A DNA stretch of 64,000 nucleotides from contig JAHBVC010000002.1 in NCBI GenBank assembly GCA_019637755.1, positions 357,342-421,341 of the forward strand, given 5' to 3'. Within the stretch, counting starts at the first letter, position 1, and every line of letters starts with the position of its first letter. The notes beneath the pieces were generated by a model that had not been told where the DNA came from, made no database searches, and saw nothing but the letters and a program-made list of their open reading frames with translations. Below are positions 1-64,000 of the stretch, piece after piece. A program made the position numbers and the translations under genes. Source of the stretch: Anaerolineales bacterium (GTDB taxonomy: Bacteria; Chloroflexota; Anaerolineae; Anaerolineales; UBA11579).

Positions 1-1385
1 CAGGCCGCCACGCGGGCCGTGCCCACATCCGGCTGGCGGCTGAGGAAGCTGGCCGCTTCGTCCAACCCTTCGCCCCAACCCAAGAGCATCACATGTTGCG
101 CAGCGGCAGTGCCACCCAGAAGCGGATTATAGAAGTTGAGGTAATACGGGAAGGCGCCCAGCGCCCAGAAGGCCTGCGCGCCGAGCAGCAGCGCCGCGGC
201 GGCCAAAGGGCGCCAGCGGGCGCCGCGCCACTGGCGCAAAGCCGCCGCCAAACCCCAGCCAGCCAACAGCACCAGCGCGGCGTAGGCCGGCAGCATATAG
301 CGATCGAATTTTTTGGCGGCGACACTCATGGCGAGGATAAACACCGCCGCAAAGCCGAGCAGCGCGACCAGCCCCTGGCGTTGCTCCGGCGGCTGGCGGC
401 GCCAGGCCCATAGGGCCGCCGCGGCCGCCAGCACGCCCAGCCAATCCAGCGGTGTGGCGCGCCATAAAAACGTATATAGATAGAAGTAGGCCGAAGCCAG
501 GCCGAGCTCCCCATTGGGATACAACTGGCCATTGAAATAGATCGGCCCGCTGTGTTCGCCGCTGGCGGTTTCGGCTGCATAGCTCCACACCTCACCGAGC
601 GCCTCCAGCGGCGCTACCCACATCTTGGGCCACAAGGCTACGTACACCAACAGCGCCGCCAGCCCGCAGACCAGCACGCCGCGCCACACCGTGCGCCGCG
701 CGGCGGGTTGGCGCCAGGCCTGCCACACGGCCAGCGCCAGGATGCACGGCCCCAACAGCAGCGTGGGCGATTTGGTCAGCCAGGCCAAGCCCGCCGCCAG
801 CCCGGCAACGGCCGCATGGCGCAACTGGCCTGTGCGCTGGTGCCAGGTGAAAGCCAGCAGCGCCAGCAAGACCAGCCCGGCCATCAGCCCATCTTGGTGC
901 AGCAAGCGTTGGTGCGCGATCAGGAAGGGATCCAAGGCCAGCAGGCCGCCGGCCAGTGCGGCGGGCCAGCCACCCCACACGCGCAGCAGATACCAGGCCA
1001 GCGCGGCGAACACCAGCGTGTTAGCCAGCACCATCACCTGGCGCGCCGCCGCCAGAATTTGCACCGGGTTGTAGCCCGCCTGGCGGAAGGCGGTGCGCAC
1101 ATGAAAATCTGTGATCTGTTCGGGTGGATCGCTAGCGAAATCTGGCAGGCGCGCACGCAGCCCCAGCACGCCCGCCCAGGCGGTGGTGAGCCCAGGGTGC
1201 CCGGCCAGGCCGGTATCGTGCCAATCGCCCTGCTCCACCGCCACCGCCAACTTGGCTGATTGGGTCAGCCAGAAGACTTCGTCAATGGTGACGTAGCGCC
1301 CCAGGCCGGGCCAGCGCACGGCGAAGAAGACCAGCACCAGGCTGGCCCACAGCCACCACCGCGCGGAGAGTATGGCGCTACGCAT
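1..1385 (-). CDS. GT39/PMT-like polytopic glycosyltransferase, 3' end cut by window edge
   Basis: An open frame runs from the ATG at 1385 to base 1 with no stop, so the C-terminus lies outside the window. The visible ~461 residues have a Trp-rich N-terminal membrane segment, an Asp-Glu pair at residues 35-36 in the first external loop (IDEVFW), a GHPGLTT motif, and many Leu/Ala/Trp-rich membrane helices. This matches the dolichyl-phosphate-mannose-type (GT-C, ArnT/PMT_2) fold, which transfers sugars from lipid carriers at the outer face of the membrane. The substrate cannot be inferred. A TATAAT box (minus strand, 1399-1394) ends 8 nt before the ATG and there is no Shine-Dalgarno sequence. 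Confidence 0.75.
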   Translation of the reverse strand, partial: MRSAILSARWWLWASLVLVFFAVRWPGLGRYVTIDEVFWLTQSAKLAVAVEQGDWHDTGLAGHPGLTTAWAGVLGLRARLPDFASDPPEQITDFHVRTAFRQAGYNPVQILAAARQVMVLANTLVFAALAWYLLRVWGGWPAALAGGLLALDPFLIAHQRLLHQDGLMAGLVLLALLAFTWHQRTGQLRHAAVAGLAAGLAWLTKSPTLLLGPCILALAVWQAWRQPAARRTVWRGVLVCGLAALLVYVALWPKMWVAPLEALGEVWSYAAETASGEHSGPIYFNGQLYPNGELGLASAYFYLYTFLWRATPLDWLGVLAAAAALWAWRRQPPEQRQGLVALLGFAAVFILAMSVAAKKFDRYMLPAYAALVLLAGWGLAAALRQWRGARWRPLAAAALLLGAQAFWALGAFPYYLNFYNPLLGGTAAAQHVMLLGWGEGLDEAASFLSRQPDVGTARVAA

Positions 1386-1460
1386 TGGCGTGGATTATAC
1401 GCGCCCACTGCATCATCCCCGCCGCCGGTGTCCAGCGCCTTGACATTGGCTTGACTGCGC

Positions 1461-1489
1461 TTGAAAAAAATTCACATCCTCAGTATCAT
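1461..1489 (+). promoter_or_regulatory. Promoter of the 1507 gene
   Basis: TTGAAA (1461-1466), 17-nt spacer, TATCAT (1484-1489). The predicted start of transcription, near 1496, falls inside the GAAC-N4-GTTC palindrome. Confidence 0.5.
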
Positions 1490-1491
1490 CA

Positions 1492-1507
1492 TAGAACAAT
1501 CGTTCTA
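1492..1507. promoter_or_regulatory. GAAC-N4-GTTC palindrome (LexA/SOS-box-like operator)
   Basis: TAGAACAATCGTTCTA is a 16-bp interrupted palindrome (6-bp arms around AATC) with the GAACNNNNGTTC core of Gram-positive-type LexA boxes. Its last A is the first base of the ATG of the gene at 1507, and it covers the predicted transcription start, so a bound repressor would block initiation. Confidence 0.5.
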
Positions 1508-1938
1508 TGGAAAACAGCCACGCACTCAACACCACCCATCGCAACAAAAAGGCCGTCGCCCACATTGTGCAGCAATATCGCATTCTGGCGGGCACATCCT
1601 ACAAGCCCGCCACGCTGCGTGAATTTGCACATGAGCTGAGCGAAGCCTTGCACAGCATCGGCCGCAGTGTGAGCTACCAGAGCATCAAGAATTGGCAAGA
1701 CCGTGTCTACCTGCCGGACACCTTGCTGATGATGCGCCTGGCCCAAGTGGCCAAGCACGATTGGCGCGGCGAATTTGCCGCCGACATTCTGGCTGCGCTG
1801 TACCCGCAGGAGTACCAGCCGCTCACCGAGATCGGCCGGCGGGCATTGCTCAGCAGCGACGAAATCCGACTCACAGGGGAACAGTATGGGGGCCAACAAA
1901 AAGAAGCCAATGAAGCCACAAGGCTCAGTCGAAGTTGA
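1507..1938 (+). CDS. Hypothetical 143-aa protein behind a LexA-like box
   Basis: Not recognised as a named family. The 143 residues are charged, soluble and mostly helical. The middle (about residues 35-85, including SVSYQSIKNWQDRVYLPDTL) resembles a small helix-turn-helix or phage-type regulatory fold, which is only an impression. There is no Shine-Dalgarno sequence, because the space before the ATG is the GAAC-N4-GTTC palindrome; a very short-leader mRNA is likely. The last ~17 codons overlap the start of the next gene (1886) in another frame. The promoter/operator layout suggests damage-inducible expression. Confidence 0.5.
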   Translation: MENSHALNTTHRNKKAVAHIVQQYRILAGTSYKPATLREFAHELSEALHSIGRSVSYQSIKNWQDRVYLPDTLLMMRLAQVAKHDWRGEFAADILAALYPQEYQPLTEIGRRALLSSDEIRLTGEQYGGQQKEANEATRLSRS

Positions 1939-2122
1939 AGTGACCCGCGTGGAGCAGTATGCCTGCGGGTGCACCACCACGCGCATCGAAAGCAGCCAAC
2001 TGGCGCGCAAGTGGTTGCAGCATTGCAGCGCCCACCAGGGGCGCCTGGTCAAAGTGGAAACGGTGATGGAGTTCCAACTGGAAGCCGAGACACCGCGCCC
2101 CGCCGCGGCCCCGGCGGCGTAA
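1886..2122 (+). CDS. Hypothetical 78-aa Cys/His-containing protein
   Basis: ATG at 1886 follows AGGGGA with 5-nt spacing. The product has a Lys-rich start, a YACGCTTTR stretch with two Cys, a HCSAHQ stretch that could supply further metal ligands, and an Ala/Pro tail. It overlaps the 3' end of the upstream gene by 53 nt in a different frame, which suggests translational coupling. No known family recognised. It ends 4 nt before the convergent metalloprotease gene. Confidence 0.45.
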   Translation: MGANKKKPMKPQGSVEVEVTRVEQYACGCTTTRIESSQLARKWLQHCSAHQGRLVKVETVMEFQLEAETPRPAAAPAA

Positions 2123-2126
2123 GCCG

Positions 2127-3377
2127 CTAGGGTGCGCCCGGCGTAGCAGGCGCCAGGCGCACGCGGTCGTACCCGGCCGTGCTCGCCAACACCTCGATCG
2201 TATAGCCGGCCACGTTCAGCGCCTCGCCGCGCTGCAGCGTGGCCTGCGCCAGCCCGGCATCTTCTTGCGCCGGCGGCCACACCACCAGCGGGCCATAGCC
2301 GCTGGCCACATTAGCATCCACCACATACACCAGCGCGCCCGGCTCAGGCAGCAAGTGATCATAGCCTTCGGCGCGGCGGCTCTCCACCACCAGCAAACGG
2401 CCGGCGCCCAGCGGCAGCAACACCGCCTTCATGCCGCCCTGGCGTTCGATCGGCGTGAGCTCCACGGTCAACGCCTCCCCTGCTGGCAGGCAATACACCT
2501 GCTCGTCAGCCAGCCAACCCAGCAGCCAGCGCTCCAGCGCACTCAGCTCCGGTGCGAAGCCAAAGATGTTGCCCATCAGGCTATAGCCGCCGGAATACGG
2601 GAACTGATCCAGCGGCGCATCATAGGCGTACAGATCCGGCAGGCCCAGGCTGTGGCCAAGTTCGTGCGGCAGCCACATCCAACCCCAATACAACAGGTCA
2701 CGGCCCGAAGTCATGCCATTGGCGATGATCACGCCATCCGCCTGCAGGCCGGAACTGCGAAAGCCGGTGTAGGTTGGCCCGTAGGCAATCGCCTCCGCAT
2801 CCGGGTTGCTCAGCACGATCACCAAGTCGGCGCCGGAGAAATCGACCTGCGCATCGGCCAGATCCACCGCCTCTTGCAAAAAGGCCAAATGCGGTGCGTA
2901 GGCGCTCAGGCTGGCGCCGTAGTGCGCCGCTGGCTGGCTTAGGCGCAGCCAGGTGTAGTGCGGTTCGAGTTGAAGTGCAAAGCGCCCATAGGATTGCGCG
3001 GCCAGAAAGTCCTCGGCCTGCGGTGAGAGCAAGGCCAGCACCGCTTGCGGGCTGCGGCTGGAGGGCGCATCCTCAAAATCGGCGAAGAGCACTACGGCGC
3101 GCACGGTGCCCAGGCTGGGCAAGCGCTCAGGCGAGCGCGGCCAGCCCAGCCCCAAGTGCGCGCGGCTGGGCAACTGGCAGGAGCGCACAGAACGCGGCGT
3201 GGGGCTGGCTGCGGGGCTGAGCGTTGGGCTGGGCGTTCGCTCGAACATCGCGCTGGGCGTGCTGGCGGCCGTCGGGCTGGCGCTGGGGAGCAGCGTGGCT
3301 GGCGAGGCCGTGTGCGCGCGGCAAGCCAGCAGGGGCACCAAGAGCAAGGGGCTAAGCCATGCTGCGCGCATCGGCAC
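2127..3377 (-). CDS. Secreted M6-like zinc metalloprotease lipoprotein
   Basis: A 416-aa exported protein. The N-terminus is a lipoprotein signal with lipobox LLAC (Cys about residue 19), followed by a Ser/Thr/Pro linker to about residue 65. The catalytic core contains HELGHSLGLPDLYAYD, i.e. HExxH plus the downstream GLPDLYxxD segment typical of immune-inhibitor-A (M6) peptidases. Two nearby Met codons (residues 1 and 3) are possible starts and neither has a clear Shine-Dalgarno. It would act outside the membrane in protein degradation; the substrate is unknown. Confidence 0.75.
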   Translation of the reverse strand: MPMRAAWLSPLLLVPLLACRAHTASPATLLPSASPTAASTPSAMFERTPSPTLSPAASPTPRSVRSCQLPSRAHLGLGWPRSPERLPSLGTVRAVVLFADFEDAPSSRSPQAVLALLSPQAEDFLAAQSYGRFALQLEPHYTWLRLSQPAAHYGASLSAYAPHLAFLQEAVDLADAQVDFSGADLVIVLSNPDAEAIAYGPTYTGFRSSGLQADGVIIANGMTSGRDLLYWGWMWLPHELGHSLGLPDLYAYDAPLDQFPYSGGYSLMGNIFGFAPELSALERWLLGWLADEQVYCLPAGEALTVELTPIERQGGMKAVLLPLGAGRLLVVESRRAEGYDHLLPEPGALVYVVDANVASGYGPLVVWPPAQEDAGLAQATLQRGEALNVAGYTIEVLASTAGYDRVRLAPATPGAP

Positions 3378-3395
3378 TACTTCATTTTGGCGCGC

Positions 3396-5558
3396 TTACT
3401 CAAAAGTAACCGCCCCACCGCTCAACCGGTCGATGCAGCCATTGACGAAGTTGCGCTCCTCAATGCCGGGGGCGGCCACCCCGTAGGGATTGGGCAGCAG
3501 GGCGCGCAACTTCACGGTGCCCTGCGCTGCGGCCTGCGCACCTTGCAGGCTGGCGAAGAAGCTGCGCACCGACAAGGCGTAATGCTGGTACTCGGGCAAC
3601 AGGGCTGCGCTGCTGCTGGCTTGCACCAGCAACACGATGCTCAACAACACCAGCGCGGCGCGCTGGGCATAGCGCAGGCCGCGCCCGGAAAGCTGCTTCA
3701 GCAGCCAGGGCGCGCTGAGCAAGCCGGCCAGCGGCGCGATCAGCACGGCCAAATAGGTGGGGATGATCGCCGTGCGCGCCGGCAAGCCATCCAAGGCGTA
3801 ATGGCCGACGGCATTGGCGCTCAGCACGCCGGCCGCCAGGATCAAGACCGCGCCGAAGCTCAGGCCGCGCAGCCGTGGCGCGGGCATGCGCCGTGCGCCC
3901 ACTGCGCGCGCCGCCAGCACCAGCCCAATCACAAATAAGGCCAGCGTCAGCCCGTTGAGCGCATCCCCGAACAGTAGCACGCCCGTATCATAGAGCGCCC
4001 CATAGCCCACGCGCAGCGGGTCAAAGCTGGCCCCCAATACACTGCCGCGCGCCGCCGTGCCGGGCGAAAACAGATGCACCGCCAAGGCGGCCAGCGCGCC
4101 AAAGAGTTGTGCGCTCAGCGCCGCCGGCCACCCGCCGCCCGCGGCGCGGCGCGCCGGGCGGCGATAGGCATACACCAGGCCCAACGCCGCCAGCAACATG
4201 CCCACTTGGGCGGCGGCATAGGCTTCGTGGAACAGGCCGGCAACTGCGCTCCCCAGCACCAGGCCGCCCAGCGCCCCAGGGCGCAGCGGGCGGCGCGCTC
4301 CCAGGGCCAGCAAGCCACCCAAGGCGGCGCTGCCCACGATCAACGAAGCCACCAGCGGCTCGCGGCCAGAGCGCCAATACAGCGATTGCGCCACAGTAGG
4401 CGTGAGGATCAGCGTCACCAGCACGCTCAAGCTGCTCAGCAGCAGTGCGGCGCCCCATGGGCGCCGCGCGCCGAGCCAGTGCAGCACGCCGTGAAAGGCC
4501 CATGCCAAAGCCGCCACCCACACCGCCAAATACAGCAACACCTCAGCGGGGAACTGTTGTTGTGGTGAAAGGCCACCGCTGAGCATGCCCAGGAAGTTCC
4601 CCAGCAAGCGCCCATTGGCCTGCGTATAAAAATTCCAGGTCCCCTGCCACACGCCCACTTCAGCTGAGGAGATGGCATAACAAAAATCATCGGCAGCCAG
4701 GGCCGCATTGCGCCCCACCACGCCCATCACCAGCAGGTTCAATGCCGCCAGTGCGCCCAGCCACACCAGCCAGCCAGCCTCCGCCGTAGCGCGCCCGGCG
4801 GCGGGCTGCAGCGCTAGCGCCAGCCCCACGGCCACGCAGACGCCCAGCACCACTAGTGCCAGCGTGGCGGCCCACAGCAGCGCCTGGCGCAGCACGCTGA
4901 TGCCCAGCGGGTGGCTGCCGTGCAGATTGAGCACGCGGCTACCCGGCAGCGGCTCGTCCAGCGCGATGGTGCGTGCCTGCCCATCCCACACGATGTGGGC
5001 CGGGCCAACCTGCGGGCCACTCTGCAAGGAGAGTACAACGCCCCCTTTAAAGAAGGCCTCGTAGTGCACGCACGAGCCGGACTGTTGAGTTAGCAAGGTG
5101 TCGCCGGAAAAATTCCACGGGTCATCGCCCTTGATGCCGGCCAGCATCACGCGCACGCCATCCTCGCGGGTGATGCCTTGGATCACAAACGGGGCGTACA
5201 TCGGCTGCGGGGCACACACCTCGAGGCGGTGCGTGGCCGGCACGCGCACCTGGGCCTGCAGCATGAGGCCTACGGGCACCAAGCCAGCAAAGATCAGCGC
5301 CGCCAGCGCCCATGTGTTGGCCGGCAGCTTGCGCCGCCGCGCCAGCCACCCCTCAGCGCCCAGGCGCGGCAGCGCCGTGGTGCTCAGCCAGGCACCCGCC
5401 AGGCTGGCCAGGGCCACACCGGTCAGCAGTGGCCTGGCCGGCCACTGCAACGCATCCAACCAATACACCAGCACAAACCAGCCCAGGGCCACCCCGGGCA
5501 CCGCCCATAGCAGCCTTTGGCGCCAACCCAGCCGGTTTTTCTGTTGTTGTTTCTTCAT
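3396..5558 (-). CDS. Large polytopic membrane protein (DUF6056/GT-C-like)
   Basis: 720 aa from the ATG at 5558. A Lys/Gln-rich cytoplasmic start leads into two membrane helices, an extracytoplasmic beta-rich domain (about residues 85-230), then roughly ten membrane helices. The motif AADDFCYAISSAEVG and the following NGRLLGN segment sit in a loop where GT-C sugar transferases carry acidic catalytic residues; this resembles DUF6056 proteins. The frame stays open upstream to 7205, but that part is antisense to the cyclase gene and is rejected. A minus-strand TATAAT (5582-5577) lies 18 nt upstream, overlapping the divergent promoter of the cyclase. Confidence 0.65.
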   Translation of the reverse strand: MKKQQQKNRLGWRQRLLWAVPGVALGWFVLVYWLDALQWPARPLLTGVALASLAGAWLSTTALPRLGAEGWLARRRKLPANTWALAALIFAGLVPVGLMLQAQVRVPATHRLEVCAPQPMYAPFVIQGITREDGVRVMLAGIKGDDPWNFSGDTLLTQQSGSCVHYEAFFKGGVVLSLQSGPQVGPAHIVWDGQARTIALDEPLPGSRVLNLHGSHPLGISVLRQALLWAATLALVVLGVCVAVGLALALQPAAGRATAEAGWLVWLGALAALNLLVMGVVGRNAALAADDFCYAISSAEVGVWQGTWNFYTQANGRLLGNFLGMLSGGLSPQQQFPAEVLLYLAVWVAALAWAFHGVLHWLGARRPWGAALLLSSLSVLVTLILTPTVAQSLYWRSGREPLVASLIVGSAALGGLLALGARRPLRPGALGGLVLGSAVAGLFHEAYAAAQVGMLLAALGLVYAYRRPARRAAGGGWPAALSAQLFGALAALAVHLFSPGTAARGSVLGASFDPLRVGYGALYDTGVLLFGDALNGLTLALFVIGLVLAARAVGARRMPAPRLRGLSFGAVLILAAGVLSANAVGHYALDGLPARTAIIPTYLAVLIAPLAGLLSAPWLLKQLSGRGLRYAQRAALVLLSIVLLVQASSSAALLPEYQHYALSVRSFFASLQGAQAAAQGTVKLRALLPNPYGVAAPGIEERNFVNGCIDRLSGGAVTFE

Positions 5559-5576
5559 AGGGGCCAAACCGCGGCG

Positions 5577-5584
5577 ATTATAAT
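5577..5584. promoter_or_regulatory. Overlapping divergent -10 boxes
   Basis: ATTATAAT provides TATAAT on the plus strand (5579-5584, for the cyclase gene) and TATAAT on the minus strand (5582-5577, for the membrane protein). The two promoters cannot be occupied at the same time. No convincing -35 was found on either side. Confidence 0.5.
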
Positions 5585-5636
5585 GCCTCCACTTGGCGGC
5601 TTGCTTCGGGGCGGAGCCGGCCGCCAACCTTCGCCC

Positions 5637-7112
5637 ATGTGGACCCTTACCGTGCGCTCCCCCGACAGCAAGCCGAGCGAATATCTGCTCAAGCCCGGCC
5701 TCAACAGCATCGGCCGCCGCCAGGATAACGACATCCTGATCGCCGATGAAGCCGCCTCGCGCCAACATGCCGAGATCCAGCTCAACGACGAGGGCAACAC
5801 CATCACCATTCGTGATCTGGGCAGCCGCAACGGCACCTACATCAACCGCCGCCGCATTACTGAGAATTTTGATTTCAAGCTCAGCGCCAACGATGTCGTG
5901 CGCATTGGCTTGTATGAAATTCTGGTGACCCAACTGGCCAGCGATCCGCAAGAGGAGCCGGCCGCGCGTGGCGTACAACCCTTCAGCCGTGAGCTGCTGC
6001 TCGAATCCTTTGATAACCATGCCGTGCTGCTTTACGAAGTGATCCAGCAGCTCAACAACATTCTCGATGTCGAGATGGCCCTCAAAGAAGTCAGCCGCCT
6101 GCTCCAAGTCACCCTGGGGGCCGATCAATGCCAGGTGGTGCTGGCGCAGGATTTCGAGCGCCTCGAGGCGCTGGGCATCCCGCGCCGCATCGCCGATACT
6201 GCCATCCAGCAGCGCAGCGCGCTGCTGCTGCCCAGCCAGGAACCGCAGACGCGCAGCCTGCTGGAAGAAGCCAGCCGCCAACTGCACTTGCAAACCCTGC
6301 TGTGTGTGCCCGTGGTGAGCCAGGAGCAAACCATCGCCCTGATCTATATCTCCAAGAGCCGCCGCGGCACGCGCTTCTTTGGCCAGCGCGATATGCAGTT
6401 GGCGGTGGCCGTGGGCCACCTGGCGGCGCTGACGATTGAGCGCGTCAGCCTGATGGAGCGCGTGCGCGAAGAGCAGCGCATCCGCCAGTTGCTGCAGCGC
6501 TTTGTGGCCCCGGTGGAGGCGGAATTCCTGCTGCGCAGTTACCTGCGCAGCGGCAAGCTGCCCACCCTGGCCGAGCAGCGCCTGACCATTCTGTTCGTCG
6601 ATATCGCCGGCTCGATCGGGCTGGCCGAGCGTATGGGCAGCCAGCCTTTCGCCCAGTTGCTCGAACGTTACTACCAGGACGTAACCGACATCATCTTCCA
6701 ATACAACGGCCTGCTGGATAAGTATCTGGGTGATGGCGTGATGGCGGTCTTCGGCATGGGGGCTAAAGGCCAGCCGGAGCTGCAGGCGGTGCACGCCGCG
6801 CAAGAGATCCTGCGCCAACTGGAAGCACGCTACCGCACGCCTGAGCGCTACATTGACGTCGGCATCGGCATCAACACCGGCAACGCGGTGGCCGGCTACG
6901 TCAGCACCAAGGAGCGCGTGGAGCTCACCGTGCTGGGCGATGCGGTCAACATCGCCGCCGGGTTGCAAAACCTGGCGCGCCCCAACCGCATCCTGTTGGG
7001 GCCGGAGACCGCCGCGGCGGTGGCCGGCCAGGTGACGCTCAAACCACTGGGCGAGCTGCCGATCAAAGAGCGCAGCCACCCGGTGGATGCCTTCGAAGTC
7101 ACCACTCACTAA
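5637..7112 (+). CDS. FHA-GAF-class III nucleotidyl cyclase
   Basis: 491 aa, soluble. FHA domain about residues 10-95 with GRRQDND, SRQHAEI and GSRNGTYIN, which bind phospho-threonine peptides. A GAF-type sensor domain (about 140-290) and a linker helix follow. The C-terminal class III adenylate/guanylate cyclase domain (about 315-485) has FVDIAGS (first metal-binding Asp), YLGDGVMAVFG (second Asp) and VLGDAVNIAAGLQ. It probably makes cAMP or cGMP in response to phosphoprotein binding. The start MWTLTVRS was chosen because FHA begins there; an in-frame ATG at 5583 would overlap the -10 box. Confidence 0.88.
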   Translation: MWTLTVRSPDSKPSEYLLKPGLNSIGRRQDNDILIADEAASRQHAEIQLNDEGNTITIRDLGSRNGTYINRRRITENFDFKLSANDVVRIGLYEILVTQLASDPQEEPAARGVQPFSRELLLESFDNHAVLLYEVIQQLNNILDVEMALKEVSRLLQVTLGADQCQVVLAQDFERLEALGIPRRIADTAIQQRSALLLPSQEPQTRSLLEEASRQLHLQTLLCVPVVSQEQTIALIYISKSRRGTRFFGQRDMQLAVAVGHLAALTIERVSLMERVREEQRIRQLLQRFVAPVEAEFLLRSYLRSGKLPTLAEQRLTILFVDIAGSIGLAERMGSQPFAQLLERYYQDVTDIIFQYNGLLDKYLGDGVMAVFGMGAKGQPELQAVHAAQEILRQLEARYRTPERYIDVGIGINTGNAVAGYVSTKERVELTVLGDAVNIAAGLQNLARPNRILLGPETAAAVAGQVTLKPLGELPIKERSHPVDAFEVTTH

Positions 7113-7119
7113 GCAGCGG

Positions 7120-7125
7120 TACACT
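7120..7125 (+). promoter_or_regulatory. -10 box, leaderless-type
   Basis: TACACT ends 6 nt before the ATG at 7132, with no Shine-Dalgarno between; transcription would begin at or next to the A of the start codon. Confidence 0.45.
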
Positions 7126-7131
7126 AGCTGC

Positions 7132-7617
7132 ATGAGCGCAATTCCCTTCCAAGACCAATACCTGGATGCCCGCGCCGACTGCTGGGGCTGTGGGCGCAAT
7201 AACAATCACGGTTTGCACATCAAGAGCCACTGGGAAGGCGATGAAGCCGTGGCGTACTTCACCCCGGCCGAGCACTTCACCGGGCACAAAGGGGTGCTCA
7301 ACGGCGGCATCATCGCCACCCTGGTGGATTGCCACAGCATTGGCCTGGCGATGGCGCATGCCCACCGCCAGGAGGGCCGCGCCATCGGCAGCCTGCCACT
7401 GATCACCTACGTCACCGGCTCGCTGCAGGTGGATTACCTGAAGCCCACCCCGCTGGATGGCGCGCCGCTGGAGCTGCGCGCCGCCGTCACCCGGGTGGAG
7501 GGGCGCAAGACCTATGTACACTGCCGCATCCTGGCCCACGGGGTGGAAACCGCCCGCGCCGAGGTGTTGGGCGTGCGCATTGCCGAGCCACCGGAGCTGC
7601 CCCGCCATGAAAGTTAG
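7132..7617 (+). CDS. PaaI-like hotdog-fold thioesterase
   Basis: 161 aa. Begins with CWGCG-x4-HGL and contains HKGVLNGGIIATLVDCHS, the helix-bearing segment of hotdog thioesterases in which the Asp/Asn and backbone amides act on the thioester, followed by the central strand TGSLQVDYLKPTPL. It likely hydrolyses acyl-CoA thioesters in the cytoplasm; the acyl group is unknown. The start is the ATG 6 nt after TACACT. The stop overlaps the start of the next gene by 11 nt, so the pair is translationally coupled. Confidence 0.8.
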   Translation: MSAIPFQDQYLDARADCWGCGRNNNHGLHIKSHWEGDEAVAYFTPAEHFTGHKGVLNGGIIATLVDCHSIGLAMAHAHRQEGRAIGSLPLITYVTGSLQVDYLKPTPLDGAPLELRAAVTRVEGRKTYVHCRILAHGVETARAEVLGVRIAEPPELPRHES

Positions 7618-8149
7618 CTACCGGCCCACCTTTGCCCAATTCGCCGATAACTACCTGGCCACCTACTACAGCGGCGGCGTGCAGACCCTGCGCCGCGTAG
7701 CCGGCGGCCCGCTGGTGATGTTCCTCGGCACGCTGATCATGGTGCTCACCTTTGACCGCACCCCGGCCTGGTTCCTGCGGCTGCTGGCCGTGCTGCTGGG
7801 CCTGTATGTCTTCTGGCGTGGCTTGGCCTTCACGCTGGGGCCGCTGTTCAATGTGTTTCTCGTCTATCTGCGCCGCGAGCAGCTCTTCGGGCCGCACATG
7901 CCGCTCACCACCCTGCAGCTGCGCGGCAAGAGCCTCTCGATCGAGCAGAACGGCGAGGCCGCTCGCATCCCGGTCAACCACATCCAGTCGATCCAGCACC
8001 GCGCCGATAGCACCTGGCTGCTCACCTACAGTGACCAGATGCTGTACATCCCGCGCCAGGGGCTGGAGAGCGGCGACCACGATCGCTTCGTAGCCCGGCT
8101 GGAGGCACTACTCGCCCCGCCAGAGCCGGCAGAGGGCGCAGAGTCATAG
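7607..8149 (+). CDS. YcxB-like membrane protein
   Basis: 180 aa. Two adjacent membrane helices (about residues 30-48 and 50-75) are followed by a soluble beta-rich domain with IPVNHIQSIQHRADSTWLL and YIPRQGLESG. This arrangement resembles the YcxB-like C-terminal domain, whose function is unknown. Its ATG overlaps the end of the thioesterase gene. There is no terminator before the following 130-nt spacer. Confidence 0.55.
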   Translation: MKVSYRPTFAQFADNYLATYYSGGVQTLRRVAGGPLVMFLGTLIMVLTFDRTPAWFLRLLAVLLGLYVFWRGLAFTLGPLFNVFLVYLRREQLFGPHMPLTTLQLRGKSLSIEQNGEAARIPVNHIQSIQHRADSTWLLTYSDQMLYIPRQGLESGDHDRFVARLEALLAPPEPAEGAES

Positions 8150-8279
8150 TACACTTGTTCTGAATTTCAGCCTCTGGTTTTGTTGCAGCTTACCCTGTGC
8201 GAATGTTAAAATTAATCAGCATCGGGAAAACAACATTGCCGGTAGCAAAAATCCCCAAACCCTCATAAAGGAGAGGATT

Positions 8280-8486
8280 ATGGCGTACTCATTCACCAAC
8301 TCAAAAGGCACCACGTATTACCTGCACGCCCGCTCCAAGCCCAACAAGAGCGGCGGCACCACCACCCTGTACTTTTTCTCGAAGGAAGTGAAGGACGGTG
8401 CCGTGGAGAGCCTGCCCGCAGGCTACCAGGTGGCCGAGATGAAGACCGGCTTGCCGGTGCTGAAGAAGGATCAGCCCGCCGCCTAG
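8280..8486 (+). CDS. Small conserved 68-aa protein
   Basis: 68 aa, preceded by a near-perfect Shine-Dalgarno (AAAGGAGAGGATT before ATG) and followed directly by a strong terminator, so it is a monocistronic, probably well expressed gene. The sequence MAYSFTNSKGTTYYLHAR then a Gly/Thr-rich turn and YFFSKEVKDGAVESLPAGY suggests a small beta-sheet protein. It resembles short uncharacterised proteins I associate with Chloroflexota. A weak promoter (TTGCAG 8183-8188, 17 nt, TTAAAA 8206-8211) may drive it. Confidence 0.7.
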   Translation: MAYSFTNSKGTTYYLHARSKPNKSGGTTTLYFFSKEVKDGAVESLPAGYQVAEMKTGLPVLKKDQPAA

Positions 8487-8518
8487 CGGCGGCATGGCAG
8501 CTCCTGCCTGGCACCATC

Positions 8519-8547
8519 AAAAGCGGCGCACCTGTGCGCCGCTTTTT
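8519..8547. terminator. Bidirectional intrinsic terminator
   Basis: AAAAGCGGCGCA / TGCGCCGCTTTT stem with a 4-nt loop and a T run, between the convergent 68-aa gene and trmB-like gene. Confidence 0.85.
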
Positions 8548-8553
8548 GTTTCC

Positions 8554-9228
8554 CTAGCGCCGCCGCAGCACAAACTGGCGCGGGGTGCGCCCCTTGCGCT
8601 CCCAGATGCGCTGGAAGCGTGATTTGACCGGCGGGCTGAAGCCGCTCAGGTAGGCGGCGGCGTGCGCCTTGACGAAGCGCTCATCCGCCTCAGCCAGCGC
8701 CAACATGTACTCGAAGAAGGCCGCCTGGTCGCTCACTACGCTCAACTCGCCGCCCGGCGGCAAGGCCAGGGCCAGCAGATCCAAAAAGGGCGCAGCGAAC
8801 AGGATGCGGCGGGCGTCCGCCGGCTTCAGCAGTGGATCGGGAAAGTGCAAATAGGCGCGCTGCCAGGCGCCCGGCCTTACTAAGGGGGCCAGCAGCTTGA
8901 AATCGGCGCGCAGCACCTTCATATTCGCCTGGCCGGCCTCAGCCGCGGCCCAGGCGGCGGCATGGGCCGCCCGGTTAGAGATCTCGATGCCCAGAAAGTT
9001 ACTTTGCGGGGCGGCCTGCGCCAGGCTGAGCAAATACTCGCCAGAACCAGCGCCAATCTCTACCGCTAGCGGGGCGGCGTTGCCAAACAAGGCGGGCGAG
9101 GTAAGCGGCGGGAAGCTTTCGGGCTGCAGGGCCAGTTGGCGCGGGTGCCATTGCAGCAAATACTGCTGGGCCAACTCCGCTGGCAGCGGGCGCAGCTTGA
9201 GGCGGCCCAGGTAACGACCACGCGCCAT
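8554..9228 (-). CDS. trmB: tRNA (guanine-N7-)-methyltransferase-like protein
   Basis: 224 aa. SAM-binding motif VEIGAGSGEYLL (about residues 56-67), GIEIS acidic strand, and HFPDPLLK, the FPDP signature of TrmB enzymes that methylate G46 in the tRNA variable loop. The usual Trp-x-Lys-Arg after FPDP is altered (LLKPADARR), so it is a divergent member. Its ATG is 1 nt after the modB stop, making it the last gene of a metalloprotease-modB-trmB operon that ends at the terminator 8519-8547. Confidence 0.8.
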   Translation of the reverse strand: MARGRYLGRLKLRPLPAELAQQYLLQWHPRQLALQPESFPPLTSPALFGNAAPLAVEIGAGSGEYLLSLAQAAPQSNFLGIEISNRAAHAAAWAAAEAGQANMKVLRADFKLLAPLVRPGAWQRAYLHFPDPLLKPADARRILFAAPFLDLLALALPPGGELSVVSDQAAFFEYMLALAEADERFVKAHAAAYLSGFSPPVKSRFQRIWERKGRTPRQFVLRRR

Positions 9229-9229
9229 C

Positions 9230-10027
9230 TCAGCCCAGGCTCCAGTTACGCTCGAGGGTGCGTAGCAGCGCCAGCAGCAGCGCCGAGACCAGCAGCAGGA
9301 TCAAAGCCAGCGCAATCGCTACGCCACGGTCGCTCTCCAGGCCGACGTAGATCGCCAGCGGCATGGTTTGGGTGCGGCCCATCAGGTTGCCGGCAAACAG
9401 CAGCGTGGCGCCAAACTCCCCCAGGCAGCGCGCCAGGCACAGCAACGCGCCGCTGATCAGGCTGGTGCCGGCGGTGGGCACCATCACATAGCGAAAGAGC
9501 TGCCAGTTGCTGGCGCCTTCGGTGATCGCCGATTCCTCGAGCTGTTTATCGACATTGAGAAAGCCCAGGCGCGCCGAGCGCACGAACAGCGGCGCAGCCA
9601 CGAACAACTGCGCCAGCACCACCGCCAGGGTGGTGAAGGGCAGGCTGAGCCCCCAGCCCAGCAGTTGGCTGCCCAGCAGGCCGCGCCGGCCAAAGGCCAG
9701 CAGCAGCGCCAACCCAGCCACCGAGGGCGGCAGCACGATCGGCAGGTCGATGACCAGCTCGATCAGCGCCTTGCCGCGAAAGCGCCAGCGCGCCAGGGCG
9801 AAGGCCAGCGGCGTGCCGGTGAAGATCGCCAGGCCAGTGCTGAGCACGCTGGTGCTCAGGCTCAGGCGCAGGGCGCTCAGCGCCTGCGCCTGGCCAAGGC
9901 GCGCCAGCACCTCGCTGGTGGCGCCTTGCAGCACCAGCGCCAGTACAGGCAGCCCCAGCAGCAGGGTGAGCAGCACTCCGGGCAGAATCAGCAGCCCGGT
10001 GGAAGACGCGAAGCGGGTTTTGTTCAT
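9230..10027 (-). CDS. modB: Molybdate ABC transporter permease
   Basis: 265 aa with about six membrane helices. The cytoplasmic EAA-type loop reads CLGEFGATLLFAGN, the signature that docks the ModC ATPase, and AITEGASNWQLF precedes it. It belongs to the ModB (binding-protein-dependent permease) family, importing molybdate or tungstate. No modC ATPase gene is in the window and the ModA-like binding protein is encoded 49 kb away (58925-59767). Its ATG overlaps the upstream metalloprotease stop (ATGA). Confidence 0.85.
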   Translation of the reverse strand: MNKTRFASSTGLLILPGVLLTLLLGLPVLALVLQGATSEVLARLGQAQALSALRLSLSTSVLSTGLAIFTGTPLAFALARWRFRGKALIELVIDLPIVLPPSVAGLALLLAFGRRGLLGSQLLGWGLSLPFTTLAVVLAQLFVAAPLFVRSARLGFLNVDKQLEESAITEGASNWQLFRYVMVPTAGTSLISGALLCLARCLGEFGATLLFAGNLMGRTQTMPLAIYVGLESDRGVAIALALILLLVSALLLALLRTLERNWSLG

Positions 10028-11052
10028 TTAGGTTCCAACGGATTGGGCGGCACATTACGAATACTATCGCCCCAGCGCGGCGGCAGCTCGGCGTGCGCCG
10101 GCAATGGCTCCAGGAAGATCGAACGCGCCAGGTCAGGGCAGTTGGGCAGGCCGTGATTGAAGTAATCATCTTGATGATAGTCCAACGTCATGTAGAGTGG
10201 CGAGAAGCTGCCGTCATAACGGAAGTACATCAGATCCTGGGCGTTGTCGGTGACATGGCCGCCATCGACATGCGGGGCACACTCGGCCACCAGGCCGAGC
10301 AAGTGCAGCACCTCGTGCAGGATAGCGGTTTCGAAGAAGCCGGTGTAATCGGCGGAGCGCGTGAAGCTGCGCGGGCAGCTTACATCGACGGTGGGGTTAT
10401 AGCCGCGCAAGAGCAGGAACGCCGTCTGGCCCAGGCCGCCCGGCGGCAGCGGCGCCAGGCCGCAAAAGCCCTCCGGCGTGGCGAAGACACCGTCGTAAAA
10501 GACCACATACAGCTTGGTGGGCTGCACGCCGGTTTGTGTCTTGAGCCAGTTCTCGATCAGATCGCTGACCGCCAGGTGCGTGCCGCTGATCTCGGCGGCC
10601 AGGTAGGGCAACTGCACGAAGGTAACATCCAGGCGGCCCTCGTACGTATCCAGACGCAGGCGCCGCCCGCTTTGCGCTTCGAGCCAGGCGTTGAGCGCGT
10701 TGGCGGAGAGCTCGATCACGCCGTTCACATCGAGCAGATCATCCTTGCCATCCTGCGGGATGGCATAGATGAAGTGCACCTGGTAACCGCTGACCTCATC
10801 CGGCCGGTCGCTAGTGGCGTAGGGCAGCTCAGTATCGCGCCGCGGAGATGGTGTGGGCTGCATCGCAAGCGAAGCTTGCGGCGCAAGCGCGGCCTGCGGC
10901 GCACTGGCCGCAGCCGGCACGGGCGCGACGCTGCGGGCTGCCGCGGCGCGGGCCGCCTGCCCCAGGCTGGCGCGCAGCGCAGCGCGCCCCGCGCCGGGGG
11001 TGCTACAGGCGCACAATAGCAGGAGAGCTAGCAAGCCGTGCTGCATTCGCAT
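10024..11052 (-). CDS. Secreted zinc metalloprotease-like lipoprotein
   Basis: 342 aa from the ATG at 11052. Lipoprotein signal LLALLLLCAC, then an Ala/Pro/Thr-rich linker. The catalytic motif HEVLHLLGL gives the HExxH zinc site, with a further His (ECAPH or GGH) nearby as a likely third ligand. Family not assigned. A minus-strand TATACT (11064-11059) ends 6 nt before this ATG; the longer frame to 11142 would start upstream of the promoter. It is first in an operon with modB and trmB through an ATGA overlap. Confidence 0.7.
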   Translation of the reverse strand: MRMQHGLLALLLLCACSTPGAGRAALRASLGQAARAAAARSVAPVPAAASAPQAALAPQASLAMQPTPSPRRDTELPYATSDRPDEVSGYQVHFIYAIPQDGKDDLLDVNGVIELSANALNAWLEAQSGRRLRLDTYEGRLDVTFVQLPYLAAEISGTHLAVSDLIENWLKTQTGVQPTKLYVVFYDGVFATPEGFCGLAPLPPGGLGQTAFLLLRGYNPTVDVSCPRSFTRSADYTGFFETAILHEVLHLLGLVAECAPHVDGGHVTDNAQDLMYFRYDGSFSPLYMTLDYHQDDYFNHGLPNCPDLARSIFLEPLPAHAELPPRWGDSIRNVPPNPLEPK

Positions 11053-11058
11053 GCGTTG

Positions 11059-11064
11059 AGTATA
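11059..11064 (-). promoter_or_regulatory. -10 box, leaderless-type
   Basis: TATACT on the minus strand, 6 nt before the ATG at 11052; no Shine-Dalgarno. Confidence 0.45.
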
Positions 11065-11099
11065 ACGGCGGCGCCCCAGCGTGCGGCGGATGCGGCTGT

Positions 11100-11105
11100 T
11101 ATAAT
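11100..11105 (+). promoter_or_regulatory. -10 box for the 7TM HD-GYP gene
   Basis: TATAAT ends 11 nt before the ATG at 11117, giving an expected leader of only about 5 nt. Confidence 0.5.
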
Positions 11106-11116
11106 GCGCCTGCTCT

Positions 11117-12565
11117 ATGAGCCGAGTCACAAAGCTACTCAAGCGCGTGTTGACCTATCGCAACCCGCTGCTTGGGGTCACCGCAGCCCTGGCTGTTTAT
11201 ACGTATCTACATTTTTTGGCTCCCGCGGCGGATGTATATCTGCTGCACCCTGGCCATCACTTTCATCTGGTTTCAATTATTTCAGCAATTTCACTGGGCG
11301 TGGCTATCGCCGTGGGCATGGTGGGCGTACGCCAGCGCAATCTGCAGGTGATCTATGTGGCGCTGGCCTTCGTTTCGCTGGCCACGCTGTTCAGCCTGCA
11401 CGGGCTCACCACCCCCGGCTTCATGCTCGGGCCTAATTTGGTGGTAGGCGCCACTGCCCAGTTGGCTGTGTTCACCACCAGCTTTTGGCTGCTCATCTCG
11501 GCGTTGCCCAGCAGCCACACGCTGAATACGCGCCTGGCCCGCTATGTGGTTTGGTTGCTCTTGCTATACCCGCTGGGCTTATTGGCGCTGGGGGTGCTTT
11601 CGATCCAGCAGCCGCAGTTACTGGCTTGGGTGCCGGCGCGCGAGGTGCCGCTGGGCATCGGCCTGAGCAGCTTGACCATCGGCATGGCGCTGATCGCCGG
11701 CTACCGCTATTGGCAATCGTACCGCTACTCAAAGTTTCCCTTCCAGTTGGCGATGGCCTACACAGGCGGCTGGGTGGCGGTGGCGATGTTCATCATCGCC
11801 ACCAGCGAGACCTTCTACCTGGGCTGGTGGCTCTACCATGTACTGCTGCTGCTGTGCGTGCTGATCTGCGTGGCCGGGCTCGCTCGCCAATACCGCCGCC
11901 CAGGCGAACCGATGCTGGCGCTGCAAGGTTTGTTCAGCAGCAACCCCGGCGAGCAGGTGGAAGCGGTGGTGTCCAACGCGGTGCGCAATCTGATCATCGC
12001 CACGGAGCAGCGCGATCCGTACACCGCCGGCCACCAGCACCGCGTGGCCCAGGGCGCCTTGCGCCTGGGCAAGGCGCTCGATCTGCGCCCGGAGCAGTTG
12101 CGCGCCCTGGTGCAAGGCGGCGTGGTGCATGATGTCGGCAAACTGCGCGTGCCGGATGCAGTGCTGAGCAAGCCTGGCCCGCTCAGCCTGCAGGAACGCC
12201 GCGCCATCGAGCAGCACACCATCGCCGGCTACGAGATGTGCGCACGGCTGGGCTTCATGCAGGATGAGCTGGGCATCATTCGCTGGCACCACGAACGCCT
12301 GGATGGGCTCGGCTACCCCGATCATTTGCAAGGCGAGCAGATCCCCCTGCTGACGCGTATTCTGACGGTGAGCGATGTCTTCGATGCGCTAACCTCGGGC
12401 CGTGCCTACCGCGCGGCGCGCAGCACGGCCGAAGCGCTGAGCTACCTGCAGCGCAACCGCGGCACCCAGTTTCAAGCGCGCCTGGTGGATGTGTGGGAGC
12501 AGTTGGTGCTGGCTGGCGAGATCCGCAGCGCCCCGGTGGCCAACCCGCCGGCTGGCGAAGGCTGA
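11117..12565 (+). CDS. Membrane HD-GYP domain phosphodiesterase
   Basis: 482 aa. The N-terminal ~260 residues hold about seven membrane helices, like the 7TM sensor regions of signalling kinases. The C-terminal HD-GYP domain (about 285-455) has GHQHRVAQGA, VVHDVGKLRVPD and HHERLDGLGYP, the metal-binding His/Asp set and the GYP motif of cyclic-di-GMP phosphodiesterases. It probably degrades c-di-GMP in response to a membrane signal; no GGDEF synthase is in the window. A terminator follows directly. Confidence 0.87.
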   Translation: MSRVTKLLKRVLTYRNPLLGVTAALAVYTYLHFLAPAADVYLLHPGHHFHLVSIISAISLGVAIAVGMVGVRQRNLQVIYVALAFVSLATLFSLHGLTTPGFMLGPNLVVGATAQLAVFTTSFWLLISALPSSHTLNTRLARYVVWLLLLYPLGLLALGVLSIQQPQLLAWVPAREVPLGIGLSSLTIGMALIAGYRYWQSYRYSKFPFQLAMAYTGGWVAVAMFIIATSETFYLGWWLYHVLLLLCVLICVAGLARQYRRPGEPMLALQGLFSSNPGEQVEAVVSNAVRNLIIATEQRDPYTAGHQHRVAQGALRLGKALDLRPEQLRALVQGGVVHDVGKLRVPDAVLSKPGPLSLQERRAIEQHTIAGYEMCARLGFMQDELGIIRWHHERLDGLGYPDHLQGEQIPLLTRILTVSDVFDALTSGRAYRAARSTAEALSYLQRNRGTQFQARLVDVWEQLVLAGEIRSAPVANPPAGEG

Positions 12566-12575
12566 GGGTTAACTG

Positions 12576-12607
12576 AAAAGCGGCGCCCTCGGCGCCGCTT
12601 TTTTTTG
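12576..12607. terminator. Intrinsic terminator
   Basis: AAAAGCGGCGCC / GGCGCCGCTTTT stem, 3-nt loop and eight T; serves the HD-GYP gene and, in reverse, the cold-shock gene. Confidence 0.88.
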
Positions 12608-12621
12608 CACGAGAACTGCTA

Positions 12622-12837
12622 TTAGGGGAGTACAGGGGTTACGTCTTGCGCCTGGGGGCCTTTTTGGCCCTGGACGACAACAAATTCGACGCGTTGGCCT
12701 TCCTCCAAAGAGCGGTAGCCTTCGCCAACGATGGCGCTAAAGTGCACAAACACATCTTCGCCATTATCACGTTTGATGAAGCCAAAGCCTTTGGTGGCGT
12801 TAAACCACTTGACTTCACCCGTCACCCGTTCAGCCAT
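12622..12837 (-). CDS. Cold-shock domain protein
   Basis: 71 aa, the usual CspA length. RNA-binding motifs KGFGFIKR (RNP1) and VFVHFSAI (RNP2) are intact, with WFN before them. It binds single-stranded RNA/DNA and acts as an RNA chaperone. The Shine-Dalgarno AAAGGAGG is strong. A long (about 94 nt) 5' leader lies between the promoter at 12938-12967 and the ATG, as in cold-inducible csp mRNAs. It is similar to the second csp at 17655. Confidence 0.95.
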
Positions 12838-12937
12838 GATCCGGAGCCTCCTTTCGTATAGTTGCTAGAGGTCCGACGATGGCTCGTCGATCAGTGGAAC
12901 ACCCAACTGTTTTTTGACAACTGCTAGCACTGCAAAA

Positions 12938-12967
12938 ATTCTAGCATGCGCAAAACGGGCCTGTCAA
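12938..12967 (-). promoter_or_regulatory. Promoter of the cold-shock gene
   Basis: Minus strand TTGACA (12967-12962), 18-nt spacer, TAGAAT (12943-12938) preceded by TGC, i.e. an extended -10. Predicted transcription start near 12931. Confidence 0.75.
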
Positions 12968-13023
12968 TCATCTGAGCTATGCGCGCCGTGGCCCGGGCAT
13001 AGCGCGCCTGGGCGCGGCGCGGT

Positions 13024-13039
13024 CTAACAAATTTGTTAG
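13024..13039. promoter_or_regulatory. Perfect 16-bp palindrome upstream of a response regulator
   Basis: CTAACAAATTTGTTAG reads identically on both strands. It lies about 22 bp upstream of an extended -10 (TGCTAGGAT, 13059-13067), overlapping the -35 position, a plausible operator site. Confidence 0.45.
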
Positions 13040-13112
13040 TACCGCCCCTTGCAGCGCATGCTAGGATAAACAGACAGTTCACTCCAATGTAAGGTTGGGG
13101 TCATTTCAAAGT

Positions 13113-13475
13113 ATGCCGAAGATTTTGGTGGTTGAAGACATGCCGGATAGCGCCGAGCTAGCCGCCCAAATTTTGCGCCGCTACGGCCATGAAGTGCTGA
13201 TAGCGCCCAACGGGGAAACCGGGCTGGCCCTGGCGTTCGAACACAAGCCTGATCTGATCGTTTACGACTATTGGCTGCCCGATATTGATGCGCGCACTTT
13301 TTTGGACCGCTTGCGCGCCACCCCGGGCCTGGATGGCATCCCCGTTTTGGCCTGCACCGCCACCCCAGCCGCCGCCTTGCAACCCGGCCTCTCAGAAAAT
13401 GGCTTCAGCGGGCTGCTGCACAAGCCCTATCGGGTCAGCAGTTTAATGGAAGCCGTCGACGCACAACTGGGTTGA
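13113..13475 (+). CDS. Stand-alone receiver-domain response regulator
   Basis: 120 aa, a single REC domain with no output domain. Visible elements: KILVVEDMPDS (acidic pocket), DLIVYDYWLPD (phospho-acceptor Asp), the Thr of ACTATP and HKPYRV (conserved Lys). It is probably phosphorylated by a histidine kinase elsewhere and acts through protein contacts. ATG 13113 was chosen; an in-frame TTG at 13095 would add six residues. A 16-bp palindrome precedes the promoter region. Confidence 0.85.
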   Translation: MPKILVVEDMPDSAELAAQILRRYGHEVLIAPNGETGLALAFEHKPDLIVYDYWLPDIDARTFLDRLRATPGLDGIPVLACTATPAAALQPGLSENGFSGLLHKPYRVSSLMEAVDAQLG

Positions 13476-13487
13476 GCGAACGCAGAA

Positions 13488-13613
13488 TCAAGCCGGGGGG
13501 CGAGACATCAGTACGGCCAGGCCAGCACCCAACAAGATCACCACGATCAGCAAAAACAGGGCCACTTGCGGCGCCTCGTTAGCCCAGGCCTGGGCAGCGA
13601 TCACGGCCGGCAT
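13488..13613 (-). CDS. Small single-span membrane protein, 41 aa
   Basis: The minus-strand frame from ATG 13613 to TGA 13488 encodes 41 residues: a short N-terminus (MPAVIAAQAWANEAP) and one hydrophobic helix VALFLLIVVILLGAGLAVLM ending in SRPPA. AGGGG lies 7 nt upstream of the ATG. It resembles the many one-helix microproteins of bacterial membranes. No family recognised, and it is too short to be sure. Confidence 0.4.
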   Translation of the reverse strand: MPAVIAAQAWANEAPQVALFLLIVVILLGAGLAVLMSRPPA

Positions 13614-13784
13614 GCCAGCCCCTGGCCCGCACGGGCAGGCACCAGTACCAATGTACAAGAGCGGATTCGGGCGCTTGCAGGTATCTTCATGTCTCCAGCC
13701 TCCAGTTCAGGTTGGTCGTAGGGCTGAAAACGAGCCCGTGTGCAGGGTATTACGCTGCCCTACTGCACAGGGAAGTAGCTGGGA

Positions 13785-13790
13785 TATACT
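13785..13790 (+). promoter_or_regulatory. -10 box of the ECF sigma operon
   Basis: TATACT 30 nt before the TTG start at 13820. No consensus -35 was found, which would fit autoregulation by an alternative sigma factor. Confidence 0.4.
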
Positions 13791-13819
13791 TTACAAGCCA
13801 GACTAGGAACGGTTCGCCA

Positions 13820-14371
13820 TTGGCAAAAACCAAACAACTTCTTCGCGAAGAGCAAGTCGTCAGCGAAGCGATTAACGGCGATCAGCAGGCTTTCGCCTTG
13901 CTCTATGACACGTACGTAGACAGCATCTACCGTTTTATTTACATACGCGTCGAAGACCAGCAAACCGCTGAGGATATTGCCTCCGGCGTGTTTCTGCGAG
14001 CGTGGGAGAAGTTGGGCAAATACCAGCAACGCGGGCTGCCCTTCCGAGCCTGGCTGTTTCGCATTGCCCGCAATGCGGTGATCGACCATTACCGCACCCG
14101 CAAGGAAGTGGCTCCGCTGGAAGCCGCGCTGAATGCTAGTGATCGTAACCCCCATTCGGTTTCGGAGGGCGTGGCGATCAAGCTGGAGGCCGAAACCATC
14201 TTGCGGTTGATGAACAGCCTGACAGAAGACCAGCGTAACGTCTTAACGCTTAAGCTCGTTCACGGCTTAGACACAGAAGAAGTTGCCAAGGTCTTAGGAA
14301 AACGTCAGGGGGCCGTGCGGGCACTGCAGATGCGAGGATTGCAGACCCTGGCCAAACTGATGGAGACATAG
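13820..14371 (+). CDS. ECF-type RNA polymerase sigma factor
   Basis: 183 aa from a TTG start preceded by AGGAACGG; the frame continues upstream to 13712 but without motifs. Region 2 (about residues 15-90) contains FALLYDTYVDSIYRFIYIR, DIASGVFLRAWEKL and FRAWLFRIARNAVIDHYR; region 4 (about 125-180) contains LTEDQRNVLTLKLVHGLDTEEVA. It directs polymerase to a stress or envelope regulon. It overlaps the DUF5667 gene by 1 nt (TAGTG), a pairing typical of sigma factors with a membrane-bound partner. Confidence 0.9.
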   Translation: MAKTKQLLREEQVVSEAINGDQQAFALLYDTYVDSIYRFIYIRVEDQQTAEDIASGVFLRAWEKLGKYQQRGLPFRAWLFRIARNAVIDHYRTRKEVAPLEAALNASDRNPHSVSEGVAIKLEAETILRLMNSLTEDQRNVLTLKLVHGLDTEEVAKVLGKRQGAVRALQMRGLQTLAKLMET

Positions 14372-15261
14372 TGCCAAACCTGGAACAGGCCCTCGACGAT
14401 GCCATCTACATGGTGCAGCAGGGCAAAAGCCTCGAAGAGGCTCTCACGCAATACCCTCACCTTCGCCCAGAGTTAGAACCCTTACTTACCGCCACCTTAC
14501 AAATTTGCAAGGTGGCGCCGGAGCCCGACGCGGCCTTCCGCGCCCGTGGCCGCAGTGCGCTGTTGGCGCACATGGCGGCCCGGCCACGCCGGCGCGGCGG
14601 CGCGCCACGCGGGTGGGTGCGCCTGGCCGCCGGAATGGCGGCCATTCTTGTGGCGCTGACCAGTGCCACAACCGTGATGGCCCAAACCACCTTGCCCGGT
14701 CACCCGCTGCATCCCGTCAAGCTCTATAGCGAGAAAGTGTGGCGCGCCCTGCAGCCTAACCCAGTGGAAGCCGACCTGCGCCTAGCGCAACGCCGCCTGG
14801 AAGAGTTGCTGGCGGTGGAGGGCGCGCAGGTGCCCCAGGCTCTCAGCGCCTATGCGGCTTCATTGGAAGTATTGCGCCTGGATGTAGAAAGCCTGCCCAG
14901 CCACGCACTGAATACGCAAACCGCCCTGCATGCCCAGCGCCAACAGGTGGAAGCGCTGCTGGAAGCCAGCGGCTCCACCGTTGACGACGTATTCAGTTTT
15001 ATGCCTGCCCTGACCGACATCATCACCAACAATCCCAAGCAAGACCCGCAAGCTGCGCCGCAGCCGCAAATTCAACTGGTCGTGCCCGTGGTTCCCGCGT
15101 TGGGAGGCTCGCTGAGCGTGACTGGCGGCAGCGAAGGCGTTTCGGTGGAAGTAGGTGCCAAGGAAGGGCCGGCGCTCTCGATCGAGCTGAACAGTAAAGA
15201 GCCACTCAGCTTGTCCGACAGCATTATGAAAGCTCTCAGTACGCCGCAATCCGACAAATAA
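14371..15261 (+). CDS. DUF5667 membrane protein, probable sigma-factor partner
   Basis: 296 aa, GTG start overlapping the sigma stop. An N-terminal cytoplasmic helical part (about 1-85, with QYPHLRPELEPLL) precedes one membrane helix (about 88-108, LAAGMAAILVALTSATTVMA). The extracytoplasmic DUF5667 region begins LPGHPLHPVKLYSEKVWRAL and continues as helices with repeated LAQRRLEELL-type heptads. By position it may hold or tune the sigma factor, but no classical anti-sigma zinc motif is seen. Confidence 0.75.
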   Translation: MPNLEQALDDAIYMVQQGKSLEEALTQYPHLRPELEPLLTATLQICKVAPEPDAAFRARGRSALLAHMAARPRRRGGAPRGWVRLAAGMAAILVALTSATTVMAQTTLPGHPLHPVKLYSEKVWRALQPNPVEADLRLAQRRLEELLAVEGAQVPQALSAYAASLEVLRLDVESLPSHALNTQTALHAQRQQVEALLEASGSTVDDVFSFMPALTDIITNNPKQDPQAAPQPQIQLVVPVVPALGGSLSVTGGSEGVSVEVGAKEGPALSIELNSKEPLSLSDSIMKALSTPQSDK

Positions 15262-15264
15262 TCC

Positions 15265-15795
15265 ATGAGCACTTCCGCCAGCCAACCAGAGCTGCGCCTG
15301 CGCTGGATCCTGCCGGTGGTCTTGCTCTTCTCGCTTTGGGTCAATTACCAGATCGCCAGCGCTGGAGCGCTGGATATTGATGAGTTCGCTCCGCTGATCC
15401 TGCGCCCCGGCCGCTTTGCCAACTACGGCCGTGATGCAGCCCAACTGGCCTTCCCGGCGGTGGACCCTGCGCTATACAACGAAGTGCTGCAGGATCAAGC
15501 CAACGCCGCACCCAGCGGCAGCATCGGCGCCATCGCCCCCACCGGCCAAGCCACCCCCACTAGTGCCGGCAGCCAAACCAGCACGCCACCCGCGGGCGTA
15601 GGCGGCGGCATCTCTACCGCCCTTCCCGCGGTGGGCGAAGTGGTAAACGAAGTACTTAATGAAGTGCTCCCCGAATTAGTGCCACCTGTAGTAGCCCCGG
15701 TATTGGATGAAATCGTCCCCGCGGTCGTAGAACCAGTGAACAATATCGTACCTATACTCCCCACTGCAATCTGCATACTTGGCATCCGCTGCTAG
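15265..15795 (+). CDS. Membrane-anchored secreted protein, 176 aa
   Basis: Third gene of the sigma operon, 3 nt after the DUF5667 stop. One N-terminal membrane helix (about residues 14-34), then a Ser/Thr/Gly/Pro-rich region and a repetitive hydrophobic-acidic tail ([19 protein letters not shown]) ending in ICILGIRC. No domain recognised. Its stop and the stop of the convergent HD-GYP gene share the same CTAG tetranucleotide. Confidence 0.55.
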
Positions 15796-17456
15796 CCTGC
15801 GATCATCTCCTGAAACGTGGCCAGCACCTGCGGGTCAAAGTGGCTGCCGGCACCCGCGGCAATCAGCGCCCAGGCTTCGTCGCGCGCCATCGCTTTACGA
15901 TACGGGCGGTCTGAGGTCAGCGCATCCCACACATCCACCACAGCAAAGATGCGTGCCTCCAGCGGGATCTCTTGCGCTTTCAAACCCAGCGGGTAGCCGC
16001 TGCCATCCCAGCGTTCATGGTGATGGTAGGGGATCGCCAAGGCCGGCTTGAGAAAATCGATCTGTTCGATAAAACTACGCGCGTGCTCAGGGTGGCGGCG
16101 CATAATACCGATCTCTTCGGCGGTCAGTGGGCCGGGCTTGAGCAGGATCGAATCCGGCAGGGCGATCTTGCCAATGTCATGCAGCAGCGCGCCGCGGCGG
16201 ATGGTGACCAGCTGCTCGCCATTCAGGCCCATGCGGCGCGCCAGCTCCACGGTCAGCTCGGCCACGCGGCGGCTGTGCCCTTCGGTCTCGTGGTCGCGCA
16301 GATCCGTGGCGCGTGCCCAGCCTTCGATGGTGCGCTCGTACGCGCCCAGCAGCTCCTGCTTCGAGCGGCTGAGGCTGCCGAGCATGTGGTTGAACGAGCG
16401 CCCCAGCACGCCAATTTCATCGTTGCTATCCACCGGCACACTGGCGCTCAGGTCACCCGCGGCGGCGCGCTGGGCGGCGCGCTTCAAACGGCTGAGTGGC
16501 TCGGTGATGCGCCCGGCCAGCCACACCCCCACCAGGATCACCAGCACCAAGGACGCCATGGTGAGGATCAGCGTATTGGTGCGGCTGAATTGGGTGGCTT
16601 GCACCAGAAAGTTGGTAGCCAGGGAAACGCCCACGATGCCCGCCGGCTGGCCATCCCGCACCGCCCAAACCGAGTTCAATTCATTGTACGTAATGCGCTC
16701 TTCAGCCAAGGGCAGGATCAAGCTGCCGCTGTCCTCGCTGCGGTTGACCGCCTGTGCCTGCGCGCTGCTGAGCGGGCGTGGTTGTGCCAGGCTGGAGGCG
16801 AGCAGTTGCCCATCGGCGCTATAGAAGCTCACCTGCGCCAGGCTCTCCTCGCGCAGCGCGGCGGCCAGACTCTCGACGCTGCGGCCCACCAGCAGCACGC
16901 CCACCACCACGCCATCCTGGCGGATCGGGCCGCTCAGCACCAGGTGCGCGCCGCTTTCCAGCGCCAGCACTTGGGCATACTTGTCGCCGCCGGCGTCCTC
17001 GCGCCCGGCCAGCACCTCCGTCACCAGCGGCAACTGCAGCAGCCCGCTGGGCGGCGCAATGCCCAGGTAACCGCTGGGGCCCAGGGCAGCGCTGAGCAGC
17101 GGGCCAGCCTGGGCGGACACCACGCCCAGGTACTCCACGCCGTCGTTGATCGCCACGGGCAGCAGCAGGGTCTGCAGCTGCGCGGCATCGTTGCTTTGCA
17201 GCGCAGCGGCCACGCCCTGGATGTTGCTGAGCAGGCGCAGATCGGCCAGCAGCTCTTCTTCCTTGCGCACCAGGCTGTCTTCCACCTGCACGGCACTGGC
17301 GAAGAGCTGGTTGGTAAAGCGCTCTTCCACCGAATCCACGATCAGCCGCGTGGTGATGTAAGTAGCCCCGGCAGACAGGGCCAGGGCCAGCAGCATGTAA
17401 GGCAAGGCAATTTGCACCAACACCGGGATATAAAATTCACGCAGTTTTGAGAACAT
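15792..17456 (-). CDS. Cache-HAMP-HD-GYP receptor
   Basis: 554 aa. Membrane helix about 12-35, an extracytoplasmic double-Cache-like sensor domain (about 40-285), second helix (about 290-312, [19 protein letters not shown]), HAMP (about 312-365) and HD-GYP (about 375-550). The last has [24 protein letters not shown] and [12 protein letters not shown]. It likely senses an external ligand and hydrolyses c-di-GMP. It overlaps the convergent gene by 4 nt, with no terminator between them. Confidence 0.9.
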
Positions 17457-17536
17457 TCGTCACCAGTAAGTAGAAACTCGCCCTATTCTCCCAGAACCTA
17501 CCAATCCATGCTGGATTTTTACCAATCCATGTGTGC

Positions 17537-17564
17537 TTGACACGGTAAGGCGCATATGTACAAT
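17537..17564 (+). promoter_or_regulatory. Promoter of the second cold-shock gene
   Basis: TTGACA (17537-17542), 16-nt spacer, TACAAT (17559-17564). Expected leader about 84 nt. Confidence 0.7.
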
Positions 17565-17654
17565 CCACCCAAACAATTTCGAAAGGAATTGTCCTGGGCC
17601 TGTACGGCTGGGGAGCTGGCCCTTGCTTCAACATCGGAGAGGAGATTTTTCAGC

Positions 17655-17867
17655 ATGGCAGAGAAGGAAAAGGGGACGGTAAAGTGGTTTAATAGCGCAA
17701 AGGGCTACGGCTTTCTCGAGCGCGACTCTGGGGGGGACATTTTCGTCCACTTTAGTGCGATCATAGCCGATGGGTTTCGTACCCTGAAAGAGGGCCAACG
17801 GGTGGAGTTTGTTGTCGGCGATAGCGACAAAGGCCCGCAAGCCCAGGACGTTGTAGTGGTTGACTGA
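17655..17867 (+). CDS. Cold-shock domain protein
   Basis: 70 aa with [16 protein letters not shown] (RNP1) and IFVHFSAI (RNP2). Start at 17655 follows GAGGAGA; a longer frame from 17556 begins at the promoter and is rejected. Like the csp at 12622 it has a long 5' leader and its own terminator, so the two are paralogues under similar control. Confidence 0.95.
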
Positions 17868-17878
17868 CATCACAATGC

Positions 17879-17910
17879 AAAAAAAGCCCCGCAGCTGCGG
17901 GGCTTTTTTA
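17879..17910. terminator. Intrinsic terminator
   Basis: Fully palindromic hairpin AAAAAGCCCCGCA/TGCGGGGCTTTTT, identical in its core to the one at 36274-36305; lies between csp and the convergent TPR lipoprotein. Confidence 0.88.
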
Positions 17911-17929
17911 TACGCTCGTGGTTATCCGC

Positions 17930-19117
17930 TCAAGGTGCTGCGCTGTACACAGCGAAATCATCAAAGAGAATCTGGCTGCCGCCCGCTTCCAGTGCGCCCA
18001 CCAGCAGCCCCACTTGCCCGCTGGCGTACTCGGCATCACTGGTCTCGGCCACCAGCTCGCCGTTGACGTAGAGCGCCAGGCGCTCCCCGACGCACAGCGC
18101 CTCGATGCGGTTAGGCTCGCCGCCCAGGCGAATGGCCGGGTGGCGCAGCATCATCTCCTGCCCGATCAGCTCCAACGCATCGCCACTCTTTTTGGAGATG
18201 CCAAAATAGCCATCGCTACTGATCAGAAAGGCGTAGAAATCGCCGGTCTGGCCGGTGCCTTGCACGCGGCACAGCAGGCCGAAGAAGTTATTGTCGTCGC
18301 CGCCCGTGCGGGTACTGGTCACCTGCACGCGCACATCACTGACGATGCGGCCAGGCAAGGCCCACACTACCGCATTGGGTTGCGTTTGCTCCAACAGGTA
18401 GCCGCCCTGCTCATAGGCGGCGCGGGTTTCCGGCCCGCCGTTGCTATACCAGCCGCTGGCCGGGTTGGAGAAATCATCGGTAAACAGCAGGCCATCGGCG
18501 CCGGCTTGCGCCAGGGCCTGCTGCTGCATGGCGCCGATCTCGGCTTCAATGCTGGCGCGCTCCGGCGCGCTGGGCACCAGGCTGAGGTAGACCTGCAGGT
18601 CGAAGCTGGCCGCGGTGTAGTTGCCCAGGCTGCGCTGCAGCGCGGCACGGTTGCGGTAGGCCTGGGCAAAGGTGGGGGCTAACTCGATCGCCCGGTTGAG
18701 GTCCGCCAGGGCGGCAGCGGCATCGCCGCGCTGAATATATAGCAGGCCACGGCTCTGGTAGGCCGAGGCCCAATCCGGCGCCAAGGCCAGCGCCTGGTCA
18801 AAGTCTTGCAGGGCGGCATCCAGCGCCTGGGCAGACTGCTGAGCCACACCGCGTTGCCAATAGGCCTGGGCACTTTGCGCATCCAGCACCAGGGCAGCGT
18901 CCAGATAGGCAATCGCCGCGGCCCAATCGGCGGCGTTGGCAGCGTCTTGCGCCAGCGCCAGGTATTCGTCAAAGCTGGGAGCCGGCGTGGGGCTGGGTTC
19001 CGCCGCAGTCGGCAGGTCCGCGCTGCCCGCCTGGCTGGGCGGCACGGCTTGCGGGCTGGTGGGCAGGTTGCAGCCCAGCAGCCCAAGACATAGCAGAAGG
19101 GCCAATGCCAGTTTCAT
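17930..19117 (-). CDS. TPR lipoprotein with C-terminal jelly-roll-like domain
   Basis: 395 aa. Lipobox LLGC (Cys about 16), Pro/Ser/Thr linker, then about four TPR units (about 50-185, e.g. AYWQRGVAQQS, AYQSRGLLYIQRGD, AYRNRAALQRSLGN). From about 210 a beta-rich domain starts LLFTDDFSNPASGWYSNGG, the pattern of concanavalin/laminin-G-like DUF1080-type folds. It is probably surface-exposed and binds proteins or glycans. First of four consecutive minus-strand lipoprotein genes. Confidence 0.75.
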   Translation of the reverse strand: MKLALALLLCLGLLGCNLPTSPQAVPPSQAGSADLPTAAEPSPTPAPSFDEYLALAQDAANAADWAAAIAYLDAALVLDAQSAQAYWQRGVAQQSAQALDAALQDFDQALALAPDWASAYQSRGLLYIQRGDAAAALADLNRAIELAPTFAQAYRNRAALQRSLGNYTAASFDLQVYLSLVPSAPERASIEAEIGAMQQQALAQAGADGLLFTDDFSNPASGWYSNGGPETRAAYEQGGYLLEQTQPNAVVWALPGRIVSDVRVQVTSTRTGGDDNNFFGLLCRVQGTGQTGDFYAFLISSDGYFGISKKSGDALELIGQEMMLRHPAIRLGGEPNRIEALCVGERLALYVNGELVAETSDAEYASGQVGLLVGALEAGGSQILFDDFAVYSAAP

Positions 19118-19166
19118 CGGCTTGTACTCTACTGTAAAAAGAAACCAAGAGCAAGACAGCCGGCAG

Positions 19167-19199
19167 CAAAAGAGGGCAGCACATTGGTACTGCCCTCTT
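19167..19199 (-). terminator. Intrinsic terminator after the NBR1-Ig lipoprotein gene
   Basis: AAGAGGGCAG / CTGCCCTCTT 10-bp stem with 10-nt loop; T4 on the minus strand. Confidence 0.65.
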
Positions 19200-19228
19200 G
19201 GTCTTGCAATCGAACGCCGGGTAAAACC

Positions 19229-19987
19229 CTACGGCGTGGGGGTGGAGCCGCGCACCACGATCTCAACCCAGAAGGGCAAGTTGAACTCGGGGCCCACGCC
19301 CACCTGCTGGCTGCCATCGAAGCGCAGCACCCAATCGCCATGATAGGTGCCCGGCGTGGCCGGTGCGCTGAGGTTGATGGTGAAGTTGGCGTAGCCGCCC
19401 GCCGGCACGTTGTAGTTGATCGTCAGCGGAGAGGAGCCATTCATACGGTCACCGCCCACGAAGAACAGCTCGTATTTGCCCGCCCGCCAATCACAGGTGC
19501 CCACATTCTGCAGACGCCAGGTCTTGGAGATCGCCTGGCCGGGATCGACGCGCGTGCCGTCTGGGTAGGTTTCGTCATAGACGTAGCGCGCCGCATAGCA
19601 GGCCGGCGTGGCGGTGGAAGGCGGCGTGGTGGCCGTGGGGCTGGCCTCCGGCGTGGCACTGGGCGCCTGCGGGGTGAGCGCGGCGGCCAGCGCGGTGAGC
19701 TGGGCCGCCTCGAGCGTGGCGGTGGAGGAAGCCATCACCGTCGGAGCGGCGCTGGTGGCGGTGGCGCTGGGCAGCGGGGTCTCGCTGGCCACGGTTTCCA
19801 CGGTGGCGGCACCCAGCAGCGCATCCAGCGTCTGCTGGATCTGCGCATCGGCGGTGAGCGCCACCTTCTCCGTGGCCATGCTGACATCTTCGTTGGTGCC
19901 CAGGGGCGCCGAGCGCACGCAGGCCAGCGCGGCCAGGGCCAGGCTGGTGAGCATCAAAAGCAAAACACGATTTCGAGATAGTTTCAT
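19229..19987 (-). CDS. NBR1-Ig-like domain lipoprotein
   Basis: About 252 aa from ATG 19987 (GGAACG upstream; the ATG at 19999 is an alternative). Lipobox LAALAC, then a long Ala/Thr/Ser/Pro stalk (to about residue 130) and a C-terminal Ig-like domain (about 140-245): DPGQAISKTWRLQNVGTCDW, FTINLSAP and GTYHGDWVLRF. This is the NBR1 central-domain fold seen in many Chloroflexota and Actinobacteria surface proteins. TATAGT (20024-20019, minus) is a likely -10. Confidence 0.78.
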   Translation of the reverse strand: MKLSRNRVLLLMLTSLALAALACVRSAPLGTNEDVSMATEKVALTADAQIQQTLDALLGAATVETVASETPLPSATATSAAPTVMASSTATLEAAQLTALAAALTPQAPSATPEASPTATTPPSTATPACYAARYVYDETYPDGTRVDPGQAISKTWRLQNVGTCDWRAGKYELFFVGGDRMNGSSPLTINYNVPAGGYANFTINLSAPATPGTYHGDWVLRFDGSQQVGVGPEFNLPFWVEIVVRGSTPTP

Positions 19988-20063
19988 AGTACGTTCCATA
20001 GGTTAGAGATACTCAAAAACTATACAAGAATCGTGCCAGCCGCGCCGCGAAAACGCCGGCCAC

Positions 20064-20094
20064 AAAAAAAGGCGGCCCCTGCAGGGGCCGCCTT
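20064..20094 (-). terminator. Intrinsic terminator
   Basis: AAGGCGGCCCCTGCAGGGGCCGCCTT palindrome (11-bp arms or more) followed on the minus strand by T7; ends the SH3b lipoprotein gene at 20124. Confidence 0.85.
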
Positions 20095-20123
20095 GGTGTT
20101 GCGATCAGACGGTAGGCGAGAGC

Positions 20124-20966
20124 CTAAGGCCACTGGCAACTGCCCGGCTCGCTGGCGCCATTGCGCCAGCCGCAGAACGACCAGCCATTGCCGATGTTGC
20201 CGGAGAACTGGTTGTTGTTGAGCAGGCGCGCCGTCCAGCTGCCATTGCTGGGCACGCTGCTCGTCCAAGTGCCGGAGACTTGCTGTCCATCCCCCGACAG
20301 GGTGCCGGTGAACGAGTAGGAGTAAGTGCTAAATTGGGTGCTACCGGTCACCGTGTTGCCAGAGAGGGTAAAGGTGATCGCCCCGGTGTAGTTGCTGGCC
20401 CCGCTGGCGGTCTTGCTGGTCCAGGCGCCACCGAAGCTGGGTAGCGGAGTGGCGGTGGCCGTGGGCGTCAGCGTGGCGGTTGGCGTGGGCGGCTGGGTGG
20501 CCGCCGGCAGGTTGTAGGCGCTGAAATCGCTGCTGGTGGCATAGCGCAGCCACAGCCAGCAATCACCAGCGCCGCCGGGCACTTGCACGACCACATACTC
20601 CGAACCCTGGAAGGTTTTGAGCACCTGCACCTGCTGGCCGGCGGCGATGGTGGTGATCAGACGATACTGCACGCTGGGGCCAGAGCGGCAATTGGTGTCT
20701 TGCGTCACGGAAACCAGCGCGGTGCCCAACTCGGGCAGCGCGGTGGCGGTGGCTGCGTCTGCAGCTCCAGCCGCCGGAGTGTCCTGCGCAGCTTGCGCAG
20801 CGGTCGCCTGCACGCCATTACCGGCGGCGGCGGTCTCCAACCCGCTGATCTGCAAGGTCTGCGCAATGCCGGTGGCGATCGCCGCTTCGGTGCTCAGGCC
20901 GCCGCAGGCCGAGAGCAGCCCGGCGGCGAGTAGCAAAAGCACGCAGCCCCATCGTGGTGTCTTCAT
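20124..20966 (-). CDS. SH3b-domain lipoprotein, copy 2 of a tandem duplication
   Basis: 280 aa. Lipobox LLSAC, a conserved GLSTEAAIATGIAQTLQIS segment, an SH3b-like domain (about 85-150, NCRSGPSVQYRLITTI to DCWLWLRYA), a Pro/Thr linker and a C-terminal beta domain ending CQWP. SH3b domains bind cell-wall peptides. The upstream neighbour (20997-21821) has the same four-part architecture, so the pair arose by tandem duplication, with the C-terminal domains more diverged than the SH3b part. Confidence 0.75.
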   Translation of the reverse strand: MKTPRWGCVLLLLAAGLLSACGGLSTEAAIATGIAQTLQISGLETAAAGNGVQATAAQAAQDTPAAGAADAATATALPELGTALVSVTQDTNCRSGPSVQYRLITTIAAGQQVQVLKTFQGSEYVVVQVPGGAGDCWLWLRYATSSDFSAYNLPAATQPPTPTATLTPTATATPLPSFGGAWTSKTASGASNYTGAITFTLSGNTVTGSTQFSTYSYSFTGTLSGDGQQVSGTWTSSVPSNGSWTARLLNNNQFSGNIGNGWSFCGWRNGASEPGSCQWP

Positions 20967-20996
20967 AGGTTCCTCTGTGGTATTGCTGCGCGCGGC

Positions 20997-21821
20997 TTAA
21001 GGCCACTGGCAGGGGCTGGGGTAACCGCCGGAGCGTGTACCGCAGAATTCCCAACTGCCTGTGTCCAGGTTGCCGATGAATTGCGGCGAGCCCAGTGCGG
21101 TGATCTTGGCGGCCCAAACCCCGCTGCCCGTGCCGCCGAAGCTGCCGCTGGCGGTCTGGTAGCCAGGGGCGATGGTGCCGGTGAATGAGTAGGCGAAGGC
21201 GCCGGGGTTGGTGACCGCGCTGCAGGTCAGGTTCATGCCGCTGACCGAGCAGCTCATCGCACCGGTGCGCTCCACGCCGCCGTGGTAGACACGGATGCTC
21301 CAGTTGCCCGACCAGTCATATGACGGGGTGGGCGACGGGGTGATGGTGGGAGTGGGCGTGGGCGGCTGGGTGGCCGTGGGCAACTGGTAGGCGCTAAAGT
21401 CACTGGTGTCGGCATAGCGCAGCCACAGCCAGCAATCGCCGGCCGCGTTGGGGTTCTTCACCACCACATAGTCGGAGCCAGCAAAGGTTTTGAGCACCTC
21501 TACCGGTTGGCCGGCCAAGATGGTGGTGATCAGCTTGTAGTGCTGGCTGGGGCCGAAGCGGCAATGGGTATCCGTGGAAACGGACACATAGGCCACGCCG
21601 GGCGTGGGCGTCTCGGCCGGCGCGTCAGCCTCCGGCTGGGCGGTGTTCTCCGGCAGCGCCGTAGCGGGGCCGCTGTTGTTGGCCGCGGCGGTTTCCAGTT
21701 GGCTGATCTGCAAGGTTTGGGCGATGCCGGTGGCAATCGCCGCATCCGTGCTCTGGCCACCACAGGCGGCCAGCCACACGGCTACCAGCAGCAGGCCGGT
21801 TAGGGTACGGGTTCGTTTCAT
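20997..21821 (-). CDS. SH3b-domain lipoprotein, copy 1 of a tandem duplication
   Basis: 274 aa, paralogue of the next gene. Lipobox LAAC, QSTDAAIATGIAQTLQIS, SH3b-like domain with HCRFGPSQHYKLITTI and GDCWLWLRYA, Pro/Thr linker, and C-terminal domain with SYSFTGTIAPG and a terminal CQWP. GAGGTG precedes the ATG. The gap of 30 nt to the paralogue contains no terminator, so the two are probably cotranscribed. Confidence 0.75.
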   Translation of the reverse strand: MKRTRTLTGLLLVAVWLAACGGQSTDAAIATGIAQTLQISQLETAAANNSGPATALPENTAQPEADAPAETPTPGVAYVSVSTDTHCRFGPSQHYKLITTILAGQPVEVLKTFAGSDYVVVKNPNAAGDCWLWLRYADTSDFSAYQLPTATQPPTPTPTITPSPTPSYDWSGNWSIRVYHGGVERTGAMSCSVSGMNLTCSAVTNPGAFAYSFTGTIAPGYQTASGSFGGTGSGVWAAKITALGSPQFIGNLDTGSWEFCGTRSGGYPSPCQWP

Positions 21822-21937
21822 TGTTTCACCTCAATGTCCGCCGTTGGCGGGGTTTCCAAACGATAACGAAGCAAGACGCCAAAACCATCCACCCATTCGT
21901 ACTGATTTTTGGCGAGTTTCTTCGTGCTATTAAAAGC

Positions 21938-21966
21938 AAAATGCGCCGGGTCCGGCGCATTTTTTT
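21938..21966. terminator. Intrinsic terminator
   Basis: AAATGCGCCGG / CCGGCGCATTT stem with 2-nt loop and T runs; follows the 59-aa membrane protein gene on the minus strand. Confidence 0.75.
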
Positions 21967-21981
21967 AAGTACGGTAGCGGC

Positions 21982-22161
21982 TCAGCGTTTGCGCGGCCAC
22001 AAGAACAGCGCGGCCAGCAGGGCCACAATGCCCACCAGCGACCAGCGCAGGTCATTATCCATAAAGCTGGGGAAGAGGCTGGCGGTGAGGCCGAGGCCCT
22101 GCAGCAGGAAGATAAACCCCATCAGGCCAAGGCCGAGGGCGAACAGTTTACGTAGCGACAT
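21982..22161 (-). CDS. Small two-span membrane protein, 59 aa
   Basis: ATG at 22161 to TGA at 21982. The product has two hydrophobic segments, LFALGLGLMGFIFLLQGLGL and LVGIVALLAALFLW, a short loop between (FPSFMDNDLRW) and a basic end (PRKR). Its ATG overlaps the stop of the zinc-ribbon gene as TAATG, indicating translational coupling, and a terminator follows. No family recognised; it is reminiscent of short LPXTG-less membrane anchors. Confidence 0.6.
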   Translation of the reverse strand: MSLRKLFALGLGLMGFIFLLQGLGLTASLFPSFMDNDLRWSLVGIVALLAALFLWPRKR

Positions 22162-22643
22162 TAAATCGTCCCCTGGGGTGGCGGCGGAGAGACCAGGGTG
22201 TCCTTATCGAGAAAATCGCCGCGGCGCGCCGGGGCCAACAGCGCCCATTCGCGCGTGCGGCGCTCGTAGCACTGGTTGCATTCCCAGTTGCGGTGCGAAT
22301 CGCCCCCCGCGCGGGCAAACTCGGCTTCCGGCTTGAACTCTTTGCACGAGTAGCACTGGCGCAGGCTTTGCGCGCTAAAGCCGGAGTTGTCTTCGGCCCC
22401 GGCGATGGGCTGGGCGCGCAGCGGCAGCCCGACGACGGGATACCAGCCATCGGCGGTGCGGCCGATGGCCTTGCCGCTCACCACGATGCGCCCAAGCTCC
22501 CAGGCGCCCTCGCGGGCGATCAGCGTGCGCGCCTCATATTTGCCATCCTTGAAGCGGTAGGCATAGGCGGTGTTATCACTCAGGCGAAAAGCGCGAATGG
22601 CGCCTTCGGCAACTACTTTTGCAAGCACTTCTTCGTAAGTCAT
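22161..22643 (-). CDS. Hypothetical protein with a four-Cys zinc-binding motif
   Basis: 160 aa. N-terminal beta-rich part (YAYRFKDGKYEARTL), then CYSC-x21-CNQC (about residues 98-126), a treble-clef-like zinc site similar in spacing to those beside HNH nucleases, but no HNH catalytic residues are seen. The ATG at 22643 follows GGACACTGC with a weak ribosome site. Cotranscribed with the 59-aa membrane protein. Function unknown. Confidence 0.6.
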   Translation of the reverse strand: MTYEEVLAKVVAEGAIRAFRLSDNTAYAYRFKDGKYEARTLIAREGAWELGRIVVSGKAIGRTADGWYPVVGLPLRAQPIAGAEDNSGFSAQSLRQCYSCKEFKPEAEFARAGGDSHRNWECNQCYERRTREWALLAPARRGDFLDKDTLVSPPPPQGTI

Positions 22644-22716
22644 GCAGTGTCCTTAAGGAATGGTTACTGATTCATCGGATTATAGCTGCTTTGCTGCGCA
22701 GATTCTGCCGCGGCGC

Positions 22717-23319
22717 TTACAACTGGCGCAAGTGGGGCAGAAGTGCCTGCAAGGCGCGGGCACGATGGCTGAGCTGGTTTTTCTCCTCGAGGCTGAGCTC
22801 GGCCATGCTGCGGCCGCCACTGCCGGCGACGATGAAGATCGGGTCGTAGCCAAAGCCGCCCGCCCCGCGCGGCGCGGGGCTGATCTCGCCGGCGCACTCG
22901 CCGGCGGCAAAGCCCTGGCGCCCGTCGGGCAGCGCCAGGCACAGCGTGGCTACAAAGCGCGCCGGCCAGGGTGCGGGGTGCGCCGCCAGCTCCGCCAGCA
23001 AATGCTGGCGCCGGTCAGCATCGTTGGCATCGGGCTGCGGGGCATAGCGCGCCGAATGCAGCCCGGGGGCGCCGCCCAGGGCAGCCACCTCCAGCCCGCT
23101 GTCATCGGCCAGCGCCGGGCGGCCACTGGCCTGCGCAAAGGCGCGCGCCTTGATCATAGCATTCTCGGCGTAGCTGGTGCCGCTTTCTTCAGGCTGCAGC
23201 TCCAAGCCGAGTTCGGCGGGCGTCCACAGGCGCAGGCTGGCGAGGCCATGCGTGGCCAGCCATGCGGCCAGCTCGCCGCGTTTGCCGGAGTTATTGGTGG
23301 CCAGCACCAGATCTGTCAT
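22717..23319 (-). CDS. rdgB: XTP/dITP pyrophosphatase (RdgB/HAM1)
   Basis: 200 aa, full length. Motifs: LVLATNNSGKRGEL (substrate loop), ALADDSGLEVAALGGAPG (catalytic Asp), GAGGFGYDPIF and KNQLSHRARAL. It removes non-canonical purine nucleotides (ITP, XTP and their deoxy forms) before incorporation. A minus-strand TACAAT (23331-23326) ends 6 nt before the ATG and there is no Shine-Dalgarno, so the mRNA is probably leaderless. Confidence 0.93.
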   Translation of the reverse strand: MTDLVLATNNSGKRGELAAWLATHGLASLRLWTPAELGLELQPEESGTSYAENAMIKARAFAQASGRPALADDSGLEVAALGGAPGLHSARYAPQPDANDADRRQHLLAELAAHPAPWPARFVATLCLALPDGRQGFAAGECAGEISPAPRGAGGFGYDPIFIVAGSGGRSMAELSLEEKNQLSHRARALQALLPHLRQL

Positions 23320-23325
23320 GCGGGG

Positions 23326-23331
23326 ATTGTA
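23326..23331 (-). promoter_or_regulatory. -10 box of rdgB, leaderless-type
   Basis: TACAAT on the minus strand ending 6 nt before ATG 23319. Confidence 0.5.
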
Positions 23332-23422
23332 GCTGGATTCAGAACAAAGACTCTACAAACCAGTACCCGGCCAGCACTAGCAGGCGCGAATCGGCGAATC
23401 CGCCTGCATTTTGGGGCGCGTA

Positions 23423-23451
23423 TTGACCGATTCTGCAATTTTTGTTATAAT
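23423..23451 (+). promoter_or_regulatory. Strong promoter of the yceD-sigA operon
   Basis: TTGACC (23423-23428), 17-nt spacer, TATAAT (23446-23451); predicted start near 23458. Confidence 0.8.
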
Positions 23452-23466
23452 CTACGAAACTTTCAC

Positions 23467-23497
23467 AGAATCCTTTGCAAAGCAAAGGATTCTTTTT
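23467..23497 (+). terminator. Leader hairpin shaped like an intrinsic terminator
   Basis: AGAATCCTTTGC / GCAAAGGATTCT, 12-bp perfect stem, AAA loop, five T. It begins about 10 nt after the predicted transcription start and lies 47 nt upstream of the yceD ATG, so it may attenuate the operon. A second CAAAGG (23502-23507) could pair with CCTTTG as an alternative fold. Confidence 0.6.
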
Positions 23498-23544
23498 GAA
23501 TCAAAGGCCTAACTTCGTCCTAACGGCACCCTACCCCCTTCCCA

Positions 23545-24090
23545 ATGGCTAAGCGCAACCCTTTACGCATTAATGTCGGTTTCCTGGTCAAGGCCGATGC
23601 CGGCTATAGCCGCACCATCGAATTTGATGTGGGCGAAATGGTGCTTTCCGAGGATTTTACGGTGCGCGAGCTGAAGGGCAGCGTCACCTTTGGGCGTACG
23701 CCGCAAGGCCTGGTGGCTGAGGTGGCGCTGAGTGGGCGCACCGCCGCCGATTGTGTGCGCTGCCTGGAGCCGTTTGACCAGGCGATCGCCACCGAGTTCA
23801 CCGAGTTGTACGCCTTTGACGAGCGTTCGGTGACCGAGGCGCACCTGTTAGTACCGCCCAGCCACCAGATCGATCTGGCACCGCTGGCGCGCGAATACCT
23901 GCTGCTGGATATGCCGATCACGCCGCTGTGCCGCCCCGACTGCAAGGGGCTGTGCGTGGTGTGCGGCACCAATCGCAACCAGCAGGAGTGCGGGCATGCC
24001 CAGCACCCGCAAGACCCGCAACCCCCCGCGGACGAGGCGCCCGATCCACGCTTCGCCGCGTTGAAAGACCTGTTGGACCCAAAAGAGTAG
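23545..24090 (+). CDS. yceD: DUF177 (YceD) family protein
   Basis: 181 aa. DUF177 core with [12 protein letters not shown] and, near the C-terminus, [13 protein letters not shown], the paired-Cys metal site typical of the family, which is linked to 23S rRNA/ribosomal protein metabolism. In most genomes it is followed by rpmF (bL32); here it is followed after 31 nt by the sigma factor gene. It has a strong promoter and a terminator-like leader hairpin. Confidence 0.88.
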
Positions 24091-24121
24091 CTCGGTAGCG
24101 TACGAGTACCAAGGAGGAGTT

Positions 24122-25249
24122 ATGTCTTTTCAGTCCCCGCCTGATGACGATTCACTGGAGCAACCGGTGCTGTTCAGCACGCCCAATCACTTCCTACCCA
24201 ACGAGATGGAAGACTTTGAGCGCCTGCGCTGGCATTATCTGAGCGAAGAGAACGAGAACGAAGAGGACAGCCTGGCCACGCTCGGCACAGCCGAGCCGGA
24301 TGCCGATGCGGCCGAAGCCTACGAGCTGCCCGCCGACGAAGTCATCGATACGGTGGGCCTGTATTTGAAGGAAATGTCGGCCGTGCCGCTGCTGACCATG
24401 GAGCAAGAGGTCAGCCTGGCCAAGCGTATGGAGGCAGCCAAGAAGGCGCTCAGCCAGCTCAAGAAGCAGCCGGCCAGCGCCGCCAAGCGCGGCCAACTGG
24501 AAGCGCTGGTGGAAGACGGCCGCCAGGCGCGCGATCATTTGATCCGCGCCAATACCCGCCTGGTGGTGAGCATCGCCAAGAAGTACATGGCGCGCGGCGT
24601 GCCCTTCCTCGATCTGATCCAGGAGGGCAACCTGGGCCTGATGAAAGCGGTCAGCAAGTTTGATTACCGCCGCGGCTTCCGCTTCTCGACCTATGCCACC
24701 TGGTGGATCCGCCAAACGATCACGCGGGCGATCGCCGATCAGGGCCGCACGATCCGCGTGCCGGTACACATGATCGACCGTATCCGCTTGCTGTACAAAA
24801 CCGCGCACATGCTGGAGCAGAAGAACGGCCAACCGCCCTCGCTGGATGAGCTGGCGAAAGAGATGAAGGAAGAGGTGGGCAAGGTGGACTGGATGCTGCG
24901 GGTCAGTTGGCTGCCGCTCTCCCTGGAAAGCCCGGTGGGCGACGAAGAGGATTCGGAGCTGGGCATGTTCGTGGAAGACGAAAACAGCCCCAGCCCCAGC
25001 CAAAGCGCCTACAAGAATATGATGGAGCAGAAGGTACACGAAGTACTGAGTACGCTAAGCCCGCGCGAGGCGCGTATCCTGCGCCTGCGCTTCGGGCTGG
25101 AGAATGGGCGCTACTACACGCTGGAAGAGGTGGGCGAGAAGTTTGGCTTGACCCGTGAGCGCATCCGCCAGATCGAGGGCAAAGCACTGCGCCGCCTGCG
25201 CCATCCGTTGCGCGCCCGCCAACTGCGCGATTACGCCCAGGAAGGCTGA
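24122..25249 (+). CDS. RpoD/SigA-type sigma-70 factor
   Basis: 375 aa, start after AAGGAGG. Acidic N-terminus without region 1.1; region 1.2 about 70-105 ([15 protein letters not shown]), region 2 about 140-215 ([37 protein letters not shown]), region 3 about 222-300, region 4 about 305-370 ([17 protein letters not shown]). These are the hallmarks of primary or group 2 sigma factors that recognise TTGACA/TATAAT. A terminator follows. Whether it is the housekeeping factor cannot be told from the window. Confidence 0.92.
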
Positions 25250-25264
25250 CGCCACCACGATGAT

Positions 25265-25294
25265 AAAAAAAGCCGCTCGTTGAGCGGCTTTTTT
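25265..25294 (+). terminator. Intrinsic terminator of the yceD-sigA operon
   Basis: AAAAAGCCGCTC / GAGCGGCTTTTT stem, 3-nt loop, six T. Confidence 0.88.
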
Positions 25295-25307
25295 GTTTTG
25301 CCCGTCT

Positions 25308-25357
25308 GTCATTGCGAGGCCGTGAAGCGGCGCAGCCGCTGAACAACGAAGCAATCC
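25308..25357 (+). repeat. Palindromic interspersed repeat (GTCATTGC...GCAATC), copy 1
   Basis: GTCATTGC and GCAATC ends enclose an inner AGCGGC-GCA-GCCGCT hairpin. It lies in a gene-free stretch (25295-25797) that otherwise holds further repeats and no coding signal. Confidence 0.7.
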
Positions 25358-25366
25358 TCACCTTTT

Positions 25367-25401
25367 GCCGCAGGTGCACACAGATAAACGCGGATACAGC
25401 C
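25367..25401 (+). repeat. CCGCAGNTGNACACAGATNNACGCGGATAC-type repeat, copy 1
   Basis: Degenerate copy of the element at 25650-25684 and, inverted, at 31549-31581. Confidence 0.5.
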
Positions 25402-25449
25402 TTTTATCAACGCGCCCACACACTCAGCCAGTAGGTGCGCAACCCGACT

Positions 25450-25499
25450 GTCATTGCGAGGCCGTGAAGCGGCGTAGCCGCTGAACAACGAAGCAATCC
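25450..25499 (+). repeat. Palindromic interspersed repeat, copy 2
   Basis: Same 50-bp unit as 25308-25357, differing only in the hairpin loop (GTA for GCA). Confidence 0.7.
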
Positions 25500-25545
25500 C
25501 CAAGTGAATAAGCAAACAGGCCTGGGGATTGCTCGCGCGACGGTC

Positions 25546-25584
25546 TGTCATTCCGAACGAGCGGCGTAGCCGCGAGGAGGAATC
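25546..25584 (+). repeat. Palindromic interspersed repeat, GTCATTCC variant
   Basis: GTCATTCCGA...GAGGAATC ends around GCGGC-GTA-GCCGC; a sister family with ATTCC/GGAAT termini instead of ATTGC/GCAAT. Confidence 0.6.
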
Positions 25585-25590
25585 CTTTAG

Positions 25591-25639
25591 GTCATTGCAA
25601 ATGCCACTAGTGGCGTAGCCGCTGAGCAACAAAGCAATC
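25591..25639 (+). repeat. Palindromic interspersed repeat, copy 3 (degenerate)
   Basis: GTCATTGC and AAGCAATC ends around a diverged TGGCGTAGCCGC core, directly after the GTCATTCC variant. Confidence 0.55.
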
Positions 25640-25649
25640 TTCTACTTTT

Positions 25650-25684
25650 TAACCGCAGATGAACACAGATAGACGCGGATACGC
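25650..25684 (+). repeat. CCGCAGATGAACACAGAT-type repeat, copy 2
   Basis: Near copy of 25367-25401; complement occurs at 31549-31581. Confidence 0.55.
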
Positions 25685-25740
25685 CATTTCTAGACAATTG
25701 CTCCCTCCCCGCTCGACGGCAATGATGAATGCAAGTGAAA

Positions 25741-25776
25741 ACAAAAGGACACGAAGCTACGCTTTGTGTCCTTTGT
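25741..25776. repeat. Imperfect inverted repeat of the ACAAAGGACACAAAG family
   Basis: ACAAAAGGACACGAAG and CTTTGTGTCCTTTGT face each other across CTACG. It sits just downstream of the nfuA-like gene and could act as its transcript end. Confidence 0.5.
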
Positions 25777-25797
25777 GGTTTCGTTTCCTGCGCCTAG

Positions 25798-26460
25798 CTA
25801 GGCCAGCGGCGAAGCGCCATTGACCGCCTGGGCGGCGTCTTGCGAGTAATACGGGTTCTCGCCCTCGCCATGCTCAGTGATATCGATGACTTCGGTGACC
25901 TCGGGTACGGCTTCCATGATGGCACGCTCGATCCCCTGGCGCAACGTAACCGCCGAGAGGCCGCAGCCCTGGCAGCCGCCGCCCATCTCCACATAGACCG
26001 AGGTGCTCTTGACATCCGTCAACAGCACCCAGCCGCCGTGGCCGGCCACGCCGGGATTGATGTATTCGTTGATCACCTGCTGCACGCGCACCGCCAGCGG
26101 ATCGCTCCAGTCGGAGCGAATGCGCTCAGCCGGCGGGCCAAACGGCGCCGGCGGGTATTCGATGTTGAAGCCCGCCGCATAGCGCTGGTCATCGTAGTCT
26201 ACGCGGCAGCCCTGCACCTTCTTGGCTACATCGGGATCGAAGAGGAAATCGAACTCACCGGCAGGCTGCACAATATCCTCAGGGGTGGCATTGCGCCGGT
26301 CTTGGAACTTGAACTCCGTCTGGTAGCCGCCACCGGGCAGCGTGCCGCGGATGCCGACGCGCACGGCCAAGCCGGGCTTGCCGCGGGTGCGAATCAATTC
26401 GGCAATTTTGTCAGTTGCCGCAGAGGTAACGTCAAGAATTTGGGTGCTGGCTTCGGTCAT
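25798..26460 (-). CDS. NfuA-like Fe-S carrier (A-type domain plus NifU C-terminal domain)
   Basis: 220 aa from ATG 26460, which follows AAAGGG; an upstream in-frame ATG at 26493 would overlap the TATACT promoter box (26483-26478). The N-terminal half (about 1-105) is HesB/IscA-like (GLAVRVGIRG, FLFDPDVAKKV). The C-terminal NifU domain (about 120-200) holds GGGCQGCG with the CxxC that binds a 4Fe-4S cluster. It likely carries and transfers Fe-S clusters. Confidence 0.85.
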   Translation of the reverse strand: MTEASTQILDVTSAATDKIAELIRTRGKPGLAVRVGIRGTLPGGGYQTEFKFQDRRNATPEDIVQPAGEFDFLFDPDVAKKVQGCRVDYDDQRYAAGFNIEYPPAPFGPPAERIRSDWSDPLAVRVQQVINEYINPGVAGHGGWVLLTDVKSTSVYVEMGGGCQGCGLSAVTLRQGIERAIMEAVPEVTEVIDITEHGEGENPYYSQDAAQAVNGASPLA

Positions 26461-26602
26461 TTGTACCCTTTCGCACAAGTATACCTTGCTCAATAGGTAT
26501 AGTCGCTCGCCAGGCCGGATTCCTTACCAATGAAAGGCGCCGCACAGTACACTTAGCCCCGCTGGGCGATAACACGCCCTGGCCCACCCCGTTGGCGATA
26601 GC

Positions 26603-27523
26603 ATGGCCCCACAAAAGATCAAACTGATCTACAATCACACCGCTGGCAACCAGCAGCAATCGCCACAGCAGTTGGTGGATATCCTGCTGGCGATGCAAGC
26701 CCACGACCTGGCGCCCGAGGTGTTCGTGGTGCAGCCCGGCGCCGATGTGCGCGCCGTGGTGCGCCGTGCCCGCCGTGACGGCACGCGGCTGATCGCCGTG
26801 GCCGGCGGCGATGGCACCGTGGATAGCGTAGCGCACCACCTGGTGGGCACGCCGCTACGCCTGGGAGTGATCCCAATCGGCACGCGCAACAACCTGGCGC
26901 TCAACCTCAACATCCCTGCCGATATCCCCGGGGCGGTGGCGTTGCTGCGCAACGGCACGCCCACACGCATTGATGTGGGCAAGGCACGCAGCGGCGGCAA
27001 CACGCGCTATTTTCTGGAGCTGGTGACGATCGGCCTGCTATCGGATATGTACGAGCTGACCGACGAGCTGCAGCACGGCGATGTCACCCGCATCGGCGAA
27101 TGGCTCTCCACCTTTATGGCAGCCGAGCCCAGCGAGGCGCGCTTGAGCCTGGATGCGGCCGGGCGTGGCCCGGGCCGCACCCTGGCGGCGCACGGCCACA
27201 TGGTGCTGGTGGCCAACATGCGCTACATTGGCCCCAATCTGCAGATCGATCCGCACGTTTCGTTTCGCGATGGCAAGCTGGATGTCTTCGTCTTCTCGGA
27301 TATGACCAAGTTCCATCTGATCTCATTCGCCATGCGCTCGCTGGCGGGCAACATCGATCAACAATCCATTCAGCATGTGCAGGTGCGCCAACTTAAGCTA
27401 CACTCGCGCCCTGCGATGAACATCATGGCCGATGGCCTCGAGCTGGGCCGCGGCGCCGCCACGATCGAGGTGCTGCCCAAAGCCCTGACGGTGATGGCCG
27501 GCCGCAAAGCCCGCAAGAAATAG
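26603..27523 (+). CDS. Diacylglycerol kinase/YegS-BmrU family lipid kinase
   Basis: 306 aa. Starts KIKLIYNHTAGN, with VAGGDGTVDSVAHHL (nucleotide-binding GGDGT) and GVIPIGTRNNLALNL (GTxN) in the catalytic domain, and a C-terminal beta-sandwich (about 140-300) ending in GAATIEVLPKAL. It phosphorylates diacylglycerol or a related lipid at the inner membrane face. The PAP2 phosphatase gene starts 12 nt later, so both enzymes of a lipid phosphate cycle are in one operon. Confidence 0.87.
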   Translation: MAPQKIKLIYNHTAGNQQQSPQQLVDILLAMQAHDLAPEVFVVQPGADVRAVVRRARRDGTRLIAVAGGDGTVDSVAHHLVGTPLRLGVIPIGTRNNLALNLNIPADIPGAVALLRNGTPTRIDVGKARSGGNTRYFLELVTIGLLSDMYELTDELQHGDVTRIGEWLSTFMAAEPSEARLSLDAAGRGPGRTLAAHGHMVLVANMRYIGPNLQIDPHVSFRDGKLDVFVFSDMTKFHLISFAMRSLAGNIDQQSIQHVQVRQLKLHSRPAMNIMADGLELGRGAATIEVLPKALTVMAGRKARKK

Positions 27524-27535
27524 AGCCCACAACGG

Positions 27536-28330
27536 ATGCCCAACAAAGCCAACACACCGCCCCTGGTTGAAAGCCTGCAAGAGCAGGTAACCCCCAAACC
27601 CACCGCCCATAAACGCCCGCTCCCCTACCGCATCGCCATCTTCGTGGCCTGCCTGGCCGGGCTGATCTTCCTGCTCAGCTTTGCCCCGGCGGAGCAACGC
27701 CAGGTGCTGTGGCGCGCCCTGTTCCTGCGGCGCAGCCTGATCCTGCCCTTGCTGGTACTGGGGCTGCTGGCGCTCTCGCTATTGTGGGCGCGCGGCCAGG
27801 AGATCGATAACCGCGCCTTCCTGTTCTTCAACCTGCGCGGCCGCCGCCCGCGTTGGCTGGATATTGCCCTGGGCACCTTCAGCCAACTGGGCAACGGCGC
27901 GCTGGCCATCGGCCTGAGCCTGTACCTGTTCCAGCGCAATCAGGATCTCTCGCTGCAACTGGCGCTGGGCGTTCTGACGCTCTCGATCATGGTGGAGCTG
28001 CTCAAGGCGCTGACGGACCGGGCGCGGCCCTTCCTCACCAATGCCAACGCCCGCGTCGTGGGCTGGCGTGAGCCGGGGCGCTCCTTTCCCAGCGGGCACA
28101 CCGCGCAGATCTTCTTTCTGGCTACCTTGCTGTATCACCATTTCCAGCCCGGGCCGTGGCTGGGCGCGCTGCTCTTCGCCGTCGCCCTCGGCGTGGGCTT
28201 CACGCGCATGTACGTCGGCGCGCACTACCCGCGCGATGTCATTGGCGGCGCGCTGCTGGGGCTGATGTGGGGCACGCTGGCCAACCTGATCGATCCGTAT
28301 TGGGTGCCGCTATTTTCTTGGCTCGGATAA
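27536..28330 (+). CDS. PAP2-family membrane phosphatase
   Basis: 264 aa, about six membrane helices. The three phosphatase motifs are present: KALTDRARP (KxxxxxxRP), PSGH, and TRMYVGAHYPRDV (SRxxxxxHxxxD, with Thr for Ser). It dephosphorylates lipid phosphates (phosphatidic acid or undecaprenyl pyrophosphate) at the outer face. Downstream and cotranscribed with a lipid kinase. N-terminal 35 residues are cytoplasmic and Pro/Lys-rich. Confidence 0.85.
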   Translation: MPNKANTPPLVESLQEQVTPKPTAHKRPLPYRIAIFVACLAGLIFLLSFAPAEQRQVLWRALFLRRSLILPLLVLGLLALSLLWARGQEIDNRAFLFFNLRGRRPRWLDIALGTFSQLGNGALAIGLSLYLFQRNQDLSLQLALGVLTLSIMVELLKALTDRARPFLTNANARVVGWREPGRSFPSGHTAQIFFLATLLYHHFQPGPWLGALLFAVALGVGFTRMYVGAHYPRDVIGGALLGLMWGTLANLIDPYWVPLFSWLG

Positions 28331-28407
28331 CTGGCTACTCTTGCAGCTGCAAAATCAAATCCAAGCGATTGATCGATTGTAGATTAATCGATTAGTCGCA
28401 CTCGTTG

Positions 28408-28413
28408 TATACT
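28408..28413 (+). promoter_or_regulatory. -10 box of metG
   Basis: TATACT ending 11 nt before ATG 28425; expected leader only about 5 nt. The spacer just upstream contains ATTAATCGATTAG-like repeats. Confidence 0.45.
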
Positions 28414-28424
28414 CACCAACGAAG

Positions 28425-30221
28425 ATGAGCAAACACATTCTGGTGGCCGTTGCCTGGCCCTATGCCAACGCTGAAATTCACGTCGGGAATCTAACCGGCT
28501 CGTACCTGCCTGCCGATATTTTCGCCCGCTACCACCGCCTGCGCGGCAATCAGGTGCTCATGGTCTCCGGCTCGGATGCGCACGGCACGCCGATCACCGT
28601 GAAATCTGACGCCGAGGGCGTGACCCCGGTGGAAATCTACAAACGTTACCATGCCGGCTTTGTGGAGCTGTTCCAAAAGCTGGGCCTGCAGTACGACCTG
28701 TTCACCAGCACGCACACGCGCAACCATTTTAAAGTTTCGCAAACCATGTTTCTGGCGCTGAAGGAAAACGGCTATCTCTACACGGAAGAACAGCAACAGT
28801 GGTATTCCGCCAGCCTGGGCAAGTTTTTGCCTGATCGCTATGTAGAGGGCACCTGCTACATCTGCGGCTTTGAAGGCGCCCGCGGCGACCAGTGCGATAA
28901 CTGTGGCAACGTGCTCGATGCCACGCAACTGATCCAGCCGCGCGCCAAGGAAGACGGCTCCACCCCGCAACTGCGCACCACTACGCACTACTTTCTCGAT
29001 CTGGGCAAACTGCAACCTGAAGTGATGCAGTTCCTTGAAACGCGCCAGAGCTACTGGCGCCCCAATGTGGTCAACCGCTCGCTGGGCTGGATCCGCAGCG
29101 AAGGCTTACACGGCCGCCCGATCACGCGTGACCTGGATTGGGGCATTCCGCTGCCCGTGCAGGATGGCGATTGGGCCAGCAAGCGCCTGTACGTGTGGTT
29201 CGAAGCCGTGATCGGCTACCTGAGCGCCGCCATCGAATGGGCGGCCCTCAGTGGCGAGCCGCAGGCCTGGCAACGCTGGTGGACTGACCCGGCGGCACGG
29301 GCGTATTACTTCATTGGCAAAGACAACATCGATTTCCACGCGATCATGTGGCCGGCCGAGCTGATCGGCGTGGGCGAACAGTTCACCGCGATCTACAGCG
29401 GCGAGCAAGGCAAGCCGCTGACGCTGCCCTATGACGTGCCCGCCAACGAATTCCTGAATATGGAGAACCGCAAGATTTCCGGCAGCCGCAATTGGGGCGT
29501 ATGGGGGCTGGATTTTCTCAGCCGCTATGATGCCGACCCGCTGCGCTATTACCTGACGGTGAATATGCCCGAGAGCAGCGACGCCAATTGGGATTGGGAT
29601 GATTTTGTGCGTCGCAACAACAATGAGCTGGTGGCCACCTGGGGCAACCTGGCCAACCGCGTGCTGTCCTTCGCCGCCAAGCATTGGGAGGGCCGCGTGC
29701 CGCAGCCCGGGGCGCTGCGCCCGCAAGACGAAGCGCTGCTGGCCAGCATTGAGGCCGGCTACGACAGCGTGGGCCAATTGATCGAGAACGTGAAGTTGCG
29801 CGGTGCCCTGGGCGAAGCGATGGGCCTGGCAGCCGAGGTGAACCGTTACCTGGATGAGCAGGCGCCCTGGACCCAAGTGAAGACCGATAAGGACGCCGCC
29901 GGCAAGACGATCTACACCGCGCTGCGCGCCATCGATAACCTGAAGCTGCTCCTGGCGCCCTTCCTGCCGCACACCAGCGAGGCGCTGCACCAGATGCTGG
30001 GCTACCATGCCCCGCTGTTCGGCGAGCAATACACCGAAACCGTCAGCGATGACCTGGGCGAGCATCTGGCGCTGCGCTACCGCGCGGCGGCGATCCCCGG
30101 CCACTGGCGCCCCAGCACGCTGGAGGGCGGCCGCGCCCTGCAGCAGCCCGGCCCGCTGTACAAGAAGCTCGAACCCAGCATCGCCGACGAAGAGCGGGCG
30201 CGCCTGGGCGGAGCGGCTTAG
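28425..30221 (+). CDS. metG: Methionyl-tRNA synthetase
   Basis: 598 aa, class I synthetase that charges tRNA-Met. The catalytic Rossmann fold has a HIGH-type motif written EIHVGN and a KMSKS-type loop written KISGSRN, both altered in the last residue positions. A zinc knuckle CYIC...CDNC is at about residues 144-166, and the anticodon-binding helices are at about 410-560. There is no C-terminal EMAP/Arc1p-like dimerisation domain, in line with the short length. The start has a -10 box but no Shine-Dalgarno. Confidence 0.93.
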   Translation: MSKHILVAVAWPYANAEIHVGNLTGSYLPADIFARYHRLRGNQVLMVSGSDAHGTPITVKSDAEGVTPVEIYKRYHAGFVELFQKLGLQYDLFTSTHTRNHFKVSQTMFLALKENGYLYTEEQQQWYSASLGKFLPDRYVEGTCYICGFEGARGDQCDNCGNVLDATQLIQPRAKEDGSTPQLRTTTHYFLDLGKLQPEVMQFLETRQSYWRPNVVNRSLGWIRSEGLHGRPITRDLDWGIPLPVQDGDWASKRLYVWFEAVIGYLSAAIEWAALSGEPQAWQRWWTDPAARAYYFIGKDNIDFHAIMWPAELIGVGEQFTAIYSGEQGKPLTLPYDVPANEFLNMENRKISGSRNWGVWGLDFLSRYDADPLRYYLTVNMPESSDANWDWDDFVRRNNNELVATWGNLANRVLSFAAKHWEGRVPQPGALRPQDEALLASIEAGYDSVGQLIENVKLRGALGEAMGLAAEVNRYLDEQAPWTQVKTDKDAAGKTIYTALRAIDNLKLLLAPFLPHTSEALHQMLGYHAPLFGEQYTETVSDDLGEHLALRYRAAAIPGHWRPSTLEGGRALQQPGPLYKKLEPSIADEERARLGGAA

Positions 30222-30237
30222 CTTCATCCCCCTGCGA

Positions 30238-31191
30238 TCAATTGATTAAGCGATGAATCTGGTGGCTGATTGCAGCCAGCCAGGTTTGCTCGCGGCGGGT
30301 TTCGGCGGCCACCAGCAGCCACACGGCCAGCGGGAACACGTAGCCCATCCAGGCGGCGGCATAGCCGAAGAGGAAGGATAGTGCCAGCGTCCAGCTCGCC
30401 AGCCATACCAGCCACTGGCGCAAGCCGCGCCAACGCCCCAACACCGGCAGCATCAAGATAAAGTGATATGGGAAGACATACGGCATGAGAAAGGCGCCAA
30501 CCGCCATCATTTGCCAGGGGTCTTTGCGATTGGTGAAGGGCAGCAAGCCCAGCCCCACCAGGCCAATCGGCCAGCCGAGGATATACCAGCCCATGCTCGA
30601 AGAGCTGTGCAGGTTGCCACCGGTGACATGCATGCCGATGGCCTGCGCCGGCCACCAGCCCCAAACCAGCAGGGTGAGCGCGGCGAAGAGCAGCCCAGCC
30701 AGAAACCAACTGCGCCGGGTAAGCAGGGCGAAGGCGCCCAGCGTGGGCTTGATCAGCAGCAAGGGCACGCCCCAGGGAAGCGTCAGGTAGCCGAGCAGCG
30801 CCCAGCCATCCACGTTGCCGGCCCACAGCAGCACCAGTACCGGTGGGCTGAGCAAGGCCAGCAGCGCGCCGAGGGCGCTGCTGCGGTCACGGCGCTGCTG
30901 GTAGGTGGCGATGGCCACTGCGGCCAGCATCAGCCCGTTGGAGAAGGCCAGCCCCCAGCGCCAGGGCAACTGCGCCAGCGGCCAGGTCAGTAGCTTGGTC
31001 CAGCCCGGATACCAAACATCGATATCGCCGCCAGCGCGCAGGGTGTAGAACCAATCCCAGCCCAGCAACGGCGCATCGCGCAGCAGCCAGCCGAGGCCTA
31101 GTGCACCGAGCAGCACCATGCCGGCGGCGCGCCAGTGCGGCGGTTCGCCGGGGGTACGCGGCGCTTTGCAAAGTCCCCGCAGCCATTCCAT
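30238..31191 (-). CDS. Polytopic membrane protein, GT87/DUF2029-like
   Basis: About 317 aa from ATG 31191, with about eight membrane helices and few charged residues. The order of helices and the WDWFYTLRAGGDIDVWYPGW external loop resemble DUF2029/GT87 mannosyltransferase-like proteins, though motifs are too weak for assignment. ATG 31191 follows a minus-strand TATCAT by 6 nt; the ATG at 31206 lies over that box and is rejected. Confidence 0.6.
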   Translation of the reverse strand: MEWLRGLCKAPRTPGEPPHWRAAGMVLLGALGLGWLLRDAPLLGWDWFYTLRAGGDIDVWYPGWTKLLTWPLAQLPWRWGLAFSNGLMLAAVAIATYQQRRDRSSALGALLALLSPPVLVLLWAGNVDGWALLGYLTLPWGVPLLLIKPTLGAFALLTRRSWFLAGLLFAALTLLVWGWWPAQAIGMHVTGGNLHSSSSMGWYILGWPIGLVGLGLLPFTNRKDPWQMMAVGAFLMPYVFPYHFILMLPVLGRWRGLRQWLVWLASWTLALSFLFGYAAAWMGYVFPLAVWLLVAAETRREQTWLAAISHQIHRLIN

Positions 31192-31197
31192 GGGTGA

Positions 31198-31203
31198 ATG
31201 ATA
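31198..31203 (-). promoter_or_regulatory. -10 box, leaderless-type
   Basis: TATCAT on the minus strand, 6 nt before ATG 31191. Confidence 0.45.
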
Positions 31204-31251
31204 CAACGAGGCCTGGGGGGTGCGCAGGTGATCAGTGAGTAAAAAGCAAAA

Positions 31252-31290
31252 TCAACCACAAAGACACAAAGAGCACAAAGGTTGTTGCGA
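31252..31290 (+). repeat. CCACAAAGACACAAAG-type repeat, copy 1
   Basis: ACCACAAAGACACAAAGAGC then ACAAAGGTT; recurs at 31400-31436. The stretch 31207-31736 contains only such repeats and no credible gene. Confidence 0.6.
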
Positions 31291-31329
31291 TGTAAAAGCT
31301 TGTGTAGATGCAGGCTGCGGCGGGTTGGG

Positions 31330-31379
31330 GATTGCTTCGTTGTTCAGCAGCTAGCGCCGCTTCACGGCCTCGCAATGAC
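31330..31379 (-). repeat. Palindromic interspersed repeat, inverted copy 4
   Basis: GATTGC...GCAATGAC, reverse complement of the unit at 25450-25499. Confidence 0.65.
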
Positions 31380-31399
31380 AGACGGAGTCAAAAGCAAAT

Positions 31400-31436
31400 C
31401 AACCACAAAGACACAAAGGGCACAAAGGTTATTGCG
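31400..31436 (+). repeat. CCACAAAGACACAAAG-type repeat, copy 2
   Basis: Near-identical to 31252-31290. Confidence 0.6.
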
Positions 31437-31448
31437 TGGCGAGTTGAG

Positions 31449-31498
31449 GGATTTTACGTTGCTCAGCGGCTGCGCTGCTTCACGGCCTCGCAATGACA
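31449..31498 (-). repeat. Palindromic interspersed repeat, inverted copy 5 (degenerate)
   Basis: Retains GCTTCACGGCCTCGCAATGAC; the left end is diverged. Confidence 0.5.
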
Positions 31499-31548
31499 GA
31501 CGGGTTTGTGCATCTTCTGCTGAGTGTGGGGGCGTGCTGATAAAAGGC

Positions 31549-31581
31549 TGCATCCGCGTCCATCTGTGTTCATCTGCGGCA
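31549..31581 (-). repeat. ATCTGTGTTCATCTGCGG-type repeat, inverted copy 3
   Basis: Reverse complement of the element at 25650-25684. Confidence 0.5.
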
Positions 31582-31590
31582 AAAGTTCGA

Positions 31591-31640
31591 GATTGCTTCG
31601 TTGTTCAGCAGCTGCGTCGCTGCGCGGCCTCGCAATGACA
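31591..31640 (-). repeat. Palindromic interspersed repeat, inverted copy 6
   Basis: GATTGCTTCGTTGTTCAGCA...CTCGCAATGAC, close to 31330-31379. Confidence 0.6.
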
Positions 31641-31656
31641 GTTGAATGCAAAACAG

Positions 31657-31726
31657 CCACAAAGGCACAAGATCACAAAGTTTCTAAATCAAAGAGATTT
31701 GCTTTGTGACCCGTGTGCCTTTGTGG
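31657..31726. repeat. Long imperfect inverted repeat, MITE-like
   Basis: CCACAAAGGCACA...CACAAAG and CTTTGTG...TGTGCCTTTGTGG arms of about 24 nt around a 20-nt AT-rich loop. It directly follows the leuS stop and may also end its transcript. Confidence 0.6.
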
Positions 31727-31736
31727 TTAAGTGTCA

Positions 31737-34178
31737 CTAAACTACGATATTGACCAGCTTGCCTTTGACCACGATGACCTGGCGTGGCGTCTTGCCCTCC
31801 AGCGCCTTGATCACGGCTTCGCTGGCCAGGGCCTGCACCTTGGCTTCCTCATCGCTCAGACCGGCCGGCAGGGTGATGCGATCCTTGAGCTTGCCGTTGA
31901 CCTGTACCACGAGGGTGATCTCATCCTCGCGGGCGGCAGCCTCATCGGCCTGCGGCCAGGGCTGCATGTGCACCGAGTAGGGCTTGCCCGACTGGGCCCA
32001 CAGCTCCTCGGCGATGTGCGGGGTAACCGGTGCCATCAGGCGCAGGTAGACGTCTTTGGCTTCGTCCCACTCTGGGCTGCCTTCCACCTCGCCGCGCAGC
32101 TCCGCCATGCTGTTGGCCAGCTCCATGTAGGCTGAGATGATCGTGTTGAACTCAAAGCTCTCCAGGTCACGCGAAACCTTCTGGATGGTCTGGTGCACCT
32201 TGCGGCGCAGGGTCTTGGCTGCCGCGGCGGCGGGCTTGCCGGGCAACGGCGGGGTATCGGTAAACAGGCTCCACACCTTGTGCATCCAGCGCACCACGCC
32301 CTGAATGTTCTCATCGCTCCATGGCCCACCTTCAGACCAGCGGTAGCCAAACATCAAATAGGCGCGCACGGTATCGGCGCCATACAAGGCCACCTGCTGG
32401 TCCGGATCGACGACATTGCCGCGCGATTTGCTCATGCGCTGGTGATCGCTGGAGAGGATCTGGCCCTGGTTGCGCAATTGCAGCATGGGTTCATCGCCCT
32501 GCCCGATCCCGATGTCACGCAGCGCCTTGTGGAAGAAGCGCACATACAGCAAATGCATCACGGCGTGCTCGGAGCCGCCGGTGTAGGTATCCACCGGCAT
32601 CCAGTAGGCGTATTCCTTGGGGTCAAACGGCCCCTCGGCGTAGGCCGGGCTCAGATAGCGCAGGAAATACCACGAGGAGCACATAAACGTATCCATCGTG
32701 TCGGTGTCGCGCTCGGCCGGCCCGCCACAGTGCGGGCAGGTGGTGTGCTTCCAGGTGGGGTGCAGCTTCAGCGGGCTCTCGCCGGTGGGCGTCCACTCGA
32801 TGTCTTCGGGCAACTCCACGGGCAACTGCGCCTCGGGCACCGGTTGGGCGCCGCAGTCTTGGCAATACACGATGGGGATCGGCGCGCCCCAGTAGCGCTG
32901 GCGCGAGATCAGCCAATCGCGCAGGCGGTAGGTGACCGCCGCCTCGCCCACCTTGAGCTTCTCCAGGTAGGCGATCGTTTCGGGGATGGCACGCGCCGCT
33001 GGCGTGCCGCTCAGCGGGCCGCTGTTGTGCATCGCGCCGGGTGCGGTGATCGCCGCCGTCAGGCTGGCGCCATCCACCTCGGCGCCGGAGGGCTGCACCA
33101 CCGGGCGCACCGCCAGGCCATACTTGCGCGCAAAGGCGAAATCACGCGCATCGTGCGCCGGCACGGCCATGATGGCACCGGTGCCATAGGTCATCAACAC
33201 ATAGTCGGCGATCCACACCGGCACGCGCTCGCCGCTCACCGGGTTGATGGCATAGCCACCGGTAAATACGCCGGTCTTTTCTTTCTCCGTCGATTCGCGC
33301 TCTACATCGGTCTGGCGCGTGGCCGCGGCAATGTAGGCTTGCACCTCGGCTTGCTGTTCCGGCGTCGTGATGCGCGCCACCAGCGGGTGCTCAGGGGCCA
33401 GCACCATGAAGGTGGCCCCCCACAGGGTATCCGGGCGGGTGGTGAAGATGGTGAACTCATCGCCGCTTTCGGTTTTGAAGACCACATTGGCGCCTTCGGA
33501 GCGCCCGATCCAATTGGTCTGGCGCGTCTCGATCGGCTGGGGCCAATCCATGCCGGCAAACTGCAGCAACTCATCGGCGTAGTTGGTGATGCGGAAGAAC
33601 CATTGCTCCAAATTCTTCTTGATCACCGGAGTGCCGCAGCGCTCGCAAACGCGCTCCTCGCCCACCACTTGCTCGCGCGCCAGGGTGGTATTGTCCTTGG
33701 GGCACCAGTCCACCGCGGCCAGCTTGCGGTAGGCCAGGCCGTGCTTGAAGAATTGCAGGAAGAACCACTGCGTCCAGCGGTAATACTGCGGGTCGGCCGA
33801 GATGGCTTCGCGGCGCCAGTCAAACATGGTGCCCATGCTGCGCAATTGGCGGCGCATGTTCTCGATGTTGGCATAGGTCCATTGTTTGGGATGGATATTG
33901 CGTTTGATCGCGGCGTTCTCAGCGGGCAGGCCAAACGCGTCAAAGCCCATGGGGAAGAGTACGTTATGGCCACGCATGCGCTGGTAGCGCGCCCGCGCAT
34001 CGGAAGGGGTCATGGCGTACCAGTGGCCGATGTGCAGATCGCCCGAGGGGTACGGCAGCATAGTCAGCGCGTAGTGCTTGGGGCGCGTGGGGTCAATATC
34101 GGCATGGTAGATGCCGTCAGCTTCCCATTTTTGCTGCCATTTGGCCTCGATCTCGGCCGGGTTGTACTTTGCTGCCAT
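31737..34178 (-). CDS. leuS: Leucyl-tRNA synthetase
   Basis: 813 aa, full length class Ia enzyme. HIGH motif HIGHWYAM near residue 50; editing (CP1) domain about 220-420 with TFMVLAPEHPLV and MAVPAHDARDF; zinc-type CxxC sites (CQDCG, CPHCGG); KMSKS loop MSKSRGNVV about residue 585; anticodon domain and C-terminal tRNA-binding region (TLVVQVNGKLKDRI). AAGGAGC precedes the ATG. Expression is predicted to be controlled by the T-box leader at 34275-34545. Confidence 0.96.
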   Translation of the reverse strand: MAAKYNPAEIEAKWQQKWEADGIYHADIDPTRPKHYALTMLPYPSGDLHIGHWYAMTPSDARARYQRMRGHNVLFPMGFDAFGLPAENAAIKRNIHPKQWTYANIENMRRQLRSMGTMFDWRREAISADPQYYRWTQWFFLQFFKHGLAYRKLAAVDWCPKDNTTLAREQVVGEERVCERCGTPVIKKNLEQWFFRITNYADELLQFAGMDWPQPIETRQTNWIGRSEGANVVFKTESGDEFTIFTTRPDTLWGATFMVLAPEHPLVARITTPEQQAEVQAYIAAATRQTDVERESTEKEKTGVFTGGYAINPVSGERVPVWIADYVLMTYGTGAIMAVPAHDARDFAFARKYGLAVRPVVQPSGAEVDGASLTAAITAPGAMHNSGPLSGTPAARAIPETIAYLEKLKVGEAAVTYRLRDWLISRQRYWGAPIPIVYCQDCGAQPVPEAQLPVELPEDIEWTPTGESPLKLHPTWKHTTCPHCGGPAERDTDTMDTFMCSSWYFLRYLSPAYAEGPFDPKEYAYWMPVDTYTGGSEHAVMHLLYVRFFHKALRDIGIGQGDEPMLQLRNQGQILSSDHQRMSKSRGNVVDPDQQVALYGADTVRAYLMFGYRWSEGGPWSDENIQGVVRWMHKVWSLFTDTPPLPGKPAAAAAKTLRRKVHQTIQKVSRDLESFEFNTIISAYMELANSMAELRGEVEGSPEWDEAKDVYLRLMAPVTPHIAEELWAQSGKPYSVHMQPWPQADEAAAREDEITLVVQVNGKLKDRITLPAGLSDEEAKVQALASEAVIKALEGKTPRQVIVVKGKLVNIVV

Positions 34179-34189
34179 AAAGCTCCTTA

Positions 34190-34259
34190 TTCGCGGTTCG
34201 CCGTTAGCTGTAAGCTGTAAGCTGTAAGCTGTAAGCTGTAAGCTGTAAGCTGTAAGCTA
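34190..34259 (-). repeat. Heptanucleotide tandem array (TAAGCTG)n in the leuS leader
   Basis: Ten 7-nt units on the plus strand: TTCGCGG, TTCGCCG, TTAGCTG, then TAAGCTG six times and a final TAAGCTA. It fills the space between the T-box terminator and the leuS ribosome-binding site. Confidence 0.85.
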
Positions 34260-34274
34260 AAAACCTAAATCACG

Positions 34275-34545
34275 GATCGTGCTTAAACAAAAACTCTCGC
34301 CGCACGATGCTTCTTTTGCATCGGGACGAGAGATGTCTCCCGCGGTACCACCCGCTTTGCCTGCGCCGCAGGCCACTCAGTGCACTGTATCGCGTGCCAC
34401 GTTGCCGTGCCTCAGGGGCTGGCAGGCGAGTTCAGCTTGCTTTTGCGCATGCCGGGCTTGCACCACTGCGCCCGGCTCTCTGGGTGAGCGTAAAGCCAAC
34501 CTACTACTCCTACCCGGCGTGACCAGCAATTGGCCGGCCACTATT
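34275..34545 (-). promoter_or_regulatory. T-box riboswitch (Leu, CUC specifier) of leuS
   Basis: On the minus strand: stem I base GGTAGG (with AGTAG S-turn) paired to CCTGCC; AGAGAGCC and GGTGCAAGCC apical motifs; the specifier loop reads TGAACTCG with CTC (34430-34428), a leucine codon; then the T-box sequence GGGTGGTACCGCGG (34353-34340). It is followed by a terminator stem (34332-34294) with five T. Uncharged tRNA-Leu(GAG) should stabilise the antiterminator and allow leuS transcription. Confidence 0.92.
34289..34332 (-). terminator. T-box leader terminator
   Basis: CTCTCG ... CCGATGC loop GCATCG ... CGAGAG followed by TTTTT on the minus strand; alternative partner of the T-box antiterminator. 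Confidence 0.85.
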
Positions 34546-34561
34546 CATTTTGTCTTGCTAG

Positions 34562-34634
34562 TGGACCCAGAGGGATTCGAACCCTCGACCTCCTCAATGC
34601 CATTGAGGCGCGCTCCCAGCTGCGCCATGGGCCC
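34562..34634 (-). tRNA. tRNA-Ala (GGC)
   Basis: 73 nt on the minus strand. Acceptor GGGCCCA/TGGGTCC with the alanine identity pair G3:U70, D-arm, anticodon arm CCTCA-ATGGCAT-TGAGG (anticodon GGC), T-arm with GGTTCGAATCC, discriminator A; CCA is not encoded. Its 3' end is next to the start of the leuS T-box leader. Confidence 0.95.
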
Positions 34635-34668
34635 GTACGCATGGCTACGCCATGCTAGTGGCGTGTCC

Positions 34669-34687
34669 TACTCGGCTTCGCCGAGTA
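34669..34687. repeat. TACTCGGC-TTC-GCCGAGTA hairpin repeat, copy 1
   Basis: Perfect 8-bp stem with 3-nt loop between the two tRNA-Ala genes, flanked by CC and ACGGAACG. The same core occurs at 58536-58554 after tRNA-Arg with different outer arms. Confidence 0.65.
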
Positions 34688-34734
34688 ACGGAACGCCAAC
34701 TTGATGTAAATGTTCCAGTGCCAGTATCGCACAG

Positions 34735-34807
34735 TGGACCTGGAGGGATTCGAACCCTCGACCTCATCAGTGCGATTGATGCGCGCTCCCAACTGCGCTA
34801 CAGGCCC
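34735..34807 (-). tRNA. tRNA-Ala (CGC)
   Basis: 73 nt on the minus strand. Acceptor GGGCCTG/CAGGTCC with G3:U70, anticodon arm CATCA-ATCGCAC-TGATG (anticodon CGC), T-loop TTCGAAT, discriminator A, no CCA. It lies 100 nt upstream of tRNA-Ala(GGC) on the same strand. Confidence 0.95.
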
Positions 34808-34872
34808 AAGCTCAGAGGCAGGATTGTACTTTGCAGACGAAGGACTGTCAAGAATGCGATTGGTTGGCGCGT

Positions 34873-34878
34873 TATACT
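34873..34878 (+). promoter_or_regulatory. -10 box of the MFS gene
   Basis: TATACT 20 nt before ATG 34899. Confidence 0.4.
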
Positions 34879-34898
34879 AGCGCCAAGGGACCGATTCA

Positions 34899-36269
34899 AT
34901 GACCATGCATGCCTCACAACCCGGTGCGCACACGATGCGCACCTTTTATATTATCTGGTTCGGCCAGTTGGTTTCGCTGCTCGGCAGCAACCTGACCGGC
35001 TTTGCGCTCGGCGTACACGTCTACCAAAAGACGGGCTCGATCACCTCCTTCGCTCTCAGCATCCTGGCGCTCACCATCCCTGGGGTGGTGTTCTCCCCGT
35101 TGGCCGGTGCCCTGGTGGATCGCTTCCCGCGGCGCTGGATGATGATCCTGAGCGACGCCGGCGCCGGGCTGACCACTGTCGCCATCCTGCTGCTGGTGCT
35201 CACCAACAATCTGCAGATCTGGCACATCTACGCCGCAAACTTCGTGGCCTCGCTGTTCGGCACCTTTCAGTGGCCGGCCTACTCCGCCGCCACCACCATG
35301 CTGGTGCCGCAGGCCCAACTGGGCCGCGCCAGTGGCATGGTGCAAATGGCCGATGCGGTGGCGCAGTTGGCCGCCCCGGCCATCGCCGGCGGCCTGTTCG
35401 CCACCTGGGGCCTCGGCAACATCATCCTGGTGGATATCGTCACCTTCTTGTTCGCCGTGGGCACCCTGCTGTATGTCCGCATCCCCGAGCCCGTACGCAC
35501 CGCGGAGGAAGCCGCCAGCAAGCCCTCCCTGGTGGCCAGCATGCGCACCGGCTTCCGCTTCATTCGCCAACGCCCAGGGTTGCTGCAATTGCTGATGTAC
35601 TTTGCGGGCATCAATTTGTTCCTTAATATGCTGCAACCGTTGTGGACGCCGCTACTGTTGGATCTGGGCTCGCCGGCGCAAGCCGGGCTGGTGTCCTCGA
35701 TCGTGGGCGGCGGCATGCTGGTAGGCACGATCGTGATGAGCGCCTGGGGCGGCCCGCGCCGCCGCGTCTACGGCGTGATCGGCTCCGGCATTTGGATGGG
35801 CGTGATGCTGCTGTTCCTGCTGCGCCCGGCCACCGTGGAGTGGATCGCGCTGATCGGCTTTCTCTCGATGCTGGTGCTGCCGGTGCTTAACGGCAGCAGC
35901 CAGGCGCTATGGCAGAGCAAGACCGAGCCCGACTTGCAGGGCCGCGTGTTCGCCGTGCGGCGCATGTTGGCGCAGTTCACCGCGCCGATCGCCATCCTGC
36001 TGTCCGGCCCACTGGTGGATGGTATCTTCCGGCCCAGCCTGATGCCCGGCGGCGCACTGGCCGATACGTTGCTGGGCACCTGGGTGGGCGTAGGCCCTGG
36101 CCGCGGCATGGCGTTGTTCTTCGCCTGCGTGGCGATCCTGGTGCTGATCATCTCGGCCATCGCACTCACCAGCCCGCGCTTGCGCCATGTACAAGACGAG
36201 CTGCCCGATGTAATCATCCGTAGCCAGAGCGAAGCCGAGGCGCTCAACGAAGCACGGCACGCTAGCTAG
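34899..36269 (+). CDS. MFS transporter (drug/proton antiporter-like)
   Basis: 456 aa with about twelve membrane helices. The loop 2-3 signature is GALVDRFPRRWMMILSD (GxLxDRxxRR), typical of the major facilitator superfamily. The overall pattern, including GSNLTGFALGVHVYQKTGS at the start, fits MFS_3-type exporters. The substrate is unknown. AAGGGA precedes the ATG by 8 nt. The C-terminal tail (about 420-456) is soluble and charged. A terminator follows. Confidence 0.85.
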   Translation: MTMHASQPGAHTMRTFYIIWFGQLVSLLGSNLTGFALGVHVYQKTGSITSFALSILALTIPGVVFSPLAGALVDRFPRRWMMILSDAGAGLTTVAILLLVLTNNLQIWHIYAANFVASLFGTFQWPAYSAATTMLVPQAQLGRASGMVQMADAVAQLAAPAIAGGLFATWGLGNIILVDIVTFLFAVGTLLYVRIPEPVRTAEEAASKPSLVASMRTGFRFIRQRPGLLQLLMYFAGINLFLNMLQPLWTPLLLDLGSPAQAGLVSSIVGGGMLVGTIVMSAWGGPRRRVYGVIGSGIWMGVMLLFLLRPATVEWIALIGFLSMLVLPVLNGSSQALWQSKTEPDLQGRVFAVRRMLAQFTAPIAILLSGPLVDGIFRPSLMPGGALADTLLGTWVGVGPGRGMALFFACVAILVLIISAIALTSPRLRHVQDELPDVIIRSQSEAEALNEARHAS

Positions 36270-36273
36270 AATC

Positions 36274-36305
36274 AAAAAAAGCCCCGCAGCTGCGGGGCTT
36301 TTTTC
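36274..36305. terminator. Intrinsic terminator
   Basis: Same palindrome as 17879-17910, AAAAAGCCCCGCA/TGCGGGGCTTTTT with long A and T tracts; between the MFS gene and the convergent gene at 36305. Confidence 0.88.
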
Positions 36306-36814
36306 TAGACCAGGCGCGCTAGCAACAACGCAATCCCAGCAATGGCCGCCGCGCCCAACAACTGGCGCGGCAACAGCTTGAGATGTACTTTGGCGTGGAA
36401 GCTGTACTCCTTATAGCCGGGCAGCCCCTCGGTACCCGCAAAGACTGACCAAGCCGGTGTGAGTGTATTGAGCACCAGCCAATCAATAAAGATCAGATCG
36501 AACGTAGTGATGCTGAGCTGGATGAGCAGTGCGTGCAGGAACAGCACGCCGTAGCCTACCCCACTGTGCTGCGCGAACGTGTATGTGGAATACAGCGTGC
36601 CGCCCACCAGGATCGCCATAAGCACGCCCATGACACGCGTGGACTGCGCTTGCTCCGCCGCATTGAGCGGGGCGGCCGCGGCGAAAATATCCGGCGGCAC
36701 TTCGCCGCGCACCAAAAACATGCGTGGGGCGCGGCGCGCCACCAGCAGTACCACACTGGCAAACAGCAGCGCCAGCAGCGCGCCATGCCATAGTAGAGTA
36801 TTCCAGTCCAGCAT
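36305..36814 (-). CDS. Hypothetical membrane protein, 169 aa
   Basis: Four predicted membrane helices: about 8-26, 62-80, 86-112 and 148-167. A cytoplasmic loop (about 28-58) is Ala/Pro-rich. GGAGAGCG precedes the ATG. No family recognised. It lies 18 nt downstream of the DUF1684 gene on the same strand and is probably cotranscribed with it. Its stop lies inside the terminator T tract. Confidence 0.55.
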   Translation of the reverse strand: MLDWNTLLWHGALLALLFASVVLLVARRAPRMFLVRGEVPPDIFAAAAPLNAAEQAQSTRVMGVLMAILVGGTLYSTYTFAQHSGVGYGVLFLHALLIQLSITTFDLIFIDWLVLNTLTPAWSVFAGTEGLPGYKEYSFHAKVHLKLLPRQLLGAAAIAGIALLLARLV

Positions 36815-36832
36815 CGCTCTCCGTACGCAGCC

Positions 36833-37447
36833 TTAGGCCGCCGCCGCCGGGTAGAGTTGCTCGCCGGCCGGGATGGCCAAAGCTAAGCGGTTCTCCGCCG
36901 GCACCTCAAACCCCGCCGCCGCATAGGCGCTGGCGGGGTTGTAGGCAAAGTTGAAATCCAGCACCAGCTTGCCGTTCTCCTCGCCCAGGTCTGCGCCGTG
37001 GGCACCATCCAGCAGCCAGCGCCCGGGCGCATAGGTTTTCCCGCTCTGCGCACTGGCATCCGCAAAGGGCAGCAGCAGGCCACCGCCATAGCTTTGCAAC
37101 GCGAACACGCTCAGACTGAGTGTGCTGCCAGCCACGGCAAAATGAACCCGCCCGACGCGTTTAGCTGGCGCCCCGGCCACCGCCAACAACTCCGGCGCCA
37201 CGTCAATATCCACATCTACCGCAAACCGCAGCGCCGGGTCATAAGGGAAATACGCCAGGTTGATGAAGTGGGCGCGCTGGGCCGGCGCCAGCGGCGAAGC
37301 AGCATGGTGGCCGAAGAGCTCGTTGCGCGCCGCCACCCAATACTGCCAGCGCTGCTCTGCCGGAATGCGCCGGTCGCGCACGCCTGCATACACGGCTTGC
37401 ACCTTGCGCAGGTAATCCACTTGGTCCAGTTCATCCAATCGAAACAT
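36833..37447 (-). CDS. DUF1684 family protein
   Basis: 204 aa. Conserved features of DUF1684: YWVAARNELFGHHAASPL, NLAYFPYDPALRF, SYGGGLLLPFADASAQSGKT, the GRWLLD strand, VLDFNFAYNPASAY and PAENRLALAIPAGE. The family is a two-beta-barrel cytosolic fold of unknown function. The ATG follows GGAGAGTT. Its minus-strand promoter overlaps the -10 of the divergent peptidase gene near 37475-37482. Confidence 0.85.
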   Translation of the reverse strand: MFRLDELDQVDYLRKVQAVYAGVRDRRIPAEQRWQYWVAARNELFGHHAASPLAPAQRAHFINLAYFPYDPALRFAVDVDIDVAPELLAVAGAPAKRVGRVHFAVAGSTLSLSVFALQSYGGGLLLPFADASAQSGKTYAPGRWLLDGAHGADLGEENGKLVLDFNFAYNPASAYAAAGFEVPAENRLALAIPAGEQLYPAAAA

Positions 37448-37473
37448 AACTCTCCAAAACGCGGGTGATCATC

Positions 37474-37482
37474 AAATATAAT
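37474..37482. promoter_or_regulatory. Overlapping divergent -10 region
   Basis: AAATATAAT gives TATAAT on the plus strand (37477-37482, for the peptidase) and TATATT on the minus strand (for DUF1684). The plus leader is about 28 nt. Confidence 0.4.
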
Positions 37483-37516
37483 CCACATCCATCCACTACG
37501 CGAAACGAGCCAATCG

Positions 37517-38644
37517 ATGAGCCATCCCTTTTCCACTGAGAATCTGATCCGCCGCCAAAGCCAACTGGCCGAAGCCCTGCGCGCCGGCGGCTATGATGCC
37601 CTGGCGCTAAATGCCGGCCCCAGCCAGGTGTATCTGAGCGGGCTGCACTTCCACTTGATGGAGCGCCCGGCGGTGATGCTGCTGGCGCCGGGCAAGCGCC
37701 CGGTGATGGTGCTGCCTGATTTTGAGAAGGGCAAGCTGGCCGGGCTGGGGTTTGAGCTGGATGCGGTGACCTACGGCGAGAACCCGGCGGAGTGGCCGGA
37801 CGCCTTCGCCAAAGCAGCCCAGCACATCGGCCCGGCACACAAGATCGGCGTGGAGGGGTTGCGCATGCGTGTGATGGAGTTGCGCTATCTCGAAGCCGCC
37901 TTCCCCGGCACGCAGTTCCCCATTGCCGAAGAGCTGGTGGCGGACATGCGCCGCCTGAAAGACGCCGGCGAAATTGCCGCCATGCAAAAAGCGGTGGAGA
38001 TTGCCGAAGGTGGCCTGGAAGCTACGTTGAAAAAGATCAAAATTGGCATGAGCGAGAAAGAGATCGCCGGCATCCTGGTGCAGGAGCTGTATGCACTGGG
38101 CAGCGACCCCGAGCTGCCCTTTGCGCCAATCGTGGCCGCCGCCGCCAACAGTGCCAACCCGCACGCCACGGTCAGCGATTACAAGATCCAAGCGGGCGAC
38201 CTGTTGCTGATCGACTGGGGCGCTTCATATAACGGCTACCTCTCGGATCTGACGCGCACCTTCGCCGTGGGTGAGATCAGCGAAGAGTTCAAGCGTATTT
38301 ACGAAATTGTCAAACTGGCCAACCAGGCCGGGCGCCAGGCGGGCGCCCTCGGTGCGCCGTGCGCCGTGGTGGATATCGCGACGCGTGACGCCATCGAAGA
38401 CAACGGCTACGGGCAATACTTCACCCACCGCACCGGGCACGGCCTGGGGATGGAAGGCCACGAAGAGCCCTACATGCGTGGTGACAACCAACTGCCGTTG
38501 GCCGAGGGAATGAGCTTCACAGTGGAGCCGGGCATCTACCTGGATGGCCGTGGCGGCGTGCGCATTGAGGATGATGTGGTGATGACCGCCGATGGCCCGC
38601 GCACGCTGAGCAGCTTCCCGCGCGAATTGCGCACAATCGGCTAG
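37517..38644 (+). CDS. Xaa-Pro peptidase, M24B family
   Basis: 375 aa. N-terminal creatinase-like domain (about 1-130) and C-terminal pita-bread domain (about 140-370). Metal ligands are visible as LIDWGAS (Asp), SDLTRTF (Asp), HRTGHGLGMEGHEEP (His), FTVEPGIYL (Glu) and VRIEDDV (Glu). It cleaves Xaa-Pro dipeptides or N-terminal Xaa-Pro bonds in the cytoplasm using two metal ions. A perfect 17-bp stem terminator follows. Confidence 0.93.
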   Translation: MSHPFSTENLIRRQSQLAEALRAGGYDALALNAGPSQVYLSGLHFHLMERPAVMLLAPGKRPVMVLPDFEKGKLAGLGFELDAVTYGENPAEWPDAFAKAAQHIGPAHKIGVEGLRMRVMELRYLEAAFPGTQFPIAEELVADMRRLKDAGEIAAMQKAVEIAEGGLEATLKKIKIGMSEKEIAGILVQELYALGSDPELPFAPIVAAAANSANPHATVSDYKIQAGDLLLIDWGASYNGYLSDLTRTFAVGEISEEFKRIYEIVKLANQAGRQAGALGAPCAVVDIATRDAIEDNGYGQYFTHRTGHGLGMEGHEEPYMRGDNQLPLAEGMSFTVEPGIYLDGRGGVRIEDDVVMTADGPRTLSSFPRELRTIG

Positions 38645-38672
38645 TCAAAAAGCCGTTCCTAGGTAGCAGGTC

Positions 38673-38710
38673 AAAAAGCAATCGATTAATGATTAATCGA
38701 TTGCTTTTTT
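38673..38710. terminator. Intrinsic terminator, AT-rich
   Basis: AAAAAGCAATCGATTAA / TTAATCGATTGCTTTTT, 17-bp perfect stem with TGA loop and T tract. It ends the peptidase transcript 17 nt before the -10 of the next gene. Confidence 0.82.
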
Positions 38711-38726
38711 GATTTCTTGCTCAGAG

Positions 38727-38732
38727 TACAAT
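38727..38732 (+). promoter_or_regulatory. -10 box, leaderless-type
   Basis: TACAAT ending 6 nt before ATG 38739. Confidence 0.45.
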
Positions 38733-38738
38733 CCCCCA

Positions 38739-39662
38739 ATGAAGTTCCTCTTCCTGTTTATGGACGGGATCGGTTTTGGGGAGAACGACCCGGCCATCAA
38801 TCCCTTTGCCGCGGCCAATACGCCGCATCTCGATGGTTTGCTGGGCGGCGCCCGCCTGGTGGCGGGCAGCGCGCCGCGCGAGAGCGCGCGGGCCAGCCTG
38901 CTGGCGCTCGATCCCAATCTGGGCATGCCCGGTCTGCCGCAGTCGGCCACTGGGCAGGCCGCGCTGCTCACCGGTAAAAATGTGCCTCAGTTGGTCGGCG
39001 AGCACTACGGCCCCAAGCCCAACAAACCCGTGGCCGCAATCGTAAAAGAAGACAATCTGTTCATACAACTCAGCCAGCGCGGCTACCGCAGCACGCTGCT
39101 GAATGCGTACCCGCCAATGTACTTCAAGGGCATCGAAAGCGGCAAGCGCCTGCTCTCTGCCATCCCGCTGGCGGTGACCAGCGCCGGCATCGCCCTCAAG
39201 ACCCACGAGGATATGCTGCACGGCGATGGCTTCTCCGCCGATTTCACCGGCGAAGGCTGGCGCAGCCAACTGGGCTTCAGCGATACCCCGGTGCACAGCC
39301 CGCACGCCGCCGGCCAGCGCCTGGCGGCGGTGACGCGTAGCTACGATCTGGCCTTCTTTGAATTCTGGCCCAGCGACTATGCCGGCCACCATCAGGATCA
39401 CCCCGGCGCGGTAAAGCTGCTGGAGCATTTTGACGGCGTGCTGGGCGGCCTGCTGGAAGCCTGGCCGGATGACGAAGGCCTGATCCTGATCACTTCCGAT
39501 CACGGGAATATGGAAGACCTCAGCCGCCGCACGCACACCGCCAACCCGGTGCCCGGCCTGGTGATCGGCGCGCCCGCCCTGCGCCAACAATTCTGCGCCG
39601 GCCTGCAAGACCTTAGCCAGGTCACGCCAGCGATTTTGCAGTTCTATCCGCCTAAGGAATAA
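38739..39662 (+). CDS. Alkaline-phosphatase-superfamily phosphomutase/phosphodiesterase-like enzyme
   Basis: 307 aa. Superfamily motifs: FLFMDGIGFGEN (metal-binding Asp), QSATGQAALLTG (nucleophile Ser/Thr region), AGHHQDHPG and SDHGNMEDLS (metal-binding Asp-His), plus RTHTANPVPGLVIG (His). This is the fold of cofactor-independent phosphoglycerate mutase, nucleotide pyrophosphatases and phosphopentomutase; the substrate is not clear. Start at 38739 (MKFLFLF) is 6 nt after TACAAT; the frame begins at 38709 but that part overlaps the terminator. Confidence 0.8.
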   Translation: MKFLFLFMDGIGFGENDPAINPFAAANTPHLDGLLGGARLVAGSAPRESARASLLALDPNLGMPGLPQSATGQAALLTGKNVPQLVGEHYGPKPNKPVAAIVKEDNLFIQLSQRGYRSTLLNAYPPMYFKGIESGKRLLSAIPLAVTSAGIALKTHEDMLHGDGFSADFTGEGWRSQLGFSDTPVHSPHAAGQRLAAVTRSYDLAFFEFWPSDYAGHHQDHPGAVKLLEHFDGVLGGLLEAWPDDEGLILITSDHGNMEDLSRRTHTANPVPGLVIGAPALRQQFCAGLQDLSQVTPAILQFYPPKE

Positions 39663-39732
39663 GCGATGCGAGTCTGTGCCCGCCTGAGTCGAGTCTGCTA
39701 CGGGTCTGGTGAGCATGGCGATCAGGGGTCGT

Positions 39733-41952
39733 ATGGCTAACGCTAGTGTTTTTCTCCCAGCACAAGGGAATTTCGCCCCCAGCCCGCTGGAGCGCTACCT
39801 GCCGCCGGTTGGCGCCGGGGTGGCGCAAGCCTGGCTGGCGCAGCACGCCGCGCCGGGCAGTTGGGTGCTGGAGCCGTTCGGCGCCTCGCCCCACTGGGCG
39901 GTGGAGGCGGCGCGTGCCGGCTACCGCGTGCTGGTGGCCGCCAACAACCCGGTGGCGCGCTTCCTGATCGAAATGCACGCCCAGCCGCCGCGTGCCGAGC
40001 AACTCACTGCCGCACTGGCGGCGTTGGGCGCTGCCCGCCGCGGCGCTGAGCGCCTCGAGCCGGCCATCCTGGAGCTCTATCTCAGCGAGTGCCCCAACTG
40101 CAAGCAACTCATCCCCGCCGAAGCCTTCCTGTGGGAACGCGAGGCCAGCGCGCCGTACGCCAAGCAACTGGATTGCAAACTCTGTGGCACGCAAGGCGAA
40201 TACCCCTGCGATGCCGCCGACGTGGCCCGTGCCCAGGCCTACCCGATGAGCGGGCCGACCCTGGCGCGCGCCCTGGAGCGCATTGCCGCCACGGATGACC
40301 CGGACCGCCAGCACGCCGAAGAAGCATTGCAGGCATACCTGCCGCGGGCTGCCTATGCGCTCATCACGATCATCAACCGGCTGGACAGCCTGGATGGCGA
40401 CGCGCACGAACGCCGCTGGCTCTCGGCGTTGCTGCTCAGCGCCTGCGACCGGGCCACGAAGCTGTGGGCGCACCCCAGCGGGCGCCTGCGCCCCAAGCAG
40501 CTCAACCCACCGCCACAGTACCGCGAGTACAACATTTGGTTTGAAATGGAGCGCTCGATCGCGCTGTGGGCGCAAGCCGCTGAACCGCTGCCGCTCACCG
40601 AGTGGCCGGAAGCCCCGCCCGCCAGCGGCGGCATTTGTATCTACGAAGGGCGCATGCGCGGCCTGGCCGCCGAGTTGGGTGACCTGCCGCTGGCGGCGGT
40701 GGCGACGGTGCTACCGCGGCCGGCGCCCGCCTTCTGGACGCTATGCGCCCTGTGGGCCGGCTGGCTGTGGGGGCGTGAGGCCATCGGCCCGTTCGTGTTG
40801 GTGCTGCGCCGCCGGCGCTATGACTTCGCCTGGCATAGCGAGGCCTTGCACGCCGCGCTGAGCGCAGTGGCCGAACAGGTCAGCGAGAAGACCCCCGTGC
40901 TGGCTCTGCTGCCCGAAGCCGATGGCGGTCTGCAGGCGGCCGCGGCGGTGGCCGCCAATCTGGCGGGCCTGCGCATCGATAGCATGGCCTACCGCCATGC
41001 CGCCGCCGAAATGCAACTGACCCTGTATAAGGCCGCCGCCCAAGCGGCCGAAGAGCCGGCCGAGCAGGCCATCCGCCGCGCCGCGCATTTTGTGCTGGGC
41101 CAGCGCAGCCAGCCCAGCGCGTTCGAATACCTGCAAGCCGCAGCGCTCAATCTGCTCAACAAGCAGCCGGCCATGGGCGCCCCCGCCCCGCACGAGGTGG
41201 CAGACGTCTTCACCTATACCCGCAAACAAATCGAAAGCGCCATTCGCACGCACGGAGAGTTTGTGCAGTTTGGCGGCGCCGCTGAAGCGGAGAGCGGGCA
41301 GTGGTGGCATACCCGCACCCACGCCGAGCGCACCCCATTGGCCGACCGTGTGGAGATGGCGCTGGTGCGCAGCCTGCTGCGCACGCCACCCCAATCGCAG
41401 CACGCGCTGGACCGCGCCTTGTGCCGCATCTTTCCCGGCTTGCTGACCCCCGCGCCGGGCTTGCTGGCCGCGCTGCTGGCCTCCTACGGCGAGCTCGACG
41501 GCGCGGCCTGGCGCCTGGCAGCCGAAGACCAGCCACGCCAACGCCGCGCCGATCTGGCCGAGATGCGCGCCGCGCTGCAGCAGCTCGCCACGCGCCTGGG
41601 CTACCGCGTCACAACAAGCGAGGGCGGCGCTCTACGCTGGCTGCACGGCGAACAACCGGTACTGAATTTCTATGTAATTGCCTCTGCCCTATTGGGGGAA
41701 GTACTGCTGCATGCCAGCACACCGCCGAGCCACAGCCTGATCGTGCTGCCCGGCCGCCGGGCGGCGCTGGCCCTTTACAAAGTGCAGCACGATCCGCGCC
41801 TCGAGCAGGCGCTGGCCGCCGGCTGGCGCTTCGTGAAGTTTCGCAGTGTGCGCCGCCTGCTGGCAGCCCAAACGCTGACGCTGGAAAGCGTGGCAGACGC
41901 GGCGCGGCTCGATCCGCTCACCGACGAAGCCTTGCAAGCGCCGCTGCTCTAG
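39733..41952 (+). CDS. Methylase-like protein with a four-Cys zinc motif, function unknown
   Basis: 739 aa from ATG 39733 (AGGGG upstream; GTG 39709 and ATG 39715 are alternatives). The start resembles a SAM-methyltransferase fold: VLEPFGASPHWAVEAARAGY and VLVAANNPVARFLIE mirror the DPFAGSG and acidic-strand region of DUF1156-type DNA methylases. A zinc knuckle CPNC-x(about 25)-CKLC follows (about 118-150). No (D/N/S)PP(Y/F) catalytic motif was found. The rest is Ala-rich and helical with no recognised domain. It may be a degenerate or repurposed methylase. Confidence 0.6.
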   Translation: MANASVFLPAQGNFAPSPLERYLPPVGAGVAQAWLAQHAAPGSWVLEPFGASPHWAVEAARAGYRVLVAANNPVARFLIEMHAQPPRAEQLTAALAALGAARRGAERLEPAILELYLSECPNCKQLIPAEAFLWEREASAPYAKQLDCKLCGTQGEYPCDAADVARAQAYPMSGPTLARALERIAATDDPDRQHAEEALQAYLPRAAYALITIINRLDSLDGDAHERRWLSALLLSACDRATKLWAHPSGRLRPKQLNPPPQYREYNIWFEMERSIALWAQAAEPLPLTEWPEAPPASGGICIYEGRMRGLAAELGDLPLAAVATVLPRPAPAFWTLCALWAGWLWGREAIGPFVLVLRRRRYDFAWHSEALHAALSAVAEQVSEKTPVLALLPEADGGLQAAAAVAANLAGLRIDSMAYRHAAAEMQLTLYKAAAQAAEEPAEQAIRRAAHFVLGQRSQPSAFEYLQAAALNLLNKQPAMGAPAPHEVADVFTYTRKQIESAIRTHGEFVQFGGAAEAESGQWWHTRTHAERTPLADRVEMALVRSLLRTPPQSQHALDRALCRIFPGLLTPAPGLLAALLASYGELDGAAWRLAAEDQPRQRRADLAEMRAALQQLATRLGYRVTTSEGGALRWLHGEQPVLNFYVIASALLGEVLLHASTPPSHSLIVLPGRRAALALYKVQHDPRLEQALAAGWRFVKFRSVRRLLAAQTLTLESVADAARLDPLTDEALQAPLL

Positions 41953-41961
41953 TGGTGCCTG

Positions 41962-44900
41962 CTAGGGGGTGGCGCTCGGCTCGGGTGTGGGGGTGATGCT
42001 GGGAGCGGGTGTGGGCGTGATCGTGGTCGTTGCCGAAGGCGTCAGCGTCTGCGTGGGGGTAGCGGTGGGCGTGGCCGTCGGCTCCGGCATATCGTTATAG
42101 ATCACCAGCTTGATCTCCGCCGAGGTGTTTTGGGTGCTGTACAGCGTGAGCCGCAGCGCAAGTGCGCCGCGCGGCAGCTCGGCCATCGGCAGGGTGTAGA
42201 TCGCCTGCTGCTGCGGGATCGGGCTGGTGCCCGAAGCAATGCCCTGCCAGTCCCCATCATCCGGCCGCTCGCCAGGCGCCCAATCCAACTCATAGTGATG
42301 GAAATTGGCGCTGGCATCGGCGCGCACCACAACCTGCACCTCATGCTGGCTGAAATGCTCGCCATCCTTGGGCAGGATCACATCCAGCAACGGGCGCGGA
42401 TCGCCCTCGCCGCAGCGGCGCTGCGGCGAGACGAACAGCGGCTCCTTGAAGCCGTGCGCCTCGGCCCAGGCGCGCCCCTGGCTGGTTTGGCTCAGCCACT
42501 TGATCGCCCAGGGGTCTTGTACATTCAAGCCGAGATATTCTTTGGTGAAACGATCCCCACACAGGCTGGAGGCGCGCAGCCCGGTCCAGGTGTCGGCCAG
42601 GATGTCTTGCCACAGGTCATGGTCGGCATCGGCGGGCGGCTGGTCGGCGGCGAAGAATTCGCGGCGCTGCTCATCACAATACTGTGAAGGCTCGGCGCCA
42701 CTCAGCGCGCAGATCACCTTCTCTTCGATGCCAGGTGGGCGCTCAAAGCCGCGCCCGTTGCCCGCCACCAGGAAGTTGACGGCCTGCTGCATGAACTCGG
42801 CCCAGATCGGCGCCGCGCCGCTGAGGCCGCTGGTGCCTTGCATGGCGGTGTTATCGGGGTTGCCCACCCATACGCCCACGGCCACATCCGGGGTGTAGCC
42901 CATGGTCCAGTTGTCGCGAAAATCGGTGGTGGTGCCGGTCTTGGCCGCGGCGGGGAACGGCAAGTTCAACACCGAGTTGGCGCCGAACATCGGAATGCGC
43001 GCCTGGTTATCGGAGAGGATCGAGCTGATCAGGAAGGCGTGCTCAGGGCGGATGAGTTGCTGGGTGCTGGGCTGGGGCGCTTCATAGATCAGCTCGCCGG
43101 AGTAATCGGTGATGCGCGTGATCGCCACCGGGGTCACTTGGCGCCCCTGGTTGGCAAATACGGCGAACGCAGTGGTGAGATCAAGCAGTTTGACTTCGCC
43201 GCCGCCCAAGGTGAGCGCCAAGCCGTATTGGTCACTCTGCAGATCGGTGATACCCAAACGATGGGCGAAGGCCACCAGGCCCTCTTCCTCGGGGGTTGCG
43301 GGGTCATCATAGATGCCGACGAAATCCAAGGCCTTGACGGCGGGCACGTTGTAGGAGTTGGCCAAGGCGCTGCGCACGGTGACCGGGCCGTGGAAGCGCT
43401 CATCATAGTTTTGCGGAATGTACGGCGGGCGCGGGTCGCTAGGCTGGCCTGAGGGCGGGAATTCTGATTCCACATCCCAGAGCAGCGTGGCGGGCGTCCA
43501 GCCTTTTTCGAAGGCGGCGACATAGGTGAGCGGCTTGATGGCAGAGCCGGGCTGGCGCGGCATCAACGCCATGTTGATCTGGCCATCGATGGCTTCGTTA
43601 TAAAAATCCGCCGAGCCGACCATGGCCAGAATGTACCCATCACTGGGGCGCAGCGCCACCAGTGCGCCGCTGCCCACCAGCTTGTCTTGCAGCGCGGCAA
43701 CATGCTCGCTGAGCGTGGCCTGCGCCATATCTTGTAGCTCCGGCAGCAGTGTGGTGTGCACGGTAAAGCCGGAGCGGTAAATGGTTTGCGGATCGTACTG
43801 CGCTTCAAGCAGCGAGCGAATGTACTGCACCCAATGCGGGTAGCGCATTTGCACGCCGGGCGGGTTGAAGGTGTACTCCAACATCGCCAGGCCGGCCGCG
43901 GCGGCCTCATCCAATGAGACGCACACGCGTTCGGGGCTGTTGCTGACGTAGATGCAGCCCGCTTCATCGCTGAGGGTATAGATGAGGCGCAGCACGGTTT
44001 GCTGGCGCCCCAAGGCGGCCTCGCGGTCTACATATACATCGTAGACCGAGGGCGCCTGCGGCAGGCCAGCGAGGAAGGACGCCTGCGCCAGGGTCAGTTC
44101 GCTGGCGCGCGTGCCGAAGTAGGTCTCGGCGGCGGCTTCCACGCCATAGGCCAGGTTGCCGAAGTAGATCTCGTTGAGGTACAGCTCCAGAATTTCGTCT
44201 TTGCTGTAGCGGCGCGTAATCTCGGCCGCCAGGATCGCCTCGCGCACCTTGCGCAAGTAGGTGCGCTGGGTCGCTTCTTCCGGCGAGAAGAGCAGCATGC
44301 GCGCCAATTGCTGCGTGATGGTGGAGGCGCCGGAGACGATCTCGCCATCGCTGCGGTTTTGGAAATAGGCGCGGGCGATCGACATCACATTAAAGCCGGG
44401 ATGGTTGTAAAACTCCTTGTCCTCAGTGGCGATGGTGGCGGCCAGCATGTAGGGGGAGATGTCTTCCAGCGGCACATAGGTACGCCGCCCGGCGTTGGGA
44501 TCCAGAATTTCGTAGAGCAGATTGCCATTGGCATCGAGGATGCGCGTGGTCTCAAATTGCGAGCCACGCGCGTGCAGATCGGCCACCGAGGGCAAGGTGG
44601 AGGCGATGGCGTAGTATTCGTAGAAGGCAAAGGCCAGCCCGGCCATCACCAGCAGGATGGCGGCGATGCCGCCGTACACTAGTACGCGCGGCAGGCAGCC
44701 CATGCGGCCCACGCGCTGCCACCAATGTTTGAGGCGTGCGCCCCAGCCTGCCCCACTGGGCAGCGGCTGGGTGGTCTCGGCGTTTTGGGGGCGGGTGGCG
44801 CGGCTGTGGCGGTAGGCCGCCCCAGTCACCCGCGTGGCCTCGGGGTCGCTCTCCGCTACGCGGCGCGGCAAGGGCATGCCGAATTCATCCATAGAGGGGC

Positions 44901-45171
44901 GCGGCCCGGCCGGGGTGTGGCCGAGCGGCGGCGGGGCCGGGTAGTCACCCGCCGGGATCAGCGGCTCACCGAACAGGGTGGGCGCTTCGTCGGGTGGCAG
45001 CGGGCTTTGCGGCTGGGTGTCGCTAGGCGTCGCGGCAACCGGTTGGCTGGGCTGGGTATCCCCCAGGCTGGGCTGCGGGTCGTGGGCGCCCGAAGCGGAG
45101 AGGCGCCGGAAACGGTCGCTGGCGCCCTCGCCATGCGGCGGCTGGGGCGCAGTGGGCGGGTTTTCCGGCAT
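41962..45171 (-). CDS. Class A penicillin-binding protein (PBP1a-type)
   Basis: 1069 aa, last gene of a MaoC-PBP pair. A ~155-residue Pro/Ser-rich cytoplasmic region is followed by one membrane helix (about 158-182). The GT51 transglycosylase domain (about 205-390) has ATEDKEFYNHPGF and GASTITQQLARMLLF; the transpeptidase domain (about 480-790) has SAIK, SYN and KTGTTTDF. A C-terminal extension (about 800-1069) carries an Ig-like segment and a Thr/Pro tail. It polymerises and cross-links peptidoglycan. Confidence 0.93.
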   Translation of the reverse strand: MPENPPTAPQPPHGEGASDRFRRLSASGAHDPQPSLGDTQPSQPVAATPSDTQPQSPLPPDEAPTLFGEPLIPAGDYPAPPPLGHTPAGPRPSMDEFGMPLPRRVAESDPEATRVTGAAYRHSRATRPQNAETTQPLPSGAGWGARLKHWWQRVGRMGCLPRVLVYGGIAAILLVMAGLAFAFYEYYAIASTLPSVADLHARGSQFETTRILDANGNLLYEILDPNAGRRTYVPLEDISPYMLAATIATEDKEFYNHPGFNVMSIARAYFQNRSDGEIVSGASTITQQLARMLLFSPEEATQRTYLRKVREAILAAEITRRYSKDEILELYLNEIYFGNLAYGVEAAAETYFGTRASELTLAQASFLAGLPQAPSVYDVYVDREAALGRQQTVLRLIYTLSDEAGCIYVSNSPERVCVSLDEAAAAGLAMLEYTFNPPGVQMRYPHWVQYIRSLLEAQYDPQTIYRSGFTVHTTLLPELQDMAQATLSEHVAALQDKLVGSGALVALRPSDGYILAMVGSADFYNEAIDGQINMALMPRQPGSAIKPLTYVAAFEKGWTPATLLWDVESEFPPSGQPSDPRPPYIPQNYDERFHGPVTVRSALANSYNVPAVKALDFVGIYDDPATPEEEGLVAFAHRLGITDLQSDQYGLALTLGGGEVKLLDLTTAFAVFANQGRQVTPVAITRITDYSGELIYEAPQPSTQQLIRPEHAFLISSILSDNQARIPMFGANSVLNLPFPAAAKTGTTTDFRDNWTMGYTPDVAVGVWVGNPDNTAMQGTSGLSGAAPIWAEFMQQAVNFLVAGNGRGFERPPGIEEKVICALSGAEPSQYCDEQRREFFAADQPPADADHDLWQDILADTWTGLRASSLCGDRFTKEYLGLNVQDPWAIKWLSQTSQGRAWAEAHGFKEPLFVSPQRRCGEGDPRPLLDVILPKDGEHFSQHEVQVVVRADASANFHHYELDWAPGERPDDGDWQGIASGTSPIPQQQAIYTLPMAELPRGALALRLTLYSTQNTSAEIKLVIYNDMPEPTATPTATPTQTLTPSATTTITPTPAPSITPTPEPSATP

Positions 45172-45176
45172 AGGCG

Positions 45177-45647
45177 CTAGTTGGGGCGGCTGAGGAACAG
45201 CGCCGTCCAGGTGCCTTTCATTAGAGTGTCCCCGGTCTGGTTCTTGAGCTCAAGCTGCAGCACGATCGAGCCGCCACCAATGCGCGGCAGCGCCTTGGTG
45301 CTGAGCACTTCGGTTTCCACGTGCACCGTATCGCCGATGTAGATCGGTTTGATGAACTTCCATTCGTTGATCTCGCGAAAGGCCATGATCGTGCCTTCCA
45401 TGATGCCGGTCTGTACGATCAAGCCCGAGGCAAACGACAGACCCAGCAAGCCATGCGCGACGCGCGCCCCAAACGGCGTTGTTTTGCTAAATTCGGCATC
45501 GACATGAATTTGGTTATAGTCACCCGTCAGCCCCGCGAACATGACGATATCGGTTTCGGTCACCGTGCGCCCGGCACTGGCCAGTTTGTGGCCAACCTGA
45601 AAATCTTCAAAATACATGCCTCGTTGGGCGCGCGTTTGCTCAGTCAT
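45177..45647 (-). CDS. MaoC-like dehydratase (hotdog fold)
   Basis: 156 aa. MaoC features: FEDFQVGHKLASAGRTVTET near the start, FAGLTGDYNQIHVDAEFSK with the Asp-x4-His hydratase dyad (DYNQIH), and VAHGLLGLSFASG. It hydrates enoyl-CoA-type substrates. AGAGGAG precedes the ATG. The PBP gene starts 5 nt after its stop. A promoter with TGCTAGAAT (-10 at 45689-45684, minus) lies upstream. Confidence 0.9.
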   Translation of the reverse strand: MTEQTRAQRGMYFEDFQVGHKLASAGRTVTETDIVMFAGLTGDYNQIHVDAEFSKTTPFGARVAHGLLGLSFASGLIVQTGIMEGTIMAFREINEWKFIKPIYIGDTVHVETEVLSTKALPRIGGGSIVLQLELKNQTGDTLMKGTWTALFLSRPN

Positions 45648-45778
45648 AGCTCTCCTCTGGCTGCAAATGAAAGGGATGGCGCGATTCTAGCATAGGGCGC
45701 AGCCAGCAGTGCCCCTGGGCATTTGTTAAACTAGGCATGTTAACTAAACGATTCTCTCCGTAATTTGTTTCCTACCCT

Positions 45779-46912
45779 ATGCGCATACGATCCTGGCTCC
45801 TTCTGCTTTTGCTGCTGGCAGCGTGCACCTACCCGGGCACGCCAGGCCAGCCTCCCACACCCACGCCGCAGCCCAGCGCCACGCCCGCGCCCACGGCGGC
45901 GCCGCGCCTGCTGCCGCAGGCGCTGTACTTCCTGAGCACGCGCGGCGAGGGCCTGCAAGCCATCTGGCGCCTGGATGCAGATGGCCGCACGCTGCAAGCG
46001 ATCACCGGCGGCGAGGCCAGTATCGACGAGTTTGACGTAGCCCCCAACGGGCAGCTCGTTTTCCGCATTGGCAACCGGATCTATTTGCATATTCAAGATG
46101 AGGCGCCGCGCCTGCTGGTGGATAACGCCAGCGCCGATGAAGACGCCGCTGATTTCGCCACCCAGCAAGCCGTGCGCAGCCCGCGCCTGGCGCCCAACGG
46201 CGCCACGCTGGCCTACGCCCAGGGCGGGCTGTGGCTGTTCGATCTGGCCAGCGGCAATGCCCTGCGCGTGCTGGAAAACCAAAGCGGCTCGGCGGGTGAG
46301 GGTGAGGATGCCCAGGTGGTGTACAGCCCGGTAGCCTGGGCGCCCTCTGGCTTGCAATTGCTGGTGGCGGTGGCCGGCCCGCAAGGTAGCGGGCTGGGCG
46401 TTTGGGATGCGAGCAGTCACCAGTTCACTCGTCTGGCCAGCGAGGGCAGCCTGTGCTGCCAGGCCAGTTGGGCGCCGGATAGCCGCAGTGTTTTGCTGGC
46501 CAGCCAACTGCTCGGCTTGATGGAGCCGGGCCTATGGCGCTTTGACACCACCACCGGGGAAGGGGTGGCCCTGGTGGAAACGCACAGCGGCGAAGCGTAC
46601 CCCTTCATCGCCTGGCCGCTACAACTGCCCAACGGCAACTTGCAATACTTCTACGCCAGCGCCGTCGAGCCACCGCAGACCGATCTGCCGCTGTATATGG
46701 TGCGTGCCGCGGCCGACGGCGTGGGGGCGCGCAGCCAGCTACGCGATGATGCCTTCACCATCCGCGAGGCGCTGTGGGCGGCCGATGGCAGCCTGGCGCT
46801 GGTGGTGCAGAACGCCACCGGCAGCGCCGGCCCGATCGTGCTGGCGGCCAGCGACGGCCAGCCCTTGCAAGTGCTGGTGGATTTTGGGCACGATCTGCGC
46901 TGGGGGCCGTAG
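45779..46912 (+). CDS. Beta-propeller (TolB/PD40-like) lipoprotein
   Basis: 377 aa. Lipobox LLLAAC (Cys about 18), Pro/Thr linker, and repeated propeller blades such as GLQAIWRLDADGRTLQAITGG, SPRLAPNGATLAYAQGGLW and ASWAPDSRSVLLASQ. Such proteins are surface-anchored scaffolds or sensors. It follows a 130-nt intergenic region and is the only gene in its transcript; no clear Shine-Dalgarno is seen before the ATG. Confidence 0.75.
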   Translation: MRIRSWLLLLLLLAACTYPGTPGQPPTPTPQPSATPAPTAAPRLLPQALYFLSTRGEGLQAIWRLDADGRTLQAITGGEASIDEFDVAPNGQLVFRIGNRIYLHIQDEAPRLLVDNASADEDAADFATQQAVRSPRLAPNGATLAYAQGGLWLFDLASGNALRVLENQSGSAGEGEDAQVVYSPVAWAPSGLQLLVAVAGPQGSGLGVWDASSHQFTRLASEGSLCCQASWAPDSRSVLLASQLLGLMEPGLWRFDTTTGEGVALVETHSGEAYPFIAWPLQLPNGNLQYFYASAVEPPQTDLPLYMVRAAADGVGARSQLRDDAFTIREALWAADGSLALVVQNATGSAGPIVLAASDGQPLQVLVDFGHDLRWGP

Positions 46913-46929
46913 TTAATCAGCTAGCCAGC

Positions 46930-46974
46930 TAGTCAAACCCAGTCGACTGGTCAGTTAGTCAAACCCAGTCGACT
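46930..46974 (+). repeat. 26-bp direct repeat with GTCGAC palindromes
   Basis: TAGTCAAACCCAGTCGACT occurs at 46930-46948 and 46956-46974. The following bases to 47045 are degenerate ACTAATC/GATTAGTC units. The spacer 46913-47042 contains no gene. Confidence 0.7.
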
Positions 46975-47042
46975 AATCAACTAATCGACTAACCAGACGA
47001 CAATCCGTTTCCGATTAGTCGATGTAGTGATTAACCGATTAA

Positions 47043-47564
47043 TCAGCCAATCTTCCGATAGCCACGATTGAAATACACCAGTGGCTGCTCGCCTGCGGCG
47101 CCTTGCGGCGCGCCGGCGGCCAACACCTCGCTGATAAAGATCGTGTGCGTGCCGGCATCATGGGTCACGGCCACGCGGCAATCAAAGTAGGCCAGTGCCT
47201 CTTGCAGCAGCGGGCTGCCCGTCTCCAACGTAAAAGTCGCTACATCGGCGAAGCGGTCTTGCTGCTCGCTCTCACGGCCGGCAAAGCGGTTGGAGAGCTC
47301 CTGCTGGCTGGCCCTGAGCAGGCTGACGCCAAAGCGCCCCACCTGGCTGACCAGTTCGTGCGTGCGGGTGACCTTTTCCAGCGAGATGGATACCAAGGGC
47401 GGCTCGAGTGACAGGGAGGTGAAGGAGTTCACCGTCATACCGTGGCGGCGGCCCTGGTGTGCGGCGGAAACAATGGTTACGCCCGTGGTCCAAAAGCGCA
47501 GCACTTCGCGCAGTTGAGCCGCATCGGGGCGAAAGATGGCCTCGGGTTGCGTCTGTTGTTGCAT
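47043..47564 (-). CDS. Flavin reductase-like FMN-binding protein
   Basis: 173 aa. Split-barrel flavin reductase features: LRFWTTGVTIVSAAHQG, GMTVNSFTSLSLEPPLVSISL (FMN binding), FGVSLLRASQQELSNRFAG and YFDCRVAVTHDAGTHTIFIGxV-type end. It likely reduces FMN with NAD(P)H or supplies reduced flavin to an oxygenase. A minus-strand TACAAT (47576-47571) ends 6 nt before the ATG. Confidence 0.88.
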   Translation of the reverse strand: MQQQTQPEAIFRPDAAQLREVLRFWTTGVTIVSAAHQGRRHGMTVNSFTSLSLEPPLVSISLEKVTRTHELVSQVGRFGVSLLRASQQELSNRFAGRESEQQDRFADVATFTLETGSPLLQEALAYFDCRVAVTHDAGTHTIFISEVLAAGAPQGAAGEQPLVYFNRGYRKIG

Positions 47565-47570
47565 GCAGGC

Positions 47571-47576
47571 ATTGTA
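47571..47576 (-). promoter_or_regulatory. -10 box, leaderless-type
   Basis: TACAAT on the minus strand, 6 nt before ATG 47564. Confidence 0.45.
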
Positions 47577-47657
47577 ACCCTGCGGGTTCGGCGTCTGGGT
47601 TGCAATTCACATGCCAGCGCCAAAATCCTATTGGAGACGCACGCGTTTCGGGGTAGC

Positions 47658-48467
47658 ATGGATTTCGTTATGGTGACGCAAGAGCCCACCCCCGAAGCGC
47701 CGCGGCGCAGCCCGCAGCGCGTGCGCCGCGCCAGCATGAACGTGCTGGGCCAGCTCAGCAGCATTCTGGCGGTGAGTGCCATCCTGGCAACCCTGTTCAC
47801 CGCCTTTACCCCGCTAGGCCTGCTGCCGGCCGGGCTGAGCGAATGGTTCAGCGCGCAGCTCAGCGGCAACTCAGGCGCCGCCAGCAACTTCCCCACGCCC
47901 ACACCGCGGCCGCGCCCGGTGGTGGGCATCGTGGCCGGACACTGGGGCTCCGATTCAGGCGCGGTGTGCTCCGACGGCCTGACCGAAGTTGAAGTCAATT
48001 TGGATATTGCCACGCGCGCGGCGCAGAAGCTTACCGATGCCGGCTTTGACGTTGACCTGCTGCAGGAATTTGACGACAAGTTAGAAGGCTATCAGGCGCT
48101 GGTGCTGGTTTCGCTGCATGCGGATACCTGCGAATATATTGACGATAACGCCACCGGGTTTAAAGTGGCAGCCTCGCTCACCAGCGACCAGGCCAAGACG
48201 CAACGCCTGGTGGCCTGCCTGAGCAATCGCTACCAGCAAGCCACCGGGCTGCGCTACCACTTGGGCAGCGTTACCGCGCATATGAGCAATTACCACACCT
48301 TCAATGAGATCCACCACGAGACCACGGCCGCCATTATCGAAACCGGTTTCCTCAATCTCGACCGGCAAGTGCTTACGCAAAACTCAGATGTGGTCGCCGA
48401 AGGTGTAGCGCAAGGCGTTCTGTGCTACATCTATAACGAAAGCGCCGTCTCCCCGGAGGGCAACTAA
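47658..48467 (+). CDS. N-acetylmuramoyl-L-alanine amidase (Amidase_3)
   Basis: About 269 aa from ATG 47658; ATG 47670 is 10 nt after TAGCAT and is an equally good start. One membrane helix (about 35-60), a short linker and an Amidase_3 domain (about 90-260) with zinc ligands in VAGHWGSDSGA (His), LTEVEVN (Glu), SLHADTC (His) and the catalytic Glu in IIETGFLN. It cleaves the amide between MurNAc and the stem peptide in the wall. Its stop overlaps the next start (TAATG). Confidence 0.88.
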   Translation: MDFVMVTQEPTPEAPRRSPQRVRRASMNVLGQLSSILAVSAILATLFTAFTPLGLLPAGLSEWFSAQLSGNSGAASNFPTPTPRPRPVVGIVAGHWGSDSGAVCSDGLTEVEVNLDIATRAAQKLTDAGFDVDLLQEFDDKLEGYQALVLVSLHADTCEYIDDNATGFKVAASLTSDQAKTQRLVACLSNRYQQATGLRYHLGSVTAHMSNYHTFNEIHHETTAAIIETGFLNLDRQVLTQNSDVVAEGVAQGVLCYIYNESAVSPEGN

Positions 48468-49474
48468 TGGCCGCGGCCGCCTGGCACGCCCTGTGCGTGG
48501 AGGCGCGCGCCGCCCTGGCCGCCGGACGCAAGGCGGAAGCGCGCCGCATGGCGCGCCGCGCCGCCGCGCTGGCCCCGCAGCAAGAGGAGCCCTGGCTGCT
48601 GCTGGCGGCGATGGCCACGCCGGCCGCCAGCCTGGGCTATCTGCAGGAAGCGCTGCGCATCAACCCGCGCTCCACGCGGGCGCGCAAAGCACTGCAGTGG
48701 GCACACACGCGTAGCGCCGCAGCACCCGCCGCGGCGGCCGCGCCGCCCGCCGGGCGCCCGCGTACCTGGCTGCTGCTGGCCTGCGGCGCAGTGCTGATGG
48801 CGCTCGCCCTGTTCGCCTGGCTGCAGCCGCCCGGCCTGGGTGATGGGCTACGCTTTGTGGGCGCCGCGGCGGCACAAGGGTTGGATAGCTTGCTGGCCAG
48901 CCCTACGGCCACCAGCAGCCCCACCGCTACCAGCAGCCCCACGGCCAGTGCTACCTTCACCGCCAGTGCCACATTCACTGCCAGCGCCACGCTGACGCCC
49001 TCGGCCACCTCCACGCCCACGCCCACGGCAACGCCCAGCCCCACGGCCACCGCCACACTGGGGGCAGATACCAGCCAATTGGAAAAGCACTTTGTGGAGC
49101 TGCCCAGTGGCATCGGCGTCAACGAGCGCTGGATCGACGTCAACCTGAGCGACCAGACGCTGGAAGCGTACGAAGGCAGCCTGCTGGTCAACCGCTTTGT
49201 GATCTCCAGCGGGCGGCCGGCCACGCCCACCGTCACCGGCACCTTCAAGATATGGATCAAGGTGCGCATGCAGGATATGTCTGGCCCGGGCTATTACATC
49301 CGCGATGTGCCCTGGGTGATGTACTTCCAGGGCGACTATGGCATTCACGGCACCTGGTGGCACAACAACTTCGGCACGCCGATGAGCGCCGGCTGCGTCA
49401 ATATGTCGATCGACGATGCACGTTGGATGTACAGCTGGGCCAGCGTGGGCACCGTAGTGCGCGTACATTATTAA
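48467..49474 (+). CDS. L,D-transpeptidase (YkuD) with TPR-like N-terminus
   Basis: 335 aa. Cytoplasmic TPR-like helices (about 1-80), one membrane helix (about 100-120), a low-complexity Thr/Ser/Pro stalk (about 145-205) and a C-terminal YkuD domain (about 215-333). The domain has HGTWWHNNFGTPMSAGCVNM, i.e. the HGT and SxGCxNM active site with nucleophilic Cys. It forms 3-3 cross-links or attaches proteins to the wall. Cotranscribed with the amidase. Confidence 0.92.
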   Translation: MAAAAWHALCVEARAALAAGRKAEARRMARRAAALAPQQEEPWLLLAAMATPAASLGYLQEALRINPRSTRARKALQWAHTRSAAAPAAAAAPPAGRPRTWLLLACGAVLMALALFAWLQPPGLGDGLRFVGAAAAQGLDSLLASPTATSSPTATSSPTASATFTASATFTASATLTPSATSTPTPTATPSPTATATLGADTSQLEKHFVELPSGIGVNERWIDVNLSDQTLEAYEGSLLVNRFVISSGRPATPTVTGTFKIWIKVRMQDMSGPGYYIRDVPWVMYFQGDYGIHGTWWHNNFGTPMSAGCVNMSIDDARWMYSWASVGTVVRVHY

Positions 49475-49502
49475 TGCTTATATCGCGCTAACACTGCGCG
49501 GG

Positions 49503-49508
49503 TAGGAT
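49503..49508 (+). promoter_or_regulatory. -10 box, leaderless-type
   Basis: TAGGAT ending 6 nt before ATG 49515. Confidence 0.45.
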
Positions 49509-49514
49509 TAGAGC

Positions 49515-49940
49515 ATGTCCAAACACGCACTGTTCAGCGGCTTGGTGGTGGATGAGCACGACCAGGCGGTGACCGATACCCTGGTGGGCGAAGAAGCCTT
49601 CTATGTGATCAACGACCAGGGGTTTATGCACCATGTGCCCAGCGAAGCGATCGACCGGCACGTGCTGCAGCAAATGGCCGGCATGCTCAGCGGGCACGAA
49701 GAAGAGCTCAGCAAGCAAGCGGCGCAGATGATGGGCCAGGACGATATTTTCACCCAGGCCGCTATTTTGAATCAGCTAAAGAATGTGGATGAGCAATTTG
49801 ACCAGGTGTTGGCCCAAGGGCTCCCTGAGGCCAGCCGCACCTACCTGGGGATGAGCGGTTTCAAAATCCGCGTCAACCACCGTGGCGAAGTGCTGGAGGT
49901 GCTCCAGCCTGGCCAAATTGCTCCCGAAGACGAAGAGTAA
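49515..49940 (+). CDS. Hypothetical acidic protein, 141 aa
   Basis: 141 aa, acidic and probably cytosolic. N-terminal beta region (LVVDEHDQAVTDTLVG, YVINDQGFMHHVPSE), then a long helix (about 50-115) and a C-terminal strand pair (FKIRVNHRGEVLEV). Likely a conserved lineage-specific protein, family not recognised. Its start fits the leaderless pattern. It ends 2 nt before the convergent small membrane gene. Confidence 0.6.
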   Translation: MSKHALFSGLVVDEHDQAVTDTLVGEEAFYVINDQGFMHHVPSEAIDRHVLQQMAGMLSGHEEELSKQAAQMMGQDDIFTQAAILNQLKNVDEQFDQVLAQGLPEASRTYLGMSGFKIRVNHRGEVLEVLQPGQIAPEDEE

Positions 49941-49942
49941 GT

Positions 49943-50224
49943 TTACGGCAGGCGGATAATGAACTGGTAGCCGAACCACGCCGCCGGGATCGCCGCCAGC
50001 CAGGGCAAGACATCGCGGGCGATGCTCAGCCCATCCTGGGCGATCTGCGGCAGGGCTACCTGGAAGTACTCCAACCCATAGGCGGCACCGCTAAACAGGC
50101 CGAAGACGACGGCCCACACCACCCCAGCGATGGCGCCAGCGGCGAAGAGACTCACGAATACGTCAGTGGCCTGCAGGCCACCCTCGGATGAGTGGCTTTC
50201 TCCAACAGTCATGCAATCCTCCAA
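49943..50224 (-). CDS. Small membrane protein, 93 aa
   Basis: 93 aa. Two hydrophobic helices, about 22-48 (VFVSLFAAGAIAGVVWAVVFGLF) and about 70-90, separated by an Ala/Tyr-rich loop. GGAGG precedes the ATG and a minus-strand TATAAT is at 50247-50242. No family recognised. It is divergent from rpmH. Confidence 0.55.
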   Translation of the reverse strand: MEDCMTVGESHSSEGGLQATDVFVSLFAAGAIAGVVWAVVFGLFSGAAYGLEYFQVALPQIAQDGLSIARDVLPWLAAIPAAWFGYQFIIRLP

Positions 50225-50288
50225 AAAATGAACGTAGGGGCATTATAGTGCAAACTGTAACCTATGCAACTTTGCCGCAAAGTACGGG

Positions 50289-50294
50289 TATAAT
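50289..50294 (+). promoter_or_regulatory. -10 box of the rpmH operon
   Basis: TATAAT, 41 nt before the rpmH ATG; -35 not clear. Confidence 0.55.
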
Positions 50295-50335
50295 CTGCCC
50301 TCGTTACTAGACTGAATTAAACGCAAGGAAAGAAG

Positions 50336-50512
50336 ATGCCCAAGAGAACCTATCAGCCCAAGAAGCGCCGCCGCGTGCGCGTGCACGGCTTTCGCAAGCG
50401 TATGTCCAGCGCCTCCGGGCAGGATGTGCTGAAGCGCCGCCGCCTGAAGGGCCGCAAGAAATTGACGGTGAAGGCCAACAACCACGTCAAAAAGGTAGAC
50501 TGGAACGCCTGA
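50336..50512 (+). CDS. rpmH: 50S ribosomal protein L34 (bL34)
   Basis: 58 aa, highly basic: [20 protein letters not shown] followed by [20 protein letters not shown] and KKLT. This is the usual N-terminus of bL34; the C-terminal tail is longer than the common 44-47 residues ([12 protein letters not shown]). AAGGAAAG precedes the ATG. It heads the conserved rpmH-rnpA-yidD-yidC-jag cluster. Confidence 0.95.
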
Positions 50513-50565
50513 GCGCGTGGCTTAACGCCCACGCCTCGATGGCGAGAGCAGGCCTTTGATTATCG

Positions 50566-50898
50566 GTGAAGCGAGGATTTCGCCTCCGCAAACCAGCCGA
50601 ATTCAAACGGGTGCGGCGACTGGGAAAGTCATACCCGCACCCGTTTGTTGTGCTTGTGGTGCTGGCCAGCCCCCTGCCGCAGGTGCGCGTGGGCGTGATG
50701 GCCGGGCGCCGCGTGGGCGGCGCCGTGCAGCGTAACCGCGCCAAGCGCGTGCTGCGCGCCGCCATCCAGCCCTTGCTGGGCGCCCTGGCGCCCGGATATG
50801 ATGTGATCTTGATCGCCCGCCCGGGCGTCTTGGCCGCCAACAGCCGCGAGGCGCAGGCGGTGTTGCAGCGCCAACTGCAACGCGCGAAACTATTATGA
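50566..50898 (+). CDS. rnpA: Ribonuclease P protein component
   Basis: 110 aa from a GTG start. RnpA motifs: [43 protein letters not shown] and the final helix. It is the protein subunit that aids RNase P RNA in tRNA 5' maturation. Its stop overlaps the yidD start (ATGA). Confidence 0.93.
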
Positions 50899-51206
50899 AT
50901 ATGGATGCAACCCACACCCACAGCCATGCCGAAATTCACGAACAGCCCGATCCGGCGCTGCGTGAGTTGCCGCGCACTCTGGCCAACCTGCCGCGCTTTC
51001 TGCTGCTGATCCCCATCCGCATCTATCAGGCCACCTGGTCGCGCACTCTGCCGCCCAACACCTGCCGCTTTTATCCCACCTGTTCGCACTACACCTATCA
51101 GGCGATCTACAAATACGGCGCGGCCAAAGGCGGCCTGCTGGGCTTCAACCGCATTCTGCGTTGCAACCCATTCAATAAATCCACCGGTTTCGACCCGGTG
51201 CCATAA
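50895..51206 (+). CDS. yidD: Membrane protein insertion efficiency factor YidD
   Basis: 103 aa. YidD core from about residue 30: [44 protein letters not shown] with three conserved Cys. A 25-residue His/Pro-rich extension precedes it. It assists YidC-mediated membrane insertion. Confidence 0.93.
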
Positions 51207-51217
51207 ACGGAAGAGGC

Positions 51218-52276
51218 ATGAAAAAAAACACCTTACTTAAGCTTGCATTCCTGGGGCTGCTGAGCCTGGCGCTCACGGCCTGCGGCACCGTGCCGCCACT
51301 CTCCTGGCCGGGCCTGGCCGTAGACGCCGCCAATGACCGCGTCTACCTGGCCTACCAGAACAAGGTCACCGCGCTGAACAGCCAAAGTGGCACCCCGGTA
51401 TGGGAACACCCCAGCGAGAACGACAAGAACTTCAGCGTTTTCGCTGACCCCGTGGTGGTGGGTGACACGCTGTACGTCAGCGGCTACAACCAGACCCTGT
51501 ACGCGTTGAACAGCGCCAATGGCACCAGCCTGTGGAGCTTTACGGGCGCGGGCAGCAAGTTCGTCGCCAGCCCGCTGGTGAGCGGCGAGCAGATCTTCGC
51601 CGCCAACGCCGACCATCGCCTGTATGCGCTCAACGGCGAAGGCGCGCTGCTGTGGAGCTTCAGCACCAACCAGCCGCTGTGGGGCACCCCGGTGAGCGCC
51701 GATGGGCTGGTATTCACCAGCTCGTTGAATCATTTCCTGTACGCGCTGGATGCCCAAACCGGCGAAGAGCAATGGTCCACCGATACCGGCGGCACGCTGG
51801 TCTCCGGCCCGCTGCTGCACCAAGGCGTGCTATACATTGGCAGCTTCAACAGTGAAGTGCTGGCACTTGACGCCAGCAGCGGTGAAGTGCTGTGGCGCGC
51901 CGCCACGGATGGCTGGGTATGGGGCACCCCTGCCGTGTACGATGGCCAGCTACTGGTGGGTGACCTGAGCGGTTTCCTGTACTCGCTTGACCCGGCCACT
52001 GGCGCCGAGAACTGGCACGTGGAAACCGGCGGCTCGATCACCGGCACCCCGCTGGTGCTCAACGATCACATCTATATCCTCAATGAGGCCGGGAGCGTGA
52101 TCTCGCTGACGCCGCAAGGTGCGATCGTGTGGAATCAGGATTTCGGCACTGAGCTGTATGGCTCGGCGGTCGCCGCTGGCGATCTGATCCTGGTTGGCCA
52201 GCACAATAACACGACCACCCTGGTCGCCGTGAACGAAAGCGGCACTCGCGTGTGGGCCTACCCGCAGGAGCAATAG
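51218..52276 (+). CDS. PQQ-like beta-propeller lipoprotein (BamB-like)
   Basis: 352 aa. Lipobox LALTAC, then seven or so propeller blades, each with the pattern of YALNSANGTSLWSF, LYALDAQTGEEQWST, VLALDASSGEVLWRA and LYSLDPATGAENWHV. GGAAGAGG precedes the ATG. It is inserted between yidD and yidC, where it is not found in the textbook order, suggesting a role alongside membrane insertion or a lineage-specific envelope complex. The lipobox makes a surface location likely. Confidence 0.85.
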   Translation: MKKNTLLKLAFLGLLSLALTACGTVPPLSWPGLAVDAANDRVYLAYQNKVTALNSQSGTPVWEHPSENDKNFSVFADPVVVGDTLYVSGYNQTLYALNSANGTSLWSFTGAGSKFVASPLVSGEQIFAANADHRLYALNGEGALLWSFSTNQPLWGTPVSADGLVFTSSLNHFLYALDAQTGEEQWSTDTGGTLVSGPLLHQGVLYIGSFNSEVLALDASSGEVLWRAATDGWVWGTPAVYDGQLLVGDLSGFLYSLDPATGAENWHVETGGSITGTPLVLNDHIYILNEAGSVISLTPQGAIVWNQDFGTELYGSAVAAGDLILVGQHNNTTTLVAVNESGTRVWAYPQEQ

Positions 52277-52283
52277 GACCGCT

Positions 52284-53033
52284 ATGTTAGATATCATCAT
52301 TGTCCCCTTCACCAACGTACTCGTCTTTCTCTACGATATCCTCGGGCATAACTTCGGCCTGGCGATCATCGTCTTTACGCTGCTGATCAAGCTGCTCACC
52401 TACCCGCTCTCGGTTTCACAGTTGAAGAGCGCGCGTATGACGCAGGAGTTGCAGAACGACCCGCGCTGGAAGCAGATGCAGGCCAAGTACAAGGGCAACC
52501 GCGAGAAGCTGGCCCAGGAACAGATGAAGTTCTACCAGGAGAAGGGTATCAGCCCGTTCAGCTCCTGCCTGCCTTCGCTGATCCAGTTCCCGCTGCTGAT
52601 CGCCATGTACTGGTCGATCCAGCGTTCGCTGGCCGCCGCCCCGCTGGCGTTGCTGCAGTTTGCGCGTGGCATCGCCCTGCCCAACGCGGCAGCGCTAATG
52701 CCGTTGAACAGTAGCTTCCTGTGGATGGATCTCTCCCAGCCGGAGCGCCTGCATGTCGATTTCCTGCCGTTTGCCATCCCGGTGCTGACCATTATCGTGG
52801 TGGTTACCACCTGGCTGCAAAGCAAGCTGATGACCCCGGCCTCGGCCGACCCGAACGACCAGAGCGCCCAAATGGCGCGCTCGATGAGCCTGACCATGCC
52901 GTTGATGATGGGCTACATCTCGATGGTCTTCCCTTCCGGCTTGTCGATCTACTATGTGATCAGCAATCTCTTCGGCATTGCCCAGGCATGGGTGATGAAA
53001 CGCCGCCCGGTGACGGCCGCTGCTGCTAAGTGA
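52284..53033 (+). CDS. yidC: Membrane protein insertase YidC/Oxa1
   Basis: 249 aa, short Gram-positive-like form without the large periplasmic domain. Hydrophobic core with LAIIVFTLLIKLLTYPLSVSQ, ISPFSSCLPSLIQFPLLIAM, LTIIVVVTTWLQSKLM and SGLSIYYVISNLFGIAQ, i.e. the five conserved helices and the cytoplasmic loop. It inserts proteins into the membrane with or without Sec. Confidence 0.95.
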   Translation: MLDIIIVPFTNVLVFLYDILGHNFGLAIIVFTLLIKLLTYPLSVSQLKSARMTQELQNDPRWKQMQAKYKGNREKLAQEQMKFYQEKGISPFSSCLPSLIQFPLLIAMYWSIQRSLAAAPLALLQFARGIALPNAAALMPLNSSFLWMDLSQPERLHVDFLPFAIPVLTIIVVVTTWLQSKLMTPASADPNDQSAQMARSMSLTMPLMMGYISMVFPSGLSIYYVISNLFGIAQAWVMKRRPVTAAAAK

Positions 53034-53057
53034 GTTAGAATTCGGGTAGGTATCTGA

Positions 53058-53789
53058 ATGGAACATCGTACAAATCTTGAAGTGATCGCCCCCACCGTGC
53101 ATGAGGCCATTGAAAAAGGCCTGGCCGAGCTGGGGTTGGAAGATACGCAAGTAGACGTAGAGGTGCTGGACGAGGGCGGTACGGGCTTTCTGGGCCTGGG
53201 CGGCCGCCAGGCGCGTGTGCGCCTGATCGTACGCGAAGGCCTGGCCACCACCCCACCGGCCGCGCCGCGCCCCAGCCGCCCGGCGGCCAGCCCCAGCGCC
53301 CCGCTGAGCAGCGAAGAAACCGAGAACCTGCTGGCCATCACCAAGGCCACCGTGCAGACCCTGCTGGAGCACATGAGCGTGCGCGCCGAGGTGAGCGTGA
53401 GCATGGGCACGCCGGATGAACCTGAGCTCGCCGCGCCGGTGCTGGTAGACATCCAAGGTGGCGATTTGGGCTTCCTGATCGGGCGCCAGGCTGAGACGAT
53501 GAACGCCCTGCAACTGATCACCCGCCTGATCGTAGGCAAAGAAGTAGGCCAGGCCGCCCACATCATCATCGATATTTCGGGCTACCGCGTGCGCCGCGAC
53601 GAGAATCTGCGCAAGCTGGCCGATAAGATGGCCAAGCAGGCAGTCAGCACTGGCCGCCGCCAGACGCTGGAGCCGATGAGCGCCTCGGAGCGCCGCATCG
53701 TGCACCTGGCGCTGCGCGAAAACAGCGACGTAACCACCGAGAGCATCGGCGAAGAGCCGCGCCGCAAAGTCGTCATCATCCCGCGCTAG
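53058..53789 (+). CDS. jag: Jag/KhpB RNA-binding protein
   Basis: 243 aa. Jag-N domain (about 1-55, VIAPTVHEAIEKGLAELGL and DEGGTGFLGLG), Pro/Ser linker, KH domain (about 125-175, DIQGGDLGFLIGRQAETMNA with an intact GxxG-type loop) and R3H (about 185-240, with MSASERRIVHLAL). It binds RNA and, with KhpA, affects cell elongation and division. Ends the yidC cluster before the terminator. Confidence 0.93.
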   Translation: MEHRTNLEVIAPTVHEAIEKGLAELGLEDTQVDVEVLDEGGTGFLGLGGRQARVRLIVREGLATTPPAAPRPSRPAASPSAPLSSEETENLLAITKATVQTLLEHMSVRAEVSVSMGTPDEPELAAPVLVDIQGGDLGFLIGRQAETMNALQLITRLIVGKEVGQAAHIIIDISGYRVRRDENLRKLADKMAKQAVSTGRRQTLEPMSASERRIVHLALRENSDVTTESIGEEPRRKVVIIPR

Positions 53790-53812
53790 GCTTCACCCCC
53801 TTCTAGCTAGCT

Positions 53813-53843
53813 AAAAACGCAGGCCAATGGCCTGCGTTTTTTT
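53813..53843 (+). terminator. Intrinsic terminator of the rpmH-jag cluster
   Basis: AAAAACGCAGGCC / GGCCTGCGTTTTT stem, AAT loop, seven T. Confidence 0.88.
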
Positions 53844-53958
53844 ATTTCCTGGCGCGCATAGAAGCGCACAGTTCTGACATAGTCTCCCCAGCCAAGGCCC
53901 AGTATCGTGACAGCAGCGCACAGTACAAATGTCTGCGTCACGTTAACAACGGAATAGC

Positions 53959-56185
53959 TCAGGATTTACGCCACACCAAGCGCACCTGCGTGCCGGCGCC
54001 CGGCTGCGATTCGATCGAAAGCTCGGCGCCGATCAGGGCGGCGCGCTCGCTCATGCTGGCCAGGCCGTAGTGCTGGGCGCGCAGCAGATCGGTCAGTTGG
54101 GCGCCTTGGGCGTCAAAGCCGCGGCCATCGTCTTCGACCAGCAGGTCGATACAATCCGGCTCCAACTGGCCGCTAATGGTCAGGAACTGGGCTTGGGCGT
54201 GTTTGAAGACGTTTTCAGCGGCCAGTTGCACGATGCGGTAAGCGTGTTGGGCCACCTGCTCTTCGTAGGCATTGGTCACTCTCCGGCAACAGCAGCGAAA
54301 CTTGCACCTGGGGCTTATCACGGCTGAGCACATCCACCAGCTCGATCAAGGCGCGGTAGAGCCCGTAATCGAGCATGGCGGGGCGCAGGCGGTAGATCAG
54401 TTGGCGCACGCGGTCACTCAATGCTTCATGGTGCTGCTGTAGGCGGGCGGCCTGCTCAGGCTGGCCGCCGAGGCTAACCAGCTCGTTGATGCCTGCCAGC
54501 ACATCGTCATGCAGCTCGCGCGCCATGAAGGCGCGGCGTGCTTCAACATCATCAATGCTTCTTTGATGCAGGGCGCGCAAGTTATCGGCTTGCTCAATGT
54601 TGATCAGGGCGATCGCCATTTGGTCAGCCAGGGATTGCAACAGGCGCCGCTCTGCATAGGAATAGTAGTCATCAGGGTCTTTGCGCCCCAGCAGCCACAA
54701 GCCTACCGGACGGTTAGATACATGCATGGGGATGGCCAACTGCACCCAAGTGCCTTCGGGGTCCTGCTGGCCACCTGCTGCCAGCAGCGCGGCGATCGTG
54801 GCGCTATCGGGAACCTGGCTTGTGTCAACCCCTTGCAGATACACCACTTGGCGCGCCGGGTGAGCCGAGCCCAGGTGCAGCAGGGCAGACTGGCGGATCA
54901 GCAGGCTGGGCAACACCTGCTGCTGCACGATCTCCGCCAGATTTTGGCGCGTGAAGCTGGTGGAGAGCTTGCCGGCAAAGCTGTGTTGCAAACGCTCCGG
55001 TGGCATGGGAATGTGCAGCAGCTTGCGCTCCACAAAGCGTTGGAAGCGCTCAAAGGCATACACATTGAAGAGCGAGACCAGCAAGCCGGTGATCAAGATC
55101 GAAGCCGCCACCTGCTCAGGGCTTTGCAAGTACGGCGAGAGCAGCGGCACCAGCACCAACGCGATGATGAACAACAGCACGAAGAACAGATAGAACGAGA
55201 TCAGGCGGTTGGCGCGTAGCTCCAAGCCACCCAATTGGCGCCGGTAGACCACATACAAGTAAGCGCCTGGCCAGATGATCAGCGAGATCACCACGCCACC
55301 GCTGAGGTTGGCCAGCACGCCGATCGCATTTGCCCAGGAGAGCAACATTACTGGCACCAGGCTGATCACCACGGCCAGCAGCAGAATGCCGACTTCGCGG
55401 CGCTGCTCCGGCTGGCGTACCAAGCGGATCAGCAGCAGCAGTAAGCTGCCCAGCACGGCTAGCAGCAGCGCAACGCCATAGATGCCCGCTGGCGCAATTT
55501 GCAAGGCAGAGAGCATCGCCATGGCGATGCCCAGCGCGTACAACGCCCACCACAGCAGCGCCGGCAACTTGCGGAAGGGTTTGGGGAAATGCCAGTGCAA
55601 GTGTAGATACACCGGCAGGCTCAGCCAGATACCAACGCGCAGTACTACTGCGGAGTAATACACCGTACTGCCTGAGATGCTGCCAGCCATGAACCAGATT
55701 GCCGTGAGATAGCTGAAGGCGACTAATAGATTGCGGCGTACATCTACAGGCCGCAAATGGAAGAACATGATCGTCCCAGCTACCCAGAAGGCGTAGCTAA
55801 GCCACCATGTATTGATCAAGCGTGAAACAAATTCAGGCAGATTGAAGCCCGGGGATACCAGCTCGGCAGCATGCTCGCCCTGGGCGTCCATCAGCCGCAA
55901 CTGGATCCGATCGCCACGTGAAACCCCTTCAAACCAATTGGTTGTCAGGCTCTGATCGTAGTCTTCGAAGGGCACGCCATTGGCTTCGAGAATGAAATCG
56001 CCAAGATGAATTTGCTCGGCCGCGGCAGGCGTAAAGAGCGCGCGCACCTCTCCCGTGCCGAAATACTGAAATCCGAGATACGGAATGACAAAGAAACGCG
56101 CGTAGGTATAGACCAGCAAGACAAGCAAAACCAATGCCGGAAGCAGGAACTGGGTTAGGACACGATAAAGGCCAGAAGAGCGCAT
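53959..56185 (-). pseudogene. ComP-like sensor histidine kinase, reading frame broken
   Basis: Two overlapping minus frames form one kinase. The first (56185-54215, 656 aa) starts with a membrane helix (about 8-33), a PDZ-like external domain (about 40-110, with IHLGDFILEANGVPFEDY), then about nine membrane helices (about 128-385), a GAF-like region and the HisKA_3 helix ARELHDDVLAGINEL with the phospho-His. The ATPase domain (YRIVQLAAENVFKHA, LLVEDDGRGFD, HYGLASMSERAAL) is in the next frame (from about 54280 to 53959). The frames join near LLLPE and VTNAYEEQ, where loss of 2 nt from a GA run would explain the shift. The architecture equals ComP of ComQXPA systems. It could be a true mutation, a switch or an assembly error. 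Confidence 0.82.
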
Positions 56186-56285
56186 AACTTGCTACATCGG
56201 GGAGGTGATGCCTATGTAAAGGCCGAAGCAATTCTCAGGTAAAGCCACTTACTCAACCGTTTTTCGTCAAGAAAGGAAACTTACC

Positions 56286-56438
56286 ATGTCTATGCAAGCA
56301 TTTTACTCAAACATCAGCGACTCTTCCAGCACGATCAAGGAAGTTGAGGCCCTGCAGCGCGTGGCCCAGGCCAGCCTGGAGCAGGTGCAGGCAGTGCGCA
56401 ATGAATGGGAATGGGATATGTGGAAGGAAGCCAAGTAG
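56286..56438 (+). CDS. ComX-like prepheromone peptide, 50 aa
   Basis: 50-aa open frame from ATG 56286 (AAAGGAAA upstream, 8-nt spacing) to TAG 56436. A hydrophilic helix-prone leader (ISDSSSTIKEVEALQRVAQA) leads to a C-terminal tail NEWEWDMWKEAK with Trp at 41, 43 and 46. ComX precursors are short peptides whose processed C-terminal segment carries a Trp that ComQ prenylates. It lies between the divergent kinase and the prenyl synthase-like gene 69 nt downstream. No sequence similarity is expected for this fast-evolving family; the assignment is by length, Trp position and neighbours. Confidence 0.72.
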   Translation: MSMQAFYSNISDSSSTIKEVEALQRVAQASLEQVQAVRNEWEWDMWKEAK

Positions 56439-56450
56439 GCTACCGACCTC

Positions 56451-56474
56451 GGGGCTGGCCAGTTGGCCAGCCCC
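56451..56474 (+). other. Stem-loop between comX-like and comQ-like genes
   Basis: GGGGCTGGCC / GGCCAGCCCC 10-bp perfect stem with AGTT loop and no T tract. Its position suggests an mRNA processing or stability element allowing more peptide than enzyme to be made. Confidence 0.5.
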
Positions 56475-56507
56475 ACCTTCAAATAAATCCACCTGTGGGA
56501 GAGACCA

Positions 56508-57437
56508 ATGGATACCGTGTATACCGCCGCCATTCATGAACTGCTGCGCCAGCCTGCTGTGCAGCAGTGGCCGCTGCTCGCCAGCGTGATCGAACGCGCC
56601 CTTAATGTGCGCCCGATCGCCTGGGATTTTCCGATCGCCGGCTGCCTGGCCGCTGGCGCCGAGGCCAACCAGGCGCTGGCGCCTGTGGCCGCTATCACCT
56701 GCGCCCATATTGGCATTATTTTGATTGACGACATTCTAGATGAAGATCCGCGCGGCGAGTACCGCAAGCTGGGCGCCGGGCGGGCGGCCAACCTGGCCGC
56801 CGGGCTGAACAGCCTGGGCCAGCAGATGCTGGAGCTACACCCCTGCCCGCACCCGCGCCAAGCCAGCCTGGCCTTCGCGCACATCCTCGGTGGCACAGCC
56901 TACGGGCAGGACCTGGATGTGCAGAACCAGCACAGCGAAGAGAGCTACTGGGCCGTGGCACGCGCCAAGAGCTCGCCCTACTTCGCCTCGGGGCTGGAGC
57001 TGGGGGCGCTGTACGGCGGCGCCGATCTGGCGCTCAACCAGCAACTGCGCCAGTTTGGCGCAGTGTTCGGCGAGATCATGCAAATTCATGACGATCTGAA
57101 CGATTGCCTGGCCGAGCCGGCCAATGTGGACTGGTTGCAAGGCCGCGCCCCGCTGCCGTTGCTCTTCGCCGAGCTGGTGCCGCACCCGCAGCGCGAGCGC
57201 TTTCTGCTGCTGCGCAATCAGGTGAGCGACCCGGCCGCGTTGCATGAGGCGCAAAGCATCCTGGTGAGCAGCGGAGCGATCAGCTATTGCATCAATGAGC
57301 TGCTCAGTCGCCAGCAGGCCTTGCTGGCGCTGCTGGGCGAGATGGCGCTAGCCAACCCGCGGCCGCTGCAACAGATCCTGGAGCACGCCATCGCCCCGGT
57401 GGAGCACTTGTTCGCTTCGTTGCAGCCTACGGCGTAA
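56508..57437 (+). CDS. ComQ-like isoprenyl transferase (polyprenyl synthetase fold)
   Basis: 309 aa, GGGAGAGA before the ATG. All-alpha prenyl synthase fold with the two Asp-rich motifs: GIILIDDILDEDPRGEYRKL (about 75-92) and IMQIHDDLNDCLAE (about 193-206), both DDxxD. Active-site surroundings such as HILGGTAYGQDLD match trans-prenyltransferases of the ComQ type. Next to a Trp-rich peptide gene and a ComP-like kinase, the likely reaction is prenylation of a peptide Trp rather than chain elongation of isoprenoids. The 3' end overlaps the convergent regulator by 11 nt. Confidence 0.82.
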   Translation: MDTVYTAAIHELLRQPAVQQWPLLASVIERALNVRPIAWDFPIAGCLAAGAEANQALAPVAAITCAHIGIILIDDILDEDPRGEYRKLGAGRAANLAAGLNSLGQQMLELHPCPHPRQASLAFAHILGGTAYGQDLDVQNQHSEESYWAVARAKSSPYFASGLELGALYGGADLALNQQLRQFGAVFGEIMQIHDDLNDCLAEPANVDWLQGRAPLPLLFAELVPHPQRERFLLLRNQVSDPAALHEAQSILVSSGAISYCINELLSRQQALLALLGEMALANPRPLQQILEHAIAPVEHLFASLQPTA

Positions 57438-58134
57438 ATGGATAGCCGTCATCGAGTGGCGTGATCAGCCCCAGCTCACGCGCCTTGAGGATCGCCGCAG
57501 CCATGTTGTTGACGCGCAAGCGGCGATAGCTCAGCGAGAGCATGGTGCGCACGGTAGGGTGCGCAATGCCCAACTTCTCGGCAATTTGCTTGGTGGTCAT
57601 GCCTGGGTAGGCCGCGCACAACGAGAGTACCTCGCGCTGGCGCTCGGTAAGCATCTCGATCTCGCCTTCGGCGCCGGGCGGTTCGGCCAGCGCATCCACC
57701 GAAAGCTGCGAGAGATACACCCCGCCGCCCGCCAGCAACGTCACGATCTCGGCCAGCCGTTGCGTGGCGGCGGCATCGCTTTTGACGATGTAGCCCTTGG
57801 CGCCGGCAGCCATCACCGAGCGAATGAAGGCGGGGTGCTTGTGGCCCGAGATGAGCAGGATGGCCAACTTAGGATACTGCGCAAGAATTTTGGGGATATC
57901 GCTGAACAGCGGATAGGGCGCCTGCAGGCTATCCGTCATGGGCACCGAGGCATCCAGAATGAGCACATCGATGGGATGCTCGGCCAACATGGCGAAGAGT
58001 TGGTCGCCTCGGCTGGCGGAGGCCACCAGTTCTACATGCGGGTGATCCTGAAAACGATAGGCGTAGCCATCCACGGTGGAGAGATGGTCTTCTAATACAG
58101 CAACCCGAACAGTGCGCTTTGCTTCAGTGTCCAT
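57427..58134 (-). CDS. NarL/LuxR-type response regulator (ComA-like)
   Basis: 235 aa. REC domain (about 8-130): VAVLEDH (acidic pair), DVLILDASVP with phospho-acceptor Asp61, ISGHKHP and GYIVKSD (conserved Lys). LuxR-type HTH domain (about 165-230): LTERQREVLSLCAAYPG, MTTKQIAEKLGIAHPTVRTML. It is the DNA-binding partner expected for the HisKA_3 kinase and matches ComA of ComQXPA systems. Both genes are on the minus strand, flanking the peptide and prenylase genes. A 12-bp inverted repeat lies in its upstream region. Confidence 0.88.
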   Translation of the reverse strand: MDTEAKRTVRVAVLEDHLSTVDGYAYRFQDHPHVELVASASRGDQLFAMLAEHPIDVLILDASVPMTDSLQAPYPLFSDIPKILAQYPKLAILLISGHKHPAFIRSVMAAGAKGYIVKSDAAATQRLAEIVTLLAGGGVYLSQLSVDALAEPPGAEGEIEMLTERQREVLSLCAAYPGMTTKQIAEKLGIAHPTVRTMLSLSYRRLRVNNMAAAILKARELGLITPLDDGYPFTP

Positions 58135-58265
58135 TTTTTGCGCTCACTTCCCCTAGTCGTCCAACAGTACAAATGTTTACAGCAAAACAACAAAGAGACT
58201 ATTCAAAGAAATACCGGCCAGCCGTATAACAGGGCCACGAACCACGTTACGGGCCAGCCCATCCC

Positions 58266-58325
58266 ATGCCATCAGTCAGAGGGGAACGACTGATGGCATT
58301 CTCCTTTAAACCCACTGTGATGGCA
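58266..58325. promoter_or_regulatory. Inverted repeat and third half-site upstream of the response regulator
   Basis: ATGCCATCAGTC (58266-58277) and GACTGATGGCAT (58288-58299) are perfect 12-bp inverted arms with a 10-nt gap. ACTGTGATGGCA (58314-58325) resembles a further half-site. The region between the regulator and tRNA-Arg (58135-58409) has no gene. Confidence 0.45.
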
Positions 58326-58409
58326 AACGACTGGCGGCCGCCGGTATTATACGGCAGGAGTGCGCAAGAAACTTGCGCATGATAAAATGCGCCCGTTGCA
58401 TCGATGAGC

Positions 58410-58481
58410 GCCCCTATAGCTCAGTGGATAGAGCACTGCCCTCCGGAGGCAGGAGCCTGCGTTCGAATCGCAGTAGGGGCA
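58410..58481 (+). tRNA. tRNA-Arg (CCG)
   Basis: 72 nt. Acceptor GCCCCTA/TAGGGGC, D-arm AGCTCAGTGGATAGAGC, anticodon arm CTGCC-CTCCGGA-GGCAG (anticodon CCG), T-arm GCGTTCGAATCGC, discriminator A; CCA not encoded. A terminator starts 3 nt later. Confidence 0.96.
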
Positions 58482-58483
58482 TT

Positions 58484-58525
58484 GCCCAACATAAAACGCC
58501 CTCCGGGCGTTTTATGTTGGGCTTT
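58484..58525 (+). terminator. Terminator of tRNA-Arg
   Basis: GCCCAACATAAAACGCCC / GGGCGTTTTATGTTGGGC, 18-bp perfect stem, TCC loop and TTT. Confidence 0.8.
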
Positions 58526-58526
58526 A

Positions 58527-58564
58527 GAGAGTTCCTACTCGGCTTCGCCGAGTAACGGAACTCT
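58527..58564. repeat. TACTCGGC-TTC-GCCGAGTA hairpin repeat, copy 2
   Basis: Core at 58536-58554 identical to 34669-34687. Outer arms AGAGTTCC and GGAACTCT pair here, whereas the other copy has GGCGTGTCC and GGAACGCC, an apparent compensatory difference. Confidence 0.65.
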
Positions 58565-58578
58565 AGCCTGGCATTATC

Positions 58579-58881
58579 ATGGAAACCGTTGTGAAAACAC
58601 AAGAAGCCATTATCCGACCCAAAGACCCAAGCGGCTTCCTGAAGCGGCTTGTCCACCATTACCAGCGTCATATCCCGGCGGAATATGACGCCCGGCGCGG
58701 CTGGGTGCAGTTCAAACGCGGGCGACTGGACGCCGAGGTACACGGGCCGGCGCTGCGCCTGCGCATCACCACGCCCAACTGGCTGGGCCTATGGGTGCTG
58801 ACGCGTTCGCTCAACCGCCATGTCGCCTTGTTTGGCCAGCGCGAGCAGCTCACGCTGCGTTGGAAGAAGACAAACCAATAA
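58579..58881 (+). CDS. DUF2218-like protein, 100 aa
   Basis: 100 aa. DUF2218 pattern: GFLKRLVHHYQRHIPAEYDARRG, VQFKRGRLDAEVHGPALRL, a Leu/Trp-rich helix and NRHVALFGQREQLTLRW. Members are short alpha/beta proteins of unknown function, sometimes near iron uptake genes. A possible -10 (TAGCCT, 58564-58569) is 9 nt before the ATG. A bidirectional terminator follows. Confidence 0.8.
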   Translation: METVVKTQEAIIRPKDPSGFLKRLVHHYQRHIPAEYDARRGWVQFKRGRLDAEVHGPALRLRITTPNWLGLWVLTRSLNRHVALFGQREQLTLRWKKTNQ

Positions 58882-58912
58882 AAAAAGAGCCGGCTACGCC
58901 GGCTCTTTTTTT
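58880..58912. terminator. Bidirectional intrinsic terminator
   Basis: AAAAAGAGCCGGC / GCCGGCTCTTTTT stem, TAC loop, long A and T tracts; between DUF2218 and convergent modA. Confidence 0.88.
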
Positions 58913-58924
58913 ATCTTTGCAACC

Positions 58925-59767
58925 TTAGGGCCGTGGGCCAAAGCCCCACTTGGCCAGGATCGCCTGGCCTTCGGCGCCGAGCACAAAATCAACAAACGCC
59001 TGGGCTACATCGCCCGCCGGGGCACCTTCCACCACCGCGATCGGGTAGCTGGCGATCACATTCATCTCATCGGGAATGGGGATCTGCAGCACGCTGCCGG
59101 CAATATCGGGCGTGACGTCAGAGGTGTAGACAATGCCGGCATCGCCCTCACCCAGCGAGATCTTAGTGGCCACCTGGCGCACATTGGGCTCTTCAGACAC
59201 CAGGTTGGCGAATACCGCCGCTTGCCAGGCCGCATCGCCCATCAGGGCGATGGCCTGGTTGCTGTATTCGCGCACGGGCACATCCGGCGCGGCCAGGATC
59301 AGCGCCAGGCCGGCCTTGGCCAGATCGGCATAGCTCGCGATGCCCGCCGGGTTATCCGCGGGCGCGATGATGGTGAGGCGGTTGGTGAGGAAAGTGGTTG
59401 CCTCGCCTTGCAGGCGCTGCGCTTCCGCCACTACGCCCATCTGGGTGTTATTGGCCGAAGCGAACACATCCGCCGGGGCGCCTTCCACCAGTTGAGTGGC
59501 TAACGAGGAGGAGCTGGCGTAGTTGGGCAGCACCTCCACTCCCGGGTGAGCCGCCTCGAACACATCGGCGATCTCGTTGAAAGCATCGGTCAGCGAGCTG
59601 GCGGCCATCACCACCAGCTCCGTGGTCACTACGGGAACTTCGCTGACGCTCAGCGCTTCGGCAGTGGGCTGGGCCACCGCGGCGGTGGCGGCCGGCGCCG
59701 GGGCGCCACAGGCGGCCAACAACAGAGCCAGCGCCAGCAAAGGCTCTATCAATCGTTGCGTTTTCAT
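58925..59767 (-). CDS. modA: Molybdate/tungstate-binding lipoprotein (ModA)
   Basis: 280 aa. Lipobox LLAAC, Ala/Pro/Thr linker, then the binding-protein core from about residue 45: LVVMAASSLTDAFNEIADVF, NYASSSSLATQLVEGAPADVFASANNTQMG and DAGIVYTSDVTP. These are the ModA anion-binding loops. AAGGAG precedes the ATG. It is 18 nt downstream of a PadR-type regulator gene, while the modB permease is 49 kb away (9230-10027) and modC is not in the window. Confidence 0.9.
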   Translation of the reverse strand: MKTQRLIEPLLALALLLAACGAPAPAATAAVAQPTAEALSVSEVPVVTTELVVMAASSLTDAFNEIADVFEAAHPGVEVLPNYASSSSLATQLVEGAPADVFASANNTQMGVVAEAQRLQGEATTFLTNRLTIIAPADNPAGIASYADLAKAGLALILAAPDVPVREYSNQAIALMGDAAWQAAVFANLVSEEPNVRQVATKISLGEGDAGIVYTSDVTPDIAGSVLQIPIPDEMNVIASYPIAVVEGAPAGDVAQAFVDFVLGAEGQAILAKWGFGPRP

Positions 59768-59785
59768 ATGTCTCCTTGGGAGTTC

Positions 59786-60322
59786 CTAGAGCGGGGTAAT
59801 TTCTGCCAGACGTTCCTGGCAGGTATCCAACCAGGCGATCACGGCGTGCAACTGGCCGATGACAAAATCGAGCACCAGCGCCTCCATCTCAGGAGCCGCC
59901 TGGTGCGCGGCCTGCAACTGGCGCAACTGCTGCTCACATACCCTGCGCTGCGCGTCCACCAACGCCTCGGTGGGGCGGCCAAGCAGGCGCGCCACGTACA
60001 GGCGGCTGATGAACTGCACGCGCACCTGGCGCACGCTGGCGGAGAGCTGCGGGGTCTCCAGCCAGGCATCCAGCCGGCGGCGCCCGGCGGCGGTGAGGGT
60101 GTATTGGCGGCGGGGCGGTGCATCGCCGCCCAGCACCTGCTTGCCGCGCAGCAGGCCTTCGGCCTCCAGGCGCTTGAGCACCGCGTAGAGCTGGCTGGTG
60201 CTCAGGGTCCACACCCGCCCCAGCTCGGCCCGCGATGTGAAGCGCGCCAGCAGTTGGTAGCCGTGCTGCGGCTCGGCGGCCAGAATGCCGAGAATGGTTT
60301 CGTCAGGAACGGGGGCGGCCAT
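59786..60322 (-). CDS. PadR-family transcriptional regulator
   Basis: 178 aa from ATG 60322, which lies 6 nt after a TATACT box; the longer frame to 60373 starts upstream of the promoter. N-terminal winged helix: ILGILAAEPQHGYQLLARF, WTLSTSQLYAVLKRLEAEGLL and RRQYTLTAAGRRRL (PadR signature). The C-terminal helical domain (about 90-178) is for dimerisation. It is cotranscribed with modA and probably regulates itself through the palindrome at 60343-60361. Confidence 0.9.
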   Translation of the reverse strand: MAAPVPDETILGILAAEPQHGYQLLARFTSRAELGRVWTLSTSQLYAVLKRLEAEGLLRGKQVLGGDAPPRRQYTLTAAGRRRLDAWLETPQLSASVRQVRVQFISRLYVARLLGRPTEALVDAQRRVCEQQLRQLQAAHQAAPEMEALVLDFVIGQLHAVIAWLDTCQERLAEITPL

Positions 60323-60328
60323 CGCCGC

Positions 60329-60334
60329 AGTATA
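60329..60334 (-). promoter_or_regulatory. -10 box of padR-modA, leaderless-type
   Basis: TATACT on the minus strand, 6 nt before ATG 60322. Confidence 0.5.
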
Positions 60335-60342
60335 GCACGACT

Positions 60343-60361
60343 CTATTCCATGATGGAATAG
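60343..60361. promoter_or_regulatory. 19-bp palindrome over the padR promoter, candidate operator
   Basis: CTATTCCAT-G-ATGGAATAG, perfect 9-bp arms with a 1-nt centre. It covers the -35 region of the padR-modA promoter, as expected for autorepression. Confidence 0.6.
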
Positions 60362-60379
60362 CAGGGCAGCCAAGTCAGC

Positions 60380-60410
60380 AGTAATCAGTAATCAGTAATC
60401 AGTAATCAGT
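60380..60410 (+). repeat. Heptanucleotide tandem array (AGTAATC)n
   Basis: Four copies of AGTAATC and a partial fifth. Region 60374-60756 has no gene apart from repeats and the gap leader. Confidence 0.85.
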
Positions 60411-60503
60411 GAACGGGGCGCGTAGTTTGCTGCCACGCGTGGATACAGGACGCTAAGGTGCCATTTAGGGTCATGGCAGGCACTGCCCGTAATTGCTACC
60501 CTA

Positions 60504-60631
60504 TTCACCGCTCCCTGTTCACTGTTCACCGTTCCCTGCTCACTGTTCACCGCTCCCTGTTCACTGTTCACCGTTTCCCTGTTCACTGCTCACCGTTTCC
60601 CTGCTCCCTGCTCACCGCTCCCTGTTCACTG
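60504..60631 (+). repeat. Heptanucleotide tandem array, TTCACTG/TTCACCG/CTCCCTG units
   Basis: About 18 units of consensus YTCMCYG, sixteen of 7 nt and two of 8 nt. An open frame reads through it into gap but is not used. Confidence 0.85.
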
Positions 60632-60705
60632 TTCACTTCAACTTCAGTGCAAACGTCACCTCACTCAGCGGTCACTGCTCACTCTCAGCCGCGGGCAAAG
60701 CACAC

Positions 60706-60711
60706 TATAAT
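60706..60711 (+). promoter_or_regulatory. -10 box of gap
   Basis: TATAAT with predicted start near 60718 and a leader of about 39 nt; -35 not clear. Confidence 0.5.
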
Positions 60712-60756
60712 GGCCTTAAATTCACTGAACATTTAGCTCTATTCGGAGGAAGCACT

Positions 60757-61764
60757 ATGGCACGTATCGCAATCAACGGGTTGGGACGCATCGGCCGCGC
60801 CGCGCTGCGCCTGGCACTGGAGGAAGACAATCTGGAGTTGGTGGCGGTCAACGACATCGCCTCTCCGGAGAACATCGCCTATCTGATCAAGTACGACTCG
60901 GTCTACGGCCGCTACGGCGAGGATGTGCGCGCCGAAGGCGATAGCCTGCATGTGGACCAGCAGAGTTTCAAATTCTTCAGCGAGAAGGACCCGGCCGCCT
61001 TGCCCTGGAAGGACCTGGGCGTAGACATTGTGATCGAGAGCACTGGCCGCTTCACCGAAAAGGTCGATGCGATCAAGCACATCGAAGCCGGTGCTAAGTA
61101 TGTGATCATCTCCGCCCCCACCAAGAGCACGGATGTGCCCACGGTGGTGTTTGGCGTCAACACCTCTGACGAGGATGCCAACATCATCTCCTGCGCCAGC
61201 TGCACCACCAACTCGCTCACCCCGGTGGTCGAGGTCATCGGCCGCCATCTGGGCATCCAGAAGGCGATCATGACCACGGTGCACGGCTACACCGCCGGCC
61301 AGGGCCTGGTAGACGGCCCGGGCGGCAAGGGTGGCGATCTGCGCCGCGGCCGCGCCGCCGCAGTCAACATCGTGCCCGCCTCCACCGGCGCGGCCAAAGC
61401 CACTACGCTGGCGCTGCCGCAATACAAGGGTAAGTTTGACGGCGTGGCGCTGCGCGTGCCCGTGCCGGTCGGCTCGGTGTCTGACATCGTGATGCTGACC
61501 GAGAAGAACACCAGCGCCGAGGAGATCAACAAGATCCTCACAGACGAAGCCAACGGGCGCTACAAGGGCATCATCCGCGTGACCAATGACGAGATCGTTT
61601 CCTCTGACATCGTGGGCGACCCGCATGCCTGCATTATCGACATGCAGATGACCAAGGTGGTCGATGGCAACCTGGTGAAGATCTTCGCCTGGTACGACAA
61701 CGAATGGGGCTACACCAATCAGATGATCCGTAAAGCGCGCGAGATCGCCAGCACGCTAAAGTAG
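60757..61764 (+). CDS. gap: Glyceraldehyde-3-phosphate dehydrogenase
   Basis: 335 aa from ATG 60757 after CGGAGGAAG. NAD-binding Rossmann start ARIAINGLGRIGRAALRLAL, catalytic ISCASCTTNSLTPVVE with the active Cys, VHGYTAGQGLVDGP, RAAAVNIVPASTGAAKA and WYDNEWGYTNQMI. It oxidises glyceraldehyde 3-phosphate in glycolysis and the reverse reaction. The upstream region carries two heptanucleotide arrays. A strong terminator follows. Confidence 0.97.
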   Translation: MARIAINGLGRIGRAALRLALEEDNLELVAVNDIASPENIAYLIKYDSVYGRYGEDVRAEGDSLHVDQQSFKFFSEKDPAALPWKDLGVDIVIESTGRFTEKVDAIKHIEAGAKYVIISAPTKSTDVPTVVFGVNTSDEDANIISCASCTTNSLTPVVEVIGRHLGIQKAIMTTVHGYTAGQGLVDGPGGKGGDLRRGRAAAVNIVPASTGAAKATTLALPQYKGKFDGVALRVPVPVGSVSDIVMLTEKNTSAEEINKILTDEANGRYKGIIRVTNDEIVSSDIVGDPHACIIDMQMTKVVDGNLVKIFAWYDNEWGYTNQMIRKAREIASTLK

Positions 61765-61821
61765 CCGCACGAAGCGATCCCCCAGCAGATCCGCTGGCTC
61801 GCAAGACCAAGAGAACACAAC

Positions 61822-61851
61822 AAAAAAGCGCCGCAATTGCGGCGCTTTTTT
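61822..61851. terminator. Intrinsic terminator of gap
   Basis: AAAAAAGCGCCGCAATTGCGGCGCTTTTTT, a near perfect palindrome with T6. Confidence 0.9.
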
Positions 61852-61862
61852 ATACGCAAGTT

Positions 61863-61900
61863 GTCATTGCGAGAGCGGCGTAGCCGCACGAAGCAATGAC
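61863..61900 (+). repeat. Palindromic interspersed repeat, short copy 7
   Basis: GTCATTGC ... GCAATGAC 8-bp outer arms around CGGCG-TA-GCCG; 38 bp, the shortest and most symmetrical copy. Confidence 0.7.
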
Positions 61901-61914
61901 AGGAAGAAGTTGGG

Positions 61915-62559
61915 TTAGCCGCCGCGCATCTTCTGCAATACTTCCAGGATCGTCCAACCGCCAGCGGCGATCAGCGCCCCAAAATAGATGATGGTGACGA
62001 TGTTCATCAGGTGGCCGAACAAGATACTCAGCCCATCCTTTTGAATAGCGCCAATCGCAAAGAAGATCAAGGCGATGGCCGGCAGGGTGTTGCTAAACGG
62101 CACAAAGCCAAATGGCATCATCAGCAGCACCGCCGCCAGAATATAGGCCAGCTTGTTGAGCAGCGTGGCGCGCGTGGCCAGCCAGGGAATGCGCCCGGGC
62201 TTGCTGATCTTTTCCAGGCGGCGCAGCCAGGCGAGCGCGCCGCGCATGCCCTTGACCAGCTTTTCGCTGGCGATCGGGCGCTCTTGGATTTTCTTTGGCA
62301 TGTACAGCTTATTGCTGAACAGCAAAGAGAGGCCAATCAGCAAAATGCCGCTGCCGAAGACGGTGCTTACGCCCGGGATCGAGACCGGGATCAGAAAGAC
62401 CAACGACAGGAAGATAGTGATCAGCATCAAACTGTCGTTACCAATGATGTCGATGATCTTGGCCAGGGTGACCTGGCCGGGCGGCAGCGTTTGGATAATG
62501 GTCTCCAACTTCTCCACCAGGGATTCGGAGCGCGAGGGGTCTATCGTTGTGCTGGTCAT
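61915..62559 (-). CDS. ExoD-family membrane protein
   Basis: 214 aa. ExoD features: GQVTLAKIIDIIGNDSLMLITI, VFLIPVSIPGVSTVFGSGIL, LYMPKKIQERPI, PFGFVPFSNTLPAIALIFFA and a last helix near IYFGALIA. The family affects exopolysaccharide synthesis and acid tolerance by an unknown mechanism. GGAAGG lies upstream of the ATG. No terminator seen after the gene; the repeat at 61863 and the gap terminator lie beyond. Confidence 0.85.
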   Translation of the reverse strand: MTSTTIDPSRSESLVEKLETIIQTLPPGQVTLAKIIDIIGNDSLMLITIFLSLVFLIPVSIPGVSTVFGSGILLIGLSLLFSNKLYMPKKIQERPIASEKLVKGMRGALAWLRRLEKISKPGRIPWLATRATLLNKLAYILAAVLLMMPFGFVPFSNTLPAIALIFFAIGAIQKDGLSILFGHLMNIVTIIYFGALIAAGGWTILEVLQKMRGG

Positions 62560-62684
62560 GCGCGAGCACCTTCCTAGATGATCAATTGCCTTTGGCGAGG
62601 GATGAGCTACGAATACGTCGGCCCCATTTTACCCGCATCAACCAACGCGGATTTGATTGTGATATTATTAACAAATGAGGTGCC

Positions 62685-63377
<693 letters not shown>

Positions 63378-63379
63378 CC

Positions 63380-64000
63380 ATGCGCACACCCCCCTTCGCC
63401 CCCAGCCTGCTCAAAGTAGCCTGGCGCTATTTGCTCACCCACCCGCTGCAAAGCCTGCTGATGCTGCTTGGCATCGCCCTGGGCGTGGGCGTGGCGGTGA
63501 GCGTAGACATTGCCAACGCCAGCGCCGCCCAGGCCTTTGAGCTCAGCACCGAAGCCGTGGCCGGCAGGGCCACCCATTACATCTCAGCCGGCCCGCTGGG
63601 GCTGGATGAGCAAAGCTACGTAGACTTGCGCCGCGCCGGGCTGCCCTACCCGATGGCCCCGGTGTTGAGCCAACTGGTCACCTCGCCCCAACTGGGCGAG
63701 ATTCCCTTGCAACTCATGGGCATCGACCCGTTGGCCGAGCAGCCCTTCCGCAGTTACTTCAACGCCGAAGACCCCGATGCTTCTGCCGAAGTATTGGGCG
63801 CCTTTTATGTAGTGCCCGGGGCGGTGCTGCTCTCCAGCCCAATGGCGGCACAGTACGGCCTGCAAGCCGGGGATAGCCTGCAACTCAACGTGAACGGCAA
63901 TCTGCTGCCGGCCCGCGTGGCCGGCCTGCTCGAGCCGCGTGACAACCTGAGCGCCCAGGCGCTACAAGGCCTGCTGCTGGCGGATATTGCCACGGTGCAG
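63380..64000 (+). CDS. ABC transporter permease, FtsX/MacB-like, 3' end cut by window edge
   Basis: 207 codons are visible and remain open at base 64000. A first membrane helix (about 24-46: [20 protein letters not shown]) is followed by the long extracytoplasmic MacB_PCD domain (about 50-207), with [20 protein letters not shown]. It should continue as an 8-10-helix permease. Cotranscribed with the ATPase gene just upstream. Confidence 0.85.

Follow-up and report, generated by a model that had tools for sequence, protein, structure and literature searches.

ComQXPA systems, known from Bacillales and some Clostridiales (PMC4008528), combine a peptide of about 50 aa carrying a Trp near its C terminus (ComX, whose precursors are of about 50–70 aa), an enzyme with the trans-IDS fold but no IPP site, a TM-PDZ-polytopic HisKA_3 kinase and a NarL-type regulator, encoded on a single strand in the order Q>X>P>A>. 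In a census made in 2014, all ComQXPA-like loci lay within Firmicutes (PMC4008528); a later survey credits Chloroflexi only with the kinase-regulator pair (PMC8895600). The PalPXQ cluster of Paenibacillus alvei (PMC10853753) likewise joins a kinase, a Trp-tailed precursor and a trans-IDS-like Trp prenyltransferase. ComQ and PalQ are the biochemical precedents for enzymes of this kind acting on Trp (PMC5331326, PMC10853753). A search of an available literature collection found no earlier report of ComX/ComQ or HD-GYP systems in Chloroflexota.

The locus described here lies in a stretch of 64,000 nucleotides, referred to as the window, from an Anaerolineales bacterium (Chloroflexota). An earlier note had proposed, from the letters alone, that four adjoining genes form a ComQXPA-like locus outside its usual bacteria. 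All four genes are present, on the strands indicated there and with the corresponding domain matches: a polytopic sensor kinase (P, 54215–56185, minus strand), a small Trp-containing peptide (X, 56286–56438, plus), a putative ComQ-like peptide prenyltransferase (Q, 56508–57437, plus) and a NarL/LuxR-type response regulator (A, 57427–58134, minus; Response_reg E 3e-9, GerE E 1.5e-11). The regulator gene is convergent with Q, with an 11 bp overlap at the Q end, and holds the same position in the related loci which share this layout, indicated as class I. In the window locus and in class I, P and A lie on the strand opposite to X and Q, and the single-strand Q-X-P-A order is absent, again as the note had remarked. 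The module is conserved in Chloroflexota: the order P<X>Q>A< is kept across the genus, flanked by yidC-jag and modA-padR-gapdh, while other loci of the phylum read X>Q>P>. A sample of 400 genomes from the order contained 48 with an enzyme of the Q type; a plasmid search with the window enzyme gave no match.

The divergent P-X intergenic region (56186–56285) contains a conserved box, GGGGAGGTGATGCCTAT, at about 56199–56215, which is present in 33 of 35 class I loci and is essentially single-copy in each genome. The box was also considered as a short upstream gene, an interpretation dropped because the reading frame is not kept. Gene X is preceded by a Shine-Dalgarno-like sequence, AGAAAGGAAA, with the ribosome binding site at about 56270–56279.

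The peptide encoded by X is 50 aa long, with Phe6 in the leader and two Trp, Trp43 and Trp46, which are invariant near the C terminus in an alignment of 25 family peptides. Related loci in which Q is full-length and the upstream DNA can be read number 44, and in each of them a single small gene upstream of Q encodes a peptide with a C-terminal W-x(1-2)-W; a prenylase lacking such a neighbour, the finding which the earlier note had set against its own proposal, was thus not encountered. When the presence of Trp was not imposed on the search, exactly one upstream small ORF was found in 23 of 25 loci, all of them W-x(1-2)-W, while the same search upstream of about 200 control genes gave no true match, the only hit (L103) being itself a prenylase locus. 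The pairing was repeated in all 17 readable loci from previously unused genomes. The small ORF is therefore more than a chance reading frame: the recurrence of the peptide, with its two conserved Trp, in every intact related locus is confirmed. Most of the family peptides start with a short leader that contains a conserved Phe, and in many the chain continues beyond the last Trp; a NHLP-like leader was seen in one locus (L065, genome G061). In PalX, by contrast, the leader is of the NHLP type and the Trp stands strictly at the end. The family peptides have the Trp close to the C terminus, as in ComX, but differ from it in the two conserved Trp (W-x-x-W): the ComX Pfam profile (PF05952) matched none of seven peptides tested, including that of the window, while it recognized Anoxybacillus ComX, used as positive control, at 2.7e-20.

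The product of Q (309 aa; PF00348, 62 bits) corresponds to the protein read in the earlier note as a two-DDxxD prenyl synthase, with the first Asp-rich motif, or FARM, at aa 74–80 (DDILDED, 56727–56747) and the second, or SARM, at aa 195–199 (DDLND), preceded by Gln192 (57081–57104 for both). Residues D74, D75, L77, D78 and D80 are invariant in 23 sequences, so that the FARM DDxxD is retained, and Gln192 and the second motif are also invariant in the family. The AF2 model (pLDDT 94.9) shows the trans-IDS fold, with Z about 30, shared with canonical trans-isoprenyl diphosphate synthases such as GGPPS and IspB. Fold, PF00348 match and the two DDxxD motifs would also suit an ordinary polyprenyl diphosphate synthase, serving lipid or carotenoid synthesis, which happens to lie beside an unrelated two-component system and a spurious small ORF. 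The IPP-binding G-K-x-x-R-P and the post-FARM Arg pair, however, are missing in all 26 family members, as they are in ComQ, whereas canonical synthases keep both (G-K-x-x-R-P in 22 of 22 compared). Two separate canonical synthases are encoded elsewhere in the same genome, the Q clade is distinct from the canonical ones, and the enzyme, unlike these, always adjoins the sensor and a peptide with the two Trp. Because the IPP site is gone and the peptide is always linked, Q was rejected as an ordinary GGPP synthase, an explanation left with very little probability. The Gln before the SARM has been proposed as a Trp-recognition residue (PMC13290415); since it is found in 22 of 22 canonical synthases as well, it was not used as evidence.

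Relationship with ComQ is less direct. In all comparisons the ComQ references are annotated database records. The SARM is DDxxD in 26 of 26 family members, and N/G-D, in the form (N/G)Dxxx, in all four ComQ references. In ComQ, the mutation of this Asn to Asp drastically lowers Trp geranylation (PMC5331326), and the DD of the family counts against the proposed function; PalQ, compared by description, has Asp at the first and last SARM positions, as in the Chloroflexota family, and a double mutant is still active (PMC10853753). The ComQ profile scores the family no better than canonical synthases. In the phylogenetic tree, canonical synthases lie on one side (86/90) and the family, ComQ and two odd proteins on the other, with long branches; the family falls outside the ComQ clade, and the test of its grouping with ComQ gave an AU p of 0.094, again with long branches. 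Of the two groupings considered in the earlier note, the enzyme appears to belong to neither: it does not fall among ordinary GGPP synthases, nor does it fall inside ComQ.

These data also bear on the idea that the locus is a canonical ComQXPA, a strict family member acquired by transfer from Bacillota. The four functions are the same, the sensor is homologous (see below) and the IPP site is absent from both ComQ and the Chloroflexota family; yet the peptide is outside the ComX Pfam, the SARM differs, the enzyme lies outside the ComQ clade, with long branches, and the locus, with its different gene order, is kept in place across the genus. Such a transfer is considered the least probable of the explanations examined. 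Strict ComQ/ComX membership was rejected on the SARM and on the ComX profile; for the same two reasons the locus appears to be a ComQXPA-like system of a new variant. As the ComQ profile likewise does not prefer Q over canonical synthases, the likeness would be one of function, not of strict membership.

The ORF of P (656 aa) comprises a first helix (TM1, aa 9–27), a PDZ-like loop (55841–56095, minus strand) that separates TM1 from the following helices and is probably extracellular, a polytopic membrane part, a GAF-like region and a HisKA_3 phosphoacceptor match containing ELHDDV (54383–54535, minus). The Pfam PDZ_2 match of the loop is below cut-off (E 0.0046, or about 0.005), but a beta/alpha pattern is seen in its AF2 model and Anoxybacillus ComP has a PDZ match at the same place. 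Up to here the ComP architecture assigned by the earlier note holds; the ATPase domain, instead, is split off, as HATPase_c (E 3e-9) is found in a second ORF, in a different frame (53959–54333, minus). Kinase and ATPase matches adjoin in seven relatives (L034–L040), intact kinases of the genus are 737–755 aa long, and class I relatives such as L042 have HisKA_3 (weak, below cut-off) and HATPase_c in a single protein. The conserved LPES to YE spacing is 10 nt in the window kinase vs 9 in relatives: the former is therefore frameshifted by one base, near 54268–54280, through either a sequencing error or a real loss. The frameshift does not figure in the earlier note.

By hhalign profile comparison, the sensor of P matches Anoxybacillus ComP (AnoP) with probabilities of 96–97 and E values from 4e-9 to 1e-11, and SteP with a probability of 78; control membrane proteins, unrelated or reversed, reached at most 1.1. 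These profiles indicate that the TM-PDZ-polytopic sensor is homologous to that of Bacillota ComP; of the two profile comparisons suggested at the outset, that with ComP was thus positive and that with ComQ was not. A fold search with the sensor gave weak helical-bundle matches only, and no relative. In a second lineage, where X, Q and P lie on one strand, the same sensor is fused to HD-GYP c-di-GMP phosphodiesterase domains or to hybrid kinases, receptor types which set the Chloroflexota loci apart from ComQXPA. Cys pairs are present in class II sensor loops, consistent with an extracellular location of the loop.

The published account of PalPXQ is that of a kinase-containing RiPP cluster (PMC10853753), and in the Chloroflexota loci the receptor gene always accompanies the peptide gene. 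X and Q might thus make a prenylated RiPP, an antimicrobial or membrane-active lipopeptide with a main role other than population sensing, with P and A only tuning its production, as may hold for the Paenibacillus cluster. No immunity, transporter, exporter or protease gene was seen linked to X-Q in the window, however; the HD-GYP receptors point to a regulatory output, and the sensor is homologous to ComP. We regard this role as unlikely, though less so than the two alternatives discussed above.

The most likely interpretation is that the four-gene module makes a small peptide, prenylates one of its Trp and senses the product through the neighbouring membrane receptor. To the reading of the locus as a prenyl-tryptophan peptide signalling module working like ComQXPA we assign a probability of about 0.8. 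The peptide-enzyme pairing, the lost IPP site, the ComP-homologous sensor and the conserved layout and synteny argue for it; counted against it, besides the DD of the SARM, are the frameshifted kinase, the lack of a linked exporter or protease gene, the failure of the ComX Pfam and the indifference of the ComQ profile. From the gene set, its conservation, the motif losses and the sensor homology, all read from sequence, we infer prenylation and its site, export, sensing and targets as follows. X would be translated as a precursor of roughly 50 aa. With its first Asp motif, Q would bind geranyl, farnesyl or geranylgeranyl diphosphate as the allylic substrate and move the prenyl group, instead of onto isopentenyl diphosphate, onto one of the Trp at the C terminus of X, probably the latter one of W-x-x-W. 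The modified C-terminal piece would be released and then leave the cell, as for ComX, to be detected by the sensor of P. P would phosphorylate A, whose probable sites of action are the divergent P-X promoter and other target genes. Sister loci may use the same sensor to drive HD-GYP phosphodiesterase domains or hybrid kinases.

We consider it somewhat more likely than not that Chloroflexota own a modular prenyl-tryptophan signalling family, with one sensor type, W-x-x-W or NHLP-leader peptides and NarL-type two-component, hybrid-kinase or direct HD-GYP output, in which an extracellular prenylated peptide may control c-di-GMP breakdown within a single protein. A conserved peptide-prenylase-receptor module would carry communication by modified peptides into a further phylum, among bacteria for which metagenomes are the main source of knowledge. 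Relative to Bacillota systems, the gene orders are new, as is the wiring of some receptors directly to a c-di-GMP enzyme. The family offers short peptide sequences fit for synthesis and testing and a new set of candidate Trp-prenylating enzymes whose active-site motif is unexpected; some of its receptors may couple a peptide signal directly to c-di-GMP.

The earlier note had described a kinase, a small peptide, a prenylase and a NarL/LuxR regulator gene side by side, and these are found as claimed. P, the kinase, and A, the regulator, lie on the minus strand, X, the 50-aa peptide gene, and Q, the polyprenyl-synthase-like gene, on the plus strand, all between jag and a modA-like gene. The genome holding the window measures 2.26 Mb, in two contigs; its close relatives are Anaerolineales (Chloroflexota) MAGs. 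In the window's genus, loci of this layout (class I: P<X>Q>A<, with a HisKA_3 kinase and a NarL regulator) occupy a constant site, with yidC-jag on one side and modA-padR-gapdh on the other. In class II (X>Q>P>), the genes share a single strand, and the same sensor is joined to other outputs.

A same-strand small Trp peptide gene lies upstream of Q in all 44 loci where the enzyme is full-length and the DNA ahead of it can be read, 27 from the first sets and 17 from a second set of previously unused genomes: prenylases without a peptide, the pattern that would speak against the earlier proposal, are not seen among them. In the first search Trp was not a criterion, and an ORF with a ribosome-binding site was required: a single such small ORF was found in 23 of 25 loci, always with a W-x(1-2)-W ending, and in none of about 200 control genes. 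In the two loci missed, and in two more missed in the second set, the peptide is present, with a weaker ribosome-binding site or a start barely beyond the scanned range; all four were recovered by requiring the W-x(1-2)-W motif. An alignment of 25 peptides shows no variation at Trp43 and Trp46 and very little at Phe6, the remainder being variable. The exceptions are two loci interrupted by contig ends (L062, L145) and L063, a class I locus of genome G098 with a truncated enzyme and no peptide; its kinase and regulator are intact, and it is possibly a receiver-only or decayed locus.

The AlphaFold2 model of Q is confident (pLDDT 94.9) and has the fold of trans-isoprenyl diphosphate synthases (Z about 30); the first and second Asp-rich motifs (FARM, DDxLDxD; SARM, QxxDDxxD) are invariant in the family. 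Canonical synthases bind isopentenyl diphosphate (IPP) with a G-K-x-x-R-P motif and an Arg pair after the FARM: the 22 canonical Chloroflexota synthases compared carry both, and the 26 Q family members and the four ComQ references carry neither. The natural reading of this loss is that another acceptor would take the place of IPP; the precedents of ComQ and PalQ suggest that it may be a Trp of the linked peptide (PMC5331326, PMC10853753). ComQ requires (N/G)D in its pseudo-SARM, where an Asn-to-Asp change cripples the enzyme (PMC5331326), whereas the Q family has DD, which counts against strict ComQ membership: the ComQ-like character claimed for the prenylase holds for the lost IPP site, but not for the SARM. 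PalQ, from Paenibacillus alvei, acts on Trp, retains the SARM Asp residues and tolerates losing them (PMC10853753). In the tree, canonical synthases stand on one side (86/90), with ComQ, the Q family and two odd proteins opposite, a split weakened by long branches; Q is not placed among ordinary synthases, a placement that would have told against the earlier note's proposal. A clade uniting the family with ComQ is neither established nor rejected (AU p 0.094). The class II enzymes group together as a subclade (91/93).

Q homologues were sought in 101 relatives, and a Q profile was run against two sets of 400 genomes, one drawn from the phylum and one from the order. Scores are bimodal, mostly above 190 bits for the Q family and mostly below about 105 for canonical synthases; a few copies, partial or divergent, fall in between. 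Matches at E 1e-32 or better occur in 48 of the 400 order genomes; in the phylum sample six matches exceed 400 bits, of which one (G110) comes from outside the order and class. The contig of the latter (L102, C635, 4044 bp) has its start repeated at its end, within the receptor gene, and is either a circle in assembled form or an X-Q-P module present in tandem. Two divergent polyprenyl-synthase-like proteins, L104 (1804-2892, genome G328) and L090 (G164), miss the IPP site; the SARM of the former has ND, like ComQ, and no Trp peptide was seen adjacent to it.

Over about 300 columns, the sensor half of P (aa 1-400) aligns with the ComP sensor from an Anoxybacillus locus annotated as ComQXPA, at probability 96-97 and E 4e-9 to 1e-11. 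Against a second ComP, SteP (L101), the probability is 78; for the controls, unrelated polytopic proteins and reversed ComP, it does not exceed 1.1. On the record carrying L101 (CP031730.1, a plasmid labelled Stenotrophomonas), ComQ and ComX are almost the same as the pair on a Lysinibacillus plasmid (L100); the record is probably contaminated or mislabelled. In the model of P, TM1 is followed by a beta/alpha loop at the PDZ position and by about eight helices. The class II loop features two Cys, 7-11 residues apart, in 5 of 6 relatives examined, which suits an extracellular loop. The ComP-like kinase is confirmed in its sensor and modelled architecture, but the window copy is split over two frames: 656 aa through HisKA_3, with the ATPase domain in a second ORF. 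In genus relatives the kinase is one reading frame of 737-755 aa. The conserved LPES and YE are separated by 9 bases in relatives and by 10 in the window, a one-base frameshift at about 54268-54280; in the relatives checked the kinase is intact. The split reflects either an assembly error or loss of the kinase in the organism.

Of 35 class I loci, 33 share a conserved box between P and X, GAAAGGAGGTGRT..ATTATAG (56199-56215); weak matches aside, each genome has it at a single site. On the P strand it reads as a -10-like TATAAT, followed in many loci by ACCACCTCCTTTC, immediately ahead of the P gene; the CACCTCCTTTC after TATAAT is the 16S rRNA 3'-end (anti-SD) sequence. The box may serve as the promoter or operator of P, a candidate role that would be consistent with autoregulation.

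In the proposed mechanism, X would be synthesised as a precursor, Q would attach a prenyl group to a C-terminal Trp of it, and the modified piece, once released, would be sensed by P; output would follow through A, HD-GYP domains or a hybrid kinase. What the sequences show is the gene set, its conservation, the lost motifs and the homologies; the prenylation step, with its Trp and chain length, and the processing, export, sensing and targets of the signal are inferred. A 2014 census never found a ComQXPA-like locus beyond Firmicutes (PMC4008528), and a later survey reports only a kinase-regulator pair for Chloroflexi (PMC8895600). Our literature search, which covered few subscription journals and no preprints, found no Chloroflexota prenyl-peptide system or HD-GYP receptor of the P type. 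A system outside its usual bacteria, as previously suggested, is upheld by the gene set and the ComP-homologous sensor, but not as strict ComQ membership, given the SARM DD.

A link to the Pal type is provided by L065 (genome G061, 571-5075), ordered X-X-Q-P: two tandem 71-aa peptides with an NHLP-like leader end in HRGWM, the enzyme is divergent, and P is a HisKA kinase of PDZ-polytopic type with a sensor matching those of Q family loci (hhalign 99.5). In class II, the sensor is fused to HisKA in two loci (L049, L061), one with a receiver domain, and to HD-GYP in four (L053, L055, L057, L059; HD_5 E 1e-32 to 1e-39), with HD and GYP motifs intact. A ComP-like sensor joined to HD-GYP, beside Trp-peptide and prenylase genes, makes a direct route from peptide to c-di-GMP possible.
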